Of a stretch of DNA of 64,000 bases, positions 1-64,000 are shown in pieces. Below the pieces are notes generated by a model. That model searched no databases, was not told the origin of the DNA, and worked only from the letters and a program-made list of their open reading frames with translations. The position numbers were made by a program, and so were the translations under genes. The first letter of the stretch is position 1; every line of letters starts with the position of its first letter. The DNA is from Paenirhizobium naphthalenivorans (GTDB taxonomy: Bacteria; Pseudomonadota; Alphaproteobacteria; Rhizobiales; Rhizobiaceae). Where the stretch lies: the NCBI RefSeq assembly GCF_007992095.1, contig NZ_BJZP01000007.1, positions 62,001-126,000 of the forward strand, written 5' to 3'.

Positions 1-162
1 GGTGCGAAGGGGCGGTAGCCCCATCATCGTATGACACCTATGCGAAAGGCGCATGGGGCGTGGCTAATGTCCAGCAGAGTGGCGCAATTTGCGGCACGAG
101 AGGGCACTTTACGCCGCCGTTCGGTCCGGAGCGCTCGTGAGGGCACTGACATGAAGTAAGGG

Positions 163-288
163 CAAAAAAATAACGCTCACCGGGGGAGGAGGATCCGGTG
201 AGCGTCATTTTGACAGACTGACGACTGGGAGGAGGAGTGCCGTCAGTCAAATCGACGCTGCGCTGGGAGGAGGAGTGCGCAGGGTCGA
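163..288 (-). ncRNA. trans-acting sRNA with three anti-Shine-Dalgarno hairpin loops (alpha-r14/NfeR1-like)
   Basis: Read on the minus strand this is about 125 nt folding into three consecutive hairpins, each exposing the same pyrimidine loop CTCCTCCC, the complement of a Shine-Dalgarno sequence. Hairpin 1 pairs 277-282 with 258-263, with an outer pairing of 284-287 with 253-256. Hairpin 2 pairs 241-248 with 216-223. Hairpin 3 pairs 195-205 with 173-183 and is followed by seven U residues, so it is also the terminator. A CGATAT -10 element (294-299, minus) lies 6-7 nt before the first hairpin; no good -35 is visible. From family knowledge, rhizobial alpha-r14 sRNAs (NfeR1 in Sinorhizobium) have this three-hairpin plan with repeated CCUCCUCCC motifs and repress many mRNAs at the ribosome binding site. 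The targets here are unknown. A reading frame crossing the region on the same strand is not coding. Confidence 0.85.
164..205 (-). terminator. Rho-independent terminator of the sRNA
   Basis: Perfect 11-bp stem (173-183 with 195-205) around an 11-nt loop that contains the third TCCTCCTCCC motif. It is followed on the minus strand by TATTTTTTT at 164-172. Confidence 0.85.
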
Positions 289-573
289 AGGTCATATCGG
301 CGAAAGCCCGCCGCTTGAGCAGAAGAAGTAATTTCCCTCGCGCTCTGTTGAAGTTCACATTAGGCTCAATTGTTGCTCTTGTGCAGTGCAATATCGTCAT
401 GGAAGCTATGCGTGAAGTGCATAAAGGAGGGCGCGTCACTGTCACCGTCGCTGTGCCGGTCCGCCCGATTGTCTTTTGCTGAAACAGAAGCCAATAGTTA
501 GAAAGCGGATTGGGCGCTCAGTTTGGCCGGTGATTTTGTCGCGGCGGGCTGGCCCTCGGGAGACGGAGACGGC
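289..573. other. intergenic region, promoter side of sRNA and DUF2157 gene
   Basis: Non-coding stretch between the sRNA 5' end and the first protein gene. Besides the CGATAT -10 of the sRNA I see no other RNA, repeat or convincing gene. The purine-rich GGAGACGGAGAC just before 574 is the ribosome binding site of the next gene. Positions 1-162, left of the sRNA, also hold nothing I can name. Confidence 0.5.
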
Positions 574-1677
574 ATGTATCGCGGAAAACTGAAGCGGGAT
601 CTCAATCTGTGGGTCGATAAAGGTCTGATTGATCAGGGGGTGGCCGATGCGCTGCTGAGTGACGTCGATTCTCGACGCTCGTCCTTCAGTGTCGGCGGCG
701 TTCTGATGATCCTCGCCGCGGTGCTTGTGGCCGCGTCGATCCTGCTCCTTATCGCCGCCAACTGGGAGGAGATTCCCCGATTGGCCAAAGTCGGCGGCAT
801 CGTCGCGCTGATCTGGATCTTCCATGGGAGCGCTGCGCTGGCCTTTGGTCGCGGCGCGGATCGTTTCGGTGGTGCGCTGTTGGTGCTGGGAAGTGCCTGT
901 TTCGGCGGTGCCATCGCGCTGATCGGCCAACTCTATCACCTGTCGGGTGACGCTTTCGACGCCATGCTCTTGTGGTTCGCCATGACCGTTTTGTCGGCGG
1001 CGGCGTTCCGCTCCAGCGCGCTCACGGTCATGGCCGGTTTTCTCGCCTTCGCCGTCTTTGGCGCCTATCTTGATGAATTCGATGCGGAGTGGCACGTGCT
1101 GTTCGGCTGGTGGCCGCTGCTGGCCAGCCTCGTCCTCGGCGTTCTCAGCCGCTGGACCGGCGCCGGACGGGCCGGTCATTTTGTCTATTTGCTGCTCATC
1201 GCCTGGCTCGGCTGGATCTACGCGCTGTGGCCGGAGGTGGAAACCGCAGCCGCCTATGCGGCGGGCGGAATGGTTCTCTTCCTGGCTGCGACCCTACCGT
1301 TGTCACCTGTTTCCGATGCCCTTCGTCGCCAGGGTGCGGCACCCGCCTTTTACGCCTTCGTACTGGCGCTGATGGGGCTTTGCCTGTTGCATCTCGACTG
1401 GACGGAGGGACGTGCCCTTGCGGGTCTCGGCCTCGTCACCATTGCCGTATCGCTGCTGGCATTGGCGCTTGATGGGCGCGACAATGGCGCGGTCCGCTAT
1501 CTGGCCTATACGGCCTTCGCCTGCGAGGTCCTCTATCTTTCCTTCGTTACGATTGATTCCATGCTCGGTACATCGGCCTTTTTCCTGCTCGCGGGCCTCG
1601 TGGTCGCCGTGCTGGCCGGGGTCGTGGTGCGCCTGGAGAAACTGTTTGCCAAGCGGGTGACGGAGGTGCGGCCATGA
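574..1677 (+). CDS. DUF2157 family membrane protein
   Basis: Predicted integral membrane protein of 367 aa; the family has no established biochemical role. The ATG at 574 is preferred to an upstream in-frame TTG (523) because a GGAGACGGAGAC tract precedes it and the product then begins with the family-like segment KRDLNLWVDKGLID. A soluble N-terminal stretch of about 40 residues is followed by roughly ten hydrophobic helices, the first at GGVLMILAAVLVAASILLL. The motifs WEEIPRLAKV and GQLYHLSGD are typical of DUF2157. Its last codons overlap the next start (ATGA), so the two genes are translationally coupled. In other bacteria the two domains are adjacent genes or are fused, which suggests one membrane complex; that last step is inference. 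Confidence 0.85.
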   Translation: MYRGKLKRDLNLWVDKGLIDQGVADALLSDVDSRRSSFSVGGVLMILAAVLVAASILLLIAANWEEIPRLAKVGGIVALIWIFHGSAALAFGRGADRFGGALLVLGSACFGGAIALIGQLYHLSGDAFDAMLLWFAMTVLSAAAFRSSALTVMAGFLAFAVFGAYLDEFDAEWHVLFGWWPLLASLVLGVLSRWTGAGRAGHFVYLLLIAWLGWIYALWPEVETAAAYAAGGMVLFLAATLPLSPVSDALRRQGAAPAFYAFVLALMGLCLLHLDWTEGRALAGLGLVTIAVSLLALALDGRDNGAVRYLAYTAFACEVLYLSFVTIDSMLGTSAFFLLAGLVVAVLAGVVVRLEKLFAKRVTEVRP

Positions 1678-2276
1678 GCGTGGGGAAAAAGAGCGTGACC
1701 GGCTGGCGCTATCTGGCGATCGGTCTCGGCCTGGCGCTGGCGCAGACCGCGGTGCTCGGCTCGATGGTCGAGAATCGGGCAAACCTTCTGCGGTCCGGGC
1801 AGGAGATCGTGCTGAAAACGGCGCCGGTCGATCCGCGTGACCTCTTGCGCGGTGACTATGTGATTCTGGCCTACGATATTTCCACCATTCCCGTGTCGCG
1901 CATCACCGGTCCGCGCCCGGCGCAAGCCGGATGGCAGTCTATGTGGGTGCGAGTCAGGCCGGGTGCGGACGGATACTGGGTTGTGGACGAAGCCTCCTTC
2001 GGGCCGCTGGGTGCGCAGCAGGGCAGCGTCGTCCTTCAGACCCAGCGTTTTCGCTATTTCGGCGCCGCAGACCTGACCGCCGAGGGGGCCGCGAGCCTGC
2101 GGGTCGATTATGGCATCGAGCGCTTCTACGTGCCGGAAGGCGAGGGCGGGGCGATCGAGACGGCGCGCAACGATGGTGAGGTTTCGGTCGCCGTCCGGGT
2201 AGGCGAGGGAGGTCAAAGCCAGATCCGCGAACTCAGGATCGACGGTGAGCCCCTTTTTCAGGAGGCGCTTTACTAG
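1674..2276 (+). CDS. GDYXXLXY domain-containing membrane-anchored protein
   Basis: A 200-aa protein with one N-terminal membrane helix (about residues 11-30, YLAIGLGLALAQTAVLG) and a mostly extracytoplasmic C-terminal region. The signature LRGDYVILAYDIS, near residues 58-70, matches the GDYxxLxY motif that names the family. No function is established. It starts inside the stop codon of the DUF2157 gene (ATGA overlap) and is its usual partner. Nothing follows for about 320 bases, so this is a two-gene operon. Confidence 0.85.
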   Translation: MSVGKKSVTGWRYLAIGLGLALAQTAVLGSMVENRANLLRSGQEIVLKTAPVDPRDLLRGDYVILAYDISTIPVSRITGPRPAQAGWQSMWVRVRPGADGYWVVDEASFGPLGAQQGSVVLQTQRFRYFGAADLTAEGAASLRVDYGIERFYVPEGEGGAIETARNDGEVSVAVRVGEGGQSQIRELRIDGEPLFQEALY

Positions 2277-2597
2277 GCGCCCTCAGGGCCGGACTTGTCA
2301 TGCAAGCCGCAAGCGGGTGAGCCTTTGCCCACGCGAGCGCCGGCTCTTGAATGGCACCCTGGCGCTCGGGTGGCATCCATGCAGGTCGCCACACCTTCGA
2401 TTGGGAGGGGCAAGCGCGGCGATCTCGCCTTCGGTATCGAGCGGCGCGACGCCGACCATTGGACAGAGGTTGGAGACATAGCCGCTGATTGTCTGGCCGA
2501 CGCACTGTCATTTTTCCTTTGCGTGGGCAAAAACGGGTGATATAGAGACGCGCGCTCCGGAGGGGCATGCGCAACAGCTGCATGCATTTCTTAGGAC
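2277..2597. other. intergenic region before tRNA-Leu
   Basis: About 320 bases without a credible gene. The short frames crossing it lack start signals and family-like sequence. The only element I can support is the tRNA promoter at 2519-2546. No clear terminator for the upstream operon is visible. Confidence 0.5.
2519..2546 (+). promoter_or_regulatory. promoter of tRNA-Leu
   Basis: TTGCGT (-35, 2519-2524), a 16-nt spacer and TATAGA (-10, 2541-2546), placed about 50 nt before the mature tRNA 5' end. Confidence 0.5.
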
Positions 2598-2682
<85 letters not shown>

Positions 2683-2865
2683 GATTTGCCGAGCGGGTCG
2701 GTGCGAGACGGACCGGGTAAGCCCCGCCACTCCTTTCACCGTTTGCTTGGCAGGAATGCTTGACGATTGCGCCGAAGCCACGTCCGGGAACAGAAGATTC
2801 CGGCGTCGTGCTCAGGGAAACAACCGGCTGTCCGAGCACGGCCGCCACGACATGAAGGTAAGAAC

Positions 2866-4347
2866 ATGCAGGTTATCGAAACGCTCGCTGAAGGGCTGAA
2901 GCGCGAAATCAAGGTCGTCATTCCGGCCAAGGACATGGAAGCTCGCATGAACGAGCGCCTGGCCGACGCCAAGGACAAGGTCCGTATCAACGGCTTCCGT
3001 CCGGGCAAGGTTCCGGTCGGTCACCTGAAGAAGATGTATGGCAAGTCGATCATGGCCGAGCTGGTCAACGAGATCATCCGCGACAAGCCGACCGAGATCC
3101 TGTCGGAGCGCGGCGAAAAGTCGGCGACCCAGCCGGAAATCGCCATGACCGAGGACGAGGCCGAAGCCGAAAAGATCCTGTCCGCCCAGGCCGACCTCGA
3201 GTTCACGCTGTCCTACGAGATCATCCCGCCGATCGAACTGAAGCCGGTCGACGGCATCAAGGTCACCCGCGAAGTGGTTGAAGTCACCGATGCGGAAGTC
3301 GTCGAGCAGATCGAGAAGATCGCCGAAAGCGCCCGCTCGTTTGAAACCAAGGAAGGCAAGGCCGCCGAAGGCGACCGCGTCACCATGGATTACCTCGGCA
3401 AGGTCGATGGCGTTGCCTTCGACGGCGGCAAGGACGAGGACGCCGAACTGGTCATCGGTTCGAACCGCTTCATCCCCGGATTCGAAGAGCAGCTGGTCGG
3501 CCTCAAGGCCGGTGACGAAAAGGTCATCACCGTGACCTTCCCGGCCGATTACCCGGCCGCGAACCTCGCCGGCAAGGAAGCCACCTTCGACATCACCGTC
3601 AAGGACGTCGCAGCACCTGCAGCTATCGAGCTCAACGATGAGCTGGCCTCCAAGCTTGGCATCGAATCGCTCGACAAGCTGAAGGAAATCGTCCGCGGCC
3701 AGATCGAAAGCCAGTACGGCAACGTCACCCGCCAGAAGGTCAAGCGTCAGATCCTCGACCAGCTGGACGAGCTCTACAAGTTCGAGACTCCGGCAAAGCT
3801 GGTTGAGGCCGAGTTCGAGAACATCTGGCGCCAGATCAACACCGATCTCGCCCAGTCCGGCAAGACCTTCGCCGATGAAGACACGACCGAAGAAGAAGCC
3901 CGCACCGAATACCGCACGCTGGCCGAGCGCCGCGTTCGTCTGGGTCTCGTTCTCTCGGAAATCGGTGAAAAGGGTGGAGTCGAAGTCTCCGAGGACGAAA
4001 TGCAGCGCGCACTCTACGCCCAGCTGCAGCAGTTCCCGGGCCAGGAGAAGCAGATTCTCGACTTCTTCCGCAACACCCCCGGCGCTTCCGCCTCGCTGCG
4101 CGCTCCGATCTTCGAAGAGAAGGTCATCGACAAGCTGCTGGGCGAGATCTCGGTAACCGACAAGCCGGTCTCCAAGGAAGAGCTGCTGGCCGACGACGAA
4201 GCCGAAGACGGCGACAAGCCGGCCAAGAAGGCAGCCCCGAAGAAGAAGGCAGCCGCCAAGGCCGACGACGCCGCTGAAGGCGAAGACGCCGCTCCGAAGA
4301 AGAAGGCTGCCCCGAAGAAGAAGGCCGCCGAAGGCGACGCCGAGTAA
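2866..4347 (+). CDS. tig: trigger factor, ribosome-associated chaperone and prolyl isomerase
   Basis: A 493-aa trigger factor, which binds the ribosome exit tunnel and shields nascent chains. The N-terminal domain carries the ribosome-docking signature GFRPGKVP near residue 44. An FKBP-type peptidyl-prolyl isomerase domain follows (about residues 155-240, with [13 protein letters not shown] and [18 protein letters not shown]), then the helical C-terminal chaperone domain. The ATG at 2866 is chosen because the protein then begins [20 protein letters not shown]; an upstream in-frame start would add unrelated sequence. The C-terminus ends in a 45-residue tail of AAPKKKAA-type repeats mixed with acidic residues, which enteric trigger factors lack and which resembles histone H1 tails. 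A strong terminator follows at 4378. Confidence 0.97.
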
Positions 4348-4377
4348 GCTTCGGATTGTAGATTGGACATGTGGAAA

Positions 4378-4402
4378 GGCCGCCCGGTGGGGCGGCCTTT
4401 TT
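4378..4402 (+). terminator. Rho-independent terminator of tig
   Basis: Perfect 8-bp stem GGCCGCCC (4378-4385) / GGGCGGCC (4390-4397), a GGTG loop and five T residues, 30 nt after the tig stop codon. Confidence 0.85.
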
Positions 4403-4575
4403 GCGTGGTGGGGGGCGGCCATGGGGCCGGGAGCGGACTGGCGGATCGGCGTGAGTATCCGGGAAAGCAGGCGCAACTGGTGTGGGCGGAGCCAGCCCTT
4501 ACGCCGTCGCACTTCGAAAGAATATCGTTGTAAAGACAGATTGCCATCCATCTTAAGATTGTGTCCAATCGAGAC

Positions 4576-5895
4576 ATGAACACCGCCATCGCTTCGATCA
4601 CCACACGCGAGATTGCCTCTGCGATCTGGCTGGCCGTCTTTCTCGTGGTTGTGTTGATTCAGAAGTCAACGCGAGAAAGTCTCGGCAGCGTTTTTCAGGC
4701 AATCCTCAAGCCCATGTTGCTGATCCCGTTGGCGACCGGGGCTGCCTATGCGGCCGCCGAGATATATCTGCTGGAGCGCTTGGGATGGTGGTCGGTCGCC
4801 AATCTTAAGACGACAATCGTGTGGCTCTTCACATTTGCATTCGTCACAATGTTCGAGGCGGCCATGGCCAAAGGCCGCAAAGCCGGACTTGGCAAATTCA
4901 CCGCTGAGATCTTATCAGTTGCGGGCCTGCTCACCTTCATCACCGAACTCTATAGCTTTCCACTTTGGGTGGAGGTAGTTGCCCTCCCGTTTGTTACCGT
5001 GATCGCGCTCTTGGGCATGATGGCAAATCAAAAGGCCGAGCATGCCCCAGTTGCTAGATTGATGGCAAGCATCAGTGCGCTTGTCGGTTTCTCGTATATA
5101 AGTTTTAGCCTTTGGAAGACGTATCAACTCTGGAGTGAGACCGCGACGCTCGCGAATGCTCTTGAGCTTGCAATCCCAATCCTGTTGTCGCTGGGGTTCA
5201 TTCCATTCCTTTACACATGGCGAGCGTACATCGCTTATTCGGATGCATTCGCGACAATCTCGGTCTTTGGCATCGACAAAAGCCTTGTGCCTTACGCACG
5301 ATGGCTGGCTATCTCGCGCATAAGGGGCGACCTCGAACTGCTGGAGCGCTGGCGCAAGGCGATGCAAGCCTCCCGGCCAAGGGATCGGGCCGAACTAAAA
5401 CACTCATTGGACGCTCTTCTGACCTTGAAGGAGAGAGAGGCTGCTCCGCCGGTCGTGCAGCCCAATTTCGGCTGGTCACCCTATTTGGCGATGCAGTTCC
5501 TTGCTGATTATGGCGTGGCCACTGGGCACTATCAACACAGCTTTGACGACGAATGGTTCGCAGCCAGCTCTATGAGGGAGATCGGGAGCGGTCTGAACCT
5601 TCCGAACAATTTAGCTTACTATGTTGAAGGCACCGAGCACGCAGCCACAACTCTAAAGGTCAAGCTGAATGTCAACAATCCTGGCGAAGCGGGCGAGGCC
5701 GAGGATATGTTCATCGTGTACGCTATGCATTTGCTTGAGCAAGCCATAAGCCTGAACGCCGTCGTGCGACTCAAGGCGAGTATCGCGAAGCTTGAAACAT
5801 TCGAGGCTGAAATCCCCTACGGTCGTGTCTCATTATCACGTGAGGATTTTGTTGGCGGCATAAAGGGGGGGGTATTCGAGGCGTTTCGAGATTAG
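4576..5895 (+). CDS. uncharacterised multi-pass membrane protein
   Basis: I do not recognise a characterised family. From the ATG at 4576 (alternative GTG at 4561) the protein is 439 aa. The first 230 residues hold about six hydrophobic helices, among them IWLAVFLVVVLIQ, MLLIPLATGAAYAAAEIYLL, IVWLFTFAFVTMF, VVALPFVTVIALLGMM, ALVGFSYISFSLW and IPILLSLGFIPFLY. The C-terminal 210 residues are soluble and helical with no obvious catalytic motif. The segment WWSVANLKTTIVW between helices 2 and 3 looks like a recurrent feature of scattered bacterial proteins of this layout, but that is recollection. Codon use is less GC-rich than in tig or sthA, and the gene stands alone between housekeeping genes, which suggests acquisition. 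No mobile-element ends are visible. Confidence 0.7.
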   Translation: MNTAIASITTREIASAIWLAVFLVVVLIQKSTRESLGSVFQAILKPMLLIPLATGAAYAAAEIYLLERLGWWSVANLKTTIVWLFTFAFVTMFEAAMAKGRKAGLGKFTAEILSVAGLLTFITELYSFPLWVEVVALPFVTVIALLGMMANQKAEHAPVARLMASISALVGFSYISFSLWKTYQLWSETATLANALELAIPILLSLGFIPFLYTWRAYIAYSDAFATISVFGIDKSLVPYARWLAISRIRGDLELLERWRKAMQASRPRDRAELKHSLDALLTLKEREAAPPVVQPNFGWSPYLAMQFLADYGVATGHYQHSFDDEWFAASSMREIGSGLNLPNNLAYYVEGTEHAATTLKVKLNVNNPGEAGEAEDMFIVYAMHLLEQAISLNAVVRLKASIAKLETFEAEIPYGRVSLSREDFVGGIKGGVFEAFRD

Positions 5896-6203
5896 ACGCG
5901 GCACAGTCGAAGCCAGCGATTAGGTGAGACGGTGGCGCAAACTCCCTGGATCCTGTGACTCGGGCCAGAAGCGGCCCGTGCCCTCCAGAGGTGTGGTGAG
6001 ACAACTGCTACAGCGCCATGGACGTCGTGCCAGAGCAGGATTGGCCGATCTTAAGTTCGAACAAATCACAGCGTTCGTCACAAGTGCAAGCTCTAATGGC
6101 CGAGATGAAGGCGCGAACCCGCCACGTTGCTCTGCCTCGCTTATGTCCGCTCCTGAGTAACAGCCGTCGTGGCGCCAACAAAACCCAAGTGGCCCCCCAT
6201 CCC
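5896..6203. other. intergenic region between convergent genes
   Basis: 308 bases between the membrane-protein gene (plus) and sthA (minus). I find no gene, tRNA or clear terminator. A short GC-rich inverted pair, GGGCC near 5960 with GGCCC a few bases on, is the only local symmetry. The frames crossing it have no protein-like character. Confidence 0.4.
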
Positions 6204-7607
6204 TCACGCCCCCTTCAATTCCCCCATCCGGTTCCAGGCATCCAGACCTGCAATCTTGTAGGCTTCCGCGAGCGTCGGATAGTTGAAGGTGTTCTCGACG
6301 AAGTATTCCACCGTGCCCTTGAGGTTCAGCACCGCCTGACCGATGTGGACCAGTTCGGTCGCGCCTTCGCCGACGATGTGGACGCCGAGCAGGCGGCGGG
6401 TCTTCAGCGAGAAGATCATCTTCAACAGGCCGCTGTCGAGGCCCATGATATGGCCGCGCGAGGTCTCGCGGAAATGCGCGACGCCGCATTCGTAAGGGAT
6501 GCCGCGCTCGAGCACTTCCTCTTCGGTCAAGCCGCAGGTCGAGATCTCCGGCACGGCATAGATGCCGTAGGGGAAATATTGCGGCGGCTCGTGCGCCGGC
6601 GCGCCGACCGCGTGGCGCGCGGCGATGCGGCCCTGTTCCATCGAGGTGGACGCCAGCGACGGAAAGCCGACCACGTCTCCGGCCGCGTAAATGCCGGGAA
6701 CGGCGGTCTGGAAGGTGCCGGCATCCACCTTGATGCGGCCCCGGCTGTCTGCCTCCAGGCCACAGGCTGACAGATTGAGGCTGTCGGTCGCACCGACCCG
6801 GCCGGCGGCGAACAGCACCATTTCGGCGATCATGGCGCGGCCGTTGGCCAGCGTCACACGACACTTGCCGCCCGGCTCCTTCTCGACCTTCTCCACCGTC
6901 TGGCTGAAGATCAGCTTCATGTTGCGGTCGCGCAGCTGGTAGGTGAAGTCCTCGACGATCTCCTTGTCGAGGAATTCGAGCATGCTGTCGCGCGGCTCGA
7001 CCACGGTGACGACGGTGTCGAGGGCGGAAAAGATCGTCGCATATTCAATGCCGATGACGCCAGCGCCGATCACCACCATCGAGCGCGGCACCTCCTTGAT
7101 CTCGAGAATCTCGTCGCTGTCGATGATCGATACGCCATCGAAGGGGATATGGGCGGGGCGATAGGGGCGGGTGCCGACGGCCAGCAACACGGCATTGGCC
7201 TCGACCCGGATGATCTCGCCGTCGTCCTTCACCACTTCAATGGTGTTCTTGTCGATGAAATGGGCCGCTCCCCGCAGTTGGCTGACCCGGTTGCGGGCGA
7301 ATTGGTGTTCGAGCACGTCCACCTCGTGGTCCAGCGTGATCAGCAGGCGACGGCGCAGGTCTTCCGCCGAGATCTCCTGCTTGACGCGGTAGGAACGGCC
7401 GTAGAAGCCGCGCTCGCGCCAGCCGGTCAGATTGAGCGCCGTCTCGCGCAGGGTCTTGGAGGGGATGGTGCCGGTGTGGACCGAGACGCCGCCGACCCGC
7501 GTGCCCTTTTCGATCACCAGAACCTTCTTGTTCAGCTTGGCGGCCTGGATGGCCGCGCGGCGTCCCGCCGGTCCGCTGCCGATGACGACGAAATCATATT
7601 GGTTCAT
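6204..7607 (-). CDS. sthA: soluble (Si-specific) NAD(P) transhydrogenase, FAD-dependent
   Basis: A 467-aa flavoprotein of the pyridine nucleotide-disulfide reductase family, which re-oxidises NADPH with NAD in the cytoplasm. It has the N-terminal FAD fingerprint VIGSGPAGRRAA (residues 8-19), a second Rossmann motif VIGAGVIGIEYATIF near residue 178, the FAD-binding segment YAAGDVVGFPSLAS, and a C-terminal dimerisation domain ending FNYPTLAEAYKIAGLDAWNR. At the position of the redox disulfide of lipoamide dehydrogenases (GGxCxxxGCxPSK) it has VGGVSVHTGTIPSK, without cysteines. That is the hallmark of SthA-type enzymes and argues against lipoamide dehydrogenase or mercuric reductase. It is monocistronic; the 137 bases upstream separate it from radC. 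Confidence 0.92.
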   Translation of the reverse strand: MNQYDFVVIGSGPAGRRAAIQAAKLNKKVLVIEKGTRVGGVSVHTGTIPSKTLRETALNLTGWRERGFYGRSYRVKQEISAEDLRRRLLITLDHEVDVLEHQFARNRVSQLRGAAHFIDKNTIEVVKDDGEIIRVEANAVLLAVGTRPYRPAHIPFDGVSIIDSDEILEIKEVPRSMVVIGAGVIGIEYATIFSALDTVVTVVEPRDSMLEFLDKEIVEDFTYQLRDRNMKLIFSQTVEKVEKEPGGKCRVTLANGRAMIAEMVLFAAGRVGATDSLNLSACGLEADSRGRIKVDAGTFQTAVPGIYAAGDVVGFPSLASTSMEQGRIAARHAVGAPAHEPPQYFPYGIYAVPEISTCGLTEEEVLERGIPYECGVAHFRETSRGHIMGLDSGLLKMIFSLKTRRLLGVHIVGEGATELVHIGQAVLNLKGTVEYFVENTFNYPTLAEAYKIAGLDAWNRMGELKGA

Positions 7608-7744
7608 GCCTGAAGTCCCCGAATGTCGGGCGCAAGTCTGGTCGCCCCGCGCGATCTGCCCCGGCGGCGAGACTAACAGGCCATCCTAACCGTTTCGTTA
7701 TCGTTTGTTGCGGTGCGGCAAGGGAACGGCTGAGCTGTCCCGGC

Positions 7745-8599
7745 TCAGATCAACCGGAGGCCCTTGAGGCTCGCATGGCCGTCACGGCCGATGATGATGT
7801 GGTCGTGTACGGTGATTCCCAAGGGTCGGGCCGTGTCGATGATCATCTTGGTCATGTCGATGTCGGCGCGCGAGGGGGTCGGGTCGCCGGAGGGGTGGTT
7901 GTGGACGAGGATGATGGCGGTCGCCGAGAGCTCGAGCGCGCGCTTGACCACCTCGCGCGGATAGACTGGCGTATGGTCGACCGTGCCGCGCCCCTGCACC
8001 TCGTCGGCGATCAGCGCATTGCGCTTGTCGAGAAAGAGGATGCGGAACTGCTCGGTCGATTCATAGGCCATGGCGCTATGACAATAATCGATGACAGAGG
8101 ACCAGGAGGATAGCACCTGGCGGCCGCGAATCTCGCTCTTCAGCATGCGTTGGGCGACACTGGCGATCAGCTTCAGCTCGAGTGCCACCGTCTCGCCGAC
8201 GCCCTTCACCTCCTGCAACAGTGCCGACTGGGCGCCGAAGACACCGGCGAGTGAACCGAAGCGGGCGATCAGCGCCTTGGCGATCGGCTTGGTGTCTCGC
8301 CGGGGGATAAGCCGGAAGAGCAGGAGTTCGAGGATTTCGTAATCGGCAAGGGCCGTATCGCCACTCTCGCGGAAGCGTTGCCTCAGGCGCTCGCGGTGGC
8401 CGTGATAGTGGGCATCTCCGCCCTCGGGCGTGTCGGTCGCTGTGGGGCGTTTCCTGATCGCTCCGGATTTCCCCGCCTGCTCGGCGAAAAAGCCGCGTTC
8501 ATCGTCTGGCCCGGCATCGTCCCCTTCCTCCGGCCCCGGCAGGTCGAAGGCGATCTCGTCTTCGTCGTCGCGGGGACCGGGAGCAGGGGGCTTTGCCAT
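7745..8599 (-). CDS. radC: RadC/JAB-domain protein (UPF0758 family)
   Basis: A 284-aa protein with an N-terminal helix-hairpin-helix-like region ([20 protein letters not shown]) and a C-terminal JAB/MPN metalloprotease-like domain. The zinc-site motif [18 protein letters not shown] and the partner ending [20 protein letters not shown] are intact. Despite the name, a repair role is not established for the family. The first 60 residues are an acidic, proline-rich extension, probably disordered. Two starts, TTG 8602 and ATG 8599, lie directly after the map stop codon; the ATG is taken. It is the last gene of the sfsA-map-radC run. Confidence 0.9.
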
Positions 8600-8602
8600 C
8601 AA

Positions 8603-9439
8603 TCAGCCCTTGAGCGGCGGCAGACCCGGTCGGTCGAAGCCGCCCGGCGACAGGGTGAAAATCTCGCAGCCGGTGGCGGTGACGCCGACAGCGTGTTCGT
8701 ATTGCGCCGTCAGCGACCGGTCGCGGGTGACCGCCGTCCAGCCGTCAGCCAGCACCTTCACATGCGGGCGGCCGAGATTGATCATCGGCTCGATGGTGAA
8801 GATCATCCCTTCCTTCATTTCAGGGCCTTCATTGGCGCGGCCGTAATGCAGGATGTTCGGGCTGTCGTGGAACAGTCTGCCGACGCCGTGACCGCAAAAG
8901 TCGCGTACCACCGAGCAGCGCTCGGCTTCGGCATAGGTCTGGATCGCTTCACCGATGGCGCCGGTGCGGGCGCCGGGGCGTACGGCGGCGATACCGCGCA
9001 TCAGGCATTCATAGGTGACTTCGAGCAGGCGCTCGGCGGCACGCTTGATCTCACCGACCGGATACATGCGGCTCGAATCGCCATGCCAACCGTCCAGCAC
9101 ATAGGTGACGTCGATGTTGACGATGTCGCCCTCGCGCAGCGGCTTGTCGTCGGGAGTGCCATGGCAGACGACATGATTGATCGAGGTGCAGACCGATTTG
9201 GTATAGCCGCGATAGTTCAGCGTCGCCGGAAGCGCGCCGTTGTCCATGCCGAATTCGAAGACGAAACGGTCGATCGCATTGGTCGTGAGACCCGGCTTGA
9301 CCATGGGTGCGAGTTCGTCGAGGCAACGCGCCGTCAGCTGACAGGCCTTGCGCATGCCTGCGAAATCCTCAGCGTTATAGAGCCTGATCGCGCCGGTGTT
9401 CTTGAGCGGGGCGGTCGCCGCTTCGATATAGGTTACCAT
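8603..9439 (-). CDS. map: methionine aminopeptidase, type I
   Basis: A 278-aa cytosolic enzyme that removes the initiator methionine from nascent proteins. The dinuclear metal site of the pita-bread fold is complete: aspartates in DIVNIDVTYVLDGWHGDSS, histidine in CGHGVGRLFHDSP, glutamate in GMIFTIEPMINLG and the final glutamate in LTAQYEHAVGVT. Substrate-pocket residues are present in INHVVCHGTPDD. A roughly 20-residue N-terminal extension precedes the catalytic core. The ATG abuts the sfsA stop (TAAATG) and its stop directly precedes radC, so the three genes should be co-transcribed and co-translated. COG0523 GTPases, one of which lies at 59.3-60.5 kb, are proposed zinc chaperones for type I enzymes. 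Confidence 0.96.
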   Translation of the reverse strand: MVTYIEAATAPLKNTGAIRLYNAEDFAGMRKACQLTARCLDELAPMVKPGLTTNAIDRFVFEFGMDNGALPATLNYRGYTKSVCTSINHVVCHGTPDDKPLREGDIVNIDVTYVLDGWHGDSSRMYPVGEIKRAAERLLEVTYECLMRGIAAVRPGARTGAIGEAIQTYAEAERCSVVRDFCGHGVGRLFHDSPNILHYGRANEGPEMKEGMIFTIEPMINLGRPHVKVLADGWTAVTRDRSLTAQYEHAVGVTATGCEIFTLSPGGFDRPGLPPLKG

Positions 9440-10198
9440 TTATCCGCTTTCGGTCGTGGGAAATGCTGTCTTTGTCGTACATAATGCAGCAAGGCCCGGT
9501 TCGTCCATGACGATCGACCGGAGCGGCACGATTTCCGTGGGCGTTACCCGGCATTTTACCGCATAGGCCTCGACGCCGGCCTGCGTCGCGCGGCGAAATG
9601 CCGCCGCATAGGTCGGGTCAAGATCTGCGCAGATACGCAAGGCCTCGCAGTCGTCGCGCTGTACCAGGTAGAGCATGACCGCCCTTTGCCCGCCACGCAC
9701 GATCTCGATCAGTTCTTCCAGATGTCGGGCGCCGCGGCTGGTGACGGTATCGGGAAATTCGGCAAGACCCGCCTGGCGGACGAAATGGACGTTTTTCACC
9801 TCGACGTAAGCCGCCGGCCGGTCGGGCGCCGAGAGCAGGAAATCGATTCGCGACTTGGCGCCGTAGCGCTGTTCGCGGGCAAGAGTCGGATAGGTGGATA
9901 GATCGGCGACAAGGCCGCCGCGCATTGCCTCTTCCGCCAGCCGGTTGGCCATCGCAGCGTGGACGCCGACCACGGTGCCCTCCGCCTCGATCAGCTCGAA
10001 GGCGTGGGCGTATTTGCGGCTCGGACTGTCGTGCTCCGAAAGCCAGATGCGCGAGCCCGGTGCCGTGAGCCCCTGCATGGAGCCGGTGTTGGGGCAAAAG
10101 CCGGTGATCTCCCGGCCGTCGTCGAGCACTGCGTCGAACAGGAAGCGCTTGTAGCGGCGGACCAGCCGGGCGGGGATAAGGGGAGGATCGAAGATCAT
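9440..10198 (-). CDS. sfsA: SfsA family protein (sugar fermentation stimulation/DNA-binding)
   Basis: A 252-aa SfsA protein. It shows the N-terminal OB-like part ([20 protein letters not shown], then [16 protein letters not shown]) and the C-terminal restriction-endonuclease-like core with a PD-(D/E)xK-type arrangement, SRIDFLLS followed by [10 protein letters not shown], and [23 protein letters not shown]. In E. coli SfsA is a DNA-binding protein linked to maltose metabolism; the fold suggests nuclease ancestry and the true role is unclear. It starts 45 nt after the phaC stop on the same strand and its TAA abuts the map ATG. Confidence 0.92.
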
Positions 10199-10243
10199 GG
10201 CCGGCTTGTGCCGCTCTTTGCCGAGCGGCGCAAGGTTTTTGCC

Positions 10244-12088
10244 TCAGACACGGGCAAGTACATAAGAGCCTGGCGCATCGGCGATGGCGTTGAGCGCCTC
10301 GCCGCCCGGCTTGCGGGCGGGAACGCGCGCGTCGTCCATCGCCTCGATCCAGCGCTGCCAGTGTGGCCACCAGGAACCGGGGGTTTCCTTGGCTCCTGCC
10401 ACCCAGTCTTCGTAGGAGCCCTTGACCGCGCCATTGGTCCAGTACTGGTATTTTTGCTTGTCGGGCGGGTTGACGACGCCGGCGATGTGCCCCGAGCCCG
10501 AAAGCACGTATTCGACCGGTCCGCCGAACAGGCTGGAGCCGACGAAGACCGATTTCGCCGGGGCGATATGGTCCTCGCGGGTGGCGAGATTGTAGATCGG
10601 GATCTTGATGTCCTTGAGCGACAACGTCTTGCCGGCCAGCTGCATCTTGCCCTGGCTGAGTGTGTTGTTGAGGTAGCAGTTGCGCAGGTAGAAGGAATGG
10701 TTCGCCGCCGCCATGCGGGTCGAATCGGAATTCCAGTACAACAGGTCGAAGGGCATGGGATCCTGGCCCTTCAGATAATTATTGACGAAATACGGCCAGA
10801 TCAGCTCGGAGGCCCGCAGCATGTTGAAGGCGGCTGCCATCTTCGAGCCGTCGAGATAGCCGGAGGGTTTCATCCGGTCCTCAATGCTGCCGATTTGTCC
10901 CTCGTCGACGAAGACCTTGAGGTCGCCGGCATAGGTGAAATCCACCTGGGTGGTGAATAATGTGGCGCTGGCGATCCTCTTGTTGCCTTCCTGCGCATGC
11001 AGGGCAAGTGCGGCGGCAAGCAGCGTGCCTCCGACGCAATAGCCGATGGCGTTGACCTCGGTTTCGCCCGTCGCCTTCTCCACCGCGTCGAGGGCGAAAT
11101 CGACCCCTTCGCGGATATAGGCCTCCCAGTCCTTGTTGGCGTGCCGCTCGTCCGGGTTGACCCAGGATATCACGAATACGGTGTGCCCCTGCTCGACGCA
11201 CCATTTGATAAAGGATTTCTGCGGGTTGAGGTCGAGGATATAGAACTTGTTGATCCATGGCGGGCAGATCAGCAGCGGTCGCTTCAACACGGTGTCTGTT
11301 GCTGCCTCGTACTGGATGATCTCGCAAACCTCGCTCTGGGCGATCACCTTGCCCGGCGTCACCGCCATGTTCTCGCCAACCTTGAACTTGCTTGTATCTG
11401 TCTGGCGGATTCTCAGGTCGCCGCCGCCGGCGGCTATGTCCTCGGCCAACATATGCATGCCCTTGACGAGATTTGCGCCGTGGCTGGCGACCGTCTCGCG
11501 GTAGAGCTGCGGATTGGTCATGACGAAATTGCTCGGCGACAGAGCGGAGGTGATCTGGCGCATATAGAATTCCGCCTTGTGGCGGGTGTGCTCGTCGAGC
11601 CCCTCTGCCTGCGTCACCATTCTCTCGGCCCAGTCTGAAAGGATGATATAGGCCTGCCGCAGGAAGTCGAAGAAGGGATTGCGCTGCCAGTCCTCGTCGG
11701 TGAAGCGTTTGTCCTTGATCGGTGGGGCGGGGGGGGCGTCGGCCTCACCGGAGAATCGCGCAAGCGAGTTTGTCCACATGCCGAATAGGCCGGCGAGCAA
11801 TTGAGTCTGAGCCTCGAGTGTCCGCTTGGGGTCGGACATCCAGTATTCCGCAACCTTGGACATGGTCTTGACCAGTTCGGCCATGGGTTCGGAAACGGGG
11901 TCGACGAGTTCGCCGCGTTCGCGTGGCTCTAGCCAGATCGAGGCCGCCTTGCCGAGGTTCTCCAGCGCCTTCGCCACGTTGATCGTCAGGGCTTGCGGGT
12001 CCTTGACGACATAGGCTTCGATTAAACTTGGATCGAAGCCCGCTGCCTTCGTGCCACCCTGTGCCGCGCCTTCGCCTGTGCTGGTCAA
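10244..12088 (-). CDS. phaC: class I poly(3-hydroxyalkanoate) polymerase
   Basis: PHA synthase polymerising (R)-3-hydroxyacyl-CoA into storage polyester at the granule surface. It has the lipase-box-like nucleophile motif GYCVGGTLL (catalytic Cys), the aspartate in REDHIAPAKS and the histidine in SGSGHIAGVVNPP of the catalytic triad, plus class I landmarks LICPPWINKFYILDL and GSWWPHWQRW. The start is taken at TTG 12088 (614 aa) because GGGGAGGA lies 4-5 nt upstream; an in-frame ATG at 12136 would add 16 residues but has no such signal. No phaE is present, consistent with a class I enzyme of this length. It is transcribed divergently from the lipoprotein and aminotransferase genes. The phasin at 33.7 kb is its likely granule partner. 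Confidence 0.93.
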   Translation of the reverse strand: MTSTGEGAAQGGTKAAGFDPSLIEAYVVKDPQALTINVAKALENLGKAASIWLEPRERGELVDPVSEPMAELVKTMSKVAEYWMSDPKRTLEAQTQLLAGLFGMWTNSLARFSGEADAPPAPPIKDKRFTDEDWQRNPFFDFLRQAYIILSDWAERMVTQAEGLDEHTRHKAEFYMRQITSALSPSNFVMTNPQLYRETVASHGANLVKGMHMLAEDIAAGGGDLRIRQTDTSKFKVGENMAVTPGKVIAQSEVCEIIQYEAATDTVLKRPLLICPPWINKFYILDLNPQKSFIKWCVEQGHTVFVISWVNPDERHANKDWEAYIREGVDFALDAVEKATGETEVNAIGYCVGGTLLAAALALHAQEGNKRIASATLFTTQVDFTYAGDLKVFVDEGQIGSIEDRMKPSGYLDGSKMAAAFNMLRASELIWPYFVNNYLKGQDPMPFDLLYWNSDSTRMAAANHSFYLRNCYLNNTLSQGKMQLAGKTLSLKDIKIPIYNLATREDHIAPAKSVFVGSSLFGGPVEYVLSGSGHIAGVVNPPDKQKYQYWTNGAVKGSYEDWVAGAKETPGSWWPHWQRWIEAMDDARVPARKPGGEALNAIADAPGSYVLARV

Positions 12089-12272
12089 AACGTCCTCCCC
12101 AGGATCATTCTCGTGCTGTCTTTTGCAATTGCGCATCCTGCATGAAAACGACTACAAGTTCCATAGTTACGAAAGCATAGTCTGACATGGACCATGTGAC
12201 GATACGATGGCTTGAGCATGCCGGGCGAATTGCCGGCGTCTGGATTCGATAATGATCGCTGATACTTGGGTA

Positions 12273-12662
12273 ATGGCGCCAACGCGAACGCTGCATGGGC
12301 TTGCCATGCTTGGCTTTCTCGCCGGTCTTTCAGGCTGCACGACACCGGCCGGTACTGCCGCCGTGGCTCCGGCCCGCGTGGCCAGTCTCGAGGTGACCGT
12401 TGCCGATCCTGATGCGCCGGCCGCTGCATCGGCCCTTTCGCGCTCGCCGGATGGCTATCCGGATTTCTCCGGCTCGCTCACCGCCGCCAATGTGCAGATG
12501 GGCAATGAGGAGGCTGCCGCGCTGCAGGCCAAGCTTTCGGCGCTCGGCGCGGCGCGTAAGGCCGGCACCATCTCAGAAGCCGAATACCGGCGCCGGCTCA
12601 TCGCCTTGCGCAAACTTGCGGTGGAGCATGGCGCCGACGTGCAGGCGCAGATCGCCAAATAG
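12273..12662 (+). CDS. small lipoprotein with C-terminal SHOCT-like helix
   Basis: A 129-aa predicted lipoprotein. The ATG at 12273 gives a compact signal peptide with lipobox LAGLSGC (Cys at residue 22); an ATG at 12252 would add seven residues. After an Ala/Pro-rich linker the C-terminal 45 residues form a charged helix pair, ALGAARKAGTISEAEYRRRL, resembling the short oligomerisation (SHOCT) motif often found at protein ends. No function is known. It is divergent from phaC with about 185 bases between starts. Confidence 0.7.
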   Translation: MAPTRTLHGLAMLGFLAGLSGCTTPAGTAAVAPARVASLEVTVADPDAPAAASALSRSPDGYPDFSGSLTAANVQMGNEEAAALQAKLSALGAARKAGTISEAEYRRRLIALRKLAVEHGADVQAQIAK

Positions 12663-12761
12663 CGCTTGCCTTTGCCCGGCTTTTTACGCAAAGCAACAAT
12701 AGGTGGGACAGGAGGTTTCCTCTGCGGGTTCATGTCGGTGTGGGCGCATTTGCGCCAAGAT

Positions 12762-12791
12762 TTGCCGCGATCCTGCTCCATGCGTTATACT
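12762..12791 (+). promoter_or_regulatory. candidate promoter of the aminotransferase gene
   Basis: TTGCCG (12762-12767), an 18-nt spacer and TATACT (12786-12791). Transcription would start near 12798, so the stem at 12794-12829 would lie at the very 5' end of the message. Confidence 0.5.
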
Positions 12792-12793
12792 TT

Positions 12794-12829
12794 GCCCGTC
12801 CCGGTTATGCGGTTCGTTGCGGGACGGGC
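12794..12829 (+). other. 10-bp inverted repeat in the 5' leader of the aminotransferase mRNA
   Basis: GCCCGTCCCG (12794-12803) is perfectly complementary to CGGGACGGGC (12820-12829) around a 16-nt loop. Only TTT follows, so it is a poor terminator; it may be a leader stem. Confidence 0.5.
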
Positions 12830-12891
12830 TTTCAACAGGCAAAACGAACCCGCCTGCCGCGGTCAAGTCCGCGCGGTTCCAGAGGTTGAAG

Positions 12892-14109
12892 ATGGAAGAG
12901 TTTCATAAAGTCCGGCGTCTGCCGCCATACGTTTTCGAACAGGTCAATCGTTTGAAGGCGAGCGCGCGAGCGGCGGGCGCGGACATCATCGACCTTGGCA
13001 TGGGCAATCCCGACCTACCGACGCCGCAGGCGATCGTCGACAAGCTCTGCGAGGCGGTCCAGGACCCGCGTACCCATCGTTATTCCGCGTCAAAGGGCAT
13101 TCCCGGCTTGCGCCGTGCCCAGGCGGGCTATTACGCCCGCCGCTTTAACGTCAAGCTCAACCCCGATACCCAGGTGGTGGCGACGCTCGGCTCGAAGGAG
13201 GGTTTTGCCAACATGGCCCAGGCGATCACAGCGCCCGGCGATGTTATCCTTTGCCCGAACCCGACCTATCCGATCCACGCCTTTGGCTTCCTGATGACCG
13301 GTGGTGTCATCCGGTCGATCCCGGTCGAGCCGGACGAGACCTTCTTTCCGCCGCTCGAGCGCGCGGTGCGTCACTCCATCCCGAAGCCGCTGGCGCTGAT
13401 CATCAACTACCCGTCCAATCCGACAGCCCGCGTCGCGAGCCTCGACTTCTATAAGGACGTCATCGCCTTTGCGAAGAAGCATGAGCTGATCGTGCTTTCC
13501 GACCTTGCCTATTCGGAGATCTACTTCGATGGCAACCCGCCGCCGTCGGTGCTCGAGGTTCCGGGCGCCATGGATGTGGCGGTCGAGTTCACCTCGATGT
13601 CCAAGACCTTCTCCATGCCCGGCTGGCGAATGGGTTTTGCCGTCGGCAACGAGCGGCTGATCGCTGCGCTGGCCCGCGTCAAGTCCTATCTCGACTACGG
13701 CGCCTTCACGCCGATCCAGGTGGCTGCGACCCATGCCCTCAACGGCGATGGGACCGACATCGCCGAAGTGCGCAACATCTACAAGCGTCGTCGTGACGTC
13801 ATGGTCGACAGCTTCGGCAAGGCCGGATTCGAAGTTCCACCGCCGGCCGCCACCATGTTCGCCTGGGCGAAGATTCCGGAAAAGTTCCGTCATCTCGGCT
13901 CGCTTGAATTCTCCAAGCTGCTGGTTGAAAAGGCTGACGTTGCGGTCGCTCCAGGGATCGGCTTCGGCGAGATGGGCGACGAATATGTTCGCCTGGCGCT
14001 GGTCGAGAACGAGCATCGTATCCGTCAGGCGGCCCGCAACATCAAGAAGTTCATGTCGACCGCCGACGAGACCTTGCACAACGTGATCCCGCTCAACGCG
14101 CATCGCTGA
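12892..14109 (+). CDS. PLP-dependent aminotransferase, class I/II (AlaC/LL-DAP aminotransferase-like)
   Basis: A 405-aa fold-type I aminotransferase. The PLP-binding lysine is in SMSKTFSMPGWRMG, with the conserved arginine just after it. The asparagine of the cofactor pocket is in INYPSNPTA, the aspartate-tyrosine pair in LSDLAYSEIYFDG, and the substrate-carboxylate arginine in EYVRLALVENEHRIRQ. The N-terminal LGMGNPDLPTPQ is typical of the AlaC/DapL-like group, so alanine or aspartate-family substrates are likely, but the specificity cannot be read. The ATG at 12892 follows AGAGGTTGAAG; longer in-frame extensions are not family-like. It is followed after 63 bases by hom, which supports a role in aspartate-family or related amino-acid synthesis. 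Confidence 0.9.
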   Translation: MEEFHKVRRLPPYVFEQVNRLKASARAAGADIIDLGMGNPDLPTPQAIVDKLCEAVQDPRTHRYSASKGIPGLRRAQAGYYARRFNVKLNPDTQVVATLGSKEGFANMAQAITAPGDVILCPNPTYPIHAFGFLMTGGVIRSIPVEPDETFFPPLERAVRHSIPKPLALIINYPSNPTARVASLDFYKDVIAFAKKHELIVLSDLAYSEIYFDGNPPPSVLEVPGAMDVAVEFTSMSKTFSMPGWRMGFAVGNERLIAALARVKSYLDYGAFTPIQVAATHALNGDGTDIAEVRNIYKRRRDVMVDSFGKAGFEVPPPAATMFAWAKIPEKFRHLGSLEFSKLLVEKADVAVAPGIGFGEMGDEYVRLALVENEHRIRQAARNIKKFMSTADETLHNVIPLNAHR

Positions 14110-14172
14110 TTTTCCGAGGCGGCCCGTTCGTGGCCGCCTTTCTTCCGATTTAGAAATGGCAGGATTTGATTT

Positions 14173-15492
14173 ATGGCTGATGCCCTTAAGATTGGCATTG
14201 CGGGGCTCGGCACCGTGGGTGCATCGTTGGCTCGTATTCTCCAGCAGCGCAGCAACGAGCTGGCCGTGTCCTGCGGCCGCGCCATCCGGATCACCGCGGT
14301 ATCGGCGCGCGATCGCAACAAGGATCGCGGCGTCGATCTGAGCGGGATCACTTGGTTCGACGATCCGGTCGAAATGGCGGAAAAGGGTGATATCGACGTT
14401 TTCGTCGAACTCGTCGGTGGTGCCGAAGGCACGGCTGACAATTCGGTCCGTGCGGCGCTCAAGCGCGGCCTGCATGTCATCACCGCCAACAAGGCGCTTC
14501 TCGCTCGCCATGGCGTCGAACTCGCCAAGCTTGCCGAGGAAAAAGGCCTGCTGCTCAATTACGAAGCAGCCGTTGCCGGTGGCATTCCGGTCATTAAGGC
14601 CGTTCGCGAAAGTCTGACGGGCAATAATTTCTCCCGCGTCTATGGCATCATGAACGGAACCTGCAACTACATTCTGACACGAATGGAAAAGGAAGGCCTG
14701 ACCTTCGAGAACTGCCTTAAGGAGGCCCAGCGGCTCGGTTATGCCGAGGCCGATCCTACCTTTGACATCGAGGGCAATGACACAGCGCATAAGTTGTCGA
14801 TCCTGACGACGCTCGTGTTCGGCAGCCAGATTGCTGTCGATGAGATCTATCTCGAGGGCATCAGCAATATTTCGATCGAGGACATTCATGCAGCCCGTGA
14901 TCTGGGTTTCCGCATCAAGCTCCTGGGCGTGGCACAGCGTACCGAGACCGGCATCGAGCAGCGTGTCCATCCGACCATGGTGCCGCTCGATTCGGTGATC
15001 GCGCAGGTCGATGGCGTGACCAATGCGGTGGCGCTTGAATCCGACATTCTCGGTGAACTGCTGATGGTTGGCCCCGGTGCCGGCGGCAACGCCACGGCGT
15101 CCGCCGTGCTCGGAGACATTACCGACATCGCCAAGAGCCGTCCGGGCGCCCAGCAAGTACCGGTGCTCGGCCGCCCGGCGCATCTGCTCGAACCCTACCG
15201 CCAGGCGCAGATGCGCAGTCATGAGGGCGGATATTTCATCCGCCTCACGGTCGTCGACCGCGCGGGCGTCTTCGCCAGCATCGCGACCAAGATGGCGGAC
15301 AACAATATTTCGCTGGAATCGATCGTGCAGCGCTCGGAGAACGGGGCAGCCGGTGCGCCGGTCACCATTATTCTCGTCACGCACGCGACGATGGAAGACG
15401 CGGTCCGCAAGGCCGTGGCGGCGATCAAGGGCGAAGGTTATCTTGTCGGCGAGCCCCAGATCATCCGCATCGAGCGCCCAAAAACCGCCTGA
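14173..15492 (+). CDS. hom: homoserine dehydrogenase
   Basis: A 439-aa NAD(P)-dependent enzyme reducing aspartate semialdehyde to homoserine, the branch point to threonine and methionine. It has an N-terminal Rossmann motif GIAGLGTVGASL, the HSD core VITANKALLARHG, the catalytic and substrate region GIMNGTCNYILTRM with EADPTFDIEGNDTAHKL, and a C-terminal ACT domain (about residues 350-430, GGYFIRLTVVDRAGVFASIA) that mediates feedback inhibition by threonine in this type. It is monofunctional, with no aspartokinase domain. It shares direction with the upstream aminotransferase. Confidence 0.96.
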   Translation: MADALKIGIAGLGTVGASLARILQQRSNELAVSCGRAIRITAVSARDRNKDRGVDLSGITWFDDPVEMAEKGDIDVFVELVGGAEGTADNSVRAALKRGLHVITANKALLARHGVELAKLAEEKGLLLNYEAAVAGGIPVIKAVRESLTGNNFSRVYGIMNGTCNYILTRMEKEGLTFENCLKEAQRLGYAEADPTFDIEGNDTAHKLSILTTLVFGSQIAVDEIYLEGISNISIEDIHAARDLGFRIKLLGVAQRTETGIEQRVHPTMVPLDSVIAQVDGVTNAVALESDILGELLMVGPGAGGNATASAVLGDITDIAKSRPGAQQVPVLGRPAHLLEPYRQAQMRSHEGGYFIRLTVVDRAGVFASIATKMADNNISLESIVQRSENGAAGAPVTIILVTHATMEDAVRKAVAAIKGEGYLVGEPQIIRIERPKTA

Positions 15493-15658
15493 TCTTATCG
15501 TGCTTCGGGGAGGCTGGTCTTTGGAGCGGTGCCCCGGAGAGGATCATTTTCACTGTTTAGTGTGAATTCTGGCAGAGATTTTCCAGTGCGCCCCTCACAT
15601 CCTTTCCGCGAAGCGTGTATTGTATGCTATCGGCGGTTTTGAGTTCGGGAGGGGCTTG

Positions 15659-15829
15659 ATGATCCCAAAGGGCGAATGCGACCTCACTAGCGGCCATGGC
15701 CGTGCCGGCATTGAACGCTGGTGGCTGGGTGGTGACGATGCTGAGGGCACATGTAACTGGGCCGTGATTCTGCTCTATGTCTCTCTGATGCCCGTGCCCT
15801 TTGTGCTCGTCGCCTGGCTTTTGTCCTGA
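15659..15829 (+). CDS. small membrane protein, 56 aa, uncharacterised
   Basis: Short gene in the hom-recJ gap. The ATG at 15659 is preceded by GGGAGGGG at good spacing. The product has a hydrophilic half containing CDLTSGHGRAGIERWW and one C-terminal membrane helix (ILLYVSLMPVPFVLVAWLL, about residues 37-55). No family is recognised. The good ribosome binding site and clean membrane helix favour a real gene, but length alone leaves doubt. Confidence 0.5.
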   Translation: MIPKGECDLTSGHGRAGIERWWLGGDDAEGTCNWAVILLYVSLMPVPFVLVAWLLS

Positions 15830-15972
15830 GTGGTTGATTTGGGTGGACGTGAAGATTGGTCGCGCCCTACCTCAATTCCTGTCGCAGCCCTTTCCGTCTG
15901 CGCGCTGCGGGGCTGTTCATTTAGCCTGGGATCTGTAGAAGGAAATGAGGCTTTAAGGACAGATAGGCACGC

Positions 15973-17775
15973 ATGGAAGAACCCGTCGATCCCGTTCCCC
16001 GCGCATTTCTCGGCGTCGACCGTTCCGTCTCGGGGCAGCGCTGGGTGTCGCGACTGGATCAGGCCGGTCAGAACCGCGCGCTCGCGATGAGCCAATTGCA
16101 TGGTCTGCCGGAACTCGTGGCACGGGTCCTGGCGGGTCGCGGGGTCGCGGTCGACGACGCCCCGGCCTTTCTCGATCCAACCCTTCGCAATCTCATGCCT
16201 GATCCCTATCGCCTCACCGATTGCGAGATGGCGGCGGAACGGCTGGTCGAGGCGATTCGCCGCGGCGAGCAGGTGGCGATCTTTGGCGACTATGATGTTG
16301 ATGGCGCGGCCTCGTCGGCGCTTCTGTGGCGCTTTCTCCATCACTTCGGCTTGAATGCGGAGATCTACATTCCCGACCGCATTTTCGAGGGCTACGGACC
16401 GAACCCCGCCGCGATCGGCCAACTGATCGATCGCGGCGCCCGCCTGATCGTCACCGTTGACTGCGGCTCGACCAGTCTGGAGGCGCTAGCCGTCGCCAGG
16501 GAGCGCGCCATCGACGTCGTGGTGATCGATCACCACCAGATGGGCCACGAAATGCCGCCATGCCTTGCGCTGGTCAATCCGAATCGCGAGGATGACCTGT
16601 CGGGGCAGGGGCATCTCTGTGCGGCCGGTGTCGTCTATCTCGTACTTGTCGCGACGCTGCGTCTTTTGCGGCAGAATGGCCATCCGCAGGCCCGTTCGCT
16701 CGACTTGCTCGCCTGGCTCGATCTCGTGGCGCTGGCGACCGTGTGTGACGTTGTGCCGTTGAAGGGCCTTAACCGTGCCTATGTGACGAAGGGGCTTATC
16801 GCGGCGCGCCATCAGCAGAATGTCGGTCTTGCGGCGCTCCTGCGGGTTGCCGGCATCGGTGGTCCGGTCACGCCCTATCATTTCGGCTTCCTTGTCGGAC
16901 CGCGCATCAATGCCGGCGGGCGTATCGGCGACGCGGCGCTCGGTAGCCGGTTGCTGACCCTCGACGACGCCGCAGAGGCGGAAGAAATCGCCCACAAACT
17001 CGATGAGTTGAATCGCGAACGCCAAGCCATGGAGCAGGTCATGCTGGCCGAAGCCGAGGCTGAGGCGTTGGCCGAATATGGCGACGGTGAGGGCGCCTCC
17101 GTGATCGTCACCGCGCGCGACAATTGGCACCCCGGCATTGTCGGCCTGCTTGCCGCGCGGCTGAAGGAAAGGTTCAAGCGACCGGCCTTCGCTATCGCCT
17201 TTGATCTAAATGGTAAGGGCTCGGGCTCAGGGCGGTCGATCAGCGGATTCGATATCGGCCGCATGGTCCGGGCGGCGGTTGATTCGGGGCTATTGATCAA
17301 AGGGGGCGGCCACGCCATGGCGGCGGGCCTGACCGTCGAGCGGGCCAGTCTCGGCCGCCTGCGAACCTTCTTCGACGAGACTTCCGCCGCACAGGTGGCG
17401 GCCCTTGCGGCCAATCAGACGCTGAAGATCGACGGTGCGCTGGGCGCTTCGGGCGCAACGATCGCGTTGATCGATCAGTTGGAGGAAGCGGGGCCGTTTG
17501 GCTCCGGTCATCCGCAGCCGGTCTTTGCTGTGCCGGCACATCGCTTGCGAGATGCCAGGCCGGTTGGGACAACGCATGTGAAGATCACGCTGGAGGCGGC
17601 CGATGGCGCCAGACTCGAAGGCATAGCCTTCCGTGCCGCCGAGACGGCGCTTGGTGATTTCCTGCTCAACGGACGCGGAACACAAATCCATGTCGCCGGT
17701 ACGCTGAGTGCCGATCACTGGCAGGGAACGCGGCGCGTGCAGATGCGGGTGCTCGACGCGGCCAAGGCGTTCTGA
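15973..17775 (+). CDS. recJ: single-stranded-DNA-specific exonuclease RecJ
   Basis: A 600-aa 5'-3' ssDNA exonuclease of the DHH superfamily, used in recombination and mismatch repair. Metal-binding motifs are complete: GDYDVDGAASSALL (motif I, near residue 105), TVDCGST (II) and IDHHQMG (III, the DHH signature). The DHHA1 domain carries GGGHAMAAGLTV near residue 436, and an OB-fold C-terminus follows. The length matches bacterial RecJ. It sits downstream of hom in the same orientation. Confidence 0.96.
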   Translation: MEEPVDPVPRAFLGVDRSVSGQRWVSRLDQAGQNRALAMSQLHGLPELVARVLAGRGVAVDDAPAFLDPTLRNLMPDPYRLTDCEMAAERLVEAIRRGEQVAIFGDYDVDGAASSALLWRFLHHFGLNAEIYIPDRIFEGYGPNPAAIGQLIDRGARLIVTVDCGSTSLEALAVARERAIDVVVIDHHQMGHEMPPCLALVNPNREDDLSGQGHLCAAGVVYLVLVATLRLLRQNGHPQARSLDLLAWLDLVALATVCDVVPLKGLNRAYVTKGLIAARHQQNVGLAALLRVAGIGGPVTPYHFGFLVGPRINAGGRIGDAALGSRLLTLDDAAEAEEIAHKLDELNRERQAMEQVMLAEAEAEALAEYGDGEGASVIVTARDNWHPGIVGLLAARLKERFKRPAFAIAFDLNGKGSGSGRSISGFDIGRMVRAAVDSGLLIKGGGHAMAAGLTVERASLGRLRTFFDETSAAQVAALAANQTLKIDGALGASGATIALIDQLEEAGPFGSGHPQPVFAVPAHRLRDARPVGTTHVKITLEAADGARLEGIAFRAAETALGDFLLNGRGTQIHVAGTLSADHWQGTRRVQMRVLDAAKAF

Positions 17776-17837
17776 ACGCCAGTCGGCGGTGCAGCTAACG
17801 TAAGGTAAATTGTGTGGAAAGTTCACCTAAGGAGAAG

Positions 17838-17912
17838 TGGCACGCCCTAGGGGAGTCGAACCCCTCTTACCAGAATGAAAATCTGGTGTCCTAACCGATA
17901 GACGAAGGGCGC
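17838..17912 (-). tRNA. tRNA-Glu (anticodon UUC), copy 1
   Basis: A 75-nt tRNA on the minus strand. GCGCCCT pairs with AGGGCGT at the acceptor, with one terminal G-U pair. The anticodon loop reads TTTTCAT, the T-arm GGGGTTCGACTCCCC, and CCA is encoded at 17838-17840. Confidence 0.96.
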
Positions 17913-17933
17913 CTGCGCTTCGTTGTGGCGCCC

Positions 17934-17962
17934 TTATAGTCAGGGTGCGGAAAACCCGCAAG
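17934..17962 (-). promoter_or_regulatory. promoter of tRNA-Glu copy 1
   Basis: On the minus strand CTTGCG (17957-17962), a 17-nt spacer and CTATAA (17934-17939), close to the alphaproteobacterial sigma-70 consensus CTTGAC-N17-CTATAT. Confidence 0.75.
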
Positions 17963-18124
17963 CGGAATCTTGCTGTTTTTTCATTCCAATTTCGAATTTC
18001 TTCGGGCTGTGGAAAACTCGGCCGTAGCGGCCGAAACAGCGCGGCGAAAGGCGCGAGCAAACGCAATGAACGCTCTGCCGGTCGTGGTTTGCATAAATCT
18101 GAATGGAGAGAAATAAGAAAGAAG

Positions 18125-18199
18125 TGGCACGCCCTAGGGGAGTCGAACCCCTCTTACCAGAATGAAAATCTGGTGTCCTAACCGATAGACGAAGGGCGC
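18125..18199 (-). tRNA. tRNA-Glu (anticodon UUC), copy 2
   Basis: Identical in sequence to copy 1, 287 bases away, also minus strand, CCA encoded at 18125-18127. Confidence 0.96.
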
Positions 18200-18220
18200 C
18201 TGCGCTTCGTTGTGGCGCCC

Positions 18221-18249
18221 TTATAGTCAGCTGTTTTTATTCCCGCAAG
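18221..18249 (-). promoter_or_regulatory. promoter of tRNA-Glu copy 2
   Basis: CTTGCG (18244-18249), a 17-nt spacer of different sequence from copy 1, and CTATAA (18221-18226) on the minus strand. Each gene copy therefore has its own promoter. Confidence 0.75.
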
Positions 18250-18447
18250 CGGCAATTTCTGTTTTCTTGCAAAAAATGTGACAGCGCCTGAGCCAGTCGG
18301 TGAATTTCTGCGATAGAGTAAGGAATTCAGGTGCTTGTGTAAGAATGGAAAGATCTGCGGGAATGTCGTATGACCGCCATTTTCGCCTGATTAGCGGCTT
18401 TTGCGAGCAAGAACGGAGTGCGCCGAGGCGCCGTAGAAACCGTTCGC

Positions 18448-19215
18448 CTAGTCCTTTTTCTTGCCGAACATTTCCTTGAGTGACGCCAGCCACTTGCGCT
18501 TTTGGGGCTGTTCGGGTTCCGCTGGATCCCAAGCGACCGCAGGCTGCGCCTGTGTTGTCTGCGGCTGGCTCGCCGGCAAGGACCCGTCCGTGGCGGACTG
18601 GTTGTAGATCGGCTGATTCTCGGCGGAATAGATGGGCTGCTCGGCGGCTGATTCGACGGGCAGGGCCGCCGGGTCGATCTCCGGTGGCGCCGGCTGACGC
18701 AGTTCGGCGCTGAACAGGCTTTTGCGCATCGGACTGACCTGCCGCGTTGGCAGGTCAGCGGTGGCGACGATGCTGGCGGAGGTGCTGGTTACTGCGCTAG
18801 CCGTCGTCTGGTCATCCGCGATGCCGGCGGCATCTGCAGGGGCTGTTGAAAACAGGCTGTTGCGACTGGCGTTAACGGCGGTCGGCTGCATGGTCAGTTG
18901 ACTGAGATCGGCGGGAGCATAGGCCGCAAGTGTCGAATCAGCACCCGAAGCGCCCGGTGCCTGGGCCGCTGACCGTCCCGCCGTCTGGGCGCCGGATGTT
19001 GCTGCGCTGACGACCAGCGGATCGCTATAGACCTTGTCGGTATTACGCTGTGTATTGGGGCCGGCGGCAGTCGCGATCTCTGGCAGTGCAGCATCGCCCT
19101 CGGCGGTATTGTTCGGGGCCGTGGTCTGGCACGAGGCGAGCACGAGGGTGGCGACGGCGGGAAGCGCCAGACGGGTGATCGAACCGCCCCGGATGAACTG
19201 GATGCTGCGCGACAT
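18448..19215 (-). CDS. low-complexity outer-membrane-type lipoprotein, uncharacterised
   Basis: A 255-aa predicted lipoprotein: signal peptide with lipobox LVLASC (Cys near residue 29), then a long Ala/Ser/Thr/Pro/Gln-rich region with no recognisable fold, ending in a basic tail KRKWLASLKEMFGKKKD. Two spaced copies of a short motif, ASRNSLFSTAP and PMRKSLFSAEL, share R-x-SLFS and are the only internal repeat I see. A QPIYSAENQPIY doublet lies near residues 193-204. No family is recognised. It is monocistronic, and its stop lies about 250 bases from tRNA-Glu copy 2. Confidence 0.75.
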   Translation of the reverse strand: MSRSIQFIRGGSITRLALPAVATLVLASCQTTAPNNTAEGDAALPEIATAAGPNTQRNTDKVYSDPLVVSAATSGAQTAGRSAAQAPGASGADSTLAAYAPADLSQLTMQPTAVNASRNSLFSTAPADAAGIADDQTTASAVTSTSASIVATADLPTRQVSPMRKSLFSAELRQPAPPEIDPAALPVESAAEQPIYSAENQPIYNQSATDGSLPASQPQTTQAQPAVAWDPAEPEQPQKRKWLASLKEMFGKKKD

Positions 19216-19355
19216 AGGCTGACCTTTGCATTTCCGATGACGGGCGTTAGTCGAGCCGGATGAGTCTGGCCACGGACTGAGCCTGCCGCCCGCCGCAGGC
19301 CGGCGGGCTCGTGTTGCATGGGTCTAGCGCCGCAATCTTGCGCGAGGCGGGGGGG

Positions 19356-19796
19356 CTACCAGGCGCCGGTGTTCGGCATGGAAGCCCAGGGCTCTGCGGG
19401 GGGCAGGCTTTCGCCCTTCTGCAAGATTTCGATCGAGATTCCGTCCGGCGAACGGACAAATGCCATATGGCCATCGCGCGGCGGTCGGTTGATCGTTACA
19501 CCGGCAGCCATCAGCGTCTGGCAGATGGCGTAGATGTCATCCACCTCGTAGGCGAGGTGACCGAAATTGCGCCCGCCCGTGTAGTCCTCCGCATCCCAAT
19601 TGTAGGTCAGCTCGAGGCAGGGTGCCATCTCGGCGCGGGCCCTTTCTATGTCGTCACGCGCGGCAAGGAAGACCAGCGTGAAGCGTCCCTTTTCGCTGTC
19701 CATCCGGCGGATCTCGGTCAGACCGAAGATATTGCAGTAGAAGTTGAGCGAGGCGTCGAGATCTTTGACGCGCACCATGGTGTGAAGATAGCGCAT
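19356..19796 (-). CDS. gloA: lactoylglutathione lyase (glyoxalase I), VOC family
   Basis: A 146-aa single-domain metalloenzyme pair-forming protein that converts the methylglyoxal-glutathione hemithioacetal to S-lactoylglutathione. The metal ligands expected for GlxI are visible: His in RYLHTMVRV (residue 5), Glu in LELTYNWD, His in GHLAYEVDD and Glu in ISIEILQKG. The glutathione-binding asparagine and arginine segment GRNFGHLAYEV is present. A GC-rich inverted repeat (CCCGCCG/CGGCGGG at 19289-19307) lies downstream but lacks a T-run. It is divergent from the cold-shock gene. Confidence 0.93.
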   Translation of the reverse strand: MRYLHTMVRVKDLDASLNFYCNIFGLTEIRRMDSEKGRFTLVFLAARDDIERARAEMAPCLELTYNWDAEDYTGGRNFGHLAYEVDDIYAICQTLMAAGVTINRPPRDGHMAFVRSPDGISIEILQKGESLPPAEPWASMPNTGAW

Positions 19797-19981
19797 GCAG
19801 GTCCTCCTTTGGTTTCACACCGATATGGGGCAGCCGACAGTTTCGAGCAAGCCTGCAGGGGCAGAAAGCATTTGGGTATATTTGAAACTAGGACTTGCGT
19901 TGATCCATTGCTCGAATGTTAATCTTCTAGTCAAGAATCAATTAACTCTGCAATGTGACGCGTTTCGAGGGGCTTTGGGAA

Positions 19982-20560
19982 ATGGCGGACAGGATTTCAC
20001 CGAAAGGGCTCGCGGGGTTCGAAGACCTTTCCAGCGAAGCTGTCGACCTGATCGAGATCACCGGCGTCGTCAAATGGTTCGATATCGCCAAGGGTTTCGG
20101 CTTCATCGTGCCTGACAACGGCATGCAGGACGTTTTGCTGCATGTCACCTGCCTCAGGCGCGACGGCTATCAGACCATTCTGGAAGGGACCCGCATCGTC
20201 GCGCTCATCCAGAAGCGTGAGCGTGGCTACCAGACCTTCCGCATCCTTTCCATGGACCAGTCGACTGCGGTGCATCCCTCGCAGCTGCCGCCAGTGCGTA
20301 CCCATGTGCAGGTGACGCCGACCAGTGGTCTCGAACGAGCCTTGGTCAAATGGTTCAACCGCACCAAGGGGTTCGGCTTCCTGACGCGCGGCGAAGGGAC
20401 CGAGGATATTTTCGTCCATATGGAAACGCTGCGCCGATTCGGTCTGACCGAGCTTCGTCCGGGCCAGACTGTTCTGGTTCGCTTCGGACCGGGTGACAAG
20501 GGGCTGATGGCGGCTGAAATCCATCCCGACAATCCGGCCCCTTCGGTCCGGGCGCACTGA
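19982..20560 (+). CDS. two-domain cold shock protein
   Basis: A 192-aa cytoplasmic nucleic-acid-binding protein with two cold-shock domains. CSD1 (about residues 23-90) has TGVVKWFDIAKGFGFIVPD; its RNP2 is altered to DVLLHVTCL. CSD2 (about residues 120-185) has ALVKWFNRTKGFGFLTRG and the canonical-looking DIFVHMETL. The start is the ATG at 19982; an in-frame GTG nine codons earlier is possible. Two-CSD proteins are usual in Rhizobiales. The 185-base AT-rich region upstream is shared with gloA. Three codons after the stop the DUF192 gene begins. Confidence 0.9.
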   Translation: MADRISPKGLAGFEDLSSEAVDLIEITGVVKWFDIAKGFGFIVPDNGMQDVLLHVTCLRRDGYQTILEGTRIVALIQKRERGYQTFRILSMDQSTAVHPSQLPPVRTHVQVTPTSGLERALVKWFNRTKGFGFLTRGEGTEDIFVHMETLRRFGLTELRPGQTVLVRFGPGDKGLMAAEIHPDNPAPSVRAH

Positions 20561-20570
20561 GACCTTGGCG

Positions 20571-21047
20571 ATGATCGCTCGAAGAATGAAAAGCGCTTTT
20601 ATGGCGCTTTTTTTATGGACTTTTGTCTGGCCGGCGGCCGCTGAAGCACCGCATTTCGACCGCGCGCCGCTGACTATTCGCACGACCGCGGGCAAGGACG
20701 TTACGCTCGATATCGAATGGGCGATCACGCCGGATCAGCGTGAACACGGGCTTATGTTCCGCGAGCATCTGGATGCCGATCAGGGCATGATCTTCGACTT
20801 CGGCATGGCGCGCGAGGTGATGATGTGGATGAAGAACACGCCTTTGCCGCTCGATATGCTGTTCATCGCTCCGGACGGGCGCGTAATGCGCGTCGTGAGC
20901 CGAACCTCGCCCTATTCCGAGGCGATCATCGCATCGCGTTCGCCTGTGCGCTATGTGCTGGAAATCCGTGGCGGCCGCGCCGAGGAACTCGGTATCGGCG
21001 CAGGGGCGATGGTTGCGCTGACACCCTCGAAGGGCATCTCCGACTAG
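20571..21047 (+). CDS. DUF192 family secreted protein
   Basis: A 158-aa protein with a Sec signal peptide (hydrophobic core AFMALFLWTFVWPAAAEA) and a DUF192 domain: REHGLMFREHLDADQGMIF, then MWMKNTPLPLDMLFI and YVLEIRGGRAEELGI. The role is unknown; the family is common in bacteria and archaea. The start could be ATG 20571, 20586 or 20601, all in frame; the later two give shorter but still functional-looking signal peptides. A terminator-like hairpin lies inside the signal-peptide codons (20589-20614). It follows the cold-shock gene by ten bases and may be expressed by read-through. Confidence 0.88.
   Translation: MIARRMKSAFMALFLWTFVWPAAAEAPHFDRAPLTIRTTAGKDVTLDIEWAITPDQREHGLMFREHLDADQGMIFDFGMAREVMMWMKNTPLPLDMLFIAPDGRVMRVVSRTSPYSEAIIASRSPVRYVLEIRGGRAEELGIGAGAMVALTPSKGISD
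20589..20614 (+). terminator. terminator-like hairpin inside the DUF192 signal-peptide codons
   Basis: AAAAGCGC (20589-20596), a 7-nt loop TTTTATG and GCGCTTTT (20604-20611) within a run of seven T (20608-20614). It begins 28 bases after the cold-shock stop codon, the usual place for its terminator, yet is within the next coding sequence. Confidence 0.55.
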
Positions 21048-21197
21048 CGCACCGGCCAGAAAAACTGAATCGTTTTTCTTCTGGAATGATGCGTTATTTC
21101 AAAGTGTTAGAATGTCATCGTCCTGTCTGAAAAAGATGTACGGCGCTCTAGGATGACCTGCGCATGCGCGCCCACGTTGGAAAACACCTTTTTGCTG

Positions 21198-21226
21198 TTG
21201 CGGCTTCCGGTCGAACCGTGTATTCC
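21198..21226 (+). promoter_or_regulatory. candidate promoter of tRNA-Pro
   Basis: TTGCGG (21198-21203), a 17-nt spacer and TATTCC (21221-21226), 17 bases before the mature tRNA. Confidence 0.35.
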
Positions 21227-21242
21227 GCTGCCATTACCGGTA

Positions 21243-21319
<77 letters not shown>

Positions 21320-21621
21320 TGGTAATAGCAACCGAGGATTCGGTTGAGCCTTTCCTTCGGCGTCTCCCATACCTATGATCCGTCTCTGTTGCCGAGGCTG
21401 CCTTGATGAAGGCGGATAGCGCGTTCATCCGGGATGTTCCGCTTGAAAATTGCGACGATCGTCGCTACGACGGAGACAGTCTTCCGGCACTGCGTCGGTC
21501 GGCGGGAGCAGGCGCGCAGGCGCCGCTTCAAACCAGTTTCTGCCACGGCGATGCCGTGGCGCGTGCCATGATCTCGACGGGGCAGGGCCTTCCTGACCGT
21601 CCCTTTGGAGTTGGATGCGAC

Positions 21622-21927
21622 ATGTCTGCGAAGATCTACCGCCCCGCAAAGACCGCGATGCAGTCCGGCAAGGCGAAGACGCATGTGTGGATTCTCGAAT
21701 TCGACCAGGCCATTCCGCGCAAGATCGACCCGATGATGGGCTATACGAGCTCGGCCGATACCCGTCAGCAGGTCAAGCTGACCTTCGAGACGCAGGAACA
21801 GGCCGAGGCCTATGCGCAGCGCGAGGGTATCGAATACCGGGTCCTTCAGCCGAAGGAAGCCAAGCGCCAGGTCGTGTCCTACACCGATAATTTCAAGTTC
21901 AGCCGACAGCAGCCCTGGACCCACTGA
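21622..21927 (+). CDS. NADH dehydrogenase accessory subunit, NDUFS4-like (ETC complex I family)
   Basis: A 101-aa soluble protein of the family whose mitochondrial member is the 18-kDa complex I subunit NDUFS4. Visible family traits are AKIYRPAKTAMQSGKAKTH near the N-terminus, WILEFDQAIPRKIDPMMGY, SSADTRQQVKLTFETQEQA, and the ending YTDNFKFSRQQPWTH. It would sit on the matrix-facing (cytoplasmic) arm of complex I and aid assembly or stability. The ATG at 21622 is used; the in-frame sequence upstream from 21403 is not protein-like. It lies between tRNA-Pro and tRNA-Arg, away from a nuo operon. An NDUFS6-like zinc protein is encoded at 30236-30481. Confidence 0.88.
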   Translation: MSAKIYRPAKTAMQSGKAKTHVWILEFDQAIPRKIDPMMGYTSSADTRQQVKLTFETQEQAEAYAQREGIEYRVLQPKEAKRQVVSYTDNFKFSRQQPWTH

Positions 21928-21988
21928 TCGGAAAAGCGGCCGGCGACCGCACGGCAGCCATTGCCGGCGATCGCTCCATGGCCGACAA

Positions 21989-22065
<77 letters not shown>

Positions 22066-22260
22066 ATCTTCCTTTTGTCCATACCAGACCCGTTTTACGG
22101 GTCGCCCCTGAATCCACTCACGACTGGCATTTCGATGGCGAAATCGGCTATCGCTGGTCGAGCATGATTCGCGCTGCGGGATTCGTCCGGCGGCCTCGAT
22201 AATGTGGCTGCCAACTCGAGTCCCCGAGGCAATTCGCAGCCGTCGATAAGAGGGCTTTCC

Positions 22261-23019
22261 ATGGCAACTACCGGCAATAACAGGCGCAAGCCGCGCAAGC
22301 GCAGCAGCCCAGCCCGCAAGAAATCTTCCGCTGGGGGGCTTTGGCCGTGGCTGGTCGCGCTGGTGGTCGTCGCCGGCGTGATCGTTGCCTATGACAATCG
22401 CCAGCATCTGCCGGGCCTGATCGCCAGCTATCTGCCGAAAGCTCCGCAGCGTGCGGCAAACAGGCCGGCGGATGCCGTCGTCGCCAGGTCTGTCACGCCG
22501 CAACCCAGGACCGAGCCCGCCACGGCCAAGCCGTCGAAGCCAGTGGACAAGCGAGAAGTTGGGCCGGTCCCGCCGGCACCGATCGGCGTTACGGCGGTCA
22601 CGCCCCCCGCTGCGGTGCCCGTGCCCGGCGGTCGTCCCGGCGATCCGTCCGAGGACGGCAAGGGCTTCACCGGAAAATTTTACTTCTGCGGTACCTCCGG
22701 TCTCGACAATTGTGTCGCCTCAGGTGACAGCTTCTGGTTCCGCAAGGGCCGGATCTTGCTCGCTGATGTCGTGGCTCCGGGGACCGAGGAGGCCAAATGC
22801 CAGCAGGAGCGCGACAAGGGGTTCGCCGCCAAGGTCCGGCTGCGTGAACTGCTCAACGCCGGGCGCTTTGATCTCTCCGAGCTGAAGGGGCAGAATGTGC
22901 CGGCCATAGGTCCGCTGATGCGCGTCGTCACGCGCGATGGCCGCTCGCTTGGGGCGGTGCTGGTCTCGGAGGGCCTCGCCCAGCCGCGCTTCGGCAAACG
23001 GCAAAGCTGGTGTCCCTAA
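22261..23019 (+). CDS. membrane-anchored staphylococcal-nuclease-like protein
   Basis: A 252-aa protein with a basic N-terminus (RRKPRKRSSPARKK), one membrane helix (LWPWLVALVVVAGVIVAY, about residues 27-44), a Pro/Ala-rich linker to about residue 135, and a C-terminal domain with the layout of thermonuclease (SNase-like): GDSFWFRKGRILLADVVAPG, then CQQERDKGFAAKVRLRELLN and GRSLGAVLVSEGLAQPR. The cores of the first two strands fit, but the RIxGIDAPE catalytic element reads RILLADVVAPG, so activity is doubtful. The cysteine pairs FYFCGTSGLDNC and CQQE...SWC would suit a periplasmic disulfide-bonded domain. The ATG at 22261 is chosen because an upstream GTG adds only non-conserved residues. Confidence 0.65.
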   Translation: MATTGNNRRKPRKRSSPARKKSSAGGLWPWLVALVVVAGVIVAYDNRQHLPGLIASYLPKAPQRAANRPADAVVARSVTPQPRTEPATAKPSKPVDKREVGPVPPAPIGVTAVTPPAAVPVPGGRPGDPSEDGKGFTGKFYFCGTSGLDNCVASGDSFWFRKGRILLADVVAPGTEEAKCQQERDKGFAAKVRLRELLNAGRFDLSELKGQNVPAIGPLMRVVTRDGRSLGAVLVSEGLAQPRFGKRQSWCP

Positions 23020-23116
23020 GCGCCTGAAAGTCTGCTTCGGAGCCATGGGCCCAACGCCGACCGGGCGGACGGCGAGAGTGCCAAAGCTGGTGCTTCAAAG
23101 CGGTCTGTCTCAAAGG

Positions 23117-23149
23117 AAAAGCCTGCGAGGCGTAGACCGCACGGGCTTT
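23117..23149. terminator. candidate bidirectional terminator between convergent genes
   Basis: AAAGCCTGCG (23118-23127) pairs imperfectly with CGCACGGGCTTT (23138-23149). A-rich sequence on one side and a T-rich end on the other suit termination of both the nuclease-like gene and aapP. Confidence 0.4.
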
Positions 23150-23174
23150 CGTCATGGGCGTGGTCTCGCCGATC

Positions 23175-23948
23175 CTAGTGCAGGATTTGGCTGAGGAAGA
23201 GCTTGGTGCGCTCGTGCTGCGGGTTGTCAAAGAATTCGGCCGGAGAATTCTGCTCGACGATCTGTCCCTGGTCCATGAAAATCACTCGGTTGGCCACCTG
23301 ACGGGCAAAGCCCATTTCGTGAGTGACACACAGCATTGTCATGCCTTCTTCGGCAAGACCCACCATGGTGTCGAGCACTTCCTTGATCATTTCAGGATCG
23401 AGTGCCGACGTTGGCTCATCGAACAGCATGATCTTCGGGTTCATGCATAGCGATCGGGCGATTGCCACGCGCTGCTGCTGGCCACCGGACAACTGGCCGG
23501 GATATTTGTTCGCCTGCTCAGGAATCTTGACCCGCTCGAGGAAGTGCATGGCGATCTCCTCCGCCTTCCTCTTTGGCATCTTACGCACCCAGATCGGCGC
23601 CAGCGTGCAGTTCTCGAGGATCGTCAGATGCGGGAAGAGGTTGAAGTGCTGGAATACCATGCCGACCTCGCGGCGCACTTCGTCGATCTTCTTCAGGTCG
23701 TTGGTCAGCTCGATCCCGTCGACCGAGATATGGCCGCTCTGGTGCTCTTCCAGCCGGTTGATGCAGCGGATCATGGTTGACTTGCCGGAACCGGATGGCC
23801 CGGCGATGACGATGCGCTCACCGCGCATGACCTTCAGGTTGATGTCGCGCAGCACGTGGAAATCCCCGTACCACTTGTTCATGTTGACGATCTCGACCGC
23901 CACGTCGGTGTCTGAGACGGTCATCTTTGTGGGTTGGACTTCAGCCAT
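23175..23948 (-). CDS. aapP: general L-amino acid ABC transporter, ATP-binding subunit
   Basis: A 257-aa polar-amino-acid-type ABC ATPase. It has Walker [11 protein letters not shown]-loop [12 protein letters not shown], signature [13 protein letters not shown], Walker [13 protein letters not shown] (written [12 protein letters not shown] here) and H-loop [10 protein letters not shown]. It energises the AapQM permease for uptake of a wide range of L-amino acids. It is the last gene of aapJQMP, 15 bases after aapM. Confidence 0.96.
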
Positions 23949-23963
23949 TTTTTTCCCCTGTCG

Positions 23964-25118
23964 TTATTTTTTGTGGCCGGTATCGAGGTGCCGTTCCATG
24001 AAGCCCGAATAGCGGGACATACCGAAACAGAAAACCCAGAAAATGAAGCCGGCGAAGATCAGACCTGTGAGCGGCGTCACCGGCGTTTGCCAGCCCGAAT
24101 CACCGAACGAGGCCTTCACGATGCCGAGCAGATCGTACATCGAGATGATGGTGACGAGCGATGTATCCTTGAAGATACCGATGAAAGTATTGACGATGCC
24201 GGGTATGACCAGCTTGATCGCCTGCGGCAGGATGATGAAGGTCATCTTGTGGAAATAGCCGAGACCAAGCGCATCGGCTGCCTCGTACTGGCCCTTCGGA
24301 ATGGCCTGCAACCCGCCGCGAATGACTTCGGCCATATAGGCCGAGGCAAAGATCGAAACGCCGATCAGCGCGCGCAGGAACTTGTCGATATTATTGCCTG
24401 GTGTCAGAAACAGCGGCAGAAGCACGCTGGCCATGAACAGAACCGTAATCAGCGGCACACCGCGGACAAGCTCGATGAAGACGACAGACGCGGTCCTGAC
24501 GATTGGCATTTCCGAACGCCGTCCCAGCGCCAGAAGAATGCCGAGCGGCAACGAGACGGCGATCCCGACGAAAGACAGGATCATCGTCACCATCAGCCCG
24601 CCCCAGAGTGAGCTTTCCACATAGGACAGGCCGAACCAGCCGCCGAGTACAAGCACGTAGGCGACCAGCGGCAAGCCGATCAGCAGAAGCAATGCGTTGA
24701 GGCCCTTGCGCGGAACCTTGGGGATCAGGAACGGAATCAGTGTGGCGATGAAGAGCAGGGCCACCAGCAGCGGTCGCCAGAGCTCTCCACGCGGATAGGA
24801 GCCGAACATGAACTGTACGAAGCGATCGTTGACATAGGCCCAGCAGGCGCCGCTCCAGCCGTCCGGCTGGATGCCGCCCTGGACCGCGGTGGTGCAGACC
24901 GAACGGTCGGCACCGGTCCACACAGCGGAGACAAACAGCCAGTCTATGAGGCCCGGCAGGAAGTAGACGATGGTGACGATCGCCACGATCGTCAGGATGG
25001 TATCGCTTGCTGAAGCGAAGAGGTTCTTGCGCAGCCAGCCGATCACGGTCGATTCCTTGCGCGGTGCTGGCGCTGCGGGCAGGAAGTCGTGTCGGACGAA
25101 GGAGGGGAGTGTATCCAT
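23964..25118 (-). CDS. aapM: general L-amino acid ABC transporter, permease subunit M
   Basis: A 384-aa inner-membrane permease with about eight hydrophobic helices. The HisM/GlnP-type domain lies in the C-terminal 220 residues, with the cytoplasmic EAA loop in [25 protein letters not shown], the contact site for AapP. The ATG at 25118, one base after the aapQ stop, is preferred to an upstream ATG inside aapQ. The N-terminal half contains a large periplasmic loop with cysteines ([17 protein letters not shown]), a known feature of AapM, which is longer than typical amino-acid permeases. Confidence 0.95.
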
Positions 25119-25119
25119 A

Positions 25120-26331
25120 TCAGCGCTCCACCAGGGCCATTTTTGCATTGAACCAGTTCATGAACAGCGACGTCAGCAGGCTGATGGTCACATAGATCAT
25201 CATCCAGATGGCGATGATTTCCACGGCTTTGCCGGACTGGTTGAGGATGGTGCCGCCGACCGCGACGAGGTCCGCATAGCCGACCGCGACCGCGAGTGAG
25301 GAGTTTTTGATCAGGTTCAGGTACTGCGAGGTGAGTGGCGGAATGATGATGCGCAGCGCCTGTGGCAGGACAACCAGACGGGTCGTCTGTCCGCGTCGGA
25401 GGCCAAGCGCATAGGCTGCTTCGGTCTGGCCCTTGGCGACGCCACGAATACCGGCGCGTACGATTTCGGCGATAAACGAAGCGGTGTAGAGCGACAAGGC
25501 GAGATAAAGGGCCAGGAATTCCGGTCCGATGACCATGCCGCCACGCATGTTGAACGATCCCGGAATGGCATAGTCGAGCGAGACCGGCGCGCCGAGCAGA
25601 AAGAAAGCCGCAAGTGGCGGAGCAACAACCAGCGCGAGGTTTACCCAGAGAACTGGTGGGCGTATGCCGGTCGCCAATTGGCGTCGGTTAGCCCAGATCG
25701 TGTAGACGATCGCCGCGACAATGCCGGCCATAAGCGCGCCGACCACATAGCCGGATCCCTCCGCGAATACCGGCGCGGGCATATAGATGCCTCGATTCGA
25801 AATGAAGAAGATCGCACCGGGATTGTCTTTGACGTGCTGGAAGATCGTGCGGATCGCCGGCAACAGCGCGAGAACGCCGAGATACCAGAAGAAGATGACG
25901 AGCAGCGGCGGAATATTGCGGAATATTTCGACATAGACCGTGCTGAGGCGCGAAATCAGCCAGTTGTGCGACAGCCGGCCGATACCGACCAGAAGGCCGA
26001 CGATGGTTGCCGTGATGATGCCGAAGAAGCCGATGACCAGGGTGTTGATCAGGCCGACCTCCAGCGCGCGAAAATAGGTCGAGTCGCTCGTGTAGGAAAT
26101 CAGCGCTTGGCCAATGTCGAACCCTGCGCGACTGCTCAAAAAGCCGAAACCGGACGTCATATTGGCGCGGGCGAGGTTCTGCGCGGCGTTGGTCCAGGCA
26201 AAATAGATCACCCAAACGATGACCAGAACTGTGAGTACTTGATAGACGACGCGTCGGAAGGCTTGATTATAAAGAAGTGACACCTTCGGACGGTCATCAC
26301 CGCCCTGGGTTCGGGCATCGGTGACAGTCAT
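25120..26331 (-). CDS. aapQ: general L-amino acid ABC transporter, permease subunit Q
   Basis: A 403-aa inner-membrane permease, partner of AapM. The HisM-like transport domain is split by an unusually long central insert, and the EAA loop reads [23 protein letters not shown]. About eight hydrophobic helices are visible. GGGGAA lies upstream of the ATG. A stem-loop at 26387-26412 separates it from aapJ. Confidence 0.95.
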
Positions 26332-26386
26332 CGATAATTCCCCTGTCTTTCGTCCACCCTTTTGGCTGGGTGTTCTCGACTGAAAG

Positions 26387-26412
26387 GAGAAGGCGGATTT
26401 CGCCGCCTTCTC
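26387..26412 (-). terminator. intercistronic stem-loop between aapJ and aapQ
   Basis: Perfect 10-bp stem GAGAAGGCGG (26387-26396) / CCGCCTTCTC (26403-26412) with a 6-nt loop and only a weak T-run on the minus strand. It is in the right place to stabilise aapJ mRNA or cause partial termination. Confidence 0.6.
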
Positions 26413-26429
26413 GGATTTCGGATTTTATA

Positions 26430-27458
26430 TCAGCGGATCGGCGGAGCGTACTGCAGGCCACCCTTGTTCCACAGGGCGTTCAGGCCGCGCGCGATCTTGA
26501 GCGGAGAACCCTGGCCGACGTTGCGCTCGAAGGCCTCGCCATAGTTACCGACGGCTTTGATGATCTGTACCGCCCAGTCCTTCGGCAGGCCGAGATCTGC
26601 GCCGAGAGTGGAGCCTTCCTCTTCGCCGAGGAAGCGCTTGATGTCCGGGTTCTCAGACTTCTTCATTTCCTCGACATTGGCCTGGGTGATGCCGAATTCT
26701 TCAGCAGCGACCATGGCGTAATGCGACCAGCTGACGACGTCGAACCACTTGGAGTCGTTCTGGCGAACCGCCGGGCCGAGTGGTTCCTTCGAGATGATTT
26801 CCGGCAGAACCATGTGGTCGTCCGGGTTGGCCATCTTCAGGCGGATCGAGTAGAGGCCCGAGGCGTCGGTGGTATAGGCGTCGCAGCGGCCGGCATTGTA
26901 AGCTGCGTCGGCCTCATCCTGGGCTTCGAACACGACAGGCTTGAATTCCATGTTGTTGGCACGGAAATAGTCGGCGAGGTTGAGTTCGGTCGTGGTGCCG
27001 GACTGAACGCAGATCGAAGCGCCGCTGAGTTCAAGCGCCGACTTCACGTTGAGTTCTTTCTTCACCATGAAGCCCTGGCCGTCGTAGTAGTTGACGGCAC
27101 GGAAGTCGAACCCGAGCTGTGAATCGCGGCTCGTGCTCCACGTGGTGTTGCGAGCGAGCATATCGATTTCGCCGGACTGCAGGGCAGGGAAGCGGTCTTT
27201 GGCGGAAAGCGGAGTGTATTTTACCTTGGTTGCGTCACCGAAGACGGCAGCCGCGACGGCCTTGCAGAGGTCGACGTCTAGGCCGGTCCAATTGCCGGAG
27301 GAATCCTGCGCGCCGAAGCCGGCGAGATTAGAGCCGTTGACGCCGCACTGGACGAAACCCTTGGCCTTCACGTCATCGAGCGTGCCGGCAGATGCCGCTG
27401 CCGCACCAAGTCCCAGGACTGCAGCGCCCAGTGCGACTGACAGAAGATTCTTGTTCAT
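26430..27458 (-). CDS. aapJ: general L-amino acid ABC transporter, periplasmic binding protein
   Basis: A 342-aa solute-binding protein of the polar amino-acid family. It has a Sec signal peptide (NLLSVALGAAVLGLGAAAASA, cleavage near residue 23) and the binding fold with WTGLDVDLCKAVAAAVFGD and the segment LQSGEIDMLARNTTWSTSRD that contacts the alpha-amino and carboxylate groups. The start is the ATG at 27458; sequence farther upstream in frame is not part of the protein. It is the first gene of the operon. Binding proteins need excess synthesis over permeases, and the downstream stem-loop fits that. Confidence 0.96.
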   Translation of the reverse strand: MNKNLLSVALGAAVLGLGAAAASAGTLDDVKAKGFVQCGVNGSNLAGFGAQDSSGNWTGLDVDLCKAVAAAVFGDATKVKYTPLSAKDRFPALQSGEIDMLARNTTWSTSRDSQLGFDFRAVNYYDGQGFMVKKELNVKSALELSGASICVQSGTTTELNLADYFRANNMEFKPVVFEAQDEADAAYNAGRCDAYTTDASGLYSIRLKMANPDDHMVLPEIISKEPLGPAVRQNDSKWFDVVSWSHYAMVAAEEFGITQANVEEMKKSENPDIKRFLGEEEGSTLGADLGLPKDWAVQIIKAVGNYGEAFERNVGQGSPLKIARGLNALWNKGGLQYAPPIR

Positions 27459-27816
27459 TTTTCCCAACCTTTTTCCGTTTTCTTTTCCTCTCGACCGCCG
27501 CACGCCACATGATTGGCGCAGCAGGCCGGCCCACAGGCCTCCCGGTGCGAGCCAAGCTATCACAATCTTAAATGGATCGACGGTCAAGTCTTGAGGTCGC
27601 AAATTGCGGCGAAAAGCGGCAATTCGCTAATCTAGCTGGAAAAACAGGCACAAATGCCCGTTTGCGGTCAGTCAGTGATTAAAATTGGATCGTCTGCAAA
27701 CGCTTTGGATCTCGTTTTCCAACAATGGCCGGGTGACAAAACTCGGCTTGACCGCAAAGCGCACTGTCTTCAAAACTCGCCACTAACGAGTGCACAATCA
27801 GAGAGCTAGAGGTTTC
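27459..27816. other. divergent promoter region of aapJ and metC
   Basis: 358 bases without a gene between divergent operons. CTTGAC near 27586-27591 on the minus strand is a good -35 for aapJ, but the matching -10 is weak. A GC-poor stretch near 27677 may belong to metC. I looked for a SAM-II-type riboswitch before metC and did not find one. Confidence 0.4.
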
Positions 27817-29007
27817 ATGAAGGACAGGAAAGACATGCTGGCGGCAGCTGGCACGGATACGAAGCTTTGCCATATCGGTCATGACCCCTCGAGTTTTCAC
27901 GGTTTCGTCAATCCGCCGGTCGTGCATGCCTCGACCGTGCTGTTTCCCGACGTTCACACCATGGAGACACGGGGCCAGAAATACACTTACGGCACCCGCG
28001 GCACGCCGACGACGGACGCTTTGTGCGAGGCGATCGACGAGCTTGAGGGCTCGGCCGGCACTATTCTTGTGCCGACGGGCCTTGCCGCGATCACCGTACC
28101 TTTCCTCGCCTATCTTTCGGCCGGCGACCATGCGCTGATTGTGGATTCGGTCTATTCGCCCTGCCGCCATTTCTGCGACACCATGCTGGTGCGGCTCGGT
28201 GTCGAGATCGAGTATTACGATCCGGAGCTCGGCGCTGGTATCGAGCAGATGATCCGGCCGAACACCAAGCTGGTGCACACTGAGGCTCCGGGGTCGAACA
28301 CCTTCGAAATGCAGGACATCCGGGCGATAGCTGATGTGGCACACAAGCACGGCTGCGTCGTGACGATCGACAACACCTGGGCGACGCCGCTCTATTTCCG
28401 GGCGTTGGATTTCGGTGCAGACATTTCCATGCATGCCGCGACCAAGTACCCGTCAGGCCATTCCGATATCCTGATGGGTACGGTTTCCGCCAATGCGGCC
28501 CATTGGGAGCGCTTGAAGGAAGCCTCCATCACGCTGGGCGTATGCGGTTCGCCCGATGATTCCTACATGATCCTGCGCGGTCTGAGGACGATGAACCTGC
28601 GGCTCGAACACCATGGCCGCAGCGCCCTTGCCGTGGCGCAGTGGCTGGAGGGTCGTCATGACGTGGCGCGGGTGCTGCACCCGGCGCTGCCGAGTTTTCC
28701 CGGTCACGACATCTGGAAGCGCGACTTCAAGGGCGCTAGCGGCATCTTCTCCTTCGTGCTTTCCGCTGATGCACCGGAAAAGTTCAAGCCGAAGGCGCGC
28801 GCCTTCCTCGATGAATTGTCGCTGTTCGGGCTCGGCTATTCCTGGGGCGGCTACGAGAGCCTGGCGGTCATGGTCAATCTCGACGATCGCAAGATCCGCA
28901 AAGCGCCAACCGAAGGGCCGGTCATTCGCCTGCAGATCGGACTGGAAAATATAGAGGATATCGTCGCCGACCTCGAACGGGGCTTCAAGGCCGCCGCCGC
29001 TGTTTGA
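27817..29007 (+). CDS. metC: cystathionine beta-lyase
   Basis: A 396-aa fold-type I PLP enzyme of the Cys/Met metabolism family, cleaving cystathionine to homocysteine, pyruvate and ammonia. The PLP lysine is in MHAATKYPSGHSD, the phosphate-binding region is in TYGTRGTPTTDAL, the aspartate in VTIDNTWATPLYF, and the C-terminal substrate arginine in VIRLQIGLENIEDI. The sequence is closer to beta-lyases than to gamma-synthases in the YTGGHSD-like lysine region. The start at ATG 27817 follows AGAGG. It is divergent from aapJ, a neighbourhood common in rhizobia. Confidence 0.92.
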   Translation: MKDRKDMLAAAGTDTKLCHIGHDPSSFHGFVNPPVVHASTVLFPDVHTMETRGQKYTYGTRGTPTTDALCEAIDELEGSAGTILVPTGLAAITVPFLAYLSAGDHALIVDSVYSPCRHFCDTMLVRLGVEIEYYDPELGAGIEQMIRPNTKLVHTEAPGSNTFEMQDIRAIADVAHKHGCVVTIDNTWATPLYFRALDFGADISMHAATKYPSGHSDILMGTVSANAAHWERLKEASITLGVCGSPDDSYMILRGLRTMNLRLEHHGRSALAVAQWLEGRHDVARVLHPALPSFPGHDIWKRDFKGASGIFSFVLSADAPEKFKPKARAFLDELSLFGLGYSWGGYESLAVMVNLDDRKIRKAPTEGPVIRLQIGLENIEDIVADLERGFKAAAAV

Positions 29008-29039
29008 GCGGCGCCTTTGAGGCCTCAGTGTTTGAGGCC

Positions 29040-30206
29040 TCAGCCCTTGGCGCGATAGCCGTAAAGCCAGTCGAGATCACCGGCGAGGCTCTGCGGCGAG
29101 CGTAGCGACAAAACGATGTCGCGACCGAGCCGCACCGGTCCGCGGGCGTGATAGGCGAACTTGTTGAAGGCGCCGCGTTGGCGCACACGGGCCGCACGTG
29201 CTTTGCGGTTCGTCTCGAAGTGGGCAAGCGCCTCGGGCAGAGGCAGGGCGCCCGACACTTCTCCGGCGAGTTCGAAAGCGTCTTCTATCGCCATGGCGGC
29301 GCCTTGGGCTGAAAACGGCATCATCGCATGAGCCGCATCACCGATCAGCACGGTGTCTCGGCCATTCTGCCAGCGACCGTCCAAGGCCTCGTAGAGAGGC
29401 CAGAAAGTCGCATTTCCGAACGAGGCGAGCAGGGTACAAATTTCAATGTTCCAACCGGCGAACTGGCGCAGCAACAGCGCGCGCTGGGCCGCGCTGCCCA
29501 CGGCACTCCAGGTTTCACCGGGGTCGTTTCCAGCCGCGATCGCGACGATGTTGAAGCCGTCGATCTCCTTGAGTGGATAGGCGACCAGATGCGTATTCGG
29601 TCCGAGATAGGCGGTGACGTTGACTGGGTCGAGGAAGGACGGCGCGCCAGCGGATGGCACGGTGAAGCGCCAGGCGATATTGCCGGAAAAACGGATTTGT
29701 GGGCTGCCTGCTACCAGCTTGCGCGCAGTCGACCATGCCCCGTCCGCCCCGACAATGAGTTCGGGCGGCGAACCGGTCATTCGCCCGATTGTCTCTGCAT
29801 CCGGTTGCTCAAGCCGGCAGCCGAGGTGGAGGCGGCAGAGGGGATTGTGCAGGACCTGCGTCAGCAATGCCTGCTGCAGCGTGGAGCGATGCAGGACACC
29901 GTAGGGAGCGCCCCAGCGCTTGCGGGCGAACGCCCCGGTGGCGACCGCCGCGAGCGGTTTTAGCGTCACGCCCGAGGCAAGACGCACTTCGTTTGGTTCG
30001 CACCAGTGACGTTCGATCTCGGGCAGCGCGCCGAGTTTGGCGAGGATGCGCGCGGCATTGGGAGAAATCTGCAGGCCGGCGCCAACTTCGGTGATCTGCG
30101 GAGCCTGCTCGAAGATCTCGCTGCGGATCCCATGGCGCGCAAACGACAAGGCGGCCGTCAACCCAGCCATCCCGGCTCCGATGACGGCGGCGCTCTTGAT
30201 CGACAT
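29040..30206 (-). CDS. FAD-dependent monooxygenase (salicylate hydroxylase-like)
   Basis: A 388-aa group A flavoprotein hydroxylase. It has the FAD fingerprint AAVIGAGMAGLTAALSFARHG (first 20 residues or so), the DG motif LIVGADGAWSTARK, and the GD motif LIGDAAHAMMPFSAQGA that contacts the FAD ribityl chain and pyrophosphate. The N-terminal EVGAGLQISPNAARIL is typical of the salicylate and 6-hydroxynicotinate hydroxylase group; the true substrate cannot be read. It is convergent with metC, with 32 bases between stops, and its start lies 29 bases from the stop of the zinc-finger gene, so those two may form one unit. Confidence 0.88.
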   Translation of the reverse strand: MSIKSAAVIGAGMAGLTAALSFARHGIRSEIFEQAPQITEVGAGLQISPNAARILAKLGALPEIERHWCEPNEVRLASGVTLKPLAAVATGAFARKRWGAPYGVLHRSTLQQALLTQVLHNPLCRLHLGCRLEQPDAETIGRMTGSPPELIVGADGAWSTARKLVAGSPQIRFSGNIAWRFTVPSAGAPSFLDPVNVTAYLGPNTHLVAYPLKEIDGFNIVAIAAGNDPGETWSAVGSAAQRALLLRQFAGWNIEICTLLASFGNATFWPLYEALDGRWQNGRDTVLIGDAAHAMMPFSAQGAAMAIEDAFELAGEVSGALPLPEALAHFETNRKARAARVRQRGAFNKFAYHARGPVRLGRDIVLSLRSPQSLAGDLDWLYGYRAKG

Positions 30207-30235
30207 GATTCTATCCGATCATGGAGGAGGACGGA

Positions 30236-30481
30236 TTACGCAGCCTTGAAATGGTAGACGCAGCCCGGTGGGTTGGTCTGCTCGGCCTTGAGCGAGGGAT
30301 TGTAGCGGTAGAGCGTCGAGCAGTAGGAGCAGACCTTCTCGTTGTCATGTCCCATGTCGATGAAGATATGCGGATGATCGAAAGGGGCGGACGCGCCCGT
30401 GCACATGAATTCCTTCACGCCGATCTCGATCACCTGATGACCGCCGTCGTTCTGGAAATGGGGAATGCTGTGCCCGGCCAT
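30236..30481 (-). CDS. zinc-finger (zf-CHCC) protein, NDUFS6-like
   Basis: An 81-aa protein of the zf-CHCC family, whose mitochondrial member is the complex I subunit NDUFS6 (13 kDa). Zinc ligands are the cysteine in EFMCTGASA, histidine in PFDHPHIF, and the pair in VCSYCSTLYRY. The ATG at 30481 is chosen because the product then begins MAGHSIPHFQNDGGH, the family N-terminus. Probably a complex I accessory or assembly factor in the cytoplasm. It lies just upstream of the monooxygenase and is divergent from the alpha/beta hydrolase. Confidence 0.88.
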   Translation of the reverse strand: MAGHSIPHFQNDGGHQVIEIGVKEFMCTGASAPFDHPHIFIDMGHDNEKVCSYCSTLYRYNPSLKAEQTNPPGCVYHFKAA

Positions 30482-30645
30482 ATTCGTCTCCGCTCTGCCA
30501 TTCAACGCGGCGGACCATATCGCCGTTCGACAAGAATGTGTAGAGCCAAACGCGCCGGCCGCCCACAGAAAATCGACGGATCGGGTTTGACCGGTCGTAC
30601 GCATTTTATAGTGTGGCGCAAACCCGATGCCGCAAGGAAAAACTG

Positions 30646-31431
30646 ATGAATCTCGACGCCCCTCCATTTTCGCTTCTGTACCACGATGGTCTTCAACTCG
30701 CCTACTTCGACGAAGGCGATCCGGCGGGCGATCCTGTCCTGCTGATCCATGGCTTCGCCTCGACGGCGAGCGTCAATTGGGTCTATCCCGGCTGGCTGAA
30801 GACGCTCGGCGAGGCGGGCTATAGGGTGATCGCCATCGACAATCGCGGCCATGGCGCCAGCGACCGGCCTCATGACCCGGATGCCTATCACCCGTCGCTG
30901 ATGGCCGGTGATGCGGCGGCGCTTCTAACCCACCTGGGCATCGAGCAGGCTCACGTCATGGGGTATTCGATGGGCGCGCGTATCTCGGCCTTCCTCGCCA
31001 TCGAGCATGCCAATCGCGTCCGCTCGCTTGTGCTCGGTGGGCTCGGCATTGGGCTTTGCGATGGCGTCGGCGACTGGGATCCGATCGCCGAGGCGCTGCT
31101 GGCGCCTTCTATCTCGGATGTCACCCATTCGCGTGGCCGCATGTTCCGCGCCTTCGCCGACCAGACCCATTCTGATCGCTTTGCGCTTGCCGCCTGCATC
31201 AAGACGTCGCGGGTGTTGGTCGAGCGCGCCGACATCGCCAAGGTCGATGTGCCGACGCTGATCGCGGTCGGCACCAAGGACGACATTGCCGGCTCGCCCG
31301 AGGCGTTGGCGGCCTTGATGCCCAATGCGACCGCGATCGACATTCCCAACCGCGATCACATGCTTGCCGTCGGCGACAAGGTGTTCAAGAAGGCAGTCAT
31401 CGACTTCTATCGGAATCTTTCGGACGGCTGA
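30646..31431 (+). CDS. alpha/beta hydrolase
   Basis: A 261-aa alpha/beta hydrolase fold protein. It has the oxyanion region LLIHGFASTA, DNRGHGASDRP, the nucleophile elbow GYSMGARIS (Ser), the acid within VGTKDDIAG and the catalytic histidine in NRDHMLAVGDK. The triad is complete, but the substrate is unknown; relatives are annotated as esterases or dehalogenase-like hydrolases. The ATG at 30646 follows GCAAGGAAAA. It is convergent with the enoyl-CoA hydratase gene. Confidence 0.9.
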   Translation: MNLDAPPFSLLYHDGLQLAYFDEGDPAGDPVLLIHGFASTASVNWVYPGWLKTLGEAGYRVIAIDNRGHGASDRPHDPDAYHPSLMAGDAAALLTHLGIEQAHVMGYSMGARISAFLAIEHANRVRSLVLGGLGIGLCDGVGDWDPIAEALLAPSISDVTHSRGRMFRAFADQTHSDRFALAACIKTSRVLVERADIAKVDVPTLIAVGTKDDIAGSPEALAALMPNATAIDIPNRDHMLAVGDKVFKKAVIDFYRNLSDG

Positions 31432-31464
31432 GAAGGCGCGTCGCCTTGCGTTCTGCCTTGGCGG

Positions 31465-32268
31465 TCAGCGGCCGGTGAACTGCGGCCGCCGCTTCTGTGC
31501 AAAAGCGGCGCGACCCTCGGCATAGTCGGCGCTATCGAAGGTCGCTGCGCCGATCACTTCCGCTTCGCGCATCAGGTCTTCGTCCTGCTGGCCTGTTGCG
31601 CGAATGGCAAGCTTGGATGCCTGCACCGACAGCGGTGCGTTGCCGGCAATCGTCTCTGCGAGCGTCAGTGCTGCCGGCTCGAGCGCGTCAGGGGCGGTGA
31701 CCTCAAGTAGGAAGCCACGAGCGAAAAGCTCGTCGGCGCCCATGGGGGCGCCGGTATAGAGCGCCTTGCGCGCCAGTTGCGCGCCGAGGGACTGGATAAA
31801 ATCCTGCATCGCATCGGCCGGATAGGCGAGGCCAAGCCGGGCGGCCGGAACAGCAAAGGCCGCTCCCTCTGCTGCGATCCTCAGGTCGGAGGCGGCGGCA
31901 AGTCCGAATCCACCGCCGTAGCAGATGCCGCGAATCGCGGCGATCACCGGCACGCGGGCGTTGCGGATCGCCGCAAAGGCTTTGCTGTTTTCGCTCTCGT
32001 AGAGCCTGGCTGTCGCGGTGTCTTTTCGTACGGTCGGGAATTCAGAAATGTCGGCGCCGGCGCTGAAGTCCTTACTGCCGGCGCCCATCATCACGATGAC
32101 CCTTGCCTCCCCCTCGTTGCAGAGCCAGTGAACTGCGTCCGGAATGGCCCGCCACATCGCGGCGGTTACGGCGTTCTTCCGTTCTGGATTGTCGATCAGC
32201 AAGAGGCCGGTGCCGGCCTGGCTGGCGACGCGGATCCTGCCGGAGGCGAAGTCGTGGGTGCGTTTCAT
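31465..32268 (-). CDS. enoyl-CoA hydratase/isomerase family protein
   Basis: A 267-aa crotonase-fold protein acting on acyl-CoA thioesters. The oxyanion hole is formed by KDFSAGADISEF and ICYGGGFGLAAASD. The glutamate positions of classical hydratases are replaced: the second region reads AARLGLAYPADAMQ, so hydratase chemistry is not assured and an isomerase or other crotonase activity is possible. The ATG at 32268 is the best start for the family N-terminus; no strong ribosome binding site is visible. It is divergent from cysE by 73 bases. Confidence 0.82.
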   Translation of the reverse strand: MKRTHDFASGRIRVASQAGTGLLLIDNPERKNAVTAAMWRAIPDAVHWLCNEGEARVIVMMGAGSKDFSAGADISEFPTVRKDTATARLYESENSKAFAAIRNARVPVIAAIRGICYGGGFGLAAASDLRIAAEGAAFAVPAARLGLAYPADAMQDFIQSLGAQLARKALYTGAPMGADELFARGFLLEVTAPDALEPAALTLAETIAGNAPLSVQASKLAIRATGQQDEDLMREAEVIGAATFDSADYAEGRAAFAQKRRPQFTGR

Positions 32269-32305
32269 TAGGGAGGCCCATTTATGTTGATTCACGGATC
32301 GACTA

Positions 32306-32311
32306 TATAAT
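32306..32311 (+). promoter_or_regulatory. -10 element of cysE
   Basis: A perfect TATAAT, 31 bases before the cysE ATG. No clear -35 at standard spacing (TTGATT lies slightly too close), so regulation by an activator is possible. Confidence 0.45.
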
Positions 32312-32341
32312 GCGTTCGAACAGGAAACGAGGAGACCGGCA

Positions 32342-33163
32342 ATGGCCGCAAAAGGCGAAATCCTCAAGAGAGAACATGTGCAGTCCATGGATCCGATCTG
32401 GGACAGTCTGCGCATTGAGGCGCGGGCCGCGGCTGACCATGATCCGTTGCTGGCCGCGTTCCTCTATTCGACGGTGCTGAACCACCGCTCGCTCGAAGAT
32501 TGCGTAATTTACCGGATCTGCGAACGTCTCGATCATCCCGATTTGCAGGCCATCCTGCTGCGGCAGACGTTTGACGAGATGCTGCGCGACTGGCCGGAGT
32601 GGGGCTCGATCATGCGCGTCGATATCCAGGCTGTCTACGACCGTGATCCGGCTTGCACCCGTTTCATGGAGCCGGTCCTCTATTTCAAGGGTTTCCACGC
32701 GATCCAGACTCATCGTCTGGCCCATTGGCTGTGGAACCATGGCCGCCGGGATTTCGCCCTCTACCTGCAGAGCCGCGCCTCGAGCGTCTTCCAGACTGAC
32801 ATCAATCCGGCCGCGCGGATCGGCAAGGGGATCTTCCTCGACCACGCGACTGGCCTTGTGGTCGGTGAGACTGCCCGGATCGGCGACAATGTCTCGATCC
32901 TCCATGGCGTTACCCTCGGCGGCACTGGCAAGGAAGGCGCGGAACGCCATCCGAAGATCGGCGACGGCGTGCTGATCGGAGCAGGGGCCAAGGTGCTCGG
33001 CAATATCGAGGTCGGCTGCTGCTCGCGCATCGCCGCCGGCTCGGTGGTGCTTAAGCCTGTGCCGCGCGGTTCGACGGTGGCAGGCGTTCCGGCACGTGTC
33101 GTCGGTGAGGCAGGCTGCGCCGAGCCGGCGCGCTCGATGGACCAGATGCTGGCCGCCGATTGA
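32342..33163 (+). CDS. cysE: serine O-acetyltransferase
   Basis: A 273-aa enzyme making O-acetylserine from serine and acetyl-CoA, the first step of cysteine synthesis. It has an N-terminal helical domain (SLEDCVIYRICERLDHPDL) and a C-terminal left-handed beta-helix of hexapeptide repeats (IGKGIFLDHATGLVVGE, IGDNVSILHGVTLGGTGK, ILGAGAKVLGNIEVG-type). The catalytic histidine pair is in DHATG and LHGVTLG. The ATG at 32342 is preceded by GAGGAGACC. It supplies the sulfur branch that metC and hom also serve, although these are separate units. Confidence 0.95.
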   Translation: MAAKGEILKREHVQSMDPIWDSLRIEARAAADHDPLLAAFLYSTVLNHRSLEDCVIYRICERLDHPDLQAILLRQTFDEMLRDWPEWGSIMRVDIQAVYDRDPACTRFMEPVLYFKGFHAIQTHRLAHWLWNHGRRDFALYLQSRASSVFQTDINPAARIGKGIFLDHATGLVVGETARIGDNVSILHGVTLGGTGKEGAERHPKIGDGVLIGAGAKVLGNIEVGCCSRIAAGSVVLKPVPRGSTVAGVPARVVGEAGCAEPARSMDQMLAAD

Positions 33164-33309
33164 TTTGCCCGGGTGTCTGCAACGCCGCGGGCACCTGCCC
33201 ATTACGTCTGTCGGATACTGCTTGGCAAAGAATGGCCTTTGCGTCTTTACAGCGGCGGACGGCGCATGCGACAAGCGGGCCGAATTTGACCCCCGATGGA
33301 GACTGGATC

Positions 33310-33513
33310 GTGAAGCCCGAAGAAATCAAGAAACTCGACGCCTATTTCAAGCGGATGTTCAACCCGGCCATGGTGGTTAAGGCTCGTCCCCGCAAGGACG
33401 ACTCGGCCGAAGTCTATGCCGGCGATGAGTTTCTCGGCGTGGTTTTCCGCGACGACGAGGACGGCGATTTGTCCTATAATTTTTCGATGGCGATCCTCGA
33501 CGTCGATCTCTAA
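33310..33513 (+). CDS. DUF3126 family small protein
   Basis: A 67-aa protein with a GTG start (33310) preceded by GGAG at 33298-33301. The sequence KPEEIKKLDAYFKRMFNP, then EVYAGDEFLGVVFRDDEDGD and YNFSMAILDVDL, matches the alphaproteobacterial DUF3126 family. No function is known. It lies about 150 bases after cysE in the same direction, an arrangement recurrent in rhizobia. Confidence 0.82.
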   Translation: MKPEEIKKLDAYFKRMFNPAMVVKARPRKDDSAEVYAGDEFLGVVFRDDEDGDLSYNFSMAILDVDL

Positions 33514-33706
33514 GCCAGCGGTTGCAGGCGCGCTGATATATGTTTTCCTTTTCAAGGAAGCATGGCCGACCGTTGTCCGGTCGGCCTTTCTTTTGTTTTC
33601 GATTGCAACCATAACGATATGTCGCGCCGCACAAGACACTTGAGTAATTTTGTGCAGCTGCTATGTATGTGGGCACCGAATGAAACGGACCCGAAGGAGC
33701 ACTGGC

Positions 33707-34051
33707 ATGATCAATCTCGACGAAGCCAACAAGAAGGGCAAGGAAGCCATGGACGCCATGTTGAAGAATTATTCGGAAGTGGCCAAAGGTTTTCAGACGA
33801 TCGCGACAGAAGCATCGGAATACTCCAAGAAGTCCTTCGAAGACGTCAGCGCCTTCATGGAAGCGCTGTCGGGCGCCAAGAGCATCGAAACCGCCTTCGA
33901 ACTGCAATCCAATTTCATGAAGTCGTCCTACGAGCGCTTCGTCGCCGAGGCGACCAAGATGAGCGAAATGTATGCCGACCTCGGCAAGACGGTCTACAAA
34001 CCTTATGAGGCACCGGTCGCCAAGGCGACGGGCATGTCGACCGCAGCCTGA
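33707..34051 (+). CDS. phasin family protein
   Basis: A 114-aa amphipathic helical protein of the phasin family. Phasins coat polyhydroxyalkanoate granules and control their size and number. The pattern NLDEANKKGKEAMDAML, AKGFQTIATEASEYSKKSFED and AFELQSNFMKSSYERFVAEA is typical, with the Phasin_2 heptad spacing and no cysteines. The ATG at 33707 follows AAGGAG. It ends at a strong inverted repeat (34081). It is not adjacent to phaC, 22 kb away. Confidence 0.9.
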   Translation: MINLDEANKKGKEAMDAMLKNYSEVAKGFQTIATEASEYSKKSFEDVSAFMEALSGAKSIETAFELQSNFMKSSYERFVAEATKMSEMYADLGKTVYKPYEAPVAKATGMSTAA

Positions 34052-34080
34052 TCTCCGGCTTCCATATTCCTGAATGCTTG

Positions 34081-34110
34081 AAGACCGGCCGCGCTTGCGC
34101 GGCCGGTCTT
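34081..34110 (+). terminator. stem-loop terminator after the phasin gene
   Basis: Perfect 13-bp stem AAGACCGGCCGCG (34081-34093) / CGCGGCCGGTCTT (34098-34110) with a CTTG tetraloop. Only a short T tract follows. Confidence 0.6.
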
Positions 34111-34304
34111 GCCATTTGTACGGGCTCGTATAAGCCTCATGCACCTTTTTGAGCCTGCTTCGCCCCACTGCTGCGCAAATCTGTTTGCGCTATGCGCGGG
34201 GGGGCTTAAAATCACCGAATTATGAACTACCTTACAGAGCTGAGTGTTTGTCCGTCGCGTTGCGTCTTCGGCATATCGGCCGGACAAGTGGAGAATGAAC
34301 AGAA

Positions 34305-34652
34305 ATGATCGCCAAGCCGGTCGTCATGCAAAGCCAGCGGGACGGGGATAATGCCAATCGTGGCACCTCGGTGATCACGCGTACCAAGCCCAAGACGAAG
34401 AAGCCCAACCTGTACCGTGTTCTGCTTCTCAACGATGACTATACCCCGATGGAGTTCGTGATCCACATACTGGAGCGGTTCTTCCAGAAGGACAGGGAGG
34501 CAGCCACTCGCATCATGTTGCATGTGCATAATCATGGTGTCGGGGAATGCGGTGTCTTCACCTATGAAGTCGCCGAGACAAAGGTAAGCCAGGTGATGGA
34601 CTTCGCCCGGCAGCATGAGCATCCGCTTCAATGCGTCATGGAAAAGAAGTGA
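34305..34652 (+). CDS. clpS: ATP-dependent Clp protease adaptor ClpS
   Basis: A 115-aa adaptor that docks on the ClpA N-domain and delivers N-end-rule substrates. The N-degron pocket is clear: [16 protein letters not shown] and the histidine in [15 protein letters not shown], with [22 protein letters not shown] as the ClpA-binding face. A disordered basic N-terminus of about 35 residues precedes the core. It lies 9 bases before clpA. Confidence 0.97.
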
Positions 34653-34661
34653 GGAACTGAC

Positions 34662-37136
<2,475 letters not shown>

Positions 37137-37196
37137 GCGCCTTGGCCGCGAGCTTGCGGCGGGTCTTTTTCGTTCATTGACAAGATTGATAGATGC

Positions 37197-37225
37197 CCCC
37201 TCGCGGCTATGCCGCGAGGGGTTTT
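37197..37225 (+). terminator. Rho-independent terminator of clpS-clpA
   Basis: Perfect 11-bp stem CCCCTCGCGGC (37197-37207) / GCCGCGAGGGG (37211-37221), TAT loop and four T residues. Confidence 0.85.
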
Positions 37226-37342
37226 CCATTTGATGGTGACGTTCTCGTGAATGTTCCTCGAATGGGATCCATCGGCCTTGCGACAAGCATCGGCGCAGCG
37301 CTAGCGTTCGACCAGGGAGAATTGATAAAGCGGGGTGGCAGG

Positions 37343-37759
37343 ATGGATATCAAGGAACAGGGAGCGCAACACTTTTCGCAGGATGAGCGTGACCTCTGGG
37401 AGCATGTGACGGAGCTTTGGGAAATCGCACGCCGCCGGGAGGCAGGTCCTGTCCGCAAGCTGCTGCATCGCGATTATTCGGGCTGGGTGACCGGCCTCGA
37501 CCTTGTCCACGATTACGAGGCTGCGGTCGCCTCGGTCGGGCCGGGGACGCCGCGCGTGCTGCGCTATCGGCTGAAGCCGCTGAAAATCACGATCTTCGAC
37601 CAGGAGGTCGGCGTTGTCCACTACAGCTACGAGGCCGATGTGGAAGCGGACGACGGAACCACAAGGCACGTCGGCGGACGTTGGACCGAGGTCTACAAGC
37701 GTCGAGGCAATGGTTGGCTGATGATCACCGTCAGCGGCGGGCCGGACGGAATGCGGTAG
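37343..37759 (+). CDS. NTF2-like (DUF4440/SnoaL-type) protein
   Basis: A 138-aa cone-fold protein of the NTF2-like superfamily. It shows an N-terminal helix pair EHVTELWEIARRREAGPVRKLL, a conserved tryptophan in YSGWVTGLDLVHD, and the curved sheet VGVVHYSYEADVEADDG and RWTEVYKRRGNGWLMITVSGG. Such proteins bind small ligands or isomerise them; no catalytic dyad can be assigned here. The ATG at 37343 follows GGTGGCAGG. Confidence 0.78.
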   Translation: MDIKEQGAQHFSQDERDLWEHVTELWEIARRREAGPVRKLLHRDYSGWVTGLDLVHDYEAAVASVGPGTPRVLRYRLKPLKITIFDQEVGVVHYSYEADVEADDGTTRHVGGRWTEVYKRRGNGWLMITVSGGPDGMR

Positions 37760-37877
37760 CAACATCCGGACGGTAGCGAAAGCCTCTGTATCGAGCCGGA
37801 TATCGGCGGTATACGTCCTGTCTCTTAGTCATTCCGGTCGTCTGGCCGTCCCGTTACCTCCTGCGCCGGATCTGCCG

Positions 37878-38636
37878 ATGCCATCATCCCAAACCGATGT
37901 CGCCTCCTTGCGCTGGTTCCTTGCGGGTGCGCGCGGCATTTTCTCCCTGCCGGCCTTCATCCTGATGACCTCCTTTGTCGGCTTCAGCGCCTTTGCGCTC
38001 GAATCGGGTATCAGTCGCAGCGAGGCCATGTTCATGACGGCTATGATCTGGGCGTTGCCGGCAAAGATGATCCTGATTGGCATGATGGCGAGCGGCGCCA
38101 ATGTCCTGGCGATGTTTCTGGCGGTCACGCTTTCTTCCATCCGCATGATGCCCATGGTCGCCTCGCTTGTGCCGGAACTGCGCGGCCCTCGCACTCCGAC
38201 CTGGCTTTTGCTGGTCCTGTCGCATTTCGTCGCCATTACGGCCTGGGTCTTTGCCACGGGCTCGCTGAAGAACGTTCCGCGTCCGGCGCGCGTCGCCTAT
38301 TTCGCCGGTTTCGGCCTGACGCTCGTTGCCGCCAACACCATCCTTGTCGGTTTGAGCTACGGATTGGTCGCGACCTTCCCGCCGGCTGTCGCCGGCGTCC
38401 TGTTCTTCCTGACGCCGGTTTATTTCGTCGGTTCCATCTGGGCTTCTGCCCGCCATTCCGTGGTGAGGGTCGCCTTTGTTATCGGCGTCTTGGCAGGGCC
38501 ATTGCTCGCTGTTCTCACCCCCGGAATAGATATCCTGATCGCCGGCATCGGCGGCGGAACGCTTGCCTATCTGATTGACCGCTACGTGATGCGCCGGCGC
38601 GTGTTTACCGGCGCAGGGAAGGGAGATGAGCCATGA
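37878..38636 (+). CDS. azlC: AzlC family branched-chain amino acid exporter, large subunit
   Basis: A 252-aa inner-membrane protein with six or seven helices. It has the AzlC hallmark GARGIFSLPAFILMTSFVGFSAFAL and MIWALPAKMILIGMMASGA, then LSSIRMMPMVASLVPELRG. With AzlD it forms a two-component exporter of branched-chain amino acids or analogues. It overlaps azlD by ATGA, so the two are coupled. Confidence 0.9.
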   Translation: MPSSQTDVASLRWFLAGARGIFSLPAFILMTSFVGFSAFALESGISRSEAMFMTAMIWALPAKMILIGMMASGANVLAMFLAVTLSSIRMMPMVASLVPELRGPRTPTWLLLVLSHFVAITAWVFATGSLKNVPRPARVAYFAGFGLTLVAANTILVGLSYGLVATFPPAVAGVLFFLTPVYFVGSIWASARHSVVRVAFVIGVLAGPLLAVLTPGIDILIAGIGGGTLAYLIDRYVMRRRVFTGAGKGDEP

Positions 38637-38968
38637 CCGCCGCCGATCTCTGGCCCTATGGCGTCATCCTGTTCGCCGGGTGGTTTGCCACCGATCTATG
38701 GCGCTGGCTCGGCGTCCTCGTCGGAAACCGTCTCGCCGAAGGCTCGGAGGCGTTGAGCTGGGTGAGGGCGGTCGCCACCGCGCTGGTCATGGCCGTGACC
38801 GCCAAGCTGATCGTCTTCCCGACTGGAAGCTTGGCCGACTCCCCACTCTGGCTGCGCCTTGGCGCAGCGATCATCGGTTTTGCCGCCTTTCTGGTTAGCG
38901 GCCAGAAGGTTGTGGTTGGTGTGGTTGTGCCACTCGCTTTGCTCTCGTTCGGGCTGGCGATTCTTTGA
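38633..38968 (+). CDS. azlD: AzlD family branched-chain amino acid exporter, small subunit
   Basis: A 111-aa membrane protein with four helices (LWPYGVILFAGWFATDLWRW, VRAVATALVMAVTAKLIVF, LRLGAAIIGFAAFLVSG, VGVVVPLALLSFGLAIL), typical of AzlD. It starts in the azlC stop codon. Confidence 0.88.
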   Translation: MTAADLWPYGVILFAGWFATDLWRWLGVLVGNRLAEGSEALSWVRAVATALVMAVTAKLIVFPTGSLADSPLWLRLGAAIIGFAAFLVSGQKVVVGVVVPLALLSFGLAIL

Positions 38969-39075
38969 CTGCCGCCGCTGTGGGGCAAGGCGCGAGACGC
39001 AATCGAACGCGTGCTGCGATCCCGCCCATGTCATGGTGGTGAGATAAAGTGAATTCGGCAACCACAGGAAATGCC

Positions 39076-39930
39076 ATGTCGTCGTCCAGGCCTTTAGAAG
39101 CCCCCGCCGATGCCGCCGAACGCCGCGCGGTCAAGCCCGTGATCTGCTATCCGAACGGAACGCTGCCGGAGCCTGATATGGATCTGATCGATCGCTTGCG
39201 TACCACGCTGGAGAAGATCGGCGATATCGTGGTGCCGCCGCGCGAGGGCGCGACCTTTTCTGTCCCCAAGGGGCATTTCTTTCGCATTCTGAGTATCGAC
39301 GGTCCCCAGGTCGGCGACCTTAATCTGTGGAACGCCGATGATCTGACCGAACGCTTCTTCAGCGGCAAGACACGGGCGCTGCATGCCACGCATGTGACAA
39401 CCGGAAACCGCCTGTGGAGCACTTTGCCCAATTTGCGTCCGATGGCGACGATCACGCACGACACACTCGGCTGGTACGGTTTCGACGAATTTGGCGGCAG
39501 TGTTCACGACGTGATCGGCACCCGCTGCGATCCCTACACCAGCAGGCTCCTGTCGGGCGGAGATTATCACCATTGCTGCCATTCCAACCTGACCCGCGCG
39601 CTGGCCGGTGCAAAAGGCATGTCATTCGCGGAGGCAGAGCCCTTGGTGCACGACGTGCTGAATGTCTTCATGTGCACGGGGTTTACTGCTGACACGCACC
39701 AGTACTTCATGAAGGCAAGCCCGGTGCGTCCGGGTGACTACATCGAGTTCTTCGCCGAAATCGATCTCTTGGGTGGCCTGTCGGCGTGCCCGGGCGGCGA
39801 TTGCAGCGCCCAGCACTCGAGTGATACCGCCATCTGCTATCCGCTGAAGGTCGAGGTTTTCAGGCCGGACATGGACCTGTTGAAGGACTGGCCATTCCCG
39901 GAGCGCAACGGCTATCGCGATCCGGAGTGA
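39076..39930 (+). CDS. DUF1989 / urea carboxylase-associated family protein
   Basis: A 284-aa soluble protein of the DUF1989 family. Members beside urea carboxylase, including UcaA-like proteins, are thought to act in carbamoyl or carboxyguanidine metabolism. Visible motifs are PPREGATFSVPKGHFFRIL, GPQVGDLNLWNADDLTERF, YHHCCHSNL with TRCDPYTS, and the metal-like cluster GLSACPGGDCSAQHSSD. No urea carboxylase or allophanate hydrolase gene is nearby, so the substrate is open. The ATG at 39076 has AGGA 8 nt upstream; a GTG at 39049 is possible. Confidence 0.85.
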   Translation: MSSSRPLEAPADAAERRAVKPVICYPNGTLPEPDMDLIDRLRTTLEKIGDIVVPPREGATFSVPKGHFFRILSIDGPQVGDLNLWNADDLTERFFSGKTRALHATHVTTGNRLWSTLPNLRPMATITHDTLGWYGFDEFGGSVHDVIGTRCDPYTSRLLSGGDYHHCCHSNLTRALAGAKGMSFAEAEPLVHDVLNVFMCTGFTADTHQYFMKASPVRPGDYIEFFAEIDLLGGLSACPGGDCSAQHSSDTAICYPLKVEVFRPDMDLLKDWPFPERNGYRDPE

Positions 39931-40011
39931 GGTAAGGAGTGGTCACGGTTAAGGGGATTTCGCCGCCTTCCGCGACTCTTGAGTGGTGGGGAAGGCGGGG
40001 CAGGCTCGCGC

Positions 40012-40437
40012 TTAGAGCGCTGCCTTGATCTTCTCTGCGTTGGCCTTCAACACCTCGATGTCTTCCATCTTGCCGGAATGCGGCTTGAGCGGCACACCCT
40101 CGTGGCGCGGGATGACGTGAAAATGCAAGTGGTAGACGGTCTGGCCGGCTGCTGCTTCGTTGAACTGGGCGACGAAAACGCCGTCGGCCTCGAAGGCCTG
40201 CTTGGCGGCGTTGGCGAGTTTCTGTACCACCGGGATCAGCTTGACGAGGACCGCCGGATCGGCGTCGAGCAGGTTGCGCGATCCGGTCTTCGGGATGACC
40301 AGAAGATGTCCGGTCGCCTGGGGCATGACATCCATGAAGGCGAGTGTGTCGTCGTCCTCGTAGAGCTTCACGGACGGGATCTCGCCCTTCAGGATCTTGG
40401 CGAAGATGTTGTTCGGATCATAGGCGGGGCTGGTCAT
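40012..40437 (-). CDS. HIT family nucleotide hydrolase or transferase
   Basis: A 141-aa histidine-triad protein. The active-site motif is YHLHFHVIPRHEG (H-x-H-x-H). The N-terminal SPAYDPNNIFAKILKGEIP and YEDDDTLAFMDVMPQATGHLLVIPK place it in the HinT/PKCI-like branch, which hydrolyses adenosine phosphoramidates. It is the last of a minus-strand run RidA, GDPD, FemAB-like, HIT with short gaps. Confidence 0.93.
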   Translation of the reverse strand: MTSPAYDPNNIFAKILKGEIPSVKLYEDDDTLAFMDVMPQATGHLLVIPKTGSRNLLDADPAVLVKLIPVVQKLANAAKQAFEADGVFVAQFNEAAAGQTVYHLHFHVIPRHEGVPLKPHSGKMEDIEVLKANAEKIKAAL

Positions 40438-40496
40438 AGGGAATCTCCTGAGGTTTGACCGTAGTTAAGGCAGCGGGCGCGCGATGATCAAGCGGC

Positions 40497-41696
40497 CTAT
40501 TCGTCGCTCTCGCCATCGCGTTGCTGCCGTTCGCCGCGGCGGAACGGAGTATGTTCGCCAAGGATCTCGGCCATTTGCTCGACCTCGCGCCGTTCTTGCG
40601 CGAGATAATCGGACACGGCCTGACGCAGGCCTGGGTGGGCAATATAATGCGCTGAATGGGTCGTGACCGGCTGGTAGCCGCGCGCCAGCTTATGTTCGCC
40701 CTGCGCGCCCGCCTCGACCCGCTTCAGTCCGCGCGACAGGGCGAAGTCGATCGCCTGATGATAGCAGACCTCGAAATGCAGATAGGGGTGGTCCTCGATG
40801 CAGCCCCAGTGCCGGCCGTAAAGGGCGTCGGCGCCGATGAAGTTGATTGCGCCGGCCACATAGCGTCCCTCGCGTCTGGCCATCACCAGCAAAATGTCGT
40901 CGGCCATGCGCTCGCCGATCAGCGAGTAGAAGTCCCGGGTCAGATAGGGTTTGCCCCATTTGCGGCTGCCGGTGTCCATATAGAAGGCGAAGAACTGGTC
41001 CCAGATGTCCTCCGTGAGGTCGGAGCCGGTCAGCCAGTCAATCGAGATACCGTTCTCCAGCGCCGCGCGGCGTTCCTTTTTCAGCGCCTTGCGCTTGCGC
41101 GAGGCGAGCGTGTCGAGGAAATCGTCGTGATCGCGGTATCCGGGATTGAGGAAATGGAACTGCTGGTCGGTGCGATGCAGATAACCGCCGGCGGCAAAGG
41201 CTGGCAACTCGTCCTGCGGCAGGAAGGTGACATGCGCGGAAGACACGCCGAGTTCGTCGGTCACCTGGCGCAGGCCTGCCGCGAGCAATGGCCTGATCTT
41301 CTCAGGATCATGGCCCTGCGCCACCATCAATCTCGGCCCCGTTGCAGGGGTGAACGGGAAGGCGCTCTGCAGTTTCGGATAGTAACGCCCGCCGGCCCGC
41401 TCGAAGGCGTCGGCCCAGCCCTGGTCGAAAACATATTCGCCGCGGCTATGGCTCTTCAGGTAGCAGGGAATAGCGCCGAGCAATTCGCCGGCGTCGTTTT
41501 CGAGTAGAAGATGATGACCGAGCCAGCCGCTCTCGGCCACGGCCGAGCCCGAGTCCTCAAGGGATGACAGGAAGGCGTGCGAGGCGAACGGATTGTAGCC
41601 GTCCGCGCCGCGGCTGCCTCCACCAAGCATGGCCCAGCGTCCAGGAGCAATCTGGCAAAAGGATCCTTCAATCCGGATCGTCATGTCTCCCGGCAT
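40497..41696 (-). CDS. FemAB/GNAT-like acyltransferase (DUF482)
   Basis: A 399-aa protein with the FemAB/GNAT-like fold of the family once called peptidoglycan biosynthesis DUF482. Family traits are FASHAFLSSLEDSGS, LLENDAGELLGAIPCYLKSHS, GEYVFDQGWADAFERAGG, YYPKLQSAFPFTPATGPRL, TFLPQDELPAF, and the C-terminal AGAQGEHKLARGYQPVTTHS. The acceptor is unknown and a direct link to peptidoglycan is unproven. Start choice: ATG 41696 (GAGAG upstream) against 41726, which would overlap the GDPD gene, or 41684. Confidence 0.82.
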   Translation of the reverse strand: MPGDMTIRIEGSFCQIAPGRWAMLGGGSRGADGYNPFASHAFLSSLEDSGSAVAESGWLGHHLLLENDAGELLGAIPCYLKSHSRGEYVFDQGWADAFERAGGRYYPKLQSAFPFTPATGPRLMVAQGHDPEKIRPLLAAGLRQVTDELGVSSAHVTFLPQDELPAFAAGGYLHRTDQQFHFLNPGYRDHDDFLDTLASRKRKALKKERRAALENGISIDWLTGSDLTEDIWDQFFAFYMDTGSRKWGKPYLTRDFYSLIGERMADDILLVMARREGRYVAGAINFIGADALYGRHWGCIEDHPYLHFEVCYHQAIDFALSRGLKRVEAGAQGEHKLARGYQPVTTHSAHYIAHPGLRQAVSDYLAQERREVEQMAEILGEHTPFRRGERQQRDGESDE

Positions 41697-41706
41697 ACTG
41701 CTCTCG

Positions 41707-42435
41707 TTATACGCTGGCGACCTCACGGGGGTCGAAACCCTCGAAGGTCATCTGGTCCGCATAAGTATAGGTATGCGCACGCATGGTTTCATCCCTGACC
41801 GTCCAGGTAATCACCGGAATTCCGCGTTCCCGCTGCGCCGTAACGAAGCTGTTGGGAAGGTGCGGTACGCAGTAGGAGATGAAATCAAGGCCAAGCTGCA
41901 TCGCCTCCTCATGCGCGGTGAACTGCTCCGGCTTGACGCCTTCAGCCGTCAGACCGACGGGGTAAGGGCAATTCAGTGCCTTAAGCTGCCGCAGCAGCCA
42001 ATAGTCGAAGCTCATCAGCGCCACCTTGCCCTGATAGCCTTCCAGCACCTCGAGCACGGCTTCGGCAAGGCCGTCGTCCTGTTCGGCATTGATGCCCTTG
42101 AGTTCGATCACCAGCGGCACCTGTCCTTTGACCAGTGCGAGCACCTTCTTGAGCGTCGGGATTTTGTCGCCGGTGCCACCGATGGAGAGCAGGCCAAGTT
42201 CGCCGGCGGTGCGCTCGCGTACTTCGCCGGCAATGCCGCACAGACGCTGCAGGTCATGGTCATGGAACACCATCGGTACGCTGTCGGACGAAAGCTGGAT
42301 GTCGCATTCGATGGCAAATCCGGCGTCTATGGCTCGCTGGAAGGCAGAGAGCGTGTTCTCCCATACCGTTTTGTTCATGTCGTGGAAGCCACGATGGGCG
42401 ACCGGACGATCCTTGATCCAACTGGCGTCGCTCAC
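41707..42435 (-). CDS. glycerophosphodiester phosphodiesterase
   Basis: A 242-aa cytoplasmic GDPD TIM-barrel enzyme (no signal peptide) hydrolysing glycerophosphodiesters to glycerol 3-phosphate and alcohol. The catalytic region HRGFHDMNKTVWENTLSAF, IECDIQLSSDSVPMVFHDHDL and VIELKG supply the metal-binding Glu/Asp and the two histidines. It starts at GTG 42435, overlapping the RidA stop (GTGA). Confidence 0.9.
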   Translation of the reverse strand: MSDASWIKDRPVAHRGFHDMNKTVWENTLSAFQRAIDAGFAIECDIQLSSDSVPMVFHDHDLQRLCGIAGEVRERTAGELGLLSIGGTGDKIPTLKKVLALVKGQVPLVIELKGINAEQDDGLAEAVLEVLEGYQGKVALMSFDYWLLRQLKALNCPYPVGLTAEGVKPEQFTAHEEAMQLGLDFISYCVPHLPNSFVTAQRERGIPVITWTVRDETMRAHTYTYADQMTFEGFDPREVASV

Positions 42436-42902
42436 AGGCTGATCTCCAGGATGGCATCGATCTCGACCGAGGCGTTGAGCGGAAGCGCGGCCATGCCGAC
42501 GGCAGCGCGCGCATGCTTGCCGGCATCTCCGAGAACGCCGGCGATCAGGTTCGAGGCGCCATTGATGACCAAGTGTTGTTCGGTGAAGCCGGGAGCCGAG
42601 GCGACAAAGCCGTTGAGCTTGATGACGCGCGCGATCCGGCCGAGATCGCCGGCAAGGGCGGACTTGGCCTGGGCAAGGATATTGATGGCGCAGAGTTCTG
42701 CGGCGCGCTGGGCATCGGCCAGGGCGACGTCCGTACCGACGAGCCCGGTGACGGCGATCTTGCCGCCTTCGATCGGCAACTGGCCGGACAGATAGAGAAG
42801 GTTACCGCTGATCACGTAAGGGACATAATTGGCGGCGGGTGCTGCCGCTTCCGGCAGGGTGATACCCATGGTCTTGAGGCGGCCGTCTATCGTATCGGAC
42901 AT
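42432..42902 (-). CDS. RidA family enamine/imine deaminase-like protein
   Basis: A 156-aa YjgF/YER057c/UK114 protein. Conserved parts are ISGNLLYLSGQLPIEGGKI, QRAAELCAINILAQAKSALAGDL, and HARAAVGMAALPLNASVEID. The catalytic arginine of RidA proper is in the C-terminal R-x-A-V-G-M segment, which suits the imine-deaminase or closely related subgroup. It is the first gene of the minus-strand run and overlaps GDPD. Confidence 0.88.
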   Translation of the reverse strand: MSDTIDGRLKTMGITLPEAAAPAANYVPYVISGNLLYLSGQLPIEGGKIAVTGLVGTDVALADAQRAAELCAINILAQAKSALAGDLGRIARVIKLNGFVASAPGFTEQHLVINGASNLIAGVLGDAGKHARAAVGMAALPLNASVEIDAILEISL

Positions 42903-43020
42903 GTGCGTTTCCCGGTCTGCATAAAATAATTGAGAGAATCTTGTTGCGACCAAAAGCTTGTCTCGCTTTTGCCGGAACTGTTCTTATAACATCGCGGCCA
43001 TGTGCAACAGGAGGATGTCG

Positions 43021-43845
43021 ATGTTTCGTTCGAGCTTAGCCGTGCTTTTGGTAGCCGGTGGCGCCGTCGGCCTGACGGCCGCCACTGCCAATGCGGCGGC
43101 AGCCGGCGGTCTCGTTCCGCATAGGGCGGTCTACGACATCCAGCTCGAACGCGCCTCCGAACGATCCGGCATCGAGGGCATGCATGGTCGCATGGTCTAC
43201 GAGTTCAGCGGTTCGAAATGTGACGGCTACACGACGAATTTCCGCTTTGTCACCCGCATCGACACCGGCGAGCAGGTTCGCGTTACGGATCAGCAGAGCA
43301 TGACCTTCGAGGATCTGGTCGCTGGCAAGTTCCGCTTCGAAACCAAGTCCTTTACCGATGACAAGATGGACAAGGACGTGAGCGGGGCGGCAGCCGACGA
43401 AAACGGCAAGGTCAAGATCGAGATCGAGGAGCCGACACCGCGGGCGGTCGAACTGGCCGACAGCCGTTTCCCGGCCGAGCACATGCTGGAATTGATCGAC
43501 AATGCGCGCAATGGCAAGGCGCTGTTCGAGGCCCGCATCTTCGATGGCTCGGAAGACGGCGACAAGAGCTATCTGACGACGACCGTCGTTGGTCCGTCGC
43601 ACAAGCCGACTGCTGTCGAGGCGGCGGACAAGTCCGTGGGTCTCCTTGCGGGAGAGGCCTATTGGCCGGTATCGATCGCCTATTTTGACGAGAAGGCGAC
43701 AGGCGACGTCCTCCCGATCTACACCCAGTCCTTCAAGCTTTACGAGAATGGTGTCTCCCGCGATTTGACGCTCGACTACGGGGATTTCGTGCTGACAGGT
43801 AAACTGACGAAGCTGGAGGTGCTTGGTTCGGGCGACTGCCGCTGA
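43021..43845 (+). CDS. eipB: cell envelope integrity protein EipB (DUF1849)
   Basis: A 274-aa periplasmic protein with a Sec signal peptide (SLAVLLVAGGAVGLTAATANA) and the DUF1849 beta-spiral domain. Characteristic stretches are LVPHRAVYDIQLERASERSGI, YTTNFRFVTRIDTGEQVRVTD and AYWPVSIAYFDE. In Brucella EipB a disulfide joins two conserved cysteines near the N-terminus and the C-terminus; here Cys67 and Cys273 (SGSKCDG and GSGDCR at the end) are in the same places. EipB maintains envelope integrity and stress resistance. The ATG at 43021 is preceded by AGGAGG. Confidence 0.9.
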   Translation: MFRSSLAVLLVAGGAVGLTAATANAAAAGGLVPHRAVYDIQLERASERSGIEGMHGRMVYEFSGSKCDGYTTNFRFVTRIDTGEQVRVTDQQSMTFEDLVAGKFRFETKSFTDDKMDKDVSGAAADENGKVKIEIEEPTPRAVELADSRFPAEHMLELIDNARNGKALFEARIFDGSEDGDKSYLTTTVVGPSHKPTAVEAADKSVGLLAGEAYWPVSIAYFDEKATGDVLPIYTQSFKLYENGVSRDLTLDYGDFVLTGKLTKLEVLGSGDCR

Positions 43846-43890
43846 AAACAACGAGGCGGTCGGCTGAAACCAGATTTTGGCCGAAATTCC

Positions 43891-43917
43891 CTTGATTTCC
43901 CTTGGAAGTCGCTATAT
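43891..43917 (+). promoter_or_regulatory. promoter of rpsB
   Basis: CTTGAT (43891-43896), a 15-nt spacer (17 in the consensus) and CTATAT (43912-43917). The transcript would have a leader of about 120 nt before the rpsB ATG. Confidence 0.5.
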
Positions 43918-44043
43918 GGCCAGCCTCATTCCACACGCGAGGCTTGGGATCGACCGGGAGAAATCCGGGAGGTTCCGCCGGTGGTATCCTCGAAAGAGGT
44001 GCTGTTTGTCTCGCGGGGGTTAAACCGGAAAAGGAGAAAAGGC

Positions 44044-44811
44044 ATGGCATTGCCTGATTTTAGCATGCGTCAGCTTCTGGAAGCTGGCGTTCACTTCGGC
44101 CACCAGACGCACCGCTGGAACCCGAAGATGAAGCCGTACATCTTCGGCGATCGTAACAATATTCACATCATTGACCTGGCTCAGACCGTTCCGATGCTGT
44201 CGCGCGCCCTTCAGGTCGTGTCTGACACCGTCGCCCGTGGCGGCCGCGTGCTCTTCGTTGGCACCAAGCGTCAGGCTTCCGAACTGATCGCCGATTCGGC
44301 GAAGCGTTCGGCCCAGTACTATGTCAACTCGCGCTGGCTCGGCGGCATGATGACGAACTGGAAGACGATCTCGAATTCGATCCAGCGCCTGCGCAAGCTC
44401 GATGAGATCCTGAACTCGGAAGCCTCTGGCTTCACCAAGAAGGAGCGCCTGAACCTCGAGCGTGAACGCGAGAAGCTGGACAAGGCTCTCGGCGGTATCC
44501 GTGACATGGGCGGCACCCCGGACCTGATGTTCATCATCGACACCAACAAGGAAAAGATCGCGATCGACGAAGCCAAGCGCCTCGGCATCCCGGTCGTCGC
44601 CATCATCGATTCGAACTGCGATCCGGACCTGATCGACTATCCGATCCCGGGTAACGACGATGCCTCGCGCGCCATCTCGCTTTACTGCGACCTGATCGCC
44701 CGCGCCGCCATCGACGGTATCGCACGCCAGCAGGGCGCTTCGGGCCGTGACATCGGCGCCTCGGCCGAAGCTCCGGTCGAGCCGGCGCTTGCAGAAGAAG
44801 CCGGCGCCTAA
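44044..44811 (+). CDS. rpsB: 30S ribosomal protein S2
   Basis: A 255-aa S2 protein. It starts [19 protein letters not shown], with [19 protein letters not shown] and the signature [21 protein letters not shown] near residues 80-100. The helical coiled insertion (about residues 118-155) and the C-terminal [15 protein letters not shown] are normal. It starts the conserved cluster with tsf downstream. In other bacteria S2 represses its own mRNA through the leader; a leader of suitable length is present but I cannot fold it to a known class. Confidence 0.97.
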
Positions 44812-45075
44812 GGGTGCCGCACGGCTGGGCCTTTGGCCCGGCCGGTTTTCCCGATTGGGATCGGCCGCCTGGAGGCCTTGAGCTTCCCGGCGGCCTTGCC
44901 CCCTTGATGCTCGGCCGCCCAGGCTTGCCGGGTCAACAAGGCGGCAGATCGTTTTTCGTGATGGCTTTGCTTCATCACGCTGTCACATTTCCGGGTACAT
45001 TTCGTCCCCCAAACAGGGTGCAGTCCAGGCATCCCGCGGATGACTGGCACCGCCTGAACAGACAAGAGGCACACA

Positions 45076-46002
45076 ATGGCTGAAATCACTGCAGCACTGG
45101 TTAAGGAACTGCGCGAAAAGTCCGGCGCAGGCATGATGGACTGCAAGAAGGCGCTCACCGAGAACGACGGTGACATCGAAGCCGCGATCGACTGGCTGCG
45201 CGCCAAGGGCATCGCCAAGGCCGACAAGAAGTCTGGCCGTACCGCTGCTGAAGGCCTCATCGGCATTGCCAGCGCCGGCCACAAGGCCGTCGTCGTCGAA
45301 GTCAACTCCGAAACCGACTTCGTTGCCCGCAACGACGCCTTCCAGGATCTCGTCCGTGGCGTTGCTTCTGTTGCGCTGACCACCGACGGTTCGGTTGATG
45401 CGATCTCCGCCGCCACCTACCCGGCTTCGGGCAAGTCGGTTGCCGACACCATCAAGGACGCAATCGCCACCATCGGCGAGAACATGTCCCTGCGTCGTGC
45501 CGCTCTGCTGGAGGTCGACCACGGTGTCGTCGCGACCTATGTCCACAACGCCGCCGGCGACGGACTTGGCAAGCTCGGCGTTCTGGTTGCGCTGAAGTCG
45601 GTTGGTGACAAGGAAGTCCTGACCTCTATCGGCAAGCAGGTCGCCATGCATATCGCTGCGACCAACCCGCTCGCCATCCGTTCGGAAGAAGTTGACGCAG
45701 CTGTCGCCGAGCGCGAACGCAACGTGTTCATCGAGCAGTCACGCGCTTCCGGCAAGCCGGACGCCATCATCGAGAAGATGGTCGAAGGCCGCATGCGCAA
45801 GTTCTTCGAAGAGGTCGCGCTGCTGTCGCAGGCATTCGTCATGAACCCTGACATCACCGTAGGTCAGGCCGTCAAGGACGCTGAAAAGCTCGCCGGCGCG
45901 TCGATCGAAGTAACCGGCATGGCACGCCTCCTGCTCGGTGAAGGCATCGAAAAGGAAGAGAGCGATTTCGCTGCCGAAGTTGCGGCTGTCGCCAAAAGCT
46001 GA
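45076..46002 (+). CDS. tsf: elongation factor Ts
   Basis: A 308-aa nucleotide-exchange factor for EF-Tu. It begins [20 protein letters not shown], with the invariant motif [20 protein letters not shown] and the coil domain with TDFVARND. The length is normal. It follows rpsB after 264 bases, in which a GC-rich imperfect stem (about 44825-44846) lies. Its ATG is preceded by AGAGGCAC. Confidence 0.97.
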
Positions 46003-46103
46003 TCGTTCTTTCATCGAACGACCTTGTTAGGGAAAAGTCGGGGCATCGCGTGACAACGCGGTGCCCTTCGTGTATCCGGCTTCAGAATTATCGAGGATAC
46101 AGC

Positions 46104-46826
46104 ATGACTTCCAAGCCACTCTATAAACGCGTCCTTCTCAAAGCCTCCGGCGAAGCCCTGATGGGCGGTCAGGGCTTCGGCATCGACGTTGCGGTCGCCG
46201 ATCGGATCGCCAGCGATATCGCCGAAGCACGGGCGATGGGCGTGGAGGTTGGAGTCGTGGTTGGCGGCGGTAACATCTTCCGCGGCGTGGCCGTCGCCTC
46301 CAAGGGCGGCGACCGCGTGACCGGCGATCACATGGGCATGCTGGCGACCGTCATTAATGCGCTGGCGCTCGCGACGTCATTGCGCAAGCTCGACATTGAC
46401 ACCGTTGTGCTGTCGGCCATCGCCATGCCGGAGATCTGCGAGAGCTTCACCCAGTTGCGTACCCTCCACCATCTGGAACAGGGTCGCGTGGTGATTTTCG
46501 CTGGTGGCACCGGCAATCCGTTCTTCACAACCGATTCCGCCGCGGCATTGCGCGCCGCCGAGATTGGCGCCGAGGCCATCTTCAAGGGCACTCAGGTCGA
46601 TGGTATCTATTCGGCCGACCCGAAGAAGGATCCGACGGCCACACGTTTCGACCATCTCACCCATAGCGAGGTGCTGGAGAAGGGGCTGGCTGTGATGGAT
46701 GTCGCGGCCGTGGCTTTGGCGCGCGAAAATTCCATCCCGATCATCGTCTTCTCTATTCACGAGAAGGGCGGGTTCGGCGAAATCCTTTCGGGCGGTGGTT
46801 GCAAGACCATCGTCAGCGACAATTGA
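46104..46826 (+). CDS. pyrH: UMP kinase
   Basis: A 240-aa uridylate kinase of the amino-acid-kinase fold. It has KRVLLKASGEALMG, the glycine-rich VGVVVGGGNIFRG, and VIFAGGTGNPFFTTDSAAALRA, with the aspartate in KGTQVDGIYSADPKKDP. The ATG at 46104 follows GAGGATACAGC. It makes UDP for RNA, DNA and cell-envelope nucleotide sugars. Confidence 0.97.
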   Translation: MTSKPLYKRVLLKASGEALMGGQGFGIDVAVADRIASDIAEARAMGVEVGVVVGGGNIFRGVAVASKGGDRVTGDHMGMLATVINALALATSLRKLDIDTVVLSAIAMPEICESFTQLRTLHHLEQGRVVIFAGGTGNPFFTTDSAAALRAAEIGAEAIFKGTQVDGIYSADPKKDPTATRFDHLTHSEVLEKGLAVMDVAAVALARENSIPIIVFSIHEKGGFGEILSGGGCKTIVSDN

Positions 46827-46879
46827 GGGCAGGCGACCGGCGCATCGGTCTGTAGTCCGGACACAAAGAGGAGTTCATC

Positions 46880-47440
46880 ATGAGCGAAGGTATCGATCTC
46901 AACGACGTCAAGCGCCGCATGGATGGCGCGATCAATGCGTTCAAGCATGACATCGCGTCGCTGCGCACCGGCCGTGCGTCCGCCAATATTCTCGATCCCG
47001 TAACTGTTGAGGCCTACGGTTCGCGGATGCCGCTGAACCAGGTCGCCAATGTCACCGTGCCGGAACCGCGTATGCTGGGCATTTCTGTCTGGGACAAGTC
47101 GATGGTCAACGCCGTCGATCGCGCCATCCGCGAAGCCAATCTAGGCCTCAACCCGATCGTCGACGGCCAGAACCTGCGCATCCCGCTGCCGGAACTGAAC
47201 GAAGAGCGCCGCAAGTCGCTGGTCAAGATCGCCCACGAATATGCCGAAAAGGCCAAGGTGGCGATTCGCCATGTTCGCCGTGACGGCATGGACGGCCTTA
47301 AAAAGGCCGAGAAAGACGGCGTAATCGGTCAGGACGAAAGCCGCGCCACTTCCGAGAAGGTGCAAAAGATGACCGACGACACGATTTCCGATATCGACCG
47401 CTTGCTCGTCGAGAAGGAAAAGGAAATCATGCAGATCTAG
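46880..47440 (+). CDS. frr: ribosome recycling factor
   Basis: A 186-aa two-domain factor that splits post-termination ribosomes with EF-G. It has [26 protein letters not shown] in pieces: [20 protein letters not shown] and [20 protein letters not shown] are the diagnostic segments. It lies 53 bases after pyrH and is preceded by AGAGGAG. Confidence 0.97.
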
Positions 47441-47489
47441 CATGCGCGTTTCGTTTTGCCCGCCCTGGATGCCTTGAACCGGACCGAAT

Positions 47490-48233
47490 ATGTCGACAGC
47501 TGAGAACCGCGCCGTACCCGAGCATGTTGCGATCATTATGGATGGCAACGGGCGATGGGCAAGTGCGCGTGGGCTCCCGCGGACCTTCGGCCATCGCAAG
47601 GGCGTCGAGGCGGTGCGCGAAACGGTGCGGGCGGCGGCTGAGGTCGGTATTCGCTATCTCACGCTGTTTGCCTTCTCCTCGGAGAACTGGCGCCGGCCGG
47701 AGTCCGAGATCAACGATCTCTTTGGCCTGCTGAAGACCTTCATTCGCCGCGACCTCGCCGAACTGCACCGGGAGAACGTGCGTATTCGCATCATCGGTGA
47801 CCGCAGCACTCTGCGCGACGACATTCGCTCCCTTCTGCTCGAGGCGGAAGAGACGACACGTGACAATACCGGACTGACGGTGGTGATCGCCTTCAACTAC
47901 GGCGCCCGTGATGAGATCGCTCGGGCTGCGGCGCGACTTGCGGGCGAAGTCGCTGCCGGTCGGTTGCAGGCCGGGCAGATTGACGCGCAGATGATCGACG
48001 AAAACCTCGATACGGCCGATATTCCCGACCCGGATCTGATCATCCGCACCAGCGGCGAGGAGCGCCTGTCGAACTTCCTGCTGTGGCAAGCGGCCTATTC
48101 CGAGTTGATGTTCGTGCCCGAGCTTTGGCCAGATTTCAGCCGCGAGGTGTTTTTCGCCGCCCTCGAGCGCTTCAGTGCCCGCGACCGTCGTTTCGGCGGT
48201 CTGTCGGCCACGGCAGTGGCCTTGGGATCGTAG
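47490..48233 (+). CDS. uppS: isoprenyl (undecaprenyl) diphosphate synthase
   Basis: A 247-aa cis-prenyltransferase making the C55 carrier precursor for peptidoglycan and LPS. The catalytic motif [10 protein letters not shown] (Asp18) and [23 protein letters not shown] and the C-terminal [16 protein letters not shown] with [12 protein letters not shown] are complete. It lies 49 bases after frr. Confidence 0.96.
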
Positions 48234-48241
48234 GCGCAATC

Positions 48242-49075
48242 ATGAGCCGTGAACTGACACTCCGCGTCTATTCCGCCATCGTCATGGTCATTGTCGTTCT
48301 GGCGGCGACTTGGTTCGGCGGCCTGGCCTTTCGAATCCTGGCGGGCGCTATCGGCTTGCTCGTCTATTACGAATGGTCGTCGATGACCAAACTGGCCGAG
48401 CGGAGCATGCGGGGCCACGCTTTCGGTTGGCTCTCTCTCGCCGCGATTGTCGCCAACATGCTGTTCGGTGCACCGGATCTGACCGTTCCGCTCTTTGCCG
48501 GTCTTGCATTGACAGCCGTGCTGCCGGCGCTGACCGGCCATTGGAGTTGGTGGCAGCCCGGCGGCATTTTTTACTCGGGGCTGAGCGCGATCGCGCTTTC
48601 GGCGATCCGTGGCGACGATCAACTCGGTCTCGCGGCGATGATCTTCGTTTTTGCGGTCGTCTGGTCTACCGATATCCTCGCCTATTTCGTCGGACGCGCC
48701 ATCGGCGGCCCGAAGCTCGCGCCGCGCATATCGCCGGGCAAGACCTGGTCGGGCGCAATCGGCGGAACGGTTGCCGGCGTGCTGGGAGGCACTGCAGTGG
48801 CACTGTCCTTTTTCCAGTCGATCGATCTTTGGGTACCCTTTCTCGCCTTTTTCCTCTCGGTCTCCGGCCAGATCGGTGACCTGTTTGAATCCTTCATCAA
48901 GCGCCGGTTCGGCGTGAAGGATTCAAGTCACCTCATTCCAGGTCACGGCGGGGTGATGGACCGGGTCGATGCACTCGTATTTGCCTGTTTCGCCGCATTC
49001 TTTCTTGCGATAGGCTTCTCTGCTGTCGGCATGGGGGCTGTCGACTCTCTCGGTGCTTTCTTTTTCGGCTTCTAG
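48242..49075 (+). CDS. cdsA: phosphatidate cytidylyltransferase (CDP-diglyceride synthase)
   Basis: A 277-aa polytopic enzyme with about eight helices that makes CDP-diacylglycerol. The signature region is near the C-terminus: STDILAYFVGRAIGGPKLAP, SPGKTWSGAIGGTVAG and FGVKDSSHLIPGHGGVMDRVD. The ATG at 48242 lies 8 bases after the uppS stop; the longer in-frame start inside uppS is not plausible. Confidence 0.96.
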   Translation: MSRELTLRVYSAIVMVIVVLAATWFGGLAFRILAGAIGLLVYYEWSSMTKLAERSMRGHAFGWLSLAAIVANMLFGAPDLTVPLFAGLALTAVLPALTGHWSWWQPGGIFYSGLSAIALSAIRGDDQLGLAAMIFVFAVVWSTDILAYFVGRAIGGPKLAPRISPGKTWSGAIGGTVAGVLGGTAVALSFFQSIDLWVPFLAFFLSVSGQIGDLFESFIKRRFGVKDSSHLIPGHGGVMDRVDALVFACFAAFFLAIGFSAVGMGAVDSLGAFFFGF

Positions 49076-49103
49076 GGCCGGCTGGCGCCATGAATAGGAT
49101 CGA

Positions 49104-50240
49104 ATGATGGATCACGTTTCTGCCTTCTTCGGCTTTCTCGCCGGCTATATCCTTCCCTATGTTGTGGTGCTGTCTCTACTCGTCTTTGTGCACGAGCTTG
49201 GCCACTATCTTGCCGGACGCTGGTCGGGAATCCGCATTGTCGCGTTCTCGATCGGCTTCGGCCCTGAGCTTGCCGGTTTTACCGACAAGCACGGAACGCG
49301 TTGGAAACTGTCCGCCGTTCCGCTCGGCGGCTATGTGCGTTTCTATGGGGACGCCGATGCAGCGAGCCTGTCCGACGGCGACGAACTGGCGGTGATGACG
49401 CCGGAACAGCGTGCGCAGACTCTGGCCGGCGCCGCGCTATGGAAGCGCGCGGTCACGGTAGCTGCAGGTCCGATCGCCAACTTCATCGCCGCGATCGCCA
49501 TTTTCGCTGTCATGTTCGGCACTCAGGGCAAGCCGGTCGCCGATCCTGTTGTCGCCGAGGTGAAGCCTGACAGCGCCGCATATGAAGCCGGCGTTCAGCC
49601 GGGCGACCTTCTTGTGGCGCTTGACGGCAGCCACATCGAGACGTTCGACGACGTCGTGCGCTATATCAGTATGAGGCCAGAGATCCCGGTAGTCGTGACG
49701 GTCCGGCGCAATGGCGGTGAGATCGCGCTCGATATGGTGCCGCGCCGTACAGTGACCACCGACCGGTTCGGCAACAAGATGGAAGTCGGCCAGATCGGCA
49801 TCGTCACCAACCAGCAGAGCGGTAATTTCCGCATTGTGGAGCTGACGCCGGTGGAGGCGGTCGGCGAGGGCGTGTTACAGACTTGGCATATCGTCACCGG
49901 CACCTTTGACTATCTCTCGAATCTGATTGCCGGGCGGATGAATGCGGATCAGCTGGGCGGTCCGGTCCGGGTCGTGCAGGCCTCGGGCCAGATGGCCAGC
50001 TTGGGCATCGTCGCGCTGGTCAATCTCGCGGCCGTTCTCTCGGTTTCCCTGGGGCTGCTCAATTTGATGCCAGTTCCGGTCCTTGACGGCGGCCATCTAG
50101 TCCTCTACGCGCTTGAGGCAATTCGCGGCAAGCCCGTCGGGCAGAACGCTCAGGAAATCGCCTTTCGCATTGGCCTGGTCATGATCCTGTCGCTTATGGT
50201 GTTTGCAACCTGGAACGATATCAGCCGGTTAATCGGCTAG
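49104..50240 (+). CDS. rseP: site-2 zinc metalloprotease RseP
   Basis: A 378-aa intramembrane protease. The metal motif HELGH is in helix 1 (His30, Glu31, His34) and the LDG partner is in MPVPVLDGGHLVLYAL near the end. It has one PDZ domain in the middle (EVKPDSAAYEAGVQPGDLLVALDG) rather than the tandem pair of E. coli RseP, which has about 450 residues. It cleaves anti-sigma factors and leftover signal peptides. It starts with two adjacent ATGs. Confidence 0.95.
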   Translation: MMDHVSAFFGFLAGYILPYVVVLSLLVFVHELGHYLAGRWSGIRIVAFSIGFGPELAGFTDKHGTRWKLSAVPLGGYVRFYGDADAASLSDGDELAVMTPEQRAQTLAGAALWKRAVTVAAGPIANFIAAIAIFAVMFGTQGKPVADPVVAEVKPDSAAYEAGVQPGDLLVALDGSHIETFDDVVRYISMRPEIPVVVTVRRNGGEIALDMVPRRTVTTDRFGNKMEVGQIGIVTNQQSGNFRIVELTPVEAVGEGVLQTWHIVTGTFDYLSNLIAGRMNADQLGGPVRVVQASGQMASLGIVALVNLAAVLSVSLGLLNLMPVPVLDGGHLVLYALEAIRGKPVGQNAQEIAFRIGLVMILSLMVFATWNDISRLIG

Positions 50241-50455
50241 GCCAGGGTGCGAGCGCCGCAGACGAGGTCGGTTTGTTGCGTTGGAGAGGATTTGTTTACG
50301 ATGTTTCAAAGTCACAGTGGCGATTGGGTCACGCCTGTAAATGAAGTAAATGGAATTTAACCTCCGTACTTGCTTGTAGGATAAAAGCCGTTAAAACCAC
50401 ACAGGGCCGGAGTCGTCTGCGACTGCGGGGCAATGGAAAAAGGTTGAGAATACAC

Positions 50456-52810
50456 ATGAAGGCTGGTTCAAGATTTTTGAACGCGGTATCGGCGGTCGCG
50501 CTGTCTGCTGGTGTCGTTTCTTCGGGCGCAGGCATGGCTGTACTCGCATCGGCCGCAGTTGCCGAAGCTGCCGTGATCCAGCGTATTGAGGTCCGCGGTG
50601 CCCAGCGTGTCGGTGTCGATGCGGTGCGCTCCAACATCACCATCAAGCCTGGTCAGAGCTTTTCCAATGCCGATATCGACGAGTCGGTGAAGCGTCTTTA
50701 CGCGACCGGATTCTTTTCGGATGTGCGCATTTCCGTGTCTGGTGGTACGCTCGTTGTCAGCGTGTCCGAGAACCAATTGATCAATCAGGTTGTGTTCAAC
50801 GGCAACCGTAAGATCAAGGATGATAAGCTTCGCGGTTTCGTGCAGACGCAACCGATGGGTCCGTATAGCGAAAGTCTGGTGTCGGCCGACATCGCGCGTA
50901 TCAAAGAGGCGTATGCCGCCATTGGTCGTAGCGACGTTGAGGTTACGACCCAGGTTGTTACTGTGGCTGAGGGGCGCGTGAATCTGGCGTTTGTCATCAA
51001 TGAGGGTGACCGCACCAAGATCGACAAGATCACCTTCGTCGGGAATAGTGCTTATGGCGACACCCGTCTGGCTTCGGTCATTCAGACCAAGCGCTCTAAC
51101 ATGCTGTCCTTCTTGACTCGCAAGGATGTCTATAACGAGGACAAGCTCCGCGCTGATGAAGAGGCGTTGCGCCAGTTCTATTACAATCACGGCTACGCCG
51201 ACTTCCGTGTCATCTCTTCGGATGTGGCCTTGGATGCGTCGGGTAACGAATATGCCATCACCATTACGGTGGATGAGGGGCAGCGCTATAAGTTTGGCAA
51301 TATTTCGGTCGAATCCACTGTTGAAGGTGTTGATGGTGCCGACTTGGAGCGTTTGGTCGAAACGCGCGCGGGTAATACCTATAGCGCTCGCGACGTTCAG
51401 AAGTCGATGGAGGCTATCTCTCGGCGTGTTTCTTCCGCAGGTTATCCATTCGCCCGGGTGGTTCCGCGTGGCGATCGCAACTTCGAGAACAATACGATTG
51501 GCGTGACCTATATGGTCGATCAGGGCGAGCGCGCCTACGTCGAGCGTATCGAGATCCGTGGCAATACGCGTACTCGTGACTATGTCATTCGCCGCGAGTT
51601 TGACATTTCCGAAGGTGATGCGTTCAACCAGGAAACCATTAGCCGCGCCAAGCGACGTCTTGAGGCTCTGGGATACTTCACCTCGGTCAATATCTCGACT
51701 GCGCCGGGTAGTGCGTCGGATCGTGTCGTGGTTGTCGTTGATGTCGTGGATCAGCCGACAGGCGCTTTCAGTGTCGGTGCAGGCTACTCGGTCGGTGGCG
51801 ACGGTCTCATGCTGGAGGCTTCTGTCGAAGAGAAGAACTTCCTCGGTCGCGGTCAGTTTATCCGCGTTGCCGTTGGTGGCGGTCTGCAGAGCAGCCGGAC
51901 CTACAACTTCTCGTTCACTGAGCCTTATTTCCTCGGTTATCGTCTGGCCGCGGGCTTCGATCTATTCCGCAACGAGACCAGCAGCAACTCTGACTATAAA
52001 TATGAGGAGACCGGTGGAACGGTGCGCGTAACGGCGCCTATCACCGAAGAGCTGGCGACGACTGTTCGCTACACCTATAAGGAATTGAAGTACACGGAAG
52101 ACGGTGCCTACGGTGCGGACGGTCTGCCCTATACCGGCGACGACAGCATGTCGGCTCCTTATATCGATCTGATCGAGGGCAGCCCTTGGAGGCAGTCGAT
52201 CATCGGTCATTCTGTGGTCTACAACACGCTCGATGACCGCACCATGCCGCGCGAAGGCATTTACGCCAGCTTCACGCATGAATACGCTGGGATCGGTGGT
52301 GATTCCGAGTATTACAAGGTCTACGGCCGTGTTCGTTATTTCCAGACACTTTCGGATGAGTTGGACCTTGTCGGTTCGCTCAGTGCCGGTGCCGGCCATG
52401 TCGTCTCGACGGGCGATAATCTCAATGTCTTCGATCAGTTCCAGATCGGTGGCAAGGACCTGCGCGGCTTTGAGACCAACGGTATCGGTCCGCGTTTGAA
52501 TGGTGATCCGCTCGGTGGCACGACCTATTTCACCGCGTCGGCGGAAGTGAATTTCCCGCTGCCGGCCTTGCCGCAGGATCTTAACATCCGTGGCTCGTTT
52601 TTTGCTGATGCCGGCACGCTTTACGGTAACGACGTAAGCAATAGCGCCGGTGTCGTCGGAACGGACATGTCTATGCGTGCGTCGCTCGGTGCGGGTATCC
52701 TTTGGCTGTCGCCGTTCGGGCCGTTGCGCTTCGACTACGCGGTTCCGGTTGTCAAGGAAGACTTCGACAAGGTTCAGAACTTCCGCTTTAGCATGGCGAG
52801 CTCGTTCTAA
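50456..52810 (+). CDS. bamA: outer membrane assembly factor BamA
   Basis: A 784-aa Omp85-family protein that inserts beta-barrels in the outer membrane. A signal peptide (cleavage near ASAAVAEA, residue 38) is followed by five POTRA domains (for example [20 protein letters not shown] and VRRIEIRGN-like [20 protein letters not shown]) and a C-terminal 16-stranded barrel (starting near [18 protein letters not shown]). The barrel signature GNFRL-type loop is [14 protein letters not shown], and the protein ends with the aromatic FRFSMASSF. Codons are often T-ended, as in strongly expressed genes. The ATG at 50456 follows AAAAAGG. It lies 215 bases after rseP and may have an additional promoter. 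Confidence 0.97.
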
Positions 52811-52859
52811 GGTCTGCAGTCCAGAGCTGCTGGTTGGTAACGTTCTGGGGCTTTGGCTG

Positions 52860-53921
52860 ATGGAGCATAATCATTTCTTTCCGCCCCGTGAGGGGATCTC
52901 TCTAGCGTCGCTTGCGACGCAGATCGGGGCGGAACTTCACGATATTGGTGCGTCCGAGCGGTTGATCCGTTCGGTTGCCCCTGTCTATAGAGCGAAGCAG
53001 GGTGATATCTGCTACATTCTATCGCGTCGTAGCAAACAAGAGTTGGACACTTGTGAGGCTTCGGCCATCTTGTGCGACAAGGCGCTCGCTCCGATCATTC
53101 CTGCCCATATTCCCGTTCTCCTGACGTCATCGCCTGCCACGGCTTTTGCCTTCGCGGGAGCATTGCTCTTTCCGTCTGCCATGCGTCCGGTTGCCATTTC
53201 GCCGGCGATGTCCGGCGTTTCGCCCGCTGCCTTCGTCGACCCTTCGGCACGGCTGGAAGCGGATGTGCTGGTCGAACCGATGGCTGTGATTGGCGCTGAT
53301 GCCGAGATCGGTGAGGGCTGTCGCATCGGGCCCGGTGCGGTGATCGGAGCAGGTGTGAAGATCGGGCGTGGCTGCACCATTGCTGGCGGCGCGACCGTCC
53401 AGTCGGCTCTCATTGGCAACAATGTCATAATTCATAATGGCGCGCGTATTGGTCAGGACGGTTTCGGCTATGCGCCAGGCCCGCGCGGCATGCTAAAGAT
53501 TGTCCAGGTTGGCCGCGTCATCATTCAGGATCATGTCGAAATCGGCGCCAACACGACGATTGATCGTGGCACGATGGACGATACGGTGATCGGCGAGGGG
53601 ACGAAGATCGACAATCTCGTGCAGATCGGCCACAACGTGCGCATCGGCCGGCACTGCGGTATTGTCGCTCAGGTTGGCATAGCCGGCAGCACGAAGGTTG
53701 GCGACGGCGTAATGATCGGTGGCGCGTCGGGCGTCAACGGCCATATCACGATCGGCGATGGCGCGCAGATCGCAGCGATGAGCGGGGTTCTCGCCGACGT
53801 TCCACCGGGCGAGCGTTACGGTGGCGTGCCGGCGCGCCCGTTGAAGGATTTTCTAAAGGATGTGGCGGCGTCGCTAAGCCAAGCCGAGAGCCGCAAGCAT
53901 AAAGGGGGGAAGAATGACTGA
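52860..53921 (+). CDS. lpxD: UDP-3-O-(3-hydroxyacyl)glucosamine N-acyltransferase
   Basis: A 353-aa lipid A enzyme adding the N-linked hydroxyacyl chain. An N-terminal uridine-binding domain (to about residue 100) precedes a long left-handed beta-helix of hexapeptide repeats ([20 protein letters not shown] and so on) with the catalytic histidine region [21 protein letters not shown]. The ATG at 52860 is preceded by no strong ribosome binding site, only TTGG. It overlaps fabZ by 8 bases. Confidence 0.96.
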
Positions 53922-54381
53922 TCAGGTAAAGACCGAGCTTGGGTCGGCCGATATCCTTGAGATCATGAAGCTCTTACCTCATCGCTATCCTTTCCTGCTG
54001 GTCGACCGGATCATCGAGATCGATGGTGACGATTCGGCGATCGGCATCAAGAATGTCACCGCCAACGAGCCGCATTTCACAGGCCATTTTCCCGAATCGC
54101 CAATTATGCCCGGCGTACTTTTGATCGAGGGCATGGCGCAGACGGCGGGCGCGATCTGTGCGCGCAAGCAGGGTGAGGGTGGCAATCTCGTCTACTTCAT
54201 GACCATCGATAACGCGCGTTTCCGCAAGCCCGTCGTTCCCGGTGATCGCGTCGAATTCCATGTGGTCAAGCAGAAGCAGCGCGGCAATATCTGGAAATTC
54301 CATTGCGACGCCAAGGTTGACGGGGCGCTTGCCGCAGAGGCTGATATCGGCGCGATGATCATGCGCAAGGACGCGAAATGA
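53914..54381 (+). CDS. fabZ: 3-hydroxyacyl-ACP dehydratase FabZ
   Basis: A 155-aa hotdog-fold dehydratase of fatty-acid synthesis. The catalytic histidine is in [15 protein letters not shown] and the glutamate in [12 protein letters not shown]. The N-terminal [20 protein letters not shown] is standard. It lies inside the lipid A cluster and overlaps lpxD and, by ATGA, lpxA. It competes with LpxA for 3-hydroxyacyl-ACP. Confidence 0.97.
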
Positions 54382-55193
54382 GCAAGATCGGGCAAGGCGC
54401 CATCATTCACCCCATGGCGGTCGTTGAAGATGGTGCCGTGATCGGTGAAAATGCCAAGATCGGTCCTTTCTGCTATGTCGGCCCACATGTGACGCTCGGC
54501 GACTGTTGTGAATTGCTGCCGCATGCGGTGGTGACCGGCCGGACGACGATTGGCGGTAACGCCAGGATATTCCCGAATGCGGTAATCGGGGCCGACCCGC
54601 AGAGCATTCACCACGCCGGCGAGGAAACCACGCTGACGATTGGTGATAATTGCACCATGCGCGAAGGCGTGACGATGAACACCGGAACCGCCGAAGGTGG
54701 TGGGAAGACGGTGGTCGGTGACAACAATCTCTTCCTTGCCAATTCGCACGTAGCGCATGACTGTCAACTCGGCAGCAACATCATCCTGTCGAACAATGTC
54801 ATGCTGGCGGGCCATGTGAAGGTTGAGGACCGGGTCATTCTCGGTGGCGGTGCGGCCGTACACCAGTTTACCCGCATCGGTCGTCAGGCGTTTATTGGCG
54901 GTCTTTCGGCCGTGAGCTATGATGTCATTCCCTACGGCATGCTGAACGGCAATCCGGGCTTGCTTGGTGGCTTGAACGTGGTCGGCATGACGCGCGCCGG
55001 CATCGCGCGGTCGGTGATCCATGAGGTGCGCCGCGCCTACAAGCAGATCTTCGAGGGGGAGGGCTCTGCCCGAGTCAACGCTGCCGCCCTTCGTGACCAA
55101 TATCTCGATTGTCCGCCGGTCCTGGAAATCCTTGATTTCATCGCAGCCGAAAGCGATCGCGCGCTGTCGTCGCCGTTTCGCGGCAAGAGTTGA
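54378..55193 (+). CDS. lpxA: UDP-N-acetylglucosamine 3-O-acyltransferase
   Basis: A 271-aa first enzyme of lipid A synthesis. Hexapeptide repeats ([33 protein letters not shown]) lead to the catalytic histidine in [15 protein letters not shown], then [19 protein letters not shown]. The C-terminal helical domain is normal. Confidence 0.97.
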
Positions 55194-55198
55194 TCGTC

Positions 55199-56074
55199 AT
55201 GGCACCGTCAGGGGCTCAGCAAGGCCGTCTGGCTATCGTCGCCGGCGGTGGCTTCCTGCCTCTCTATGTTGCCGAAGCGGCGCGCCTGGCGGGCGAGAAT
55301 CCTTTTATCCTCAGGCTGCGGGACGAAGCCGACCAGCAGTGGCAGGGCTTTGACACGGCCGTGATCGGGGTTGGCGACATGGCCGGCCTTTCGGCACTAC
55401 TGAAGACCCAGGGCATCGATCGTGTGGTGCTGTCGGGCGGCGTCAAGCGCCGGCCCGCCTTCGGCGAGATGCGGGTCAATCTGAAATCGCTGCTGAAACT
55501 GCCGATGGCGGTCAAAACCCTGCTGGCAGGCGGCGACGACGTCGTGCTGAAAATGGTGATCGGTCTGATTGAGGCGCAGGGGTGTCGGGTGATCGGTGCG
55601 CACGAGATCGCGCCGGACCTGCTGGCGGAGACAGGCGCCATCGGCGCGATCCAGCCGACGGCGGACGACTGGCGTGACATCGAACGCGGCGCCGAAGCTG
55701 CCGAAGCGCTCGGCCGGCTTGATGTTGGCCAGGGCGCGGTGAGCGTTGGCGGCCGTATCGTCGCGCTTGAGGGCGTCGAGGGGACCGATTCCATGCTGGA
55801 ACGTGTTGCTCATCTGCGCGCTGAAAAACGCATTTCGCAGCGGCGCAAGGGCGTGCTCGTCAAACTCTGCAAGCCGCAGCAGGACCTGCGTGCCGACCTG
55901 CCGTCGATCGGTCGCTCGACCATCGACAATGCCCGCAAGGCCGGTCTGGCCGGCGTGGCGGTCGAGGCTGGCCGCGCATTGGTGATCGAGCGCGAGGCGG
56001 TGATCAAGGCCGCCAACGACGCCGGCCTGTTCGTCATCGGCATTGACCGCGGCTTGACGGGAGGCAGGGAATGA
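55199..56074 (+). CDS. lpxI: UDP-2,3-diacylglucosamine pyrophosphatase LpxI (DUF1009)
   Basis: A 291-aa alphaproteobacterial replacement for LpxH, which cleaves UDP-2,3-diacylglucosamine to lipid X. It has the family core RLAIVAGGGFLPLYVAEAAR, VVLSGGVKRRPAFGEMRVN, GDDVVLKMVIGLIEAQG and GIDRGL near the end. The ATG at 55199 lies 5 bases after the lpxA stop; a TTG at 55190 overlapping lpxA is an alternative. It overlaps lpxB by ATGA. Confidence 0.95.
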   Translation: MAPSGAQQGRLAIVAGGGFLPLYVAEAARLAGENPFILRLRDEADQQWQGFDTAVIGVGDMAGLSALLKTQGIDRVVLSGGVKRRPAFGEMRVNLKSLLKLPMAVKTLLAGGDDVVLKMVIGLIEAQGCRVIGAHEIAPDLLAETGAIGAIQPTADDWRDIERGAEAAEALGRLDVGQGAVSVGGRIVALEGVEGTDSMLERVAHLRAEKRISQRRKGVLVKLCKPQQDLRADLPSIGRSTIDNARKAGLAGVAVEAGRALVIEREAVIKAANDAGLFVIGIDRGLTGGRE

Positions 56075-57246
56075 CTGGCAAGCCCTTGAAGGTCGCTGTG
56101 ATAGCCGGTGAAGTGTCGGGAGACCTGCTGGGCGCTGATCTGGTCGCCGCGCTGAAGGTGCGCCATAGTGGCCCGATCGAACTCTTCGGCGTTGGTGGCG
56201 ATGCGCTTGAGCGACAGGGCCTCACGTCTCTATTCGACTTCTCCGAGCTTTCGGTCATGGGCATCACGCAGGTTCTGTCGCGCCTGCCGCGCTTCATCCG
56301 GTTGATCGGGTTGACGGCGAAGGCGATCGTCAAAGCCAAGCCTGATCTGCTGCTGATTGTCGACAGTCCCGATTTCACCCATCGCGTGGCGAAAAAGGTG
56401 CGCCAAGCGCTGCCCGATCTACCGGTGGTCGACTATGTATGCCCGAGCGTCTGGGCTTGGAAGGAGTACCGCGCCAAGGCCATGATGGCTTATGTCGACG
56501 AGGTGCTCGCCGTCTTGCCGTTCGAGCCGCAGGTGATGCGCGATCTTGGTGGTCCGCCAACCCATTTTGTCGGGCATCGGCTGACCACGCACGCCAGACT
56601 GGTCGAGACGCGCCACCTGCGCAATGAGCGCGCACCGAGGATGCCGGGAGAGCCGCACACCATTGTGTTGTTACCTGGTTCGCGCGGTGCGGAAGTGTCC
56701 TTGTTGCTTCCGGTATTCGGCGGCGCGGTGCGCGAGTTCGTGGCTCGCAACGGCCCGACGCGTTTCCTTCTGCCCACCGTTCCGCGCCAGGAACAGCGCG
56801 TGCGCGCGATCATCGCCGATTGGCCCGACAAGCCTGAGATCTTGCTCGGCGACGATGCCAAGTGGCAGGCGTTCGCCGAGGCCGACGCGGCGATGGCCGC
56901 CTCCGGCACGGTCATTCTCGAACTGGCGCTGGCGACGGTTCCTGTGGTCTCGGCCTATAAGACCGACTGGCTGATCCGTCTTTTAAGCAGCCGGATCAAG
57001 ACCTGGACGGGTGCGCTGCCCAATCTGATCGCCGATTATGCAGTGGTGCCGGAATACGTCAATGATGTCGTCCGCCCTGCAAGCCTGGTGCGTTGGGCCG
57101 AGCGGCTATCCAGCGATAGCCTGCAGCGCCGCGCCATGCTCGAGGGATATGATCTGGCATGGCAGCGCCTTCAGACCGAACGGCCAGCCGGCGAAGAGGG
57201 GGCATCCATCGTGCTCGATTTGCTGACCCGCCGCGGCGTTCTCTAG
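56071..57246 (+). CDS. lpxB: lipid-A-disaccharide synthase
   Basis: A 391-aa GT19 glycosyltransferase condensing lipid X with UDP-2,3-diacylglucosamine. It has VAVIAGEVSGDLLGADLVAAL, SVMGITQVLSRLPRF, LLIVDSPDFTHRVAKKV, VDYVCPSVWAWKEYRA and LPGSRGAEVSLLLPVF, plus the acceptor region MAASGTVILELALATVPVV. It ends the cluster; a stem-loop follows at 57265. Confidence 0.96.
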   Translation: MTGKPLKVAVIAGEVSGDLLGADLVAALKVRHSGPIELFGVGGDALERQGLTSLFDFSELSVMGITQVLSRLPRFIRLIGLTAKAIVKAKPDLLLIVDSPDFTHRVAKKVRQALPDLPVVDYVCPSVWAWKEYRAKAMMAYVDEVLAVLPFEPQVMRDLGGPPTHFVGHRLTTHARLVETRHLRNERAPRMPGEPHTIVLLPGSRGAEVSLLLPVFGGAVREFVARNGPTRFLLPTVPRQEQRVRAIIADWPDKPEILLGDDAKWQAFAEADAAMAASGTVILELALATVPVVSAYKTDWLIRLLSSRIKTWTGALPNLIADYAVVPEYVNDVVRPASLVRWAERLSSDSLQRRAMLEGYDLAWQRLQTERPAGEEGASIVLDLLTRRGVL

Positions 57247-57264
57247 GGAGACTCCAGCAAAACC

Positions 57265-57307
57265 GGGCGGGCGGGTTAGCGTGCAGAGATACGCTAAACA
57301 CGCCCGC
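57265..57307. terminator. bidirectional stem-loop between convergent lpxB and glycosyltransferase genes
   Basis: TTAGCGT (57276-57282) pairs with ACGCTAA (57291-57297), and GCGGG (57271-57275) with CCCGC (57303-57307) across a short bulge. A T-rich CTTTATT follows on the plus strand. Confidence 0.55.
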
Positions 57308-57314
57308 TGCTTTA

Positions 57315-59255
57315 TTACAGCGTTCTGAACGGTACTTCGCGCGGTGGAAGTCCTGGAACGTCGAAATGTTCAGGCGCCAGGCCAGCCTTTGCCCGCTCCA
57401 CCATATGCGTATAGGCCTGTTCGAGGTGACGGCAGAAGCGCTCCGCGTCGAACAGTGGTGCGACGAAGCGATTGTCGGCAATCGCTTGTTTCAGGACCGC
57501 AACGTGGTTTCTGTCCGAAGCCAGCACTGTGCAAAGTCTGACGAAGTCGTCGTCATCGGCAGCCACCAGTTCCGGCAGGCCGATGGCGTTCAGCAGGCTT
57601 TCCGAAACGCGCGAGGCGAAGTTGCTGCCCTTTCGGGTAACGACCGGCAAACCCGCCCACAGCATGTCCGATGTCGTCGTGTGGCCGTTGTAGGGAAAGC
57701 TGTCGAGCCCGAGATCGGCGGCCGGAATCCGCGCCAAGTGGTTGCTGTAGGGCATCTTGGGCGCGAAAATGAACTGGTCCGAGCGTACGCCAGCGCGGCG
57801 CAGGAAGTCGGCCGTCGCGTTGCGTGCGTGGGTGCCGTCGACCATCAGCCAGAGCAGAGCCTGCGGATTGGCGACCAATACCTTGGCCCAAAGGGCGAGA
57901 CCCTCCGGTGAATTCTTGCGCTGGCTGTTGAAGGCGGAGAAGACGAAGCGATCTGGTGGCAGACCATAGGCGCGCCGCTCGGAGGGGGTGGGGATTTGTC
58001 GCGTCCACGGATCGTTCGGCTGGTAGCTCTCCGGCATGCGGCAGAATTTCTCGTGGTAGTGTGGCTTGGACGTCTCCGGCAGGACGAAGCGGTCGCCGAT
58101 CACGTAGTCGCAATCTATGCCGGCACCTGTTCCGGGAAAGCCGAGCCAGGCAACATGCACCGGCGCGACCGGTGCGTTCATCAGGCGGGAGCGTGAGCCC
58201 CCGGTATGCCCTTTGAGGTCGACGAGGATGTCGATGCCGTCGCGCTGGATCGCAGCCACCGCCTCGATGTCGTCCACGGCCTCGATCCGCGCGATCCGAC
58301 CCCATTGCACCCGTGCAGCGTCATCCGCGCCGATGAAGCGCTCCGGTGTATGACAATAGAGGGTGATGTCGAAGTGGGCTCGGTCATGGGCGGCAAGCAC
58401 GCTGCGCATCAGCCGCATCGTCGCATGGTCGGCCCAGAAATCGTTGGACAGATAACCGATGCGGATCTTTCCGCCCCAGGTGTGGGGTATGGCGCGACGG
58501 CGAGCGGGCGCATCAGCGGGGAAAGGGACAAGACCGGCGACATTGGCGGCCAGGCGGTTCTGCACCTCATCTGCGCACCACATCAGATTGTAATGTGGTG
58601 TCTCGGCGGCAAGCGCGCGCGTATCGCCCGCGGCGATCTCTGCGCGGAGCAGAGCTTCCTCGCGTAGCAGTATTGGGTAATCGCAGAATTCCCGGGCAAA
58701 GCCGATCAACGTCATGCGGATGAACGGATCGTCTGGGTGAAGCACCCGGAGCTTGGAAAACAGGACGAGGTTCTTCTCGTTGCGTAGATCTTCGCCGATC
58801 AATCGCACGGCAAGTTTCAGGTGTTCGGCATCATCACTGTCGACCAACTGATTCTTTACCGCGTCGACCAGAGCCTTGTTGCCGGTTTTCAGACCGATGG
58901 ATGCGAGAATGAAAGCTGGGGCAGGGTCGGTTGGTTGATGACGGTGCAACTGCATGGCCAACGCCAGCGCCCTGTCGTCGCGGCCCGCGTCGAGATAGAG
59001 GCGCGCCGCCCGGGAGAGCAGCGGATAGGGTTCCGGCGGACGCCTGAGGCCGGCATGCTCGAAGGCCTCGGCGGCTTCGCCGATCATGTCGAGTTTCAGC
59101 AAGGCCTCGCCAAGCAATTGGGCGGCGCGGTGGTCGGCAGATTCCGGCATCAGCCTTGCCAACTGCTCGAGAACCTCGGAATAGCGTTCCGCCCGGAATG
59201 TGGCTTCGGCTTCCGCCAGCCGGTCGTCAAAGGACAAGTGCATGCTCCGCGCCAT
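57315..59255 (-). CDS. SPINDLY-type O-linked glycosyltransferase (GT41) with TPR-like N-terminus
   Basis: A 646-aa protein with helical TPR-like repeats in the first 230 residues (DRLAEAEATFRAERYSEVLEQ, LGEALLKLDMIGEAAEAFEHAG) and a GT41-type catalytic region. The latter is marked by RIGYLSNDFWADHATMRLMR, VDLKGHTGGSRSRLMNAP, WLGFPGTGA, FNSQRKNSPEGLALWAKVL and FPYNGHTTTSDMLWAGLPVVT with ASRVSESLL. These are hallmarks of SPINDLY-type O-GlcNAc or O-fucose transferases, and the histidine in KGHTGGSR is the catalytic-type position. The acceptor proteins are unknown. The start is uncertain: ATG 59255 or 59243; longer versions would overlap cobW. It lies 92 bases downstream of cobW in the same direction with a stem-loop between. 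Confidence 0.85.
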   Translation of the reverse strand: MARSMHLSFDDRLAEAEATFRAERYSEVLEQLARLMPESADHRAAQLLGEALLKLDMIGEAAEAFEHAGLRRPPEPYPLLSRAARLYLDAGRDDRALALAMQLHRHQPTDPAPAFILASIGLKTGNKALVDAVKNQLVDSDDAEHLKLAVRLIGEDLRNEKNLVLFSKLRVLHPDDPFIRMTLIGFAREFCDYPILLREEALLRAEIAAGDTRALAAETPHYNLMWCADEVQNRLAANVAGLVPFPADAPARRRAIPHTWGGKIRIGYLSNDFWADHATMRLMRSVLAAHDRAHFDITLYCHTPERFIGADDAARVQWGRIARIEAVDDIEAVAAIQRDGIDILVDLKGHTGGSRSRLMNAPVAPVHVAWLGFPGTGAGIDCDYVIGDRFVLPETSKPHYHEKFCRMPESYQPNDPWTRQIPTPSERRAYGLPPDRFVFSAFNSQRKNSPEGLALWAKVLVANPQALLWLMVDGTHARNATADFLRRAGVRSDQFIFAPKMPYSNHLARIPAADLGLDSFPYNGHTTTSDMLWAGLPVVTRKGSNFASRVSESLLNAIGLPELVAADDDDFVRLCTVLASDRNHVAVLKQAIADNRFVAPLFDAERFCRHLEQAYTHMVERAKAGLAPEHFDVPGLPPREVPFRTL

Positions 59256-59306
59256 TGGCAACAATCGGCCTGATGCTAGCGCGCGGAACTTGTGCCGGGC
59301 TAAATG

Positions 59307-59341
59307 GGCAAGGCCAGCCGGCAGTGCGGGCGGGCCTTGCC
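59307..59341 (-). terminator. stem-loop after the CobW GTPase gene
   Basis: Perfect 9-bp inverted repeat GGCAAGGCC (59307-59315) / GGCCTTGCC (59333-59341) with a 17-nt loop, six bases beyond the GTPase stop codon. There is little U-tract on the minus strand, so termination is probably partial. Confidence 0.45.
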
Positions 59342-59347
59342 GGAAGG

Positions 59348-60538
59348 TCATTGCCAGGGCGCAAACGTGTCCTTCAGTCCGGACCATGCGGCCGGCGCGA
59401 AGCTGGCGGCCGGTACGAGGCAGGCGTCGAGCGCAGTCGAGATCGAGGACTCGTCCATCGGATCGGCGCCGATGAAGACGATCTCCTGACGCCGGTCACC
59501 CCAGATAGGGTCGAGATAGGGCTCCATGACCTTAAGGAAACCGGGATCGTCGGGCCAGCGTTGGCGCGGTACGGCCGACCACCAGCGGCCCATGCGGCCG
59601 GTACGGACGATGGCGCCCGCCTGGCTGAGCTCGCCCACGTAGTCGGGCCGGGTCGCCAGCCAGAAGAACCCCTTGGCGCGGATGACACCCGGCCAGGCGC
59701 GATTGATATAGGCCTGGAATTTCACCGGGTCGAAGGGCTGTCGGGCCCGATAGACGAAGGAGCGAATGCCATATTCCTCGGTTTCGGGCACATGGTCGTT
59801 GAAACCGTTGAGTTCCTTGAACCAGAGTGGATGGGTTTCGGCTTTCTCGATGTCGAACAGGCCGGTACCGAGAACGTCGCGCGGCGCAATCTGCCCGAAA
59901 TCCGCCTCGATCAGCCGGGCGTCGGGATTGAGGCCGCTGATGATCTTCAACGCCGCGTCGCGCTGCTCCGGCGTCGCGATGCCGATCTTGTTGAGGACGA
60001 TCACGTCGGCGAATTCGATCTGCTCGACTAAAAGGTCGACCAGCGTCCGGTTGTCGCCCGCTCCGGCCGTCTCGCCGCGATCTGAGAGGAAATCGACGGA
60101 GGAATAGTCGGCCAGCAGATTGGCGGCGTCGACCACCGTCACCATGGTATCGAGGCGGGCAATGTCCGAGAGACTGAAACCATCCTCGTCGCGGAAGTCG
60201 AAGGTTGTGGCGATCGGCAGCGGTTCGGCAATCCCGGTTGCTTCGATCAGCAGATAGTCGAAACGGTTTTGCGCCGCGAGATCGCGTACGCCTTTCAGCA
60301 GGTCGTCACGCAGTGTGCAGCAGATACAGCCATTGCTCATCTCGACCAGTTGTTCGTCGGTGCGCGAAAGGGCCGCCTCGCCACCGCGCACCAACGCTGC
60401 GTCGATGTTGACCTCGCTCATGTCATTGACGATGACCGCGACCTTGAGCCCGCTGCGGTTGGAGAGCACGTGGTTGAGAAGCGTAGTCTTTCCGGCTCCG
60501 AGAAAACCGGAAAGCACGGTGACGGGAAGCTTGTCCAT
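59348..60538 (-). CDS. CobW/COG0523 GTPase, zinc metallochaperone type
   Basis: A 396-aa G3E GTPase of the COG0523 family, many Zur-controlled members of which are proposed zinc chaperones for low-zinc conditions. Walker A is [16 protein letters not shown]; the metal-binding CxCC motif is in [15 protein letters not shown]; Walker B-like [13 protein letters not shown] follows. The base-recognition G4 motif NKxD reads LNKIGIA, with Gly for Asp. The C-terminal CobW domain includes [18 protein letters not shown] and [16 protein letters not shown] Zur-like operator lies 21 bases before the ATG. The gene is divergent in control, though not in direction, from znuA. Confidence 0.9.
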
Positions 60539-60558
60539 CGAACAAACCTTTCTACGTT

Positions 60559-60574
60559 TGTAATACTATAACAT
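60559..60574. promoter_or_regulatory. Zur-like operator upstream of the CobW GTPase gene
   Basis: TGTAATACTATAACAT, ending 21 bases before the GTPase ATG. It is identical at 15 of 16 positions to part of the operator between znuA and znuC, and close to the ATGTTATAACAT core seen in Zur sites. Confidence 0.75.
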
Positions 60575-60629
60575 CCAAGGGGCTGAAAAAGGCGGACCGT
60601 TAAGTCCGCCTTCAGGAAATCTCAATATC

Positions 60630-61547
60630 TCACTTAGACAGGCAATCGCTGAGCGAGGTGGCGAGGTTGCGGATCAGTTCCGGATAGAGTTCGGGGCCGT
60701 CCTTGAGTGCCGCGCCCAGCGGATCGAGTACACCGGTCTTCGTCTGGGTGCCTTCAATGACCACCTTGATCAGCTTCGATTCGAATTCCGGTTCGGCGAA
60801 GATGCAGGTCGCACCGAGTTTTTCGATCTTGGCATGGATTTCGGAGATCCGTTCCGCTCCCGGCATGGCTTCCGGTTCGACCACGACCGAACCCGCGACC
60901 GCCACCCCGTAGCGATGCTCGAAATACTGATAGGCATCGTGGAAGACGACAAAAGGTTTGTCTTTCACCGGCGCGAGCTTGGCCACGATCTCCTTGTCGA
61001 GAGCATCGAGAGACTTGATCAGCACAGCCCCGTTCTCCTGATAGTGCATAGCATTTTCGGGATCGGCGGCGACCAGCACGCGCTCGATTTCGCCGACCAT
61101 CGCCTTGGCGTTCATCGGGTTGAGCCAGATATGCGGGTCAATACCGCCGGGCGTATCCTGGTCGCCGTCATCATCGGCCTCGAACGGTCCTCCAACGCGA
61201 AATTTCAACGTTTCCACGCCCGGCGCCTTGTCGAGTTCGGTGATCGTCGCTTTGCCGGCAAGTGCTTCAAGCGGCTTCGCGAGGAAAACCTCGAGCCCGG
61301 GCCCGGTCCAGAACACGACATCTGCCTGCTGTAGCGCCTTGGCGTTGGAGGGCTTCAGGCTGTAGGTGTGGGGGGAGGCGGCGCCCTCGACGATCAGCGA
61401 CGGCTCGCCGACGCCCTGCATAACCGCTGCGACAAGCGAATGGATGGGCTTGATCGAAACGACGACCTGCGGCGCGGCAAGCGCCAGCGTCGGCAAAAGG
61501 AAAAGGGCGGCGGTCGAGGCGGCGAGGCCGAGTCGGGAAAGCGTCAT
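60630..61547 (-). CDS. znuA: zinc ABC transporter substrate-binding protein
   Basis: A 305-aa cluster A-I periplasmic zinc-binding protein. The signal peptide is ASTAALFLLPTLALA. Zinc-ligand histidines are His36 (SIKPIHSLVA), His60 (ASPHTYSLKP) and His139 (IDPHIWLNP), with the fourth in VVFHDAYQYFEHRYGV. The flexible histidine-rich loop of many ZnuA proteins (before the third ligand) is here a short acidic stretch, FEADDDGDQDT, with no histidines. It is transcribed divergently from znuCB with the two operators between. Confidence 0.95.
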   Translation of the reverse strand: MTLSRLGLAASTAALFLLPTLALAAPQVVVSIKPIHSLVAAVMQGVGEPSLIVEGAASPHTYSLKPSNAKALQQADVVFWTGPGLEVFLAKPLEALAGKATITELDKAPGVETLKFRVGGPFEADDDGDQDTPGGIDPHIWLNPMNAKAMVGEIERVLVAADPENAMHYQENGAVLIKSLDALDKEIVAKLAPVKDKPFVVFHDAYQYFEHRYGVAVAGSVVVEPEAMPGAERISEIHAKIEKLGATCIFAEPEFESKLIKVVIEGTQTKTGVLDPLGAALKDGPELYPELIRNLATSLSDCLSK

Positions 61548-61572
61548 GGATATTTTCTCCGTCTTGTTTGTG

Positions 61573-61593
61573 TAATGTAATACTATTACATTA
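61573..61593. promoter_or_regulatory. Zur box 1 between znuA and znuC
   Basis: A perfect 21-bp palindrome around C61583 with half-site TAATGTAATA. It contains the sequence TGTAATACTATTACAT (61576-61591), which matches the CobW operator in 15 of 16 positions. Confidence 0.85.
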
Positions 61594-61597
61594 ATTG

Positions 61598-61613
61598 CGT
61601 AATGCTATAACGT
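61598..61613. promoter_or_regulatory. Zur box 2, imperfect, next to znuC
   Basis: CGTAATGCTATAACGT matches the CobW operator at 13 of 16 positions and the ATGTTATAACAT core at 10 of 12. Its centre lies 22-23 bases from the centre of box 1, about two helical turns. Confidence 0.65.
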
Positions 61614-61626
61614 GTGCCATAGCATC

Positions 61627-62721
61627 ATGCAACAGCAAATTTCCGGCGCGGACATGACCTCACTGAAATCCAATTCCGAAACTCCGCTCGTCACGCTGGC
61701 CGATGCCGGTGTCAGGCGCAATGGCCGCTGGCTTGTTCGCGGCGTCGACTTCTCCGTCAGTCGCGGCGAGATTGTCACCCTGATCGGTCCTAACGGCTCG
61801 GGAAAATCAACGAGTGCCAAGATGGCGATCGGCGTGCTTTCACCTGACGAGGGCAGGGTGGAGCGCAAGCCCGGCTTGCGCGTCGCCTACGTGCCGCAGA
61901 AACTGAGCGTCGACTGGACCATGCCGCTTACCGTCAAGCGGTTGATGACGCTCACCGTGCGGTTGAATGACGAGGAGATCGTCGCGGCCCTCGATGCAGT
62001 CGGCATCTCCCATCTGGCCGGCGCCGAGGTTCAGCATCTGTCCGGCGGCGAGTTCCAGCGTGCGCTGCTCGCCCGCGCCATCGCCCGCAAGCCCGATCTG
62101 CTTGTGCTCGACGAGCCGGTGCAGGGGGTCGACTTCGCCGGCGAAATTGCCCTCTATGACCTCATCACGTCGATCCGAAATTCCACCGGTTGCGGTATCC
62201 TGCTGATTTCGCACGATCTCCATGTGGTCATGGCCGAAACGGACACGGTTATCTGCCTCAACGGCCATGTTTGCTGCCGCGGCACACCCGATGCCGTCAG
62301 CCAGAGCCCTGAATATATGCGTCTGTTCGGCGCGGCTGCCGGACGCACGCTTGCCGTCTACAGCCATCACCACGACCATACCCATCTGCCAGATGGCCGC
62401 GTGCGCCACGAGGATGGTACCATTACCGAGCATTGTCACGTCGGTGACGGGCACCACCATGAGGACGACCATGCTGGCCATGCGCATAGCGACCATGGCC
62501 ATGGCGCTGAGGGCCATTCCCTTGATCTTGCGGGCGATCCCGCGGGCCGCCATAGTCATGAGCCCGATGGAGCGCACGCCCACGCCACCGATGCAGATGG
62601 CAATCACGCCCATGAACACGGTACCCTTGATCATGCGCATCAGCATTCCGTAGGAGGGCAGGTACAAACCGATGGCCTGCCAAAGAGCGCCACGCCCGCG
62701 AAGGAGGCTTCCGATGTTTGA
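61627..62721 (+). CDS. znuC: zinc ABC transporter ATP-binding protein with long histidine-rich tail
   Basis: A 364-aa ATPase energising zinc uptake. It has Walker A IGPNGSGKSTSAKM, Q-loop YVPQKLSVDW, signature HLSGGEFQRALLARA, Walker B LLVLDEPVQGVDF and H-loop LLISHDLHVVM. The normal ZnuC ends near residue 245. Here residues 247-340 form an extra tail with 27 histidines in 94 residues (HHHDHTH, HCH, HHHEDDHAGHAHSDHGHG), plus one cysteine and many acidic residues. The start is ATG 61627 or 61654; neither has a strong ribosome binding site. It overlaps znuB by 8 bases. Confidence 0.93.
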   Translation: MQQQISGADMTSLKSNSETPLVTLADAGVRRNGRWLVRGVDFSVSRGEIVTLIGPNGSGKSTSAKMAIGVLSPDEGRVERKPGLRVAYVPQKLSVDWTMPLTVKRLMTLTVRLNDEEIVAALDAVGISHLAGAEVQHLSGGEFQRALLARAIARKPDLLVLDEPVQGVDFAGEIALYDLITSIRNSTGCGILLISHDLHVVMAETDTVICLNGHVCCRGTPDAVSQSPEYMRLFGAAAGRTLAVYSHHHDHTHLPDGRVRHEDGTITEHCHVGDGHHHEDDHAGHAHSDHGHGAEGHSLDLAGDPAGRHSHEPDGAHAHATDADGNHAHEHGTLDHAHQHSVGGQVQTDGLPKSATPAKEASDV

Positions 62722-63529
62722 TGATTTTTTCCTGCGGGCTATCTTCGCCGGCGTCGGTCTGGCCCTCACCACCGGACCGCTCGGCTGCTTCGTCATTTGG
62801 CGTCGCATGGCTTATTTCGGCGACACCATGGCTCATTCGGCCCTGCTCGGCGTCGCGCTCTCGCTGCTTTTCTCCCTGAACCTGATGGTCAGCGTTTTCC
62901 TTGTCGCCGCATGTGTCTCGTTGCTTCTGCTTCTCCTGCAAAAACGACAGGCGCTCTCGGCCGATGCGCTGCTCGGCATTCTCAGCCATTCGACGCTGGC
63001 GATCGGCCTTGTGCTGGTCGCCTTCATGTCCTGGGTGCGGATCGATCTGATCGCCTTCCTGTTCGGCGACATCCTTGCGGTGACAACGACCGACATCGCC
63101 ATCATCTGGGGCGGTGGGGTTGTTGTGCTCGCGCTGATCGCCTGGCTGTGGCGACCGCTGCTCGCTGCCACAGTCAATGCCGAGCTTGCCGAGGCCGAGG
63201 GCCTTCACCCCGAGCGTGCGCGGCTCGCCTTCATGCTGTTGATGGCGCTTGTCATCGCCATCGCCATGAAGATCGTCGGCATCATGCTGATCACGTCCCT
63301 GCTAATCATCCCGGCCGCCGCGGCCCGGCGCTTTTCCACAACGCCTGAGGTCATGGCGGTTCTTGCCTCGCTGATCGGCGCCGTGGCGGTCGTGCTCGGC
63401 CTGTTCGGATCGCTCACCTATGACACACCGTCCGGCCCTTCGATCGTCGTCGCGGCCCTGATCCTGTTCCTGTTCAGTCTCTTGCCGGCACCGCGTCTCC
63501 GGCGGGATGAAAACTCCTCACGAGGTTGA
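62714..63529 (+). CDS. znuB: zinc ABC transporter permease
   Basis: A 271-aa inner-membrane permease of the ABC-3 family with about eight hydrophobic helices. It has GPLGCFVIWRRMAYFGDTMAH, the coupling helix region HSALLGVAL, FGDILAVTTTDI and LLIIPAAAARRF. The ATG at 62714 has AAGGAGG seven bases upstream, inside the end of znuC. It overlaps the in-frame ATG of a possible longer Zur, but zur most likely starts just after it. Confidence 0.95.
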   Translation: MFDDFFLRAIFAGVGLALTTGPLGCFVIWRRMAYFGDTMAHSALLGVALSLLFSLNLMVSVFLVAACVSLLLLLLQKRQALSADALLGILSHSTLAIGLVLVAFMSWVRIDLIAFLFGDILAVTTTDIAIIWGGGVVVLALIAWLWRPLLAATVNAELAEAEGLHPERARLAFMLLMALVIAIAMKIVGIMLITSLLIIPAAAARRFSTTPEVMAVLASLIGAVAVVLGLFGSLTYDTPSGPSIVVAALILFLFSLLPAPRLRRDENSSRG

Positions 63530-63530
63530 C

Positions 63531-63926
63531 ATGACCCAACCGCACCTGACCAAGAACCAGTCGCTGGTGTTCGAGGCGCTGTCGGCGTCGAATGCGCCGC
63601 TCTCAGCCTACGGCATCCTTGATGTTCTGCGTGACAAGGGTTTTCGGGCTCCGCTCCAGGTCTATCGCGCGCTCGACAAGTTGGTCGAGTTCGGTCTGGT
63701 GCATCGGCTGGAAAGCATCAATTCCTTCGTCGCCTGCGCCCATCCGCAGAGCGATTGCTGCGCCCATGGCACGGTAGCATTCGCCATCTGCCACAAATGT
63801 GGTCATGTCGAGGAGTTTCATGACCACGCCATCGACCATCGGCTAGCCGATTGGGCGAGGACCAGGCGTTTCAAGGCCGAGAAGACGACGATCGAGATCC
63901 GTGGGCTCTGCGCCAACTGCGCGTGA
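63531..63926 (+). CDS. zur: zinc uptake regulator, Fur family
   Basis: A 131-aa Fur-family repressor. It has a winged-helix N-terminus (LTKNQSLVFEALSASNAPLSAY, LQVYRALDKLVEFGLVHRLE) and a C-terminal dimerisation domain with the structural CxxC pairs CHKCGH and CANCA. The regulatory-site residues are in ACAHPQSDCCAHG and VEEFHDHAIDH. The ATG at 63531 follows GAGG; an ATG at 63507 overlaps znuB. It is the last gene of znuCB-zur and is presumably autoregulated through the boxes upstream of znuC. Confidence 0.92.
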   Translation: MTQPHLTKNQSLVFEALSASNAPLSAYGILDVLRDKGFRAPLQVYRALDKLVEFGLVHRLESINSFVACAHPQSDCCAHGTVAFAICHKCGHVEEFHDHAIDHRLADWARTRRFKAEKTTIEIRGLCANCA

Positions 63927-64000
63927 GGCTTCTCTGCCGGATCGCCCTGAGATAGCGTCGTCGTCAGATCTTCCTGAGGTCGCGGGCAAACCGCTGCCAG

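Follow-up and report, generated by a model that had tools for sequence, protein, structure and literature searches.

An ar14 small RNA between tig and two DUF1127 genes in Paenirhizobium naphthalenivorans appears to be the positional orthologue of SmelC398, the tandem sister of NfeR1

The window, i.e., the 64,000-nucleotide stretch of Paenirhizobium naphthalenivorans DNA that was analysed, has close to its left end a small RNA gene of the ar14 family on the minus strand. To the right of this gene lie a divergent gene for a DUF2157 membrane protein, a gene for a GDYXXLXY protein, a tRNA gene and the trigger factor gene tig, all on the plus strand (Table 1). To the left, just past the edge of the window, the minus strand has two DUF1127 genes (C7:61813-61923 and C7:61420-61524), and the S. 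meliloti locus is built alike. The closest named relatives of the DUF2157 neighbour belong to two Rhizobium sp. MAGs (75-76%) and to Ciceribacter lividus (66%). Elsewhere in the window there is an Rfam rpsB RNA match (RF01815) at 43932-44043 on the plus strand, slightly above its cut-off (41.7 versus 40 bits), and a pair of minus-strand tRNA genes (17841-17912 and 18128-18199) that are identical in score and letters and separated by about 215 bases.

Table 1. Positions in the window of the ar14 RNA, its predicted promoter and the neighbouring genes.
Feature	Positions	Strand	Basis and remarks
TGCGCCTTTCGCAT box ahead of the first DUF1127 gene	40..53	-	Spaced module scan (L166 coordinate 3554); -10 and coding part lie outside the left edge
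U7 tract, intrinsic terminator, expected 3' end	164..170	-	Sequence
Hairpin 3, terminator stem	167..211	-	Fold; loop CCUCCUCCC at 192-184; mostly invariant, 2 of 16 pairs changed on both sides
ar14 sRNA body, Rfam RF02344, full model 1-123	168..293	-	cmscan 108.6 bits, E 3.9e-19, gathering cut-off 58.8
Hairpin 2	216..248	-	Fold; loop CCUCCUCCC at 235-227; 5 of 10 pairs changed on both sides
Hairpin 1	252..288	-	Fold; loop CCUCCUCCC at 273-265; 5 of 6 counted pairs changed on both sides
Predicted 5' leader, two small hairpins	294..349	-	Promoter geometry, fold; absent in NfeR1-type copies
Predicted -10 element TAATGT	357..362	-	Phylogenetic footprint: box, 44-47 nt, -10-like hexamer
Conserved promoter core ATATTGCACTGCACAA	379..394	-	Strongly conserved in 23 aligned promoters; TGCACTGCACAA part nearly invariant there
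TGCA-N6-GCAT box, published form of the NfeR1 LsrB site	408..421	-	Sequence; motif in PMC10746234
DUF2157 membrane protein gene, divergent neighbour, marker of the syntenic locus	574..1677	+	Pfam PF09925
GDYXXLXY protein gene	1674..2276	+	Pfam PF14345
tRNA gene	2598..2679	+	Rfam tRNA; tRNA-Leu at the corresponding place in S. meliloti (L164)
Trigger factor gene tig	2863..4347	+	Pfam PF05697, PF05698, PF00254

Within the ar14 gene the minus strand carries CTCCTCCC three times (272-265, 234-227 and 191-184), every time in a hairpin loop, while a second-order Markov model lets one expect about 0.001 occurrences per 126 nt on one strand. The first-pass annotation had described three minus-strand hairpins with an anti-Shine-Dalgarno (anti-SD) loop in each, repeated far beyond chance, and both statements hold: all three hairpins are located by sequence and fold, and three copies stand against the expected 0.001. 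The repetition is, at the same time, the defining trait of a known family, and therefore less surprising than it seemed on first inspection. An additional copy of CTCCTCCC starts at 771 on the minus strand; CCTCCTCCC occurs three times on the two strands of the whole 64 kb, always at the ar14 feature (273-265, 235-227 and 192-184, minus). The minus strand folds with -60.8 kcal/mol (z = -10.2), a value equalled by none of 200 shuffles, and the plus strand folds as well (z = -4.8, 0 of 200 shuffles). The RNA is assigned to the minus strand because this is where the U7 tract follows hairpin 3 (170-164) and where the Rfam match lies. With its 17-pair stem followed by U7, the third hairpin has the form of an intrinsic terminator; a simple terminator scan flagged none at hairpin 3, presumably because the loop exceeds the 8-nt limit of the scan.

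The window RNA is a genuine member of the ar14 (alpha-r14) family, an RNA of an already known kind, and the name proposed for it in the first-pass annotation is correct: the covariance search that it had proposed as a check matches the model from end to end, above the cut-off of the family. It shares with RF02344 the three CCUCCUCCC-loop hairpins, the third of which is the terminator, and a host that is Rhizobiaceae-like to judge by the named relatives of the DUF2157 neighbour, but differs in the leader of about 56 nt that is predicted from the promoter footprint ahead of the modelled 5' end. Published accounts of the family show a matching strand and three-seed plan (PMC10746234), and in them the same three hairpins recur while their stems drift (PMC10746234; PMC7143759).

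The stems covary among orthologues. From 35 loci with window-type context, 4 that lacked the strict loop pattern and 8 repeats were removed, which left 23 distinct rows; the constancy of the loops in this alignment is a consequence of how the rows were picked, i.e., by loop motif, and does not count as evidence. Standard pairs make up 99% of the pair cells, a share in which the tested structure is favoured, having been predicted from the same alignment. Changes on both sides are found in 12 of the 32 pairs, compared with 6.7 in shuffles, and compensatory changes in 63 cells, compared with 16.5 in shuffles and 1-6 when the structure is slid along the 23 rows. The number of further pair types in these rows is not above that of shuffles (395 of 500 were as high). 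Most of the covariation resides in hairpins 1 and 2, and hairpin 3 is nearly invariant.

Consider, against this background, the possibility that the feature is something else: a plus-strand element made of SD-rich repeats, a coding region, or a mere cluster of terminators. The plus strand does fold, and open frames overlap the feature (one of 81 aa on the plus strand, 237-482, and one of 135 aa on the minus strand, 38-445), but the U7 tract, the fit to the ar14 model and the promoter module are all on the minus strand and the compensatory changes in the stems speak for RNA, so that readings of this kind are extremely improbable. Membership of the CcsR1 family (RF02791) was rejected, with 30.3 bits against a cut-off of 65.3. 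The Rhodobacter CcsR1-4 RNAs of the CIN1 locus resemble the window RNA in their CCUCCUCCC motif and adjoining DUF1127 genes, but the window ar14 precedes its DUF1127 genes and has a predicted promoter and a terminator of its own. AbcR1 and AbcR2 (alpha-r15) resemble it in having anti-SD motifs and, as far as its predicted targets and regulator go, in their transporter targets (PMC7143759) and their control by LsrB or VtlR (PMC10746234, PMC12595884); they differ from it in family and structure, in the number of anti-SD motifs, which is two, and in binding Hfq (PMC7143759).

Upstream of the loci of the genus there is a strongly conserved block, consisting of TGCR-N6-GCAT, CTTCCATG, a TTGCACTGCACAA core and a TATATT-like -10 element 44-47 nt from the box. 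The corresponding module in the window is TGCACTTCACGCAT-N45-TAATGT at 421-357. A TGCR-N6-GCAY box at 44-47 nt from a -10-like hexamer precedes 23 of 30 orthologous loci in the genus, and the other seven lack the module in the scanned form, deviating in box or spacing. A stricter version of the module (44-45 nt, TANNNT) has a single match in the 64 kb, the one at ar14, and likewise a single match in 15 simulated sequences of 64 kb. The -10 element TAATGT is weak, and a plain sigma-70 scan of positions 1-600 returned no promoter.

The mean identity over the 23 loci is 0.81 in the body, 0.72 in the promoter and 0.42 in the leader between them, and in spite of this poor conservation the leader stretch of the window folds into small hairpins. 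The distance from the -10 element to loop 1 is 83 nt in the window copy and 19-26 nt in the C9-type and second tandem copies for which the module was found, a contrast between long and short spacing that covers part of the copies only, as many loci gave no module by the rules of the scan. The place of the conserved promoter upstream puts the start of transcription probably near 349 on the minus strand, with a predicted RNA length of about 185 nt rather than the transcript of about 125 nt that was first assumed, the promoter being situated about 60 nt further upstream. The interval 163-288, which had been assigned to the RNA, fits the three hairpins; the Rfam match runs from 293 to 168, and the 5' end likely lies further upstream, near 349. 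Concerning the regulator, the printed VtlR motif fits the ar14 promoter in 10 of 15 letters, which does not rise above background, as 116 of the 413 window pieces fit it equally well, and the identity of a putative activator is for this reason based solely on the spaced box and the literature.

In the genome itself two ar14 genes score over the cut-off, the window copy and one at C9:59348-59472 (119.7 bits). Three weak further matches (E 0.07-0.5) were dismissed as noise, as 9 of 14 control genomes also give matches in the same search at E up to 10; none of the 14 has one over the ar14 cut-off. Within the genus, ar14 is over the cut-off in all 60 genomes searched, this one included, and within the family in 73 of 81, with no match at E 0.01 in 3 of the 81. 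When the best scorers of the genus are considered, for which loci were fetched from 30 of the 60 genomes, ar14 adjoins phosphoglucomutase-family, acetyltransferase or sulfatase genes in 29 (L001, L006-L022, L024-L034), and L023 is the only one of the 30 with ar14 next to DUF2157. When the loci are instead those fetched with the DUF2157 protein, all 30 from the genus have the triple anti-SD motif at most 1.5 kb from that gene. Among the matches listed, with coordinates compared by hand, there is an ar14 match within about 500 bases of DUF2157 in at least 20 of the 28 other genomes that have this gene, and at the family level DUF2157 or tig falls within the fetched 1.5 kb in 22 of 29 loci of other genomes (best scorers). 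With linkage in 30 of 30 genus and 22 of 29 family loci, the place beside tig and DUF2157 is, judged by gene order, a widely kept home of ar14 in the genomes sampled.

Several Rhizobiaceae have ar14 arrays, with two or three genes each, at DUF2157 or tig (L103, L105, L107, L108, L109 and L164; also L104, L110, L117, L123, L125, L127 and L128). Six of these loci (L103, L105, L107, L108, L109, L164) gave the module at both copies, and in all six the first copy has a long leader and the second a short one.

NfeR1 is known as an expressed, Hfq-independent RNA. To see where it stands in such an array, consider S. meliloti Ak57 (CP090106.1, L164), where two tandem ar14 genes lie between tRNA-Leu/tig and two DUF1127 genes. 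This record is titled plasmid pSymB, yet it is 3.7 Mb long and has tig, tRNA-Leu and trmFO, and it looks like a mislabelled chromosome. Before copy 2 there is TGCATCACTTGCAT at 4204 and TGC-N11-GCA at 4160; if transcription starts at 4276, they begin at -72 and -116, matching the positions at which the LsrB and NtrC sites of NfeR1 have been published (PMC10746234); copy 2 is therefore taken as NfeR1. The published cross-species -35 consensus CTTAGAC is absent before either copy. Copy 1 has the long geometry, with 117 nt from the -10 element to loop 1, while NfeR1 has 25 nt. Schluter et al. 2010 list SmelC397, which is NfeR1, at 1667491-1667614 and SmelC398, of 217 nt, at 1667766-1667982, both on the minus strand; the former is confirmed by deep sequencing, and the latter is a candidate confirmed in the same way, with no Northern cited for it in that list (PMC2873474). 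When SmelC398 is placed on the Ak57 sequence with NfeR1 as anchor, on the assumption that no indel separates Ak57 from Rm1021, it spans 3908-4124, i.e., it is copy 1, from 9 nt past the -10 element to the terminator. The spacing of box and -10 element seen in the genus holds for both tandem copies of S. meliloti, and under the no-indel assumption the published ends of SmelC397 as well as those of SmelC398 agree with it. The same unit had been predicted as sm7' by Valverde et al. 2008, its detection then being awaited (PMC2573895).

The window RNA appears to be the orthologue by position of SmelC398, the tandem sister of NfeR1, as judged by locus, leader and promoter geometry: it is an ar14 gene beside tRNA-Leu/tig with a long predicted leader and with DUF1127 genes downstream. 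It has in common with SmelC398/sm7' the locus from tRNA-Leu/tig to DUF1127, the orientation, the promoter spacing and a leader ahead of three anti-SD hairpins, and it differs in that the leader is shorter (83 nt, versus 117, separate the -10 element from loop 1) and in that the genome has no tandem NfeR1 copy beside the window ar14. Since the S. meliloti counterpart is listed as an RNA of 217 nt, the leader is more than a deduction from the promoter. The identity of the window RNA is 0.73 to S. meliloti copy 1 and 0.68 to NfeR1, a small gap in a short alignment. Of the 14 multi-copy loci, 10 have a first copy that resembles the window RNA more than their other copies do, 3 (L110, L123, L128) have a later copy that does so, and one is a tie; in all seven tandem loci where the first copy has a long leader (L103, L104, L105, L107, L108, L109, L164) it is the first copy that is closer, at 0.72-0.78.

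The alternative is that the window RNA is a true orthologue of NfeR1 (SmelC397, smrC14), an RNA of about 125 nt starting at about 293 and with the role of NfeR1 in the NtrBC loop. The two have the family and the three anti-SD seeds in common, the ntrB start of the genome keeps GGGAGG, and the TGCA-N6-GCAT box of LsrB type is present, although this box, at 421-408, is common to first-type copies and hence not diagnostic. The three loci where a later copy is closer also fit this alternative, copy 2 of L123 (0.75) being among the closest of all, and they are set against the ten where the first copy is closer, again with small gaps and a short alignment. NfeR1 is, however, the second tandem copy and has a short leader, with the -10 element immediately before the 5' end of ar14 (25 nt to loop 1); second tandem copies with module found have 21-26 nt, and the window copy has 83. 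The TGC-N11-GCA site of NtrC type at -101 to -116 is absent at the window copy, where the sole match between -180 and 0 is at -41; as the site is described as restricted to plant symbionts (PMC10746234), its absence is weak evidence. In this genome it is the C9 copy that has the short geometry, though it too is without the TGC-N11-GCA site. The promoter geometry, the lack of an NtrC-type site and the order of the copies make orthology with NfeR1 unlikely. The plan of alpha-r14 and NfeR1 that had been ascribed to the RNA thus applies as far as the family is concerned, but not to the particular copy, which by synteny and promoter geometry is of the SmelC398 type.

A further question is whether the copy is expressed at all, or is a decayed or silent paralogue that has been kept by descent while the C9 copy does the work. 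Out of six S. meliloti ar14 copies only one is reported as reliably visible by Northern (PMC7143759), and since no Northern is cited for SmelC398, this type of copy may be weakly expressed; the weak -10 element of the window copy points the same way. Yet the stems covary over the 23 orthologues, the promoter core is conserved, and SmelC398 is listed from deep sequencing (PMC2873474), so that a silent window copy is quite unlikely.

Turning to candidate targets, the pattern GGGAGGAG-N4..11-ATG gives 40 rows in the genome (at most 39 distinct sites, as one is listed with two ATGs), and the reversed pattern gives 7. Purine-rich SDs are expected even without any sRNA, and the excess therefore shows that targets are available, not that they were selected by the sRNA. 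Thirty of the 40 rows, corresponding to 29 distinct sites, were fetched; 17 sites have open frames of at least 100 aa and 12 have shorter ones, and the Pfam scan, which covered the 17 longer frames, gave a match for each. Five of the 17 are transport proteins by these matches: three periplasmic binding proteins, an ABC ATPase and a sulphur transporter. The other 12 include five oxidoreductases and two sugar enzymes. The start of ntrB reads CGGGAGGCTGC-ATG, with six contiguous bases complementary to the seed (GGGAGG), compared with the eight reported in S. meliloti; RNAduplex energies with ntrB were given no weight, being free of controls and blind to structure. In S. meliloti, the three seeds of NfeR1 are redundant on transporter mRNAs and the silencing of ntrB requires NfeR1 seeds (PMC10746234).

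The preferred reading, which is given a probability of roughly 0.8 and has family membership, covarying structure, synteny, promoter footprint and start-site excess as its basis, is that the window copy encodes a trans-acting antisense ar14 sRNA of about 185 nt, an orthologue by position of SmelC398, with a LysR-type-box promoter and three loops that block SDs. Transcription of the minus strand would start near 349 from a promoter of sigma-70 type, whose box for a LysR-type (LsrB- or VtlR-like) activator begins about 59 nt before the -10 element, and would end near 164 at hairpin 3. Three equivalent single-stranded CCUCCUCCC loops would pair with purine-rich SDs (GGGAGGAG and shorter forms), and this pairing would block the binding of 30S subunits and lower the translation of mRNAs for transporters and catabolic enzymes, possibly also that of ntrBC.

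The promoter module is not confined to ar14. The first DUF1127 gene is preceded by the ar14-like spaced module TGCGCCTTTCGCAT-N45-TATATT, and the first DUF1127 gene at the tig locus of S. meliloti by TGCACGCCGCGCAT-N44-TATATT, while the scan found no module at the second gene of either pair. One DUF1127 protein binds RNA in Rhodobacter. In Brucella melitensis, the LysR-type VtlR activates the sRNA AbcR2 together with three DUF1127 genes (PMC12595884), in S. meliloti LsrB activates NfeR1 (PMC10746234), and the occurrence of DUF1127 proteins beside CcsR-like RNAs has been described under the name CIN1 locus (PMC10253847). The common module suggests that ar14 and the first DUF1127 gene may be under joint control of LsrB/VtlR type. 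A bolder proposal, speculative and on balance doubtful, is that the long-leader ar14 linked to tig and DUF2157 forms a separate, ancient functional subclass, fired with its DUF1127 neighbours by one LysR-type regulator, in which the DUF1127 proteins would mature or deliver the RNA and a leader hairpin would serve as protein handle, so that the whole would make up a compact Hfq-independent silencing module.

The analysis places the ar14 copy of an unstudied genome among paralogues that are easily confused, and what it corrects is which paralogue this is and how long its RNA probably is. The leader-bearing sister of NfeR1, which emerged from sequencing in S. meliloti in 2010, would be the copy that Rhizobiaceae keep at a conserved place beside tig or DUF2157. 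Finally, because ar14 and DUF1127 have a promoter module in common, anti-SD sRNAs may be linked to LsrB/VtlR regulators and to DUF1127 proteins, a connection that is open to test.
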